A DNA stretch of 21,580 nt. It comes from a virus. Positions 1 through 21,580 of the stretch are shown here, piece by piece. Position 1 is the stretch's first letter, and every line of letters begins with the position of its first letter. The position numbers were made by a program, and so were the translations under genes. A model generated the notes under the pieces. The model saw only the letters and a list, made by a program, of their open reading frames with translations, did not search any database and was not told where the DNA came from. The stretch spans positions 1 to 21,580 of the IMG/VR virus record IMGVR_UViG_3300031749_000036, one strand, 5' to 3'.

Positions 1-63
1 TATTGAACTCCATTCTCGTTGGAATTTCTGGGGAGAGGCCAAATTTTGGGATTGTATTATCAA
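1..63 (-). CDS. Partial start of an unidentified tail gene
   Basis: The frame starts with TTG at 63 and stays open for 21 codons to the window edge, reading M-I-I-Q-S-Q-N-L-A-S-P and onward. A GGGGAGG ribosome binding site sits 5 bases upstream of the TTG, and the preceding DUF1833-like gene stops at 85, so spacing fits a co-transcribed gene. In the lambda-like order (tape measure, M-like, then this region) the next gene is often an NlpC/P60 or tail-tip protein, but too little sequence is present to recognise anything. The function is unassigned. Confidence 0.45.
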   Translation of the reverse strand, partial: MIIQSQNLASPQKFQREWSSI

Positions 64-84
64 TTGCACCTCCCCAAAACCCAA

Positions 85-561
85 TCAAAACAGTCCCGGA
101 AAATAACTGGGTGAAAACGTCCAACTAATCTCCGGCTCACGAAAGATGCCCTCTAACGTCAGGACACCTTCGATCACGATGGCATCATATTGCACTTCCT
201 TCAATAAAAAATCTGTCCAAGCCGCCTCTACGGTGTTTGGATCACTGATGCGCACCAACTCCACAGTGATACTGCATGGTGCGCTAAAGCTTCGCAGAAC
301 CCCCACCAACCTTCGATCCACATTTGCCAAACGGAACTTGGCTTGGGGTGGCCGATCAGGAGATTCTTCCACAATTTCCGCCTCAAACGGACAGAAAAGA
401 TAGGTGTTTCCCCGGCTCTCCACGTTGGTTCCGGCATTGGTCAGATAGAGAGCTAATTGCAAGTCGGGGTGAGTGATTGTTACCAGACAAATAACCCCCT
501 CTTCCGTGCTCTGGGCGTTAAATGCCTGGCGGAAAGCCAGACTCACATCCCGGGGACTCAT
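85..561 (-). CDS. DUF1833-like phage tail protein
   Basis: This is a 158-aa protein of the size and pattern of DUF1833 family phage proteins. It has an N-terminal stretch about tail or capsid-type beta structure (V-C-L-V-T-I-T-H near residue 25), a middle part with V-E-L-V-R-I-S-D-P-N-T-V-E near residue 100, and a C-terminus E-P-E-I-S-W-T-F-S-P-S-Y-F-P-G-L-F, which is a typical ending for that family. The start ATG overlaps the end of the upstream M-like gene by 4 bases, so the two are translationally coupled. Its position two genes after the tape measure gene suggests a minor tail or tail-tip component. The family name is from memory of motif style, and the biochemical role is unknown. Confidence 0.6.
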   Translation of the reverse strand: MSPRDVSLAFRQAFNAQSTEEGVICLVTITHPDLQLALYLTNAGTNVESRGNTYLFCPFEAEIVEESPDRPPQAKFRLANVDRRLVGVLRSFSAPCSITVELVRISDPNTVEAAWTDFLLKEVQYDAIVIEGVLTLEGIFREPEISWTFSPSYFPGLF

Positions 562-923
562 GGCAACACCTCTAATTCTACTGTCACGTCGTGATAGCCG
601 GCCCCCCGATGTTTATAGGTAGGGATTGATTTGATTCTGACCGAGACCTGTGTGGTCGTTCGAGGTGGCGGCGGCCAGTGGAAAGTAAATGGCAGAGCGC
701 CATCCCTTAAGTCGTTACGAAGGAAATTATCAAATGATTCGGTCTGTTCAGGGCTGAACAGGTAGGGCAATTTAATTATCCTGACCCCGGCAATTCCTCT
801 GCGCCTGACGACATCAGGCCCGAAGTCAGCCTTGAACCTGATCAGGTTATCGGGGGGCGTCTCTTCGTATTCCCCGTTGTTAGGCTCCCACGGCAAATTG
901 GATGGCCAAGCAGGCATAGACAT
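558..923 (-). CDS. Minor tail protein, lambda gpM-like
   Basis: This is a 121-aa protein. It begins with a Trp/Pro-rich N-terminus (W-P-S-N-L-P-W), then a region with R-F-K-A-D-F-G-P-D-V-V-R-R-R near residue 30, and near residue 70 an F-L-R-N-D-L-R-D-G-A-L-P-F-T-F-H-W-P-P-P pattern. The spacing of the FL...G..F.W.PP elements and the V-E-L-E ending recall lambda gpM, a protein at the tail tip. The gene directly follows the tape measure gene (stop and start overlap in TAATG), which is also where gpM sits in lambda. Length is similar to gpM (about 109 aa). The assignment rests on pattern and gene order, not on a profile search. Confidence 0.6.
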   Translation of the reverse strand: MSMPAWPSNLPWEPNNGEYEETPPDNLIRFKADFGPDVVRRRGIAGVRIIKLPYLFSPEQTESFDNFLRNDLRDGALPFTFHWPPPPRTTTQVSVRIKSIPTYKHRGAGYHDVTVELEVLP

Positions 924-3622
924 TACCTCGTTATTACCCTTGTCACTTCTGATAAGGCCTGGGTGAACTTCCCTGGCCGACTGGCGACCTTAGTCATCAA
1001 GTCCTCGATGGTTACTAGCAAATCCCCACTGGAGTCCTCGCCAACGGATACCTGGTTGGGGGAATTGTTATTGACAATCACATTAACTGGTGACCGGGGC
1101 AGTATCGCCCTGACTCCTAGGTCCCCACCTATCCGGGTTAGGGGCATTACTGCCTCGTAACCTGATTCCCCCATCAACCCCAATCCATCCGCCATTTTGA
1201 ACAATGTAGGCCTGGTAACAATACCACCAGAACCAAATAATTTTACACCTTTGTAATAAGCCCCACCATGCGCGGCCAAATCAATATAGCTAAACCAATC
1301 AGATGTTGTGCCGCCTGGAGACCCAAATAAACTGGAAGCCCATGTTGACAGAGCCTCCCTGAGCCAGGAAAACAAGGTGGTTAATGCCTGTTCGATAGGT
1401 TTAAAGGCCTCTTTCAGCAATATATTGCCTATGGTTTCTCCCAATTTCCGGCCCAAATCTGACAAGTCGAGCTTTCCCTTACCAAAGAGGGCATCTTGCA
1501 AAGAAGAACGAATAGTTTGTGTTATATCCTGGGCCCAACTCTTGGCGTCTTCTCCAAATTTCTTTTTGTTGATTAATAATTGAGTGGTCAGATTAAACTC
1601 AGCTAATTGGTCTGGGGTGATACCTTTCTTAGATAGTTCATCCAATTGGTTCTGGCGCTCCCGGAGTAGCCGGTTGATCTCCGCCTCCTTCTCAGCAATA
1701 ACGCCTAGCGCTGCTTCTTCCCGACCAGAAGCCAAGGTATCATTGATGCTCTTGCGGTTGTCATACTCCTGCTTGAGGAGGTCAACGGATTCCTTCTCCA
1801 GCTTGATCTTTTCCCGCGATGCCTCGCCTTCCAGTTGCATGAGGCGCGTGCTGTGCTCCGCCGCAAGCTTCTGCTGCGCCAGGTCCAGGGCCCCGGGGCT
1901 GATCTCCCCGGCATCAGCCCGATCTTGCAACTCCTTCTGAGCCCAGGCGTAAGACTCCTTCTCCTTGGCGATTTTCACCTCAATGAGTTTCAGGGCCTGG
2001 TCCGTTTCCTCCTGAGCCATATCCTCGAGGGTCTGGTAATACTCCTGGCCGCTGATCTTGCCCTCATCCAGGTCTTTTTCAAGTTCGGCCTTCTTTTTGT
2101 CCTGCTGGGCCTTAAAAGTTTCATAGGATTCCTGGGCCTCCTGGATTTCCAACTGCCGTTTGGCTTCCAGGTATTGGGTCAGGTAGTTCAAAAGGTCTTC
2201 GACAGGTCCTTCGGCTCCTTTGCCTCCGCCACCAGCGCCACCAATCCCTTTGGCTAAATCTCCCATTCTCTCCATGGCTCTTCTGGTGGCTTCTTCGGTC
2301 TCCTTCGCGATTCTTTCGGCTGTGACTTCCTCTTTTGGTTTTGCAGCTTCTTCCTTCGCCGCCTGAGCTGCTTTAAATCCCTCTCCAGCCTCCTGAATTT
2401 GTTTCTGCTGCTCCGGGGTCATCGCGCCGAAGGCTTCTCCTGCCATGGCATAGGGGGCGGCCTCAGGGGCTTTCTCATACAATTTCTTCACCCCTGCGAC
2501 GGCCGCCATTGCGATGGTGATGGTAATGACATAAGGATTGGCCACCAATGCCAGCAACAAAGCCCTCAGCTTTGTTACTACCGCCCCCAACACACCTCCC
2601 TGAGCCGCAGCCTTTGTAAATGCTCCCCCGATGGCTACCAGAGGTCCCACGATCAAGGATAAAGCCTTAGCTCCACCCCAAATGGTAACTACCAATTCGG
2701 CCCATTCGGGATTGGAAGCTATAATCTTACCGATAGATGAGGCCATCTGGATTAATCTGGCGATGATTATCCCTATCCCGGCGCCCAACTCCCTTAATTT
2801 TTCCGCGTTTTGACCAATCCAATTTGCCAAATCACTCCAAACTTTTATTTTTTCACCGGTAATGGCGGTCAACATCGGCTTCAGAAAATTCTCAAAAAGA
2901 GCCTCTTTCGCCTGCTGCGTGGCAAGGTTTAACTGGTTCGCTTGCTTTGCAAACGAAGACCCTACCTTAGCAGCAACCCCCTCCATTTGGTTACCGTACG
3001 AGATGATAAAATCTGAGATCATCTGGAATCGTTTGGTAACCCCCTCGGCATCCTGGCCGGTCTCTTGCAACAACTGACGGACCAGTGCCATCGGCATTTC
3101 CAGGTTGCGCAATGCCAAAGGCATCCCTGTGGCGATGGAGCGCATCACAGCCTCTACTGCCTCATTGACGCTCATGCCAGCAAGGGGGGCAATATTCTTG
3201 ATTGCGTTTACCAGAGGTTCCAGTTGATTTAGGTCTATCCCCGTCTTCAGGGCTGTTTGGACAGTTTTCCAGGACGCCTCGGCCGACAGCCCCATAGACT
3301 TGATTTTTTCCACCCAATGGTCCACCACGCCCATGGACATACCCAGACCTTCGGCCAGTCCATAGGTGGCCAGGCGCATGAGCTCGACGCTGCGGCCGAC
3401 TTCTATACTCGCGGAAGCAAATTGCTTGAAGCTGGACAGGAGTTCATACAAGCCAGTAGCTATGCCAGCAAAAGCTAAAGCACTTTTAAGGGATGCCGTG
3501 AACGACTGTGTATAATTTTTGAAACTGTCAAGTTCACTCTTGGCATTGCCCAGACCGGTCTCCAGACCCTTGATATCCGCCGAGAGCTTGACCAGCAGTT
3601 CGCCTAAATCATTTGATGCCAT
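923..3622 (-). CDS. Tail tape measure protein
   Basis: This 899-aa protein is the largest in the tail module apart from the intein-bearing portal gene. The N-terminal 100 residues resemble tape measure starts (L-G-E-L-L-V-K-L-S-A-D-I-K-G-L). Hydrophobic helices lie near residues 45-65, 280-300, 310-340 and 350-375. A long charged, Gln/Glu/Lys-rich stretch from about 475 to 690 looks like coiled coil. The C-terminal third has L-F-G-S-G-G-I-V-T-R-P-T and L-G-L-M-G-E-S-G-Y-E-A-V-M-P-L, a motif common at tape measure C-termini. It sets tail length and is packed inside the tail tube with the chaperone proteins encoded just upstream. At roughly 1.5 angstrom per residue, the length would predict a tail of about 130-140 nm. 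The ATG at 3622 has an AAGGGG ribosome binding site. Confidence 0.93.
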   Translation of the reverse strand: MASNDLGELLVKLSADIKGLETGLGNAKSELDSFKNYTQSFTASLKSALAFAGIATGLYELLSSFKQFASASIEVGRSVELMRLATYGLAEGLGMSMGVVDHWVEKIKSMGLSAEASWKTVQTALKTGIDLNQLEPLVNAIKNIAPLAGMSVNEAVEAVMRSIATGMPLALRNLEMPMALVRQLLQETGQDAEGVTKRFQMISDFIISYGNQMEGVAAKVGSSFAKQANQLNLATQQAKEALFENFLKPMLTAITGEKIKVWSDLANWIGQNAEKLRELGAGIGIIIARLIQMASSIGKIIASNPEWAELVVTIWGGAKALSLIVGPLVAIGGAFTKAAAQGGVLGAVVTKLRALLLALVANPYVITITIAMAAVAGVKKLYEKAPEAAPYAMAGEAFGAMTPEQQKQIQEAGEGFKAAQAAKEEAAKPKEEVTAERIAKETEEATRRAMERMGDLAKGIGGAGGGGKGAEGPVEDLLNYLTQYLEAKRQLEIQEAQESYETFKAQQDKKKAELEKDLDEGKISGQEYYQTLEDMAQEETDQALKLIEVKIAKEKESYAWAQKELQDRADAGEISPGALDLAQQKLAAEHSTRLMQLEGEASREKIKLEKESVDLLKQEYDNRKSINDTLASGREEAALGVIAEKEAEINRLLRERQNQLDELSKKGITPDQLAEFNLTTQLLINKKKFGEDAKSWAQDITQTIRSSLQDALFGKGKLDLSDLGRKLGETIGNILLKEAFKPIEQALTTLFSWLREALSTWASSLFGSPGGTTSDWFSYIDLAAHGGAYYKGVKLFGSGGIVTRPTLFKMADGLGLMGESGYEAVMPLTRIGGDLGVRAILPRSPVNVIVNNNSPNQVSVGEDSSGDLLVTIEDLMTKVASRPGKFTQALSEVTRVITR

Positions 3623-3640
3623 ATCCGGTGCCCCTTGGAC

Positions 3641-3904
3641 TCAGCGCAATCGGGGACGCCTGGGTTGCGTCCCCGTATCTGTTCCTGCACCTGGCAGGTC
3701 AGGCTGCTCTTTTCTCAACTCCTTCCCGGTCCGACATTTCAGACAGGGGTCTCGGGGTTCCAGGCTGCCGTAAAACCCCCACCACTGCTGCCGCTGTCTG
3801 CGGGCCGCCTCCTGCTGTTTCAGACAGGCTTCCCGGCTCAGATTGGCCCGGTAATGGGAGCATTGCACCCGGTGCGGGTCCGCAAGAATCTGCTCCACGT
3901 TCAT
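3641..3904 (-). CDS. Cys-rich small protein between tail chaperone and tape measure
   Basis: This is an 87-aa protein whose ATG at 3904 overlaps the stop of the G-T frame in an ATGA junction. That coupling is why I prefer this start to longer upstream in-frame starts. It contains Cys15, Cys27, Cys54 and Cys57 (the last two as C-L-K-C), a four-Cys arrangement that could bind Zn, a basic Gln/Arg-rich middle and a W-W-G-F-Y segment. The C-terminus is Pro/Arg/Thr-rich and looks disordered. The family is not recognised. Its place between the tail assembly chaperones and the tape measure gene suggests a tail assembly role. A 59-aa protein at 21174-21353 has a similar four-Cys layout. Confidence 0.7.
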   Translation of the reverse strand: MNVEQILADPHRVQCSHYRANLSREACLKQQEAARRQRQQWWGFYGSLEPRDPCLKCRTGKELRKEQPDLPGAGTDTGTQPRRPRLR

Positions 3905-4649
3905 TGATGCTGTCTCCGCGGCATGGCAGCGAAAAAAGAAAGGGCCCGCTCCGATATTTCGGGCTTGCGGGTCGGTGTCTTTTCTTCCGCCATCAGTCGC
4001 TCCATCCACTTCTCCAGCACTTTGCCACGGCCTTGGTTAAAGGCCAAGTCCAAGGCCCCGGATACTGCCGCAGTTGTCGTAGAGGTTAATTCGGCCAGCA
4101 GTATCCGGCGGTTTAGCCTGGCTGCCAAGGCCAATCCCTTGACTACAGTGGCTGGATAATTATCCAGGAGGTCCGCCAAATTGAGACCCAGACTGGTAAG
4201 CTCCAGCAGAGCTGCGGTTATCCCTAATTGTTGGTGCTTTCCATCTGCCCGGTCAGGGGCGTCATCTCCCTCATGACCAGGCTCAGCGAGTTTTTTAAGT
4301 GCTCGATATTGAGCGACAGCACCTTAACCACCAAGACTAAGGACAACCCTAAATCAATCTCCCCCGCTTCCTCCAGAGATATCCGAAGAGATGCGGACAG
4401 AAACGTCGGCAAATGGGGCAAGATGATATCCACCACTCCCGCCAAGCCGGCAACCCCTTGGCTAACCACCATATCCGAGAGGGTTTCCAAGGTAACGCCC
4501 ACCTCGGCCAGTTTTTCACCGATATCTTTGAGGATAGGGGTTACCTGGAGCAACTGCTTGATAGTCCAGGGTTTGATGGTGTAACCGTCCAGGTTTTCCT
4601 CAGCCAAAAGACTCGTCAAGACCTGCGAGTCGGTGATCTGTTCCGTCAT
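3901..4649 (-). CDS. Tail assembly chaperone G-T (-1 frameshift product)
   Basis: This is the fusion product of the tail chaperone gene after -1 slippage at 4290-4296. The first 120 residues come from the G frame. Ribosomes then continue in the -1 frame at CTC (4290-4288) for 129 codons to the TGA at 3903-3901, giving 249 aa. The junction is hydrophilic (A-E-P-G-H-E-G-D-D-A-P-D), followed by helical T-like sequence (L-L-E-L-T-S-L-G-L-N-L-A-D-L-L). The -1 frame has no stop between the slip site and 3903, and without slippage the downstream part would have only a TTG start (4179) with no good ribosome binding site. In lambda, gpGT binds the tape measure protein and recruits the tail tube protein. 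The same role is inferred here from gene order. Confidence 0.82.
4224..4649 (-). CDS. Tail assembly chaperone G (zero-frame product)
   Basis: This is the 141-aa product of normal translation, from ATG at 4649 to TAG at 4226-4224, with an AGAGGTGAG ribosome binding site. It is acidic in the first 30 residues, then has a Y-T-I-K-P-W-T-I-K-Q-L-L segment typical of phage tail chaperones, followed by helices with hydrophobic repeats. It lies between the tail tube gene and the tape measure gene, the canonical slot for lambda G/GT analogues, and carries a programmed slippery heptamer at codons 118-120. The family cannot be named more precisely without a profile search. Both the position and the frameshift signal support the role. 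Confidence 0.85.
   Translation of the reverse strand: MTEQITDSQVLTSLLAEENLDGYTIKPWTIKQLLQVTPILKDIGEKLAEVGVTLETLSDMVVSQGVAGLAGVVDIILPHLPTFLSASLRISLEEAGEIDLGLSLVLVVKVLSLNIEHLKNSLSLVMREMTPLTGQMESTNN
4248..4296 (-). promoter_or_regulatory. Programmed -1 ribosomal frameshift signal
   Basis: On the minus strand the heptamer A-AAA-AAC occupies 4296-4290, aligned with zero-frame codons AAA AAC of the G gene. After an 8-base spacer there is an 8-bp stem, CCTGGTCA (4281-4274) with TGACCGGG (4255-4248), containing one G-U pair and an 18-base loop. X-XXY-YYZ heptamers followed by a stem 5-9 bases downstream are the standard bacterial and viral -1 frameshift arrangement. Slippage joins the G frame to the T frame. 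Efficiency cannot be judged from sequence. Confidence 0.85.
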
Positions 4650-4659
4650 CTCTCACCTC

Positions 4660-5451
4660 TTAAGCGGCGTTATCGTAGCTCACGTAATAGCCGAAGGGCG
4701 CATCCGGGGTGTTCTCGCTGTCGTCCAGGGCCTCCAGGGTCATGGGCACCTCCATCCACTTCTTGTCGTCCAGACCGGTGGCCCCGTTGGGCTTGAGGAG
4801 ACACTTTGGGACCACCACATCGAAGCGCAAGCCCCGCCCAGCGTCAGGATGTACCTCCAGCCGGGCTGAACCCTCCACGAAGGATACCCCGGCAATGGGG
4901 AAACGCTGCTGATGCCAAGTTGTGTAAGTATAATCGACCTTCACCTGCTGGCCATCGGCAATGGCGCCGCCGGCCACGCGCCAGATACGGGCCACCTGAC
5001 GGCCGTCCGCTCCGGCCACCCCGGGGTCCACAATGTAATCAACGTTCTGTACATAGGTCACATCCCCGGCCAGGTTGGTGACCGTGACCGCCGAAATGCC
5101 GTACTTGCCCAGGGACACCGGGGCCGTGCCGGTGAGGGTCACCAGTTGATCCGTGACCGTCCCGGTGCCGGCGTTCACGTTCTCGATGTTGCCGCCCTTG
5201 AAGTAGTAGCGCAGGTTCTCGATCACCGGCTCATCGAACTTGAATTTGATGGTGAGTTTCTCTTCCAGGACGATAACCTTGTCTTTCATCCGTTTCCCGG
5301 ACCGGTTGCTATAGTGATCCAGTTCCTCGGTGCCAGGCTCGATGTCCAGTTCGGTGATATTCCCCAGGTCCCGTTCTCCGCCTCCATCGTCAAAGAACAA
5401 CTTGACGCCTCCCGGGACCGTGTAGTTTTCAATGTTATGCGGCACAGGCAT
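4660..5451 (-). CDS. Major tail tube protein
   Basis: This is a 263-aa protein rich in beta-strand-type sequence, with little helix and few Cys. The N-terminal part has N-Y-T-V-P-G-G-V-K-L-F-F-D-D, then G-N-I-T-E-L-D-I-E-P-G-T-E-E-L-D-H-Y-S-N and an E-E-K-L-T-I-K-F-K-F-D segment, as in siphovirus tail tube proteins. The middle (about residues 95-180) looks like an inserted immunoglobulin-like or decorative domain (V-T-L-T-G-T-A-P-V-S-L-G). The gene has a strong AAGGAGGG ribosome binding site before the ATG at 5451 and lies directly upstream of the chaperone genes, the usual tail order. It polymerises to form the tail tube around the tape measure. Confidence 0.85.
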   Translation of the reverse strand: MPVPHNIENYTVPGGVKLFFDDGGGERDLGNITELDIEPGTEELDHYSNRSGKRMKDKVIVLEEKLTIKFKFDEPVIENLRYYFKGGNIENVNAGTGTVTDQLVTLTGTAPVSLGKYGISAVTVTNLAGDVTYVQNVDYIVDPGVAGADGRQVARIWRVAGGAIADGQQVKVDYTYTTWHQQRFPIAGVSFVEGSARLEVHPDAGRGLRFDVVVPKCLLKPNGATGLDDKKWMEVPMTLEALDDSENTPDAPFGYYVSYDNAA

Positions 5452-5478
5452 GGTTAGACCCTCCTTTTTATCTGTGGG

Positions 5479-5628
5479 TTAAGAGATAATTTTCATGACC
5501 ACGTAAGCCCCGACAACCAAACCGGCTAGGATGAGACCTACTATGGCCCAGGTTTTCCAGCGGGAGGCCACCGTATCGGCGGCCTGTCCCACTTCGTTTA
5601 CTGCCTTCTCGAAATCCTGAAATGACAT
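5479..5628 (-). CDS. 49-aa single-span membrane protein in the tail operon
   Basis: This is a short frame from ATG 5628 to TAA 5479. A GGAGGG ribosome binding site lies 6 bases upstream. The protein starts M-S-F-Q-D-F-E-K-A-V-N-E-V-G, an amphipathic segment, then W-K-T-W followed by a hydrophobic helix (about residues 28-47: A-I-V-G-L-I-L-A-G-L-V-V-G-A-Y-V-V) and ends K-I-I-S. The pattern indicates an N-in or N-out single-span inner-membrane protein. It fills the gap between the tail terminator-like and tail tube genes. The family is unknown. Because it sits in a structural operon, a role in tail attachment or superinfection exclusion is possible but only a guess. Confidence 0.75.
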   Translation of the reverse strand: MSFQDFEKAVNEVGQAADTVASRWKTWAIVGLILAGLVVGAYVVMKIIS

Positions 5629-5643
5629 GATGTTCCCTCCATC

Positions 5644-6087
5644 TCAGTAAGCCACGCTGAAGGCGTCACCCCAATTGTGAAAATAGGTTATGTCAAAATC
5701 CTGATAGAGCACCCCATATAGATCGTTGGGAAACTCCTTCCGCACCATGCCCTCCACCAGGTTCGTCACCAACCCCTTCAGTTCCGCCGTGGTAATCAGG
5801 GCGTTATGGATTTTCCCCTGTAGGTTGTCCGCCACATCGTTAAATGACACCTGCCCAGCTGGCGTGAGGGAGATGAAGGTCATCAGGTGCAGTTTGATCT
5901 CCCCCACTGCCAGGCGGTTGCGTTTATCCCGGCGTTCCTCTTCCTCAAAGAGAAAGAGCGCGGGAAGTTTCACCCTGTCCAGGTCAATGGGCTTGCCATG
6001 CCAACGGTTGACGGACCCCAATTCCGGGATGGCCGCCAGCACTTCCTCCAGTTTGCGCATCGCCTGGACCTTGATGCTGTCCGCCAT
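5644..6087 (-). CDS. Tail terminator-like protein (lambda gpU/minor tail slot)
   Basis: This is a 147-aa protein that starts M-A-D-S-I-K-V-Q-A-M-R-K-L-E-E-V-L and contains a mixed alpha/beta pattern: a P-A-L-F-L-F-E-E-E-E-R-R-D-K-R segment near residue 45, then L-H-L-M-T-F-I-S-L and a C-terminal Y-Q-D-F-D-I-T-Y. The overall shape (short N-terminal helix, then beta strands) matches phage tail completion or terminator proteins. It lies between the gp10-like gene and the tail tube gene, which is where the terminator is found. Its ATG overlaps the previous stop in TGATG. No diagnostic motif is visible, so the assignment is from size and order. Confidence 0.65.
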   Translation of the reverse strand: MADSIKVQAMRKLEEVLAAIPELGSVNRWHGKPIDLDRVKLPALFLFEEEERRDKRNRLAVGEIKLHLMTFISLTPAGQVSFNDVADNLQGKIHNALITTAELKGLVTNLVEGMVRKEFPNDLYGVLYQDFDITYFHNWGDAFSVAY

Positions 6088-6671
6088 CAGCCCTCCACCT
6101 TGGCAACCTTGGCCAAGTCAGCCATAAACTGAGGCTTGACCCAATCCAGCAGGTGCGCCTTGGGGTCCACCCGCCGGGGCACCACCACCGACCGCTTCAA
6201 GGCGAAAAGGGGAATGGGGGTTTTGCTTTGCGTCCCCTTGGTGCCCCCGGAGTAGCCGAAGATCACCCCCTTGGCAATGAAAGTGGGACCCCAGATGCCG
6301 TCCAGGGGGCCGCCCCGGGCCACCCCCGCCGCGGTCTTGGCCGCCGGCAGGGGGATAGCCAGGAACTTTTTGGTCTTGGGTTTGATAGTGAAGGTGCTGC
6401 CGGCAGGCCCGATATGCACCTTGGCGTATTCGGCCCCGAAGGCCAGTCCCCCCACCACCTTGTTTCCCTCCAGGCGCACTTCCAGGGGTCGGGTGGACCG
6501 GGCCAGGGTGCCGGTGCGCCGGGCCAGGCGGTCGGGTCCGGTGCCGCCGGTGAGATGATAGGTCACCGCCCGCTCCCACATGCGTTTGCTGTGGGTCTCC
6601 ACCACCTGCTTGACTTTGGGCACCAGCCCCTGGATCATCTGGTCCAGGCTTTTTACCGGGTCTTTAGCCAT
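6087..6671 (-). CDS. HK97 gp10-like head-tail joining protein
   Basis: This is a 194-aa basic protein with the usual gp10 family profile: an N-terminal helix (V-K-S-L-D-Q-M-I-Q-G-L-V-P-K-V-K), a T-G-T-L-A-R-S-T-R-P-L segment near residue 55, G-A-E-Y-A-K-V-H-I-G-P near residue 80, and a C-terminal helix after R-S-V-V-V-P-R-R-V-D-P. The A-E-Y-A...H pattern is characteristic of the family, where the A-x-Y-A..V..G element forms part of the core. It is somewhat longer than HK97 gp10 because of a central Gly/Lys-rich insertion. The gene overlaps the upstream connector gene by 8 bases. It probably acts in head-tail joining or tail completion. Confidence 0.75.
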   Translation of the reverse strand: MAKDPVKSLDQMIQGLVPKVKQVVETHSKRMWERAVTYHLTGGTGPDRLARRTGTLARSTRPLEVRLEGNKVVGGLAFGAEYAKVHIGPAGSTFTIKPKTKKFLAIPLPAAKTAAGVARGGPLDGIWGPTFIAKGVIFGYSGGTKGTQSKTPIPLFALKRSVVVPRRVDPKAHLLDWVKPQFMADLAKVAKVEG

Positions 6672-7260
6672 GAGGTCTGATCCGGTAGCGGTCCAGCACG
6701 TCCTTGACCGCCTTCAAAAACTCCCCGGAAGCCATCTTCTGGATGGAGCCGTCCGGGAAACTCACCGACTCCAAACCAATATCCCTACGCCGCCGGAAAT
6801 CATAGGCAACTTGCGTTCGCACCGCCATTTCCAGATCGGCAGGAGGCGGATTATAATCTTCTGGCGGGTTTCCCGGACCTGCAAAGAAGGGGTCATACCC
6901 GCCAGTGTAGGTCACCTTCAGGGCCCGGAGGCCGTAAGGCCAGACCCCATAGCGGTAACCAACCATGCCGGCTGATAACAGTTGATAATCCCCAGCAGGA
7001 ATCAGGGTTACGGCGTCCCATTCCCAGGTGTATGAACCGTAAATGGAGGCGATGTCCACCACCGGCAAGCCCTTGAGATAGAGATATTGCCCGCCGCCGT
7101 CGTGATATTCCACCCGCTCCTTTTTCTCGAAGTCCCGGTTGCAGTAGGCTGCCGCCCGGACAGACACCGCCCCGATGATTTCGGAAATCAGGTCATCCCA
7201 ATCAGTCTCCGTCTGTTCCAGCAGGGTCTTGACCTGGCTCAGGGTGGTCAGGTTCATCAC
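6664..7260 (-). CDS. Head-tail connector protein (HK97 gp6-like)
   Basis: This is a 198-aa protein matching phage connector proteins. The N-terminal helix is L-S-Q-V-K-T-L-L-E-Q-T-E-T-D-W-D-D-L-I-S, followed by A-A-A-Y-C-N-R-D-F-E, then L-K-G-L-P-V-V-D-I-A-S and a long C-terminal helical region (A-D-L-E-M-A-V-R-T-Q-V-A-Y-D-F-R). This order is typical of gp6 family adaptors that bind beneath the portal. Two starts are possible, GTG at 7260 or ATG at 7257, and the second is preferred since it is an ATG. Both lie close to the end of the 85-aa gene, and the ribosome binding site is weak, so coupling with that gene is likely. Confidence 0.8.
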   Translation of the reverse strand: MMNLTTLSQVKTLLEQTETDWDDLISEIIGAVSVRAAAYCNRDFEKKERVEYHDGGGQYLYLKGLPVVDIASIYGSYTWEWDAVTLIPAGDYQLLSAGMVGYRYGVWPYGLRALKVTYTGGYDPFFAGPGNPPEDYNPPPADLEMAVRTQVAYDFRRRRDIGLESVSFPDGSIQKMASGEFLKAVKDVLDRYRIRPHG

Positions 7261-7264
7261 ACAC

Positions 7265-7522
7265 TCACTTGGTCTGGGTTTCGTCCTTCTTTACGGCCCG
7301 GTCCTTGGGAGACTCCGGGGCTTCCTTGGTTTCGGGAGCCGGCGCGGCATTTTGAGCTTTGACCGCAGCCGGTTCTGACTGAACCAACTCGATCTTCCAA
7401 CCCTGGGTCTCCAAGACCTTTTGTTCCAACTCGCCGTCCAGGTCCACCTCTTCCCCGTGGTGGACAAATCGACCGTGGGGGAGATGGAGGCAGTAGCCAA
7501 GTTTCACGCGATAAATAGCCAT
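7265..7522 (-). CDS. 85-aa head-module protein, unknown
   Basis: This is a small protein between capsid and connector genes. The first 45 residues are beta-like (Y-R-V-K-L-G-Y-C-L-H-L-P-H-G-R-F-V-H-H-G-E-E-V), with G-x-x-F and H-H-G-E-E-V-D-L elements seen in short phage head proteins. The last 35 residues are Ala/Pro/Glu/Lys-rich and probably disordered. ATG at 7522 follows a GAGGG site about 9 bases upstream. A structural or assembly role is inferred from position. The family was not identified. Confidence 0.7.
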   Translation of the reverse strand: MAIYRVKLGYCLHLPHGRFVHHGEEVDLDGELEQKVLETQGWKIELVQSEPAAVKAQNAAPAPETKEAPESPKDRAVKKDETQTK

Positions 7523-7575
7523 CGGTTCAAACCCTCATTCAAGATGGGGGCCGGTCAGCCCGACCCCGTCCGGTT

Positions 7576-8790
7576 TTAGCTGTTCTTCACCCCGGTGCCC
7601 AGGCAGAAGCTCTCAGGGTGGCGCAGGCCGATATCCACGTCGGTGATGATACGAATCCATGTCTGGTTTTTGGTGTAGGCGTCTCCCGCCTCTTTGGAAG
7701 GCAGGATTTCGATGCCTGCCCACTGGCCCACGATCAACTCCTGCCAGTTGCCGAAATAGATTTCCGTCTCGTTGGTGCCCGCCCCCAGGTTGATCGGAAT
7801 CTGCGTGGTCATGGCGAAGGGGTAGCCAATGTAGTTGGTCAGGGCGTTAGCGTCCATTGGCCGGATGATGTAATCGCCGCCGGTGTCCCCGGAGAACTGG
7901 GCCACCTTGAGTTTTGACAGGCTCCGCTTCACGCAGGGGTGGAACACAAACCCCAGCTTGCCCCGCAAGGCGTTGTCAACCGCCAGCTCGTACTCCATAT
8001 CGAAGAAGAAGTCAAAGCTGGGGGTGTTGGTCCCAAAAGCCTTGGTGTTGATGCCGGAGGTATTGGCGATGCCGATGGGATCGCCGCTGGCACCGGTGCC
8101 CCGCAGGGCCGCCAGGTCGATGGCCAGGGAGATAACCCGGGCCAGATCAGCCTGCACCATCTGCTCCGCCGACGGATTGCTCAGCCGGAGCAGCCGGTTG
8201 GACAGCTTCACCAGGGCCCCCACGGACTTGGGGGTAAGCTTCAACTGACCCAGGGCGGCATCGCTGGACGTCAAGGCCGTATTTTCTCCTACCCAGTAGG
8301 CCGTGGCCCCGCCGGTCTGCCTGGGGAGTTCCACCGGAGAGCCGGTGAGGTTGTCCAGGAGGGTCGCCCCCATCTGGAAGATCACCGCTTCTGCCCGGAG
8401 CATCTCGATGAGTTCCGGAATGGCCTGGGTCGGCACGAGATACCCTCCCGAACTGTCCGTGCTGACGGCCATGTCCCTGGTCTGCCGGAAGACGTCGGCC
8501 TCGAACTGGGCCTGGGACCAGTCTCCGGTGGAAATGGCATACAACGCCTTGAACAGGGAGAACTTCTCCTTCTCCTCTTCCAGGCCGGGTATATTGGCCC
8601 ATTTGCGCTCCCGAACCCGGCTTTCCATGTCCTCAAACCGGGCTTTCAAGTCGGCGTATTTGGCGGCCAAATCCGGCAGGGTTTTGAACACTTCCGAAAT
8701 GGTGATGACCTTGCCGTCCTCTCCGGTATAGGAGAGGGATTTATTGATATCTTCCAGGAGTTCCTGGATACGGTTAACCTCAGTGTTCAT
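7576..8790 (-). CDS. Major capsid protein, HK97 fold
   Basis: This is a 404-aa protein. The first 105 residues are helical and charged (E-V-N-R-I-Q-E-L-L-E-D-I-N-K; later L-K-A-R-F-E-D-M-E-S-R-V-R-E-R-K-W-A), the delta-domain scaffold that the prohead protease removes. The mature region begins near residue 110 and has S-S-G-G-Y-L-V-P-T-Q, G-S-P-V-E-L-P-R, A-Y-W-V-G-E-N-T-A-L and L-S-N-R-L-L-R-L-S-N-P-S, all features of HK97-type shells (phage capsid family PF05065). The gene starts 1 base after the protease gene's stop, with GGAGGAG upstream of the ATG. It forms the icosahedral shell. Confidence 0.96.
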   Translation of the reverse strand: MNTEVNRIQELLEDINKSLSYTGEDGKVITISEVFKTLPDLAAKYADLKARFEDMESRVRERKWANIPGLEEEKEKFSLFKALYAISTGDWSQAQFEADVFRQTRDMAVSTDSSGGYLVPTQAIPELIEMLRAEAVIFQMGATLLDNLTGSPVELPRQTGGATAYWVGENTALTSSDAALGQLKLTPKSVGALVKLSNRLLRLSNPSAEQMVQADLARVISLAIDLAALRGTGASGDPIGIANTSGINTKAFGTNTPSFDFFFDMEYELAVDNALRGKLGFVFHPCVKRSLSKLKVAQFSGDTGGDYIIRPMDANALTNYIGYPFAMTTQIPINLGAGTNETEIYFGNWQELIVGQWAGIEILPSKEAGDAYTKNQTWIRIITDVDIGLRHPESFCLGTGVKNS

Positions 8791-8791
8791 G

Positions 8792-10234
8792 TTATTCTCC
8801 TCCTTTGATGCGTTGCTGAATTTTGAGGGTTTTGGAAAGTATCTGGTTTAGGTCCGTCCCCCCAGCCGGTTTCCCCCCTTGGGGCTTCACGCCCGGGTTC
8901 AACGCCAGGGAGTAAATGTCTTTGTTTTGGTTTGCCTTGCCGTTCTCTTCGGAAGGTGCTGATTCCGACGAATCCAGAACCTCCTGAATCAGGGCCTGGG
9001 CCTGCTTCAGGGAGGCTTTGTTCTTGGCGCTCAGCACCGCCCCGGCCTTGATTACCGGCCCGTCCCCTGCCTTGAAAAAGTCATGCAGGGCCTTGGCCGA
9101 AGCCTGGGAGAAAATCTCCACAACCCGCTCGCGCAGGCAGTCTGGGGTCTTCGAAGCCGTAGCAGGCTGGGTCTCATCGCCCATCAACCAGTCATAGAGA
9201 GCCGCAAGCAACTGCATGAGTAGAGAGATGAGGTCTATGTCTGATATAGACCCTTTCTGGCTATTCAGTTTGTCCATAACCGGAGGGAGTCCCATTTTAA
9301 TCATGGCCAGGTCTTTTCCAGAATATTCCTTGAATTCCGGCGGCTCCTTCTCAAACTGGGCATAGTGCTTGGCCAGGTGGTTATAAATGCCCTGCCGGTC
9401 GCCTTCCGGCACATTCACCCCGCCACGGGAACCCAAGAGGGCCGCCATGGCCGCCGCCACCCCCCGCCACACCACCTTGTACCCCTTAGCCCGATGGTGG
9501 GGGAGCTTATAAGAGTTCTTGATATCGGGGTTCTCGGAATCGAACCAGGCGCAGATGATTTTCAGAGCATTCACATCCGCGGCTTTAATCTCCGCCGGGC
9601 CGTCCCAGGGGGCGTCCTCCGGGTCGGTAGGATATTCCTTGTAAGGGATTACTCCTTTGACTTGCTCCTCCTGCGCTTCCATTTCGGCCGCCTGTATCAG
9701 GTCAGCCTCATACGGCACACCCATGACCTCCTCCACCTCCCGGGGGTTCACCACTCCTTTCTGTACTGCCATGATCAGGGCCTGGGGGTTGGCTGGCACC
9801 GGCACCGCTGACAGTTCGTAAAGTTCCTGTTGCTTATAGCGCCAGCCGGTCTGTTTGCCCTCCTTGTCGGAAATGGGTTCCCGCTCCAGGTCCTGGAAAC
9901 CCACCGAAGTGGCCCGCAGATACCCGCCCAGGTAGAGCTTGTAAATGGTGTCCGCGAAGGGGTATTCCTCAGCCGTGGGGAATTTGATGCGGAACAGCAG
10001 CCCCTTATCGGTCTTGCCCACCTCCACCGCCTTGCCGATGGGGGGCTGTTTATAATCGTGCGCCCAGAGGAACACCGGGTTTTTCTGGTAGTTCTTCAGG
10101 TCCCAGCCATCCACCTCGATAACATCGCCGTAGCGGTCCACGTCGGCGGTGGAGCCGATGAACTCCAGGATGCGGTCTGCCGGAGCGCCTACCTGCCTTA
10201 TGGTAAAATCCAGGTCTTTATGGATTAGTTTCAT
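8792..10234 (-). CDS. HK97 family prohead protease (U35), long form
   Basis: This is a 480-aa serine protease that processes the capsid precursor. I choose ATG 10234 because GGAGG lies 6 bases before it, while an upstream in-frame ATG at 10252 has no site and would put that Shine-Dalgarno inside the gene. The catalytic triad is visible: His59 in L-W-A-H-D-Y, Ser110 in Y-L-R-A-T-S-V-G-F and Glu140 in Y-E-L-S-A-V-P-V-P. After about residue 200 there is a long extension with Y-K-L-P-H-H and a G-S-R-G-G-V-N-V-P-E-G-D-R segment, seen in many phage proteases, followed by a Lys/Gln-rich tail that may act as scaffold. It overlaps the 89-aa gene by 17 bases. Confidence in the family is high. Confidence 0.93.
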   Translation of the reverse strand: MKLIHKDLDFTIRQVGAPADRILEFIGSTADVDRYGDVIEVDGWDLKNYQKNPVFLWAHDYKQPPIGKAVEVGKTDKGLLFRIKFPTAEEYPFADTIYKLYLGGYLRATSVGFQDLEREPISDKEGKQTGWRYKQQELYELSAVPVPANPQALIMAVQKGVVNPREVEEVMGVPYEADLIQAAEMEAQEEQVKGVIPYKEYPTDPEDAPWDGPAEIKAADVNALKIICAWFDSENPDIKNSYKLPHHRAKGYKVVWRGVAAAMAALLGSRGGVNVPEGDRQGIYNHLAKHYAQFEKEPPEFKEYSGKDLAMIKMGLPPVMDKLNSQKGSISDIDLISLLMQLLAALYDWLMGDETQPATASKTPDCLRERVVEIFSQASAKALHDFFKAGDGPVIKAGAVLSAKNKASLKQAQALIQEVLDSSESAPSEENGKANQNKDIYSLALNPGVKPQGGKPAGGTDLNQILSKTLKIQQRIKGGE

Positions 10235-10487
10235 CTCTCTCCTCCTTTTCATAGACCGGGTTTAGCCAGTTGATTGTCCCTGGCACCGGGTCGTCTTTCC
10301 GGCAGAAGACCATCCAGAACTGGCCGCAGTTGCTGTTATAATCACAGTCCAGCAGGATATAATCCTCCGGCAGCCCATCCTCCATCAGCCGCACCGCAAA
10401 ACCGTGGTTACCGTGAATCACCGCCCCAGCCCGGAATAACAGGGCCAGGATGTGGGGGTTTATGGCGATGCCCAGGCGCTCGGCCAT
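10218..10487 (-). CDS. 89-aa protein after portal gene, unknown
   Basis: This short protein starts at ATG 10487 (an adjacent GTG at 10490 overlaps the portal stop in TAGTGATG). It has a hydrophobic N-terminal third (A-I-N-P-H-I-L-A-L-L-F-R-A-G), a middle with L-L-D-C-D-Y-N and an acidic end (E-K-E-E-R-D-E-T). Cys residues in C-D-Y-N-S-N-C and near residue 60 may be structural. It is tightly coupled to both neighbours, so it belongs to the head operon. I see no motif that assigns a function. Confidence 0.7.
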   Translation of the reverse strand: MAERLGIAINPHILALLFRAGAVIHGNHGFAVRLMEDGLPEDYILLDCDYNSNCGQFWMVFCRKDDPVPGTINWLNPVYEKEERDETNP

Positions 10488-10489
10488 CA

Positions 10490-13400
10490 CTACACCACCG
10501 GCGCCGCCACGCAGCGGCAGTTATGACTGATGAAGCCTTTCGCCACGTAGCTTTCATCATCTTCCACGGCAAAGTTATACAGGCGGCGGGGTTTCCTGAG
10601 TTTCCATCTTTGCACAGCAGATACCTCAATCTCAGTCTGCTGATAAGTGCCTGCATGATTAAGACTAAGGAGGTCGTAAGTTTCTTCCCTCTCCTGATGT
10701 CCTGCTTCATTGAAAATTAAATGGCATATTTTATGATCAGGATATTGCGAAAGGATTTCTAAGTCTCGTTTTCGTTCTCTCATCGGATCATTGTGATACC
10801 AAGGGGGATCACACTCGAGAAAAAGCTTATACTCAGGTAAATAGAAATCTACCCGGCGATTGCCCACAAAGAATTGCTGGATATAATTCTTACCATTGTA
10901 CTCCAGGAGTGATCTAACTTTCTTATCAAATCTGGAGCCATACCATCCTGCTTTGCCCAAAGCCACAAAGGCGGTTTTTCTGAGCATATCGAGGCGGCTT
11001 CCCCACTTGGCGATAATCGCCTCTTCTACTCTTCTCTGGAAAGTTCCTTCAGGAGAGCGATCAACCGTTGCTAAATAACCACCTTCACCATACTTTTTAA
11101 ATGCTGTTTCTCTTGCTTTTTTGGTTATTTCATGGCGATTCCTTATGCCCTCTTCATAATCCCTATGAAGCTGTTGTCTTGTTTTTCGGCTTATATTTTC
11201 CCGATGGGCCGGATCATTCCATTGCTTTTCTGTAATTGCTTTGCTTAGACAGGAATGATTACAGTACCTCCGCCAATAGGGGATTGCCTCGCCGCAGTAG
11301 CGGCAGAAGGAGGCTATTATTTTAATCCGATCTCCGGGCTGGATATGCTGTGCCTGTTTCCATGAACCGTCAGCCATCAGGAAGCGGTGCTCCGGGGTAA
11401 TGACCACGCTTCGTTTATTTTTCAGCCAATCTCCAGCTGGAGTAAGCCGGACGACTTCGCCTGAATAGGTAGAGCCTGTGGAAATCCGGGTGACCTTGCG
11501 AAACTGGTTTTTATGAGTCAGCACCATATCGCCAGGTTTGATTTTTCCAATAGGTTTCCATCCCTCTGTTGTAAAAATAGGAACTTGGTGATCTATGAAG
11601 CAGTTTATGGTTTCCTCCGGCGGTCCGTTGATATCACAGGGATAAAGGCATCCGTTGGGGAAAACCTGCCCACGCTCCATCACCATGCCGTTCAGCATCT
11701 GATGCGACTCCCTGACGTGCTCATCCCCGGCGGTCACCCACTGGATTTTCTCCACCTTCATCTGGTCCATGGCCGCATCCCGGGCTATGCCCATGGCCTG
11801 GCCGGTCTCCGTGCGGGCGATGGTGAGGGACCTGGACTGGGCGAAGTTGTAAACCTGCTTCACCCGGTCCATGAGGTCCGCGGTGTTCTCCATCTTTCCC
11901 ATACCCTCAATGAGAGTATCCCGCAGTTGCGCCCGCACTGTGTCGTTGATGCCCACCACCTTTATCAGCTTGTTTTTCAGGGCGGCCATGGCCGGGGTGT
12001 CCACCAGGGTGAAGATGCCCGGGTCCGCCCCCAATTCGGCGAGAAGCGATTCTCCCGCCTGTTGCCCGATCTCCAGATACAGAGGCCAAATCATCTTGCG
12101 GAGGATGGCGTTTTCCTCATCCGAATCCAGTAGCAGGGACTCCACCGCCAGTTCCCGGGTGACGGCTTTGCCCAGCGCCTCCTCCATTTTCCGGAGCTGG
12201 CGCTTGCGCTGCTCGTAGAAATAGCGGCTGATCTTGCTTTGGACCGTTTTCTCCAGGGGGGTATGTACCGCCAGGTAAGCCTTCCAGTAGGCTTCTGAGT
12301 CAAAGCGATGGACAAAAAAAGGCGCGGCGAGCAGTAGCGAAGGGCTACTGTCCGCCGCGTGCGCAATTAGTTCTTTTACAGGCTCTTTAGGGGGTGCGAC
12401 ATGAGTCATCGGGGTCAGGTTGAATGGCAGATAGCCCACGTCTCCGCCCTCCACCTGGGGCAGGCCCAGGCCCAGGTATTCATTGACGGTATTGAGCGGC
12501 ACCCCCATGGACCAGAGTTTCTGGGCCGAGTCCATCAGTTCGTTCCGATCCTCGTGCAGGGCGCTGATGCTGGAATAATCAAACTCGGCCCAATTGCGCC
12601 CGCCCTCGATCCGGCGCAGCAGTTGGCTCCACAGGACGAACTCGAAGAGGGCCATCTTGGGGAGCAAGGTGTTTTCCCAGAAGAGCTTCCGCTGGGTTTT
12701 GGCCGTGGCGTAATTTACTTCATCATAGAGCCCCAGTTCCGGCTTGGGCACCTTAAAAGCCGCCATGATCTCTTCCCGGTTCCATTTGCGCTGCTCCAGG
12801 AAGTCCATGTCCTTCTGGGAGAGACCCGTCTGCTTGTAAGTGACGCCCCCCTCCAAAAGAGCGATGGCATGGGCCTTGGGGGCCCCGCCGTGTCGGTCCT
12901 GCCACTGGGCCAGTAGCCGCTGGTATTCCTCGTCGGTGAGGTTGCCGGAGGTTTCCAGCACTCCCCCGGGCTGGGCCGAATTTTTGAAAAACGCGGTGTT
13001 GTACTGGCCGGCCCAAAAATCCTGCTCGATGCCCGCCCTGGCCGCCTGGAGCGGAGCAAGACCCCGATAGTCATTGTAGGGATTGAAGTAGCGGAAAAAG
13101 ACCACCTCATGGGGTTGGAGGGGGATTTGTCGGGTGCCCTTGCTGTATATCCAGCCCGAGATCAGGCCGGATTTTTCGTCCACCACCTCTTTGAACCGGT
13201 CGGGGTGAACCACCCACATCTCCCTGGGGATTTCCAGTTCGCTCCGCCGGTCTAGGATGTAAAAGGCCTCGCCGGTGAGCCCAAGATAAATCAGGGTTGC
13301 CTCAATAAGCTGGCTCCCGGACATCAAGGGATTGGGAGTTTCAAAGAGATCAATCAGGGGGTGAGATTCTAATACTTGAGAATCTTTGCGGGTGCCGGTC

Positions 13401-13636
13401 TTGAAGAGCAGGGGAACGCCGCTGATGCTCTGGGCGATGGCGTTGATGCAGGCGTAAACCCAGACGTGCTCCCGGTAGGGCTGGGTCAACTTGGCGGTGA
13501 GGTCTGAGGAAAGAAGATGGGGAGAGAGGAAAAAGAGACGGGTGGCCTCAGGGAAATAAGGCGTTTCACGCGTCGCGACCGCGGTATTGCCCCACAATGC
13601 CGCCAACCCCCTGCGAATGAGTCCCAGCAAGCGCAA
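10490..13636 (-). CDS. Portal-MuF fusion protein containing an intein
   Basis: This is a 1048-aa precursor. Residues 1-410 match an HK97-type portal (H-V-W-V-Y-A-C-I-N-A-I-A-Q-S near 55; F-F-K-N-S-A-Q-P-G-G-V-L-E-T near 210; E-L-G-L-Y-D-E-V-N-Y-A-T near 300). A linker and helical region (about 430-560) leads to a MuF/SPP1 gp7-like domain (A-R-T-E-T-G-Q-A near 605; A-G-D-E-H-V-R-E-S-H near 635; P-P-E-E-T-I-N at 672-678). The domain's conserved N-C-R-C is split by a 361-aa intein (679-1039), leaving C-R-C-V-A-A-P-V-V as C-extein; the spliced product would be 687 aa. The longest start is TTG 13636, but AAGGA is only 1 base from it. A second TTG at 13630 is 7 bases from AAGGA and is the better start. 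An in-frame TGA lies just upstream. Confidence 0.93.
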   Translation of the reverse strand: MRLLGLIRRGLAALWGNTAVATRETPYFPEATRLFFLSPHLLSSDLTAKLTQPYREHVWVYACINAIAQSISGVPLLFKTGTRKDSQVLESHPLIDLFETPNPLMSGSQLIEATLIYLGLTGEAFYILDRRSELEIPREMWVVHPDRFKEVVDEKSGLISGWIYSKGTRQIPLQPHEVVFFRYFNPYNDYRGLAPLQAARAGIEQDFWAGQYNTAFFKNSAQPGGVLETSGNLTDEEYQRLLAQWQDRHGGAPKAHAIALLEGGVTYKQTGLSQKDMDFLEQRKWNREEIMAAFKVPKPELGLYDEVNYATAKTQRKLFWENTLLPKMALFEFVLWSQLLRRIEGGRNWAEFDYSSISALHEDRNELMDSAQKLWSMGVPLNTVNEYLGLGLPQVEGGDVGYLPFNLTPMTHVAPPKEPVKELIAHAADSSPSLLLAAPFFVHRFDSEAYWKAYLAVHTPLEKTVQSKISRYFYEQRKRQLRKMEEALGKAVTRELAVESLLLDSDEENAILRKMIWPLYLEIGQQAGESLLAELGADPGIFTLVDTPAMAALKNKLIKVVGINDTVRAQLRDTLIEGMGKMENTADLMDRVKQVYNFAQSRSLTIARTETGQAMGIARDAAMDQMKVEKIQWVTAGDEHVRESHQMLNGMVMERGQVFPNGCLYPCDINGPPEETINCFIDHQVPIFTTEGWKPIGKIKPGDMVLTHKNQFRKVTRISTGSTYSGEVVRLTPAGDWLKNKRSVVITPEHRFLMADGSWKQAQHIQPGDRIKIIASFCRYCGEAIPYWRRYCNHSCLSKAITEKQWNDPAHRENISRKTRQQLHRDYEEGIRNRHEITKKARETAFKKYGEGGYLATVDRSPEGTFQRRVEEAIIAKWGSRLDMLRKTAFVALGKAGWYGSRFDKKVRSLLEYNGKNYIQQFFVGNRRVDFYLPEYKLFLECDPPWYHNDPMRERKRDLEILSQYPDHKICHLIFNEAGHQEREETYDLLSLNHAGTYQQTEIEVSAVQRWKLRKPRRLYNFAVEDDESYVAKGFISHNCRCVAAPVV
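10520..11602 (-). other. Intein with Zn-finger and Vsr-like homing endonuclease domain
   Basis: The 361-residue intein has all the splicing blocks. Block A starts at Cys1 (C-F-I-D-H-Q-V-P-I-F). Block B has Thr69 and His72 in V-V-I-T-P-E-H. Block F is R-R-L-Y-N-F-A-V-E-D-D-E-S-Y-V-A. Block G is F-I-S-H-N with penultimate His360 and Asn361, followed by Cys+1 of the extein. Between the splicing halves lie Cys100, Cys103, Cys114 and Cys118 (a CxxC-x10-CxxxC finger), a NUMOD3-like basic helix near 125-165, and a nuclease near 220-300 with V-D252-F-Y-L-P, L-E263-C-D265, H270 and R-D280. That pattern resembles Vsr/DUF559 (EDxHD) nucleases, not LAGLIDADG. A hand count of a 60-base piece inside (11101-11160) gives 37% GC against 67% at 12001-12060 of the extein, consistent with transfer. 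Confidence 0.9.
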
Positions 13637-13647
13637 GTCCTTGTGGT

Positions 13648-13661
13648 GTCAATTAATTGAC
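13648..13661. promoter_or_regulatory. Perfect 14-bp palindrome, candidate operator
   Basis: GTCAATTAATTGAC is a perfect palindrome. It overlaps the position where transcription from the predicted promoter (-10 at 13670-13665) should start, about 13658. A dyad at the start point is typical of repressor operators. The flanks do not extend the symmetry. The binding protein is unknown. Confidence 0.5.
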
Positions 13662-13664
13662 TAC

Positions 13665-13694
13665 ATTTTACAGAGATGGTTAGATTTTTGTGAA
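13665..13694 (-). promoter_or_regulatory. Predicted sigma70-like promoter of the structural operon
   Basis: On the minus strand TTCACA (13694-13689) matches the -35 consensus at 5 of 6 positions, and TAAAAT (13670-13665) matches the -10 at 5 of 6, with an 18-base spacer. It lies directly downstream of the terminator at 13750-13797 and 30 bases before the portal gene start, so it is the best candidate for head-gene transcription. The leader would be about 22-30 bases. Confidence 0.55.
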
Positions 13695-13707
13695 GCTGGC
13701 AAACTGT

Positions 13708-13728
13708 CACAATTTTTAACAAATCGTG
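13708..13728. promoter_or_regulatory. Inverted repeat upstream of the structural-operon promoter
   Basis: The arms CACAATTT and AAATCGTG (one mismatch) flank a 5-base spacer. The repeat centres near 13718, about 60 bases upstream of the predicted start point, which is where class I activators bind. A second imperfect dyad (TTGTGAAG at 13688-13695 with CTGTCACAA at 13704-13712) overlaps the -35. The regulator is unknown. Confidence 0.35.
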
Positions 13729-13746
13729 CATAACATTGTCATTGGG

Positions 13747-13797
13747 CAAAAAAAAGAAGCCGAAACCCCTGGGAGAGAGGTTCCGGCTTCAGTTTTT
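13747..13797 (-). terminator. Intrinsic terminator ending the early module
   Basis: On the minus strand GAAGCCGGAACC pairs with GGTTTCGGCTTC (12 bp with one G-U pair) around an 11-base loop, followed by eight T residues (TTTTTTTT then GCCC). This is a near-ideal rho-independent terminator. It ends transcription from the nuclease and 76-aa membrane protein genes before the structural-operon promoter. On the plus strand the run of T is absent, so it works in one direction. Confidence 0.9.
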
Positions 13798-13967
13798 AGA
13801 CAAGACCCCGTCTGGTGGGGCTTACCCCTGGTAGTGAGATTGGCCGAATAACGGCAACAATACCCCCCATGGCTTTGACCTGTCAATACAGGCATCTCAC
13901 CTTGGTTCCCGGCTCAGCGCGCACCGGGGGGAGGCTGGAGGGTTGTGATAATTGGCTCTGTAAGGGG

Positions 13968-14198
13968 CTAACGGATGTAGCGATTAACAGATGCGGCCAC
14001 GGCATGGGCCTGCGTGTCGATGGCAAAGACAAAATAGGAGGCAAGGGCAATGGCAGCCAGAATGGCCAGAATACCGATAAACCGGGCGGCAATCCGGCAA
14101 TCACCCTGGCTCGCCAAGCCGATGGTGAAAATCTCCACCGCCCTGAATACCAGATAAACACACAACAGATAGGTGATGATTTGCAGCATACCAACCAT
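13968..14198 (-). CDS. 76-aa two-span membrane protein
   Basis: This small protein starts at ATG 14198 with AAGGAAGGAG upstream. Two hydrophobic helices can be seen: about residues 4-27 (M-L-Q-I-I-T-Y-L-L-C-V-Y-L-V-F) and about 40-60 (I-G-I-L-A-I-L-A-A-I-A-L-A-S-Y-F). The loop between them carries G-D-C-R-I-A-A-R and the C-terminus is A-V-A-A-S-V-N-R-Y-I-R. It follows the nuclease gene by 16 bases and is the last gene before the terminator. It has no recognised family. Holin-like function is possible on topology but unproven. Confidence 0.75.
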   Translation of the reverse strand: MVGMLQIITYLLCVYLVFRAVEIFTIGLASQGDCRIAARFIGILAILAAIALASYFVFAIDTQAHAVAASVNRYIR

Positions 14199-14214
14199 GG
14201 GTTTTTCTCCTTCC

Positions 14215-15318
14215 TTAGGTTTTCTTAAAGTCGATGCGTTCTGTGGTTTTGCTATTACTCCAAGACAGGATAGTTTTCAGCAAATCCTGCCGCTGGAGTT
14301 TCTTCAGGCCGCGCTCGAGGCTGGTCTTGGTGAGGTTGAGTAACGGCCAGATGACCTCCCGGTCCAGACCCTCGTTGAGCAGGAATTCCACCACCGCCTT
14401 GGTGTCCAGGTCATAAGATACCGTCTCGGAGGGGCCGTAAACCATATCCCCCACCTGCACCGGGCCGTGTTCTTTAACCCAGTCCTTGAGGCGGGCAGCC
14501 AGCTCTTTTTCCATCTGCTGCAAGGTGAGAAGTAAAGCCGCCGCCTTTTCCGCCTGTTCCCGGGTGGCCGGGGCCAGAATCTCCACCGGCATCAGAGCAT
14601 TGGACATTACAGGGCAGTGGGCCGTCACCCCACACAGGCCGCAGAAAGAGCCGGGGGAAGGGTCAAAGTGCTTGTCCTTCTCGATCCTGCCGATCTTCTC
14701 TTCCAGCATATCGGGCACGCCATTCAGGTCATCCGGCCCCAACAGCACCTCCCGCTCCCGCCCGTAGCGCAGGAAGTGCAGGCGGAGCAGGACCTCCTCG
14801 ATGTCCGGGTAGAGGGCCTGTTTCAGACCCCAGCCATAAGCCAGGAGTTGGAGGTTTTTCTCTGCCCCGTTCATGACCCGGTTCGTTTTCCAGTCAATCA
14901 GGACGGCCAGGTTTTTCTGGCGAAAATGGAAATCCAGGACCATGCGGAAGCGGGCTCGTTTGGAGGTGAACTTGACGGGCCGCCACTTCCGGTCGAAGGC
15001 CAACTGCCTCTCCACTCCGGGGACCACTAGGCCGGCGGGCAGGGTGAAGGTGTTGTAAAACCGCTCCCACATCTCCACCACCTCGGGGCTGCCGTTCCTG
15101 GGGGTGGCCATACGGGCCCACATCCAGTCAGTGGCCTGGCCAGTAGCGATGAGCCGCTCCAGGTAGTCGGCTACCAGGGAGTGCAGGAGCTGGCCGGTAG
15201 CCCTGGCCTCGTTCGCCGCCCGGGGGAGCTTGTCCAGATAGACGGTCCTGTATGCCCAGGGGCACCTCTCGTAAAGGTCAAGACGGGACACCGAATATTT
15301 GGGTTTTTCCTTTGTCAT
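14215..15318 (-). CDS. PD-(D/E)XK nuclease, RecB/Cas4 type with Fe-S Cys
   Basis: This is a 367-aa nuclease. The full motif set is present: G-x-x-x-H46 in G-Q-L-L-H-S-L, Glu103, Asp129 in M-V-L-D-F, Asp142-x-Lys144 in I-D-W-K-T-N, and Q157-L-L-A-Y161. Four Cys residues, Cys19 at the N-terminus and Cys226, Cys229 and Cys235 at the C-terminus (C-x2-C-x5-C), match the 4Fe-4S staple of Cas4/AddB nucleases. The family (PDDEXK_1) processes DNA ends in recombination or replication. It sits beside the RDF-like and clamp genes, so a role in phage DNA replication or recombination is inferred. No recombinase partner is in the window. The start ATG 15318 has GGGAGGA upstream, and the neighbouring 59-aa gene overlaps it by 41 bases. 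Confidence 0.93.
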   Translation of the reverse strand: MTKEKPKYSVSRLDLYERCPWAYRTVYLDKLPRAANEARATGQLLHSLVADYLERLIATGQATDWMWARMATPRNGSPEVVEMWERFYNTFTLPAGLVVPGVERQLAFDRKWRPVKFTSKRARFRMVLDFHFRQKNLAVLIDWKTNRVMNGAEKNLQLLAYGWGLKQALYPDIEEVLLRLHFLRYGREREVLLGPDDLNGVPDMLEEKIGRIEKDKHFDPSPGSFCGLCGVTAHCPVMSNALMPVEILAPATREQAEKAAALLLTLQQMEKELAARLKDWVKEHGPVQVGDMVYGPSETVSYDLDTKAVVEFLLNEGLDREVIWPLLNLTKTSLERGLKKLQRQDLLKTILSWSNSKTTERIDFKKT

Positions 15319-15457
15319 AAGATTCCTCCCTTTTAGCCCGCGGTTTCCAACCGGGACAATCTTCGCCTTCCAGGTATTCTTCCCAGTCGTTCACAGGGAA
15401 ACCCGGCTCCCGGCATTCCTGGCCATCGTTCCACCCGCAGTTATTACAGGTTTTCAT
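15278..15457 (-). CDS. 59-aa Cys-rich protein
   Basis: A short frame from ATG 15457 (AAAGGAGAG upstream) ends at TGA 15280-15278, 41 bases inside the nuclease gene. The protein has Cys4, Cys7, Cys15 and Cys34, with C-N-N-C-G-W-N at the start and E-D-C-P-G-W-K later, so it may bind Zn. It is acidic in the middle and basic towards the end. The C-terminus overlaps the nuclease start and may be dispensable. No family is recognised. It sits between the nuclease and RDF-like genes. Confidence 0.65.
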   Translation of the reverse strand: MKTCNNCGWNDGQECREPGFPVNDWEEYLEGEDCPGWKPRAKREESYDKGKTQIFGVPS

Positions 15458-15488
15458 CCACAGGCTCTCCTTTGATTTTGTGGTGGTC

Positions 15489-15541
15489 CGCCCCGAAAAA
15501 CAGCCTCACGAGCGCCTCATGGCGGGCCGATCTCGGGGCGG
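15489..15541 (-). ncRNA. Candidate structured leader: 9-bp GC-rich hairpin
   Basis: On the minus strand CCGCCCCGA (15541-15533) and TCGGGGCGG (15496-15488) form a perfect 9-bp stem closing a loop of about 36 bases that holds smaller GC-rich hairpins and a repeat of GAGGC. It lies in the 103-base gap between the RDF-like stop and the 59-aa gene. It has no following T run, so it is not a standard terminator. It may control translation or stability of the nuclease transcript. Confidence 0.35.
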
Positions 15542-15560
15542 GTAAGGGTTTGGGTAGGGG
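15535..15560 (+). other. G-quadruplex motif, five G-tracts
   Basis: The plus strand carries G4, G3, G3, G3 and G4 tracts separated by C, TAA, TTT and TA within 26 bases. It lies on the template strand of the minus-strand genes, directly after the RDF-like stop (15563-15561). It could stall polymerase or mark a replication or recombination site. Motif only; no evidence of folding. Confidence 0.55.
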
Positions 15561-16742
15561 TTAAAACAGGGCCTTCTTGTCCGGGGCCGGGTCCGCCACC
15601 GGCTTGAGGTGTTTTTTGCCCTTATTATCTTTGGCGCCGGGTTGGTCCGGGTCGCCGGCGGGTGCGCCTTCGATTTCAAAGCGGATCACCCCTTCCTCCC
15701 CGGTGGGGACTTCGGTGACCTTGAAGCCCGGTTCAGATGAAGGGTTGTTACCCTTATGGCAAACCGGACAGGGGTCGCTTTTGAAGTGCTGGCTCCCGCA
15801 AACCCCGCAGGTCACAAATTCCACCGGGGAAGGCTGAACCGGACAGGGTTCGGTGGGCAGGTGCACACAATGGCAGACCTCGCAGGGCGAGGCTTCGGCC
15901 AGGGCCGCAGCGGTCTCCGGGTAAAACTCCTGGGCCACCTCTTCCTGCTCCTCGGGCGGTTCCGCCTGGGGCGGCAGGAGCAAACGCCGGGCCTCGGCCT
16001 CGATTTGCTCCATCCTTACCTGGTGTTCAATGCGCCGCCGGGCGATTTCATAACCCAGTTCCGCCAAGTCTTCCTCCAGGCCCCGAAACTCCAGGCTCAC
16101 CACATATACCACCATGTTCTGCCCGGTGGTGGGCACGGTGACCGTCTTGGGGGAAAGGACCAAATGCAAGGGGATGCCCGCCAAGGACCCGCCGGTGATG
16201 GTCTTGATCAGGGCCAAGCTGGACAGGATGGCGTTGACGGTATTCCAGGAGGTCGTGCGGAATTTCCAGACGCCCCCAATGCGGTTCGTGCCCTCGATGA
16301 GCATCTGGAGGGTGCCCAGGATTTTGCAGCGGTCCTGACCCTGATAAAAGGGGTCCTGTCGTTCGCAGGGGCAGGGGACTTCCTGATACTTGCCGTTTTC
16401 CCCGGTGAACCTCTGGGCCGTCTCGCCGTCCCCGGAGCACCAGCAGCGGTTGCCCCGGTAACAGGCGTAACGGGTCTGGAAGTTGAGGTCGATATGGTCA
16501 TAGAGCAGCTTTACCGGAATCTCGGTAAGCTTGCCCCCTCCTGGCTTGAGCTTGGCCATGAGGGCCGTGTCCGGCAGCAGCCGCCCGGCCGCGTCCCGCT
16601 GCATGGTGCAAATAAGGAAATGATCGAGTTTAACGGGTTGAAGGAATTTCTTACCCTGGGAAGAGGTTTTTTCTTCCCCCTTCATGCCGATTTTAATCCG
16701 GCCTCTTTCCGCTAATTGCGGCGTCAAACCTTTTACTGCCAT
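15561..16742 (-). CDS. Gp3/recombination directionality factor-like protein
   Basis: This is a 393-aa protein whose N-terminus (E-R-G-R-I-K-I-G-M-K-G) and following segment (V-K-L-D-H-F-L-I-C-T) recall phage Gp3-like RDF proteins, which bind DNA and control serine integrase direction or act in replication. The middle has two Cys-rich patches (C-Y-R-G-N-R-C-W-C near 95; C-P-C near 122) and a conserved-looking W-K-F-R-T-T-S-W-N-T near 160. After about residue 270 is a low-complexity tail with several CxxC pairs (C-E-V-C-H-C; C-G-V-C-G; C-P-V-C-H) resembling a Zn-ribbon. AAGGAGG precedes ATG 16742. The family assignment is moderate; an integrase that would test the RDF idea is not in the window. 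Confidence 0.6.
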   Translation of the reverse strand: MAVKGLTPQLAERGRIKIGMKGEEKTSSQGKKFLQPVKLDHFLICTMQRDAAGRLLPDTALMAKLKPGGGKLTEIPVKLLYDHIDLNFQTRYACYRGNRCWCSGDGETAQRFTGENGKYQEVPCPCERQDPFYQGQDRCKILGTLQMLIEGTNRIGGVWKFRTTSWNTVNAILSSLALIKTITGGSLAGIPLHLVLSPKTVTVPTTGQNMVVYVVSLEFRGLEEDLAELGYEIARRRIEHQVRMEQIEAEARRLLLPPQAEPPEEQEEVAQEFYPETAAALAEASPCEVCHCVHLPTEPCPVQPSPVEFVTCGVCGSQHFKSDPCPVCHKGNNPSSEPGFKVTEVPTGEEGVIRFEIEGAPAGDPDQPGAKDNKGKKHLKPVADPAPDKKALF

Positions 16743-16770
16743 GAGAATTCCTCCTTAATAGGGTTTTTAC

Positions 16771-17103
16771 TTAGTTGGAATGAGATAGGGGCCGGATGGT
16801 GGGGCCCCGCCAACGGTAGTGGGTAGCGCAGAAACCGTACCAGGGCTGATACACATAGAGATTAGGAGCGACAGTTCCGGTGCTGCCATAGAGGCGGATC
16901 ACCCTACTAAGGTTTGTCGGATCCCGCCCCAGATAATAGGTCCGCTTCCAGGGCTCCGGTTCGTTTGGGTCATAATAAGGGACACCCGGCCACTTGCTCT
17001 CGTCATACCATCAGGGACGGGTATCACAGCGTTGGGGAAAGCCAGCACAACCTGCCAAGGCCAAGATCAATACCATAAGCAGGGTTAGTCCTTTAAGCGC
17101 CAT
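16771..17103 (-). pseudogene. Small lipoprotein gene with in-frame TGA
   Basis: From ATG 17103 the frame reads a signal peptide (L-T-L-L-M-V-L-I-L-A-L-A-G-C) with a lipobox at Cys19, then C-D-T-R-P and TGA at codon 31 (17013-17011). After the stop the same frame runs 79 more codons to TAA 16773-16771 and looks coding: W-Y-D-E-S-K-W-P-G, Y-Y-D-P-N-E-P-E-P-W and a Tyr/Trp-rich C-terminal part. A TGG-to-TGA change (R-P-W-W-Y-D) would explain it. No selenocysteine hairpin was evident. Other genes here use TGA as stop, so general recoding is unlikely. It overlaps the 39-aa gene by 19 bases. The normal role would be an outer-membrane-anchored lipoprotein; function unknown. Confidence 0.7.
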
Positions 17104-17204
17104 TTTGATTTTCCCCTTCTCGAGGTAAATCGTTTAGCCACAGGCCAACAGGCCAGCCAGCCGATAGCTATACCGGCCAGGAAAACGATGATTATAGTTT
17201 TCAT
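17085..17204 (-). CDS. 39-aa single-span membrane protein
   Basis: This is a tiny frame from ATG 17204, with AAGGAG 7 bases before it. The protein has a hydrophobic helix (about residues 3-22: T-I-I-I-V-F-L-A-G-I-A-I-G-W-L-A-C) and a basic C-terminus (R-R-G-K-S-K-W-R-L-K-D), so the N-terminus is outside or the tail cytoplasmic. A longer 130-aa frame ends at the same stop but its upstream part is Pro/Arg/Leu-rich and lacks this site, so I reject it. It overlaps the lipoprotein start, which suggests coupled translation. Confidence 0.7.
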   Translation of the reverse strand: MKTIIIVFLAGIAIGWLACWPVAKRFTSRRGKSKWRLKD

Positions 17205-17215
17205 AAGATCGCTCC

Positions 17216-17353
17216 TTAAAAATACGGGGCCAGGGCCCAAGCCAGCCAATAAAAAGCCCCAGCCATGAGCACCAGTTCCAGGGCCCAGGACAAGGCCAGG
17301 AGACGGTCTTTCCAGGTCCCGCCCTTTAAGGGCCAAAGCCAATGTTCTTCCAT
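17216..17353 (-). CDS. 45-aa membrane protein
   Basis: This frame runs from ATG 17353 (GGAGGG 9 bases upstream) to TAA 17218-17216. The N-terminus M-E-E-H-W-L-W-P-L-K-G-G is followed by a Leu/Ala/Trp-rich hydrophobic segment (about residues 19-43), indicating one membrane span. It has several Trp residues. It lies 74 bases after the clamp gene and 11 bases before the next tiny membrane gene. Family unknown; together with the following two genes it may form a membrane-related cassette. Confidence 0.65.
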   Translation of the reverse strand: MEEHWLWPLKGGTWKDRLLALSWALELVLMAGAFYWLAWALAPYF

Positions 17354-17427
17354 GGTTCAGTTCCCTCCGGGAAAAAAGAAGGGGGAGGCGGGCAGGCCGC
17401 CTCCCCGATTGCAATGATATCCGCTGT

Positions 17428-18615
17428 TCACAGGTCCATGGGCATGACAATCCATATGGAGCCAGGGTCGGAGGCATCCTGAAGCCGCACGGGCCGGTTG
17501 GCCTCGTTGAGCTCCATGACCACTGTCTCCCCCTGCATCACCGCCAGCGGTTCCAGGAGATAGCGGGCGTTAAAGCCGATGGCCCAGGGGTCCTCTTTGT
17601 CGCAGACCTTCTCCAGGATTTTCACCGTTTCCTTCCCGGCCCCGACTTCAGGGTTTTCAAAAGCCACCTCCGCCACTGATTCGGTCAGGGTGATGATCAC
17701 CCCCCGGAAGCGGTCCGTAGAAAGCAGGGAGACCCGCTTCAGCGCCGCGGCCAACTCCTGGCGGTTGAAGGTAAAGCGGTGCTTGCATCTTTCCGGGATG
17801 ATGCGCTGATAATCGGGGAATCTCCGGTCCAGCATGCGCGTGGACAACTCCTTGTCCCCGGCTTGGAGAAAGAGGGTCTGTATCTTGGGTTTAGTTTTCG
17901 TGACGCCTTCTTCATACTTATATTCCACCTGAACAACCTCAAACCCAAGCTCCACCGAACCACCCTTGCTATTGTTTTCCACGAACCGTTTGATTTCCCG
18001 CACGGCCTTGGCTGGCACCAGAATACCCTCCGGCCATTCCAGTCTATCCAACTCCGGTTGCGCCTGTTCCGCCAGGCTCAGGCGGTGGCCGTCGGTGGCG
18101 ACCATGCGAAGATGGTAATTGCCGCCCACCTCCCGCCGTTCCCACAAGGTGCCTGACAAGTTGTATTGCAGATTGTCAACGGACATGGCAAAACTGGTCT
18201 TATCCATCATGTCCAGGAGCGCCTGGGCCTCCACCGCCACCAGGGAAGCTCCCTGACTGGAGGGCAGGGACGGAAACTGCTCCGCCGGGAGCGTTAGGAA
18301 TTTGTATTCCGAGTCCCCGGCTTCCACCTTTACCTGCTTCTCGTCACCGGTGATTCGCAGGGTCCCTTTTGGCAGGTTCTTCACCAGGCCGTGGAAGGTG
18401 TGGGCCAGGACCGCAAGAGTCCCAGGCTCCTGCACCTCCGCCGGAAACCGGCCCTTAAAGGATAGTTCCAGGTCGGTGGCGGAGACGGCAAACCCCTGGT
18501 CGTCGGCCTCCATCAGGCAATGGGCCAGGATAGGCATGGTGCCCCGTTTGTCCACCACGCCCAGGACGTGTTCCAGGGCACGGGCCAGATCGCCCTGTTC
18601 AACGCTGAGTTGCAT
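17428..18615 (-). CDS. dnaN: DNA polymerase III beta sliding clamp
   Basis: This is a 395-aa protein covering the full length of a bacterial clamp (about 366-400). Three repeated domains can be followed. The first has L-A-R-A-L-E-H-V-L-G-V-V-D-K-R-G-T-M-P-I-L-A-H, the second V-A-T-D-G-H-R-L-S-L-A, and the third ends with the usual S-I-W-I-V-M-P-M-D-L C-terminus. The V-A-T-D-G-H-R-L and P-I-L motifs are diagnostic. It rings the DNA and tethers the replicative polymerase. ATG 18615 has GAGGAGGAATTG upstream, and the 67-aa gene overlaps it by 17 bases. A clamp inside a phage region implies a role in phage DNA synthesis, perhaps replacing the host clamp. Confidence 0.96.
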   Translation of the reverse strand: MQLSVEQGDLARALEHVLGVVDKRGTMPILAHCLMEADDQGFAVSATDLELSFKGRFPAEVQEPGTLAVLAHTFHGLVKNLPKGTLRITGDEKQVKVEAGDSEYKFLTLPAEQFPSLPSSQGASLVAVEAQALLDMMDKTSFAMSVDNLQYNLSGTLWERREVGGNYHLRMVATDGHRLSLAEQAQPELDRLEWPEGILVPAKAVREIKRFVENNSKGGSVELGFEVVQVEYKYEEGVTKTKPKIQTLFLQAGDKELSTRMLDRRFPDYQRIIPERCKHRFTFNRQELAAALKRVSLLSTDRFRGVIITLTESVAEVAFENPEVGAGKETVKILEKVCDKEDPWAIGFNARYLLEPLAVMQGETVVMELNEANRPVRLQDASDPGSIWIVMPMDL

Positions 18616-18802
18616 ATCTCAATTCCTCCTCATATGATTGGATTGTTTCTGTATCCTTGCAGGATTTTGACATGGGGCAGTCCGAGCATTGACAGTCCCT
18701 GCCCTTTAAATGACAACGGCGGGCAACCTCTTGGATCACCCGCCGCTGCTCGTCCAGAAGCCGGTTGGCTTCGGTTATGTCGATAATGAAAACTTCATCC
18801 AC
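18599..18802 (-). CDS. 67-aa Cys-rich protein before the clamp gene
   Basis: The start is GTG 18802, chosen because AAGGAGGG lies at a good distance. The first half is helical (R-L-L-D-E-Q-R-R-V-I-Q-E-V-A-R) and the second half has five Cys residues (Cys30, 37, 39, 42 and 48) in C-x6-C-x-C-x2-C-x5-C, suggesting a metal-binding knuckle. The final 17 bases overlap the dnaN start, so its translation is tied to clamp production. No family is recognised. Confidence 0.7.
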   Translation of the reverse strand: MDEVFIIDITEANRLLDEQRRVIQEVARRCHLKGRDCQCSDCPMSKSCKDTETIQSYEEELRYATQR

Positions 18803-18815
18803 AATTACCCTCCTT

Positions 18816-19988
18816 TCAGCCTAAAAATTCTTTGAGTCTTGCATTAACCTCCTCATGGTCCACCCAGGTTACTTCTTCGGTATTATGTAATGGACCGTCA
18901 TTTAGGGTATTTTGGGCCAGCCGGGTCGCTTCCTGGCGGCTGGCGTTCTCCAGCATGGCTTTCTTCATCAGGTTTAAGTGCTTGATAATCATCTCGATTT
19001 TCTCCAGGTTCACGTGGGTGTTCCCCTGGTGCACCTTGGCCAATACCCGGCAGTCCTCCGGGGAAAAAGATTTGCAGATGAGCCGGGTGACCGCGTTCAG
19101 CACCCTCTCCCAGCGGTTGAGCACTTCCTGGTGTTCCTTTTTGGGTTGCTCAAAAAGGGCCGTCTGTTTGCTGGCATCTACCAGGGCGTTGACAAACCGC
19201 CGCAAGTGGTTATGGGTAGGGAACTCGCCAGCTTTAATTTTGCGAAAAACTATCTCCTGATAGTTGTGGTCAGCAAGTTTGCTCATCCAACAGGCTTGTG
19301 ATGAGGATATCATCCCCTGAGCCAAGGCTTCCTGAAACTTGGACGCCAGGTTGAGTAGAGAAAGGCGCTCGTCAATGCGCCACACCTGCTTGAAGCCCAG
19401 CTTTTGGGCCAGGGTCTCCTTGGTGTAGCCGGAGTCCAGCATCTCCCGGAAAGATCGGGCCTCCTCCAGGGGTGATAGGTCTTGGCGCTGGAGGTTTTCC
19501 ACCAGGGCCATCTCCGCCACCTGCCGGTCATCAGCTTCGATGATCCTGACGGGCACCTTCTCCATCTCCAAATAAACCATCTGGCAGGCCCGCCAGCGCC
19601 GCTCCCCGGCCACTAGCATGAAGCGCTCCCCTCGGGGCACCACCACCAGGGGTTCAATCAGCCCCTGCTCTCTGATGGATTGGGCCAGTTCCTCCAGGGG
19701 TTCCTTGGGAAAAAACTTGCGGGGTTGGTTAGGGTTAGGGTAGATTAAGGACAGGTTGACTTCCTGGCTGCCGTTAGCTGGGGCCAGGGGGGTTGTTTCC
19801 GGGGGCGTGTGGCGGACGCCCCCTTTTTCTTTCTTGTAGCGCAGACAGTTTCTCTTGGGAGGCACAAACTTTTCGGGGTGAGTGCATTTGCCCACACCGG
19901 GGATTTTTTTCCCTTTGGCTTTGTTCATCATGCCTTTCTTGTAGGCACAAGTAAGGCATTGGGGGTTGTGTATCTCAACCTTTGCCAT
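18816..19988 (-). CDS. ParB/Spo0J-like protein with N-terminal four-Cys module
   Basis: This is a 390-aa protein. Residues 1-50 hold Cys11, Cys14, Cys35 and Cys48 (C-L-T-C ... K-C-T-H-P ... N-C-L-R-Y), a possible Zn or Fe-S module not part of standard ParB. From about 75 the ParB core follows: Y-P-N-P-N-Q-P-R-K-F, L-V-A-G-E-R-R-W-R-A (C-motif for CTP binding), and L-V-E-N-L-Q-R-Q-D-L-S-P-L-E-E-A, then an HTH region near 200. The C-terminal 140 residues are helical and less recognisable. No parA gene is adjacent, so it may act in phage gene control or DNA replication rather than in a partition pair. ATG 19988 has GAAGGAGG upstream. Confidence 0.9.
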   Translation of the reverse strand: MAKVEIHNPQCLTCAYKKGMMNKAKGKKIPGVGKCTHPEKFVPPKRNCLRYKKEKGGVRHTPPETTPLAPANGSQEVNLSLIYPNPNQPRKFFPKEPLEELAQSIREQGLIEPLVVVPRGERFMLVAGERRWRACQMVYLEMEKVPVRIIEADDRQVAEMALVENLQRQDLSPLEEARSFREMLDSGYTKETLAQKLGFKQVWRIDERLSLLNLASKFQEALAQGMISSSQACWMSKLADHNYQEIVFRKIKAGEFPTHNHLRRFVNALVDASKQTALFEQPKKEHQEVLNRWERVLNAVTRLICKSFSPEDCRVLAKVHQGNTHVNLEKIEMIIKHLNLMKKAMLENASRQEATRLAQNTLNDGPLHNTEEVTWVDHEEVNARLKEFLG

Positions 19989-20003
19989 GCTGAGCCTCCT
20001 TCC

Positions 20004-20513
20004 TCAGGACAAACCTTTGACATAATCGCTCAGTGGGGGATAAGCCGGATAATGCTCGTCAAGGTAGCTCTGAATCGCCAAGACACATTCATAAGCTCCC
20101 TTGGTGGGCGGATTGCTCCTGATGATCTCCCGGATTTCCCTTACGCTGACAAAGGGCTCGTCATTCCACAAGGGAATGGTCAGGTCCAGGGCTGTCGAAG
20201 CATCGTCTTTTGCGGGCCGGAAAATCACCAGTTCAGCCGAGTATTCGGCATACTGGCCGCTCTGCCGGTCGAAGGGGATGCCCTTTTTTCTCAGGAGTCG
20301 TTCCAGATCATCAAACATCCCATATCTGGCCTCCTGGTTGTCCAGGCTTAAAATCCCATCATCCACATAAACCTCCGGGTCGTAAGCCTGCATCCGTTTT
20401 TCCACGAGGTTGTCCCCGTCAAACTCTACTCCTTCCCCTTCCAGGGCCTCCCTGACTTCGTCGTCAATGAGATGGGCGGGAAATTCCAACCGCCCCCAAA
20501 ATCTGTCAGCCAT
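20004..20513 (-). CDS. 169-aa phage protein, unknown
   Basis: This acidic protein starts M-A-D-R-F-W-G-R-L-E-F-P at ATG 20513, with GAAGGAGGG upstream. It has a beta-rich middle (V-Y-V-D-D-G-I-L-S-L), a segment L-V-I-F-R-P-A-K-D-D, and a C-terminal helix (Y-L-D-E-H-Y-P-A-Y-P-P-L-S-D-Y). It could be a small globular cytosolic protein, but I do not recognise the family. It is coupled to the DUF488-like gene upstream (1-base overlap) and lies 15 bases before the ParB gene. Confidence 0.75.
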   Translation of the reverse strand: MADRFWGRLEFPAHLIDDEVREALEGEGVEFDGDNLVEKRMQAYDPEVYVDDGILSLDNQEARYGMFDDLERLLRKKGIPFDRQSGQYAEYSAELVIFRPAKDDASTALDLTIPLWNDEPFVSVREIREIIRSNPPTKGAYECVLAIQSYLDEHYPAYPPLSDYVKGLS

Positions 20514-20893
20514 TAAGTTTGCCCTCCTTCTTCAAAAAGGTCCTTTTGTTTAGGGTTATAATTTGCCGGAAGCTCCGGTACTTTTATCGCCAGGTGTTGT
20601 TCCAGCCACTCCGCCACTATGCGCCGGTGGCAAAAGACCCCAGGTGGCTCCCAACATAATAAGATGGACTCCTCTAGGCTGTCGTAAATTAGCCTTGGGT
20701 CAAGGCGGTCTAGAACCTTTTCATAATAGGTTCTGATAAAGGTATTGGGGCTTTGGCCGCCCCAATCCTTACGTGGGACCAACAGGCGGAATTGCCGGAT
20801 ATTTCTAAACCCTGGCGGTGTCCACCTGGCTATTGATACCAACCTGGAATCTTGAGGGTTAAGGTTTGGGTTTTTAAAATAGCTGGTGTACAT
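20513..20893 (-). CDS. DUF488-like protein
   Basis: This is a 126-aa protein from ATG 20893 (a TTG at 20896 is less likely; GGGGAGAG is upstream). The pattern Y-T-S-Y-F-K-N near the start, S-I-A-R-W-T-P-P-G-F near 21, Y-Y-E-K-V-L-D-R-L-D-P-R near 58 and I-L-L-C-W-E-P-P-G-V-F-C-H-R-R near 78 matches phage-encoded members of the DUF488 family. The C-x-x-x-P-x-x-x-C-H-R element is its hallmark. Function is not established. The start overlaps the upstream stop by 1 base. Confidence 0.85.
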   Translation of the reverse strand: MYTSYFKNPNLNPQDSRLVSIARWTPPGFRNIRQFRLLVPRKDWGGQSPNTFIRTYYEKVLDRLDPRLIYDSLEESILLCWEPPGVFCHRRIVAEWLEQHLAIKVPELPANYNPKQKDLFEEGGQT

Positions 20894-21177
20894 CAATCTC
20901 TCCCCTTGGCTTTGGCTTCATTTAGAAGCCTGATGGTAGCAGGCAACCCTCCGATAAGGTCTAGCTGCTGTAGTGCCCTTTCACAAGCCGTCAGCAAGTC
21001 CGGTGCCGCAGTTATGAGACGGGCGTTGGCCCAATCAATTTCATCCGCCTGCCGATCTTCTTCAGGGGTGATAGTGGCCACAATCCAGCCGTTGGCTGGA
21101 GCACAGATGGCAATTCCACGGTGGTCACTAGCCTCCTCCATCTCAGCAATCCACGGGCCACAAGTATGTTTTTTCAT
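20893..21177 (-). CDS. 94-aa phage protein with N-A-R-L-I-T-A-A-P-D motif
   Basis: The ATG at 21177 is chosen over a 141-aa longer frame because it overlaps the previous gene's TGA in ATGA and has GGAGGG upstream, while the extra 47 residues are low-complexity. The protein starts M-K-K-H-T-C-G-P-W, then has a beta pattern and W-A-N-A-R-L-I-T-A-A-P-D-L-L-T-A-C, a motif common in small phage proteins of unknown role. No enzyme motif is seen. Confidence 0.8.
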   Translation of the reverse strand: MKKHTCGPWIAEMEEASDHRGIAICAPANGWIVATITPEEDRQADEIDWANARLITAAPDLLTACERALQQLDLIGGLPATIRLLNEAKAKGRD

Positions 21178-21353
21178 TCCTTCGACCCTCCTTTCTTTTC
21201 CTTGGCTTCCCGCCGTTTTTGAGCCGGAACCTTGCAGGTTACGCAGCCATAATGCTTGCGGTTCTTCCTGGCCCGGCAGGTCTCCAGGTCCATAATTGGC
21301 CTGGACCCCTTGGGGCAACGGTAATAAGGCAGGTTTGGTTTCTCTTCAGACAT
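21174..21353 (-). CDS. 59-aa Cys-rich protein
   Basis: From ATG 21353 (GAGGGGGAG upstream) to TGA 21176-21174. It contains Cys13, Cys26, Cys37 and Cys40 with C-V-T-C, a four-Cys layout that may bind Zn, and a basic C-terminus (K-R-R-E-A-K-E-K-K). A GTG or longer frame gives 65 aa but the ATG fits the ribosome site better. The layout is similar to the 87-aa protein at 3641-3904. Function unknown. Confidence 0.7.
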   Translation of the reverse strand: MSEEKPNLPYYRCPKGSRPIMDLETCRARKNRKHYGCVTCKVPAQKRREAKEKKGGSKE

Positions 21354-21423
21354 GCCTGGTCTCCCCCTCACGCATCCTGCACCTCCTTCAGCAGTTGCTC
21401 CAGGAGCTTCAAAACTTCAGCTC

Positions 21424-21444
21424 GGGGCCGGAGGGCCCGGCCCC
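21424..21444. other. GC-rich perfect hairpin between genes
   Basis: GGGGCCGG and CCGGCCCC form a perfect 8-bp stem with a 5-base loop. On the minus strand it is 2 bases past the stop of the partial gene and is followed by GAGCTGAAG, not by a T run, so it is a weak terminator at best. On the plus strand it is followed by TTTT. It may be an mRNA processing or attenuation site. Confidence 0.5.
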
Positions 21445-21446
21445 TT

Positions 21447-21580
21447 TTAGTTGAGGTCAATCAGCCGCTTGTAGTTGCCCGAGATGACGCTTACGTCGTC
21501 GAGCTTCCCCGCCACCGCGGCCACCTGGTCTGCCAGGTCCGCTAACTGCTGTTTTAAGGCCTCGTTGTCCTTCAGGGCCT
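21447..21580 (-). CDS. C-terminal end of an unidentified coiled-coil protein (partial)
   Basis: The frame is open from the window edge to TAA 21449-21447. The 44 codons or so read A-L-K-D-N-E-A-L-K-Q-Q-L and A-D-L-A-D-Q-V-A-A-V with a heptad-like pattern, then S-G-N-Y-K-R-L-I-D-L-N. It resembles a coiled-coil end. The rest of the gene is outside the window, so no function can be given. Confidence 0.6.
   Translation of the reverse strand, partial: ALKDNEALKQQLADLADQVAAVAGKLDDVSVISGNYKRLIDLN

Follow-up and report, generated by a model that had tools for sequence, protein, structure and literature searches.

What interrupts the gene for the head-assembly portal-MuF protein in this virus, and is the interrupting element mobile? 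The window, i.e. the whole stretch of 21,580 nucleotides analysed here, is the entire IMG/VR virus record IMGVR_UViG_3300031749_000036. Its minus strand encodes a precursor that is strongly recovered by the portal family phrog_2662 (E 6.7e-114) and that shows the fusion typical of SPP1 gp7 and Mu F, with matches to PF04860, PF04233 and TIGR01641 and with a C-terminal NCRC motif that is uninterrupted in relatives. The precursor has 1048 aa, and 687 aa once the intein is removed; both lengths are upper limits, because the TTG at 13636 is merely the first possible start. Elsewhere the same virus has genes for a seemingly complete DNA polymerase III beta clamp, with matches to three Pfam domains, and for a ParB-like protein (17428-18615 and 18816-19988, minus strand). 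The precursor is organized as follows:

10490-13636, minus strand: precursor open reading frame of 1048 aa, portal fused to MuF (SPP1 gp7-like) and interrupted by an intein (PF04860, TIGR01537, PF04233)
12500-13459, minus strand: portal domain, precursor residues 60-379 (PF04860, E 4e-71)
11603-11929, minus strand: MuF domain N-terminal to the junction, precursor residues 570-678, ending in PPEETIN (PF04233, E 3e-12; intein-free relatives)
10520-11602, minus strand: intein of 361 aa, Cys1 to Asn361 (PF14890, TIGR01443, 49-member alignment, fold match to solved inteins)
11312-11602, minus strand: Hint N-part, intein residues 1-97, with Cys1 and T69-P-E-H72 (family alignment, AlphaFold model)
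10520-10639, minus strand: Hint C-part, intein residues 322-361, with block F and His360-Asn361 (TIGR01443, family alignment, AlphaFold model)
10490-10519, minus strand: C-extein CRCVAAPVV and stop codon, Cys+1 being the first Cys of the CRC motif (sequence, intein-free relatives)

The first-pass annotation had proposed an intein with all splicing blocks at 10520-11602, inserted in the N^CRC motif of the MuF domain, and our analysis confirms a class-1 intein located between Asn678 and the CRC of the portal-MuF protein, with exactly these borders. The element spans precursor residues 679-1039 (1083 bp, or 361 codons, in frame with the 13636-10490 reading frame), from the Cys1 codon at 11602-11600 to the codon of the final Asn at 10522-10520. 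All residues of a class-1 intein are present (C1, T69-P-E-H72, block F, H360-N361 and C+1), and both the Pfam Intein_splicing model (PF14890; 37.6 vs 35.8 bits) and the TIGR01443 intein_Cterm model exceed their cut-offs. An AlphaFold model built with 49 sequences (mean pLDDT 88.8) superimposes its Hint part on solved inteins with Z-scores of about 18 and rmsd of 1.4-1.9 Å, e.g. 2lwy (Z 18.6, 1.5 Å, 129 residues) and the Mtu RecA intein 2in0 (Z 18.4, 1.9 Å, 130 residues). As 48 homologous inteins align along the entire length with invariant C1, H72 and N361, and as the model fits solved inteins, chance is excluded as the source of this similarity.

The point of insertion is equally well defined. 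The PF04233 match ends at the junction in the interrupted protein, whereas in intein-free relatives it continues to profile position 111/112. Using the joined flanks as a query against viral contigs, we recovered three intein-free viral sequences (L134-L136) with 78% protein identity over 144 aa spanning the junction and 75-79% DNA identity across it, in which the junction reads E-V-I-N-C-R-C-V-A-A-P-V-V. Once near-copies were discarded, the intein-free set numbered 53 relatives, each continuous through IN-CRC without a gap; the empty site therefore counts as observed. The expectation that excision would restore PPEETIN joined to CRCVAAPVV, for which a comparison with intein-free homologues had been suggested, is thereby borne out, these relatives running directly through INCRCVAAPVV. 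At the DNA level the site is conserved in them as GAgGAaAC.ATcAAcTGcCG.TGc. It is reasonable to infer, from general knowledge of inteins, that the function of the portal-MuF protein depends on splicing and that the location in a conserved motif shields the element from loss. The same data bear on whether the Hint domain might instead be a hedgehog/BIL-type or toxin-type module, or the product of an assembly artefact that fused two genes. The PT-HINT and Hint_2 models do match it too, but Cys+1 is present, an endonuclease is nested at the canonical place, the empty sites are precise and 48 relatives occur on other contigs, all of which makes such an origin extremely improbable.

The unusual part of the element, absent from the first reading of the sequence, is the type of its nuclease. 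About 224 residues between the two Hint halves comprise a zinc finger, a helical stretch and a small α/β nuclease:

11240-11311, minus strand: treble-clef-like zinc finger C100-x2-C103-x10-C114-x3-C118, intein residues 98-121 (Cys conservation; weak PF09889 and phrog_3339 matches)
10940-11239, minus strand: helical linker, intein residues 122-221 (AlphaFold helices; match to the phrog_3339 homing endonuclease at 97-203)
10703-10939, minus strand: predicted EDxHD/Vsr/DUF559-type nuclease core, intein residues 222-300 (Pfam, 3r3p profile match, and a residue table with D226, D252, E263, D265, H270 and R279)

Sequence profiles point to an embedded nuclease of the EDxHD/Vsr/DUF559 kind. Among the 49 related inteins, Pfam matches were obtained to Intein_splicing in 48, MTES_1575 in 47, DUF559 in 44 and Vsr in 22. 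The top solved structure for the family profile is 3r3p (E 1.2e-11), with Vsr itself (1cw0) at E 0.014; 3r3p, named 'mobile intron protein' by its depositors, is the catalytic domain of I-Bth0305I. The latter serves as the example of EDxHD, one of six homing endonuclease families (review, PMC3943268). D252, E263, D265 and R279 are found in 49/49 members, H270 in 48/49 and D272 in 32/49. Three of the four zinc-finger cysteines are invariant and the fourth is present in 48/49, and the helical linker probably binds DNA in a NUMOD-like manner. The window sequence alone gives a weak match to the nuclease Pfam model (E 0.02), as does the profile of its own clade (A3) to 3r3p (E 0.005); since the own-clade match is weak, it is the alignment to family relatives that carries the nuclease assignment for the window. 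Foldseek and VIA searches with the whole model listed only Hint folds, the Hint matches filling the results. No LAGLIDADG or HNH model from Pfam matched any of the 49 members at E 0.01, and a nuclease of either kind was accordingly rejected for the window intein; phrog_559, which is labelled HNH, matches across the DUF559-like part. A search of 10520-11602 for a nuclease reading frame in an alternative frame found none.

The conserved acidic residue of the nuclease helix is Glu in 45/49 members, whereas the window and its two nearest relatives carry Asp (D226; 3/49), and the ECDG motif reads ECDP in the window; the nuclease could therefore be weak. These two departures (E226D, and ECDP for ECDG), together with a low-GC composition that could outlast the loss of function, are what might be expected of a splicing-competent intein whose nuclease is inactive and which has become a passenger. 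We regard this as unlikely, though as the most serious of the alternatives: D252, E263, D265, H270, R279 and the four zinc-binding cysteines are all retained, there is no frameshift or stop, and in the two nearest relatives, which share this Asp, the nuclease is under purifying selection. For this pair (L059/L110) dN/dS is about 0.18 in the nuclease and 0.13 in the splicing domain, with similar values in other relatives, which argues against a decaying passenger. The inteins of the two loci (L059:761-1858 and L110:4001-5098), the nearest relatives of the window intein, are themselves unusual in missing the penultimate His (CRN^C and ASN^C, respectively); the splicing-domain tree gives no resolution for the window intein as sister of these two.

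Relatives of the element came from scanning viral contigs twice and bacterial genomes once. Full-length elements directly precede the CxC of MuF, the site used in the window, in 59 cases (43 without near-copies), four more precede the second Cys of the CRC motif, and the inteins of L101, L115 and L117 precede a Cys of an upstream MuF motif. The presence of elements at these three sites marks MuF as an intein hot spot. N-exteins match MuF in 44/55 loci tested, and the nuclease model matches 62/63 inteins before CRC, CRS or CRG and 4/4 before the second Cys, the two 193-aa forms being matched through flanking residues only. In the window Cys+1 comes from the conserved CRC motif itself, and the other two sites likewise directly precede a conserved Cys; the hot spot may thus reflect the splicing requirement combined with a conserved DNA target. 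One locus (L122, 4001-4768 and upstream) has two inteins in a single MuF, one preceding the upstream-motif Cys and the other the second Cys of CRC, and L082 appears similar. Related inteins were also encountered in a Rokubacteria gene of the uracil-DNA glycosylase superfamily (L015-L017), where two (L015, L016) match the nuclease model and one intein of 146 aa is without a nuclease. Several candidates were set aside: L012/L013 and many genome matches (e.g. L025, L034, L045) represent other inteins, which by the nuclease-model test lack this nuclease, and in H24 an 'endonuclease' gene comes after MuF as a neighbour, with no intein present. The plasmids searched contained no relative, and isolated phages in GenBank yielded Hint or nuclease parts but no full-length relative.

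The history of the element was then compared with that of its host protein. In the extein tree the nearest relatives of the window are intein-free, and at least nine changes between presence and absence are required, three of them forced by well-supported branches. The intein has a GC3 of 0.435 vs 0.755 for the N-extein, a gap exceeding that of all 47 relatives (mean -0.12, lowest -0.31). Mean identity is 29% among interrupted exteins and 43% among their inteins. The two sets of identities are correlated (r 0.78), and a large part of the history may therefore be vertical. Natural forms without the nuclease exist: L126/L127 encode inteins of 193 aa in which the nuclease is gone and the zinc finger retained, beside the full-length L080, and L018 encodes one of 143 aa. 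The versions lacking the endonuclease, the purifying selection on the nuclease, the foreign base composition and the patchy distribution all agree with homing. A rival idea is that the element is not selfish and that its Hint domain now controls head assembly as a regulated or cleavage-only processing module. Insertion near the C-terminus, with a C-extein of just nine residues, would suit such a role, as would the lack of the penultimate His in L110 and L059, which could alter splicing kinetics; yet His360 is present in the window, close relatives are without the element entirely, and the nuclease and patchy distribution suggest mobility. Co-option thus appears improbable.

Our preferred reading, to which we assign a probability of roughly 0.9, is that a mobile class-1 intein resides in the MuF part, with a Hint domain for self-splicing and with the zinc finger, linker and EDxHD/Vsr-type nuclease for homing into the N^CRC site; splicing, DNA cleavage, homing and the DNA target of the element are all inferred. 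In the standard splicing route, an N-S acyl shift at Cys1 is followed by transfer to Cys+1, Asn cyclisation and an S-N shift. By this route the Hint domain would excise itself post-translationally, the acyl shift at Cys1 leading to transfer to Cys+1 of CRC, cyclisation of Asn361 and an S-N shift that would ligate PPEETIN to CRCVAAPVV. In a co-infecting relative, the zinc finger, linker and nuclease would together recognise and cleave the intein-free coding site at N^CRC, and the element would be copied in as the break is repaired from the interrupted allele.

The element shares with class-1 mobile inteins such as the Mtu RecA intein and PI-SceI the Hint fold, the splicing residues, a nested endonuclease, a site in a conserved motif and Cys+1, but the known ones mostly carry LAGLIDADG nucleases, in contrast to the zinc finger and predicted EDxHD/Vsr-type nuclease found here. 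With I-Bth0305I and other EDxHD homing endonucleases of group I introns and free-standing genes it has in common the nuclease core, by profile, and separate DNA-binding modules; however, I-Bth0305I is encoded in a group I intron, whereas the window nuclease is fused in frame inside an intein. The 'fractured genes' of Dassa (2009), in which a Vsr-like endonuclease gene reportedly lies between split intein halves, likewise pair an intein with a Vsr-like homing endonuclease within genes of phages; there, however, the nuclease gene is free-standing and the intein split, while the window encodes a single continuous cis-splicing polypeptide. Mycobacteriophage portal and terminase inteins (PMC5050341) also occur in phage packaging and head proteins, but at other insertion sites, with LAGLIDADG nucleases where shown, and MuF is not listed among them.

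Closest in position are the MuF inteins of the Gordonia phages Lennon and Barsten, which have a related Hint domain at the identical VIN^CRC site, in proteins labelled only 'minor capsid protein' in GenBank. They lack an in-frame EDxHD nuclease and instead carry in the linker an antisense reading frame of 206-236 aa with a phrog_5046 match and an I-MsoI-type LAGLIDADG motif (L132:4112-4732 and L131:4112-4822, minus strand). With a consensus query, helicase inteins were also recovered from Pseudomonas phage MR14, Corynebacterium phage phi673 and several Vibrio phages (L215:2294-3019, L216:2330-2968 and L217:2363-2992, plus strand). Their linker is open in frame, and the nuclease, with zinc finger, NPM motif and DUF559/MTES_1575 matches, is encoded on the same strand in the +1 frame. 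Identity among these phages is 39-47% for the out-of-frame nuclease vs 25-28% for the in-frame linker; the better conservation of the nuclease frame indicates that selection acts mainly on it. Outside inteins, the literature reports an out-of-frame HNH element in phage methylases (PMC11855218) and, in group II introns of phages, nucleases that are EDxHD/Vsr-like (PMC12350094, where the 'fractured genes' work is also cited).

A mobile intein is a known kind of element; what sets this one apart is the in-frame EDxHD type of homing endonuclease and the MuF hot spot. No description of an in-frame DUF559/EDxHD intein was found in the full-text literature, a body that extends neither to the founding papers of the nuclease family nor to preprints, and priority for such an intein is uncertain. 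How a homing endonuclease becomes nested in an intein is an old question, for which most described examples are LAGLIDADG enzymes. We consider it about an even bet that a large, unnamed lineage of phage inteins with in-frame EDxHD/Vsr-type endonucleases specialises in the Cys motifs of MuF, and that these, the helicase inteins with out-of-frame nucleases and the split inteins represent steps in the nesting of a free endonuclease gene. With the Vsr-type nuclease in frame here and out of frame in relatives, these elements offer natural material for testing the order of such steps. The MuF hot spot, with its three sites and sometimes two inteins per protein, indicates that a small Cys motif of a common phage head protein is repeatedly targeted, and the natural mini-inteins of 143 and 193 aa, free of the endonuclease, could become splicing tools.
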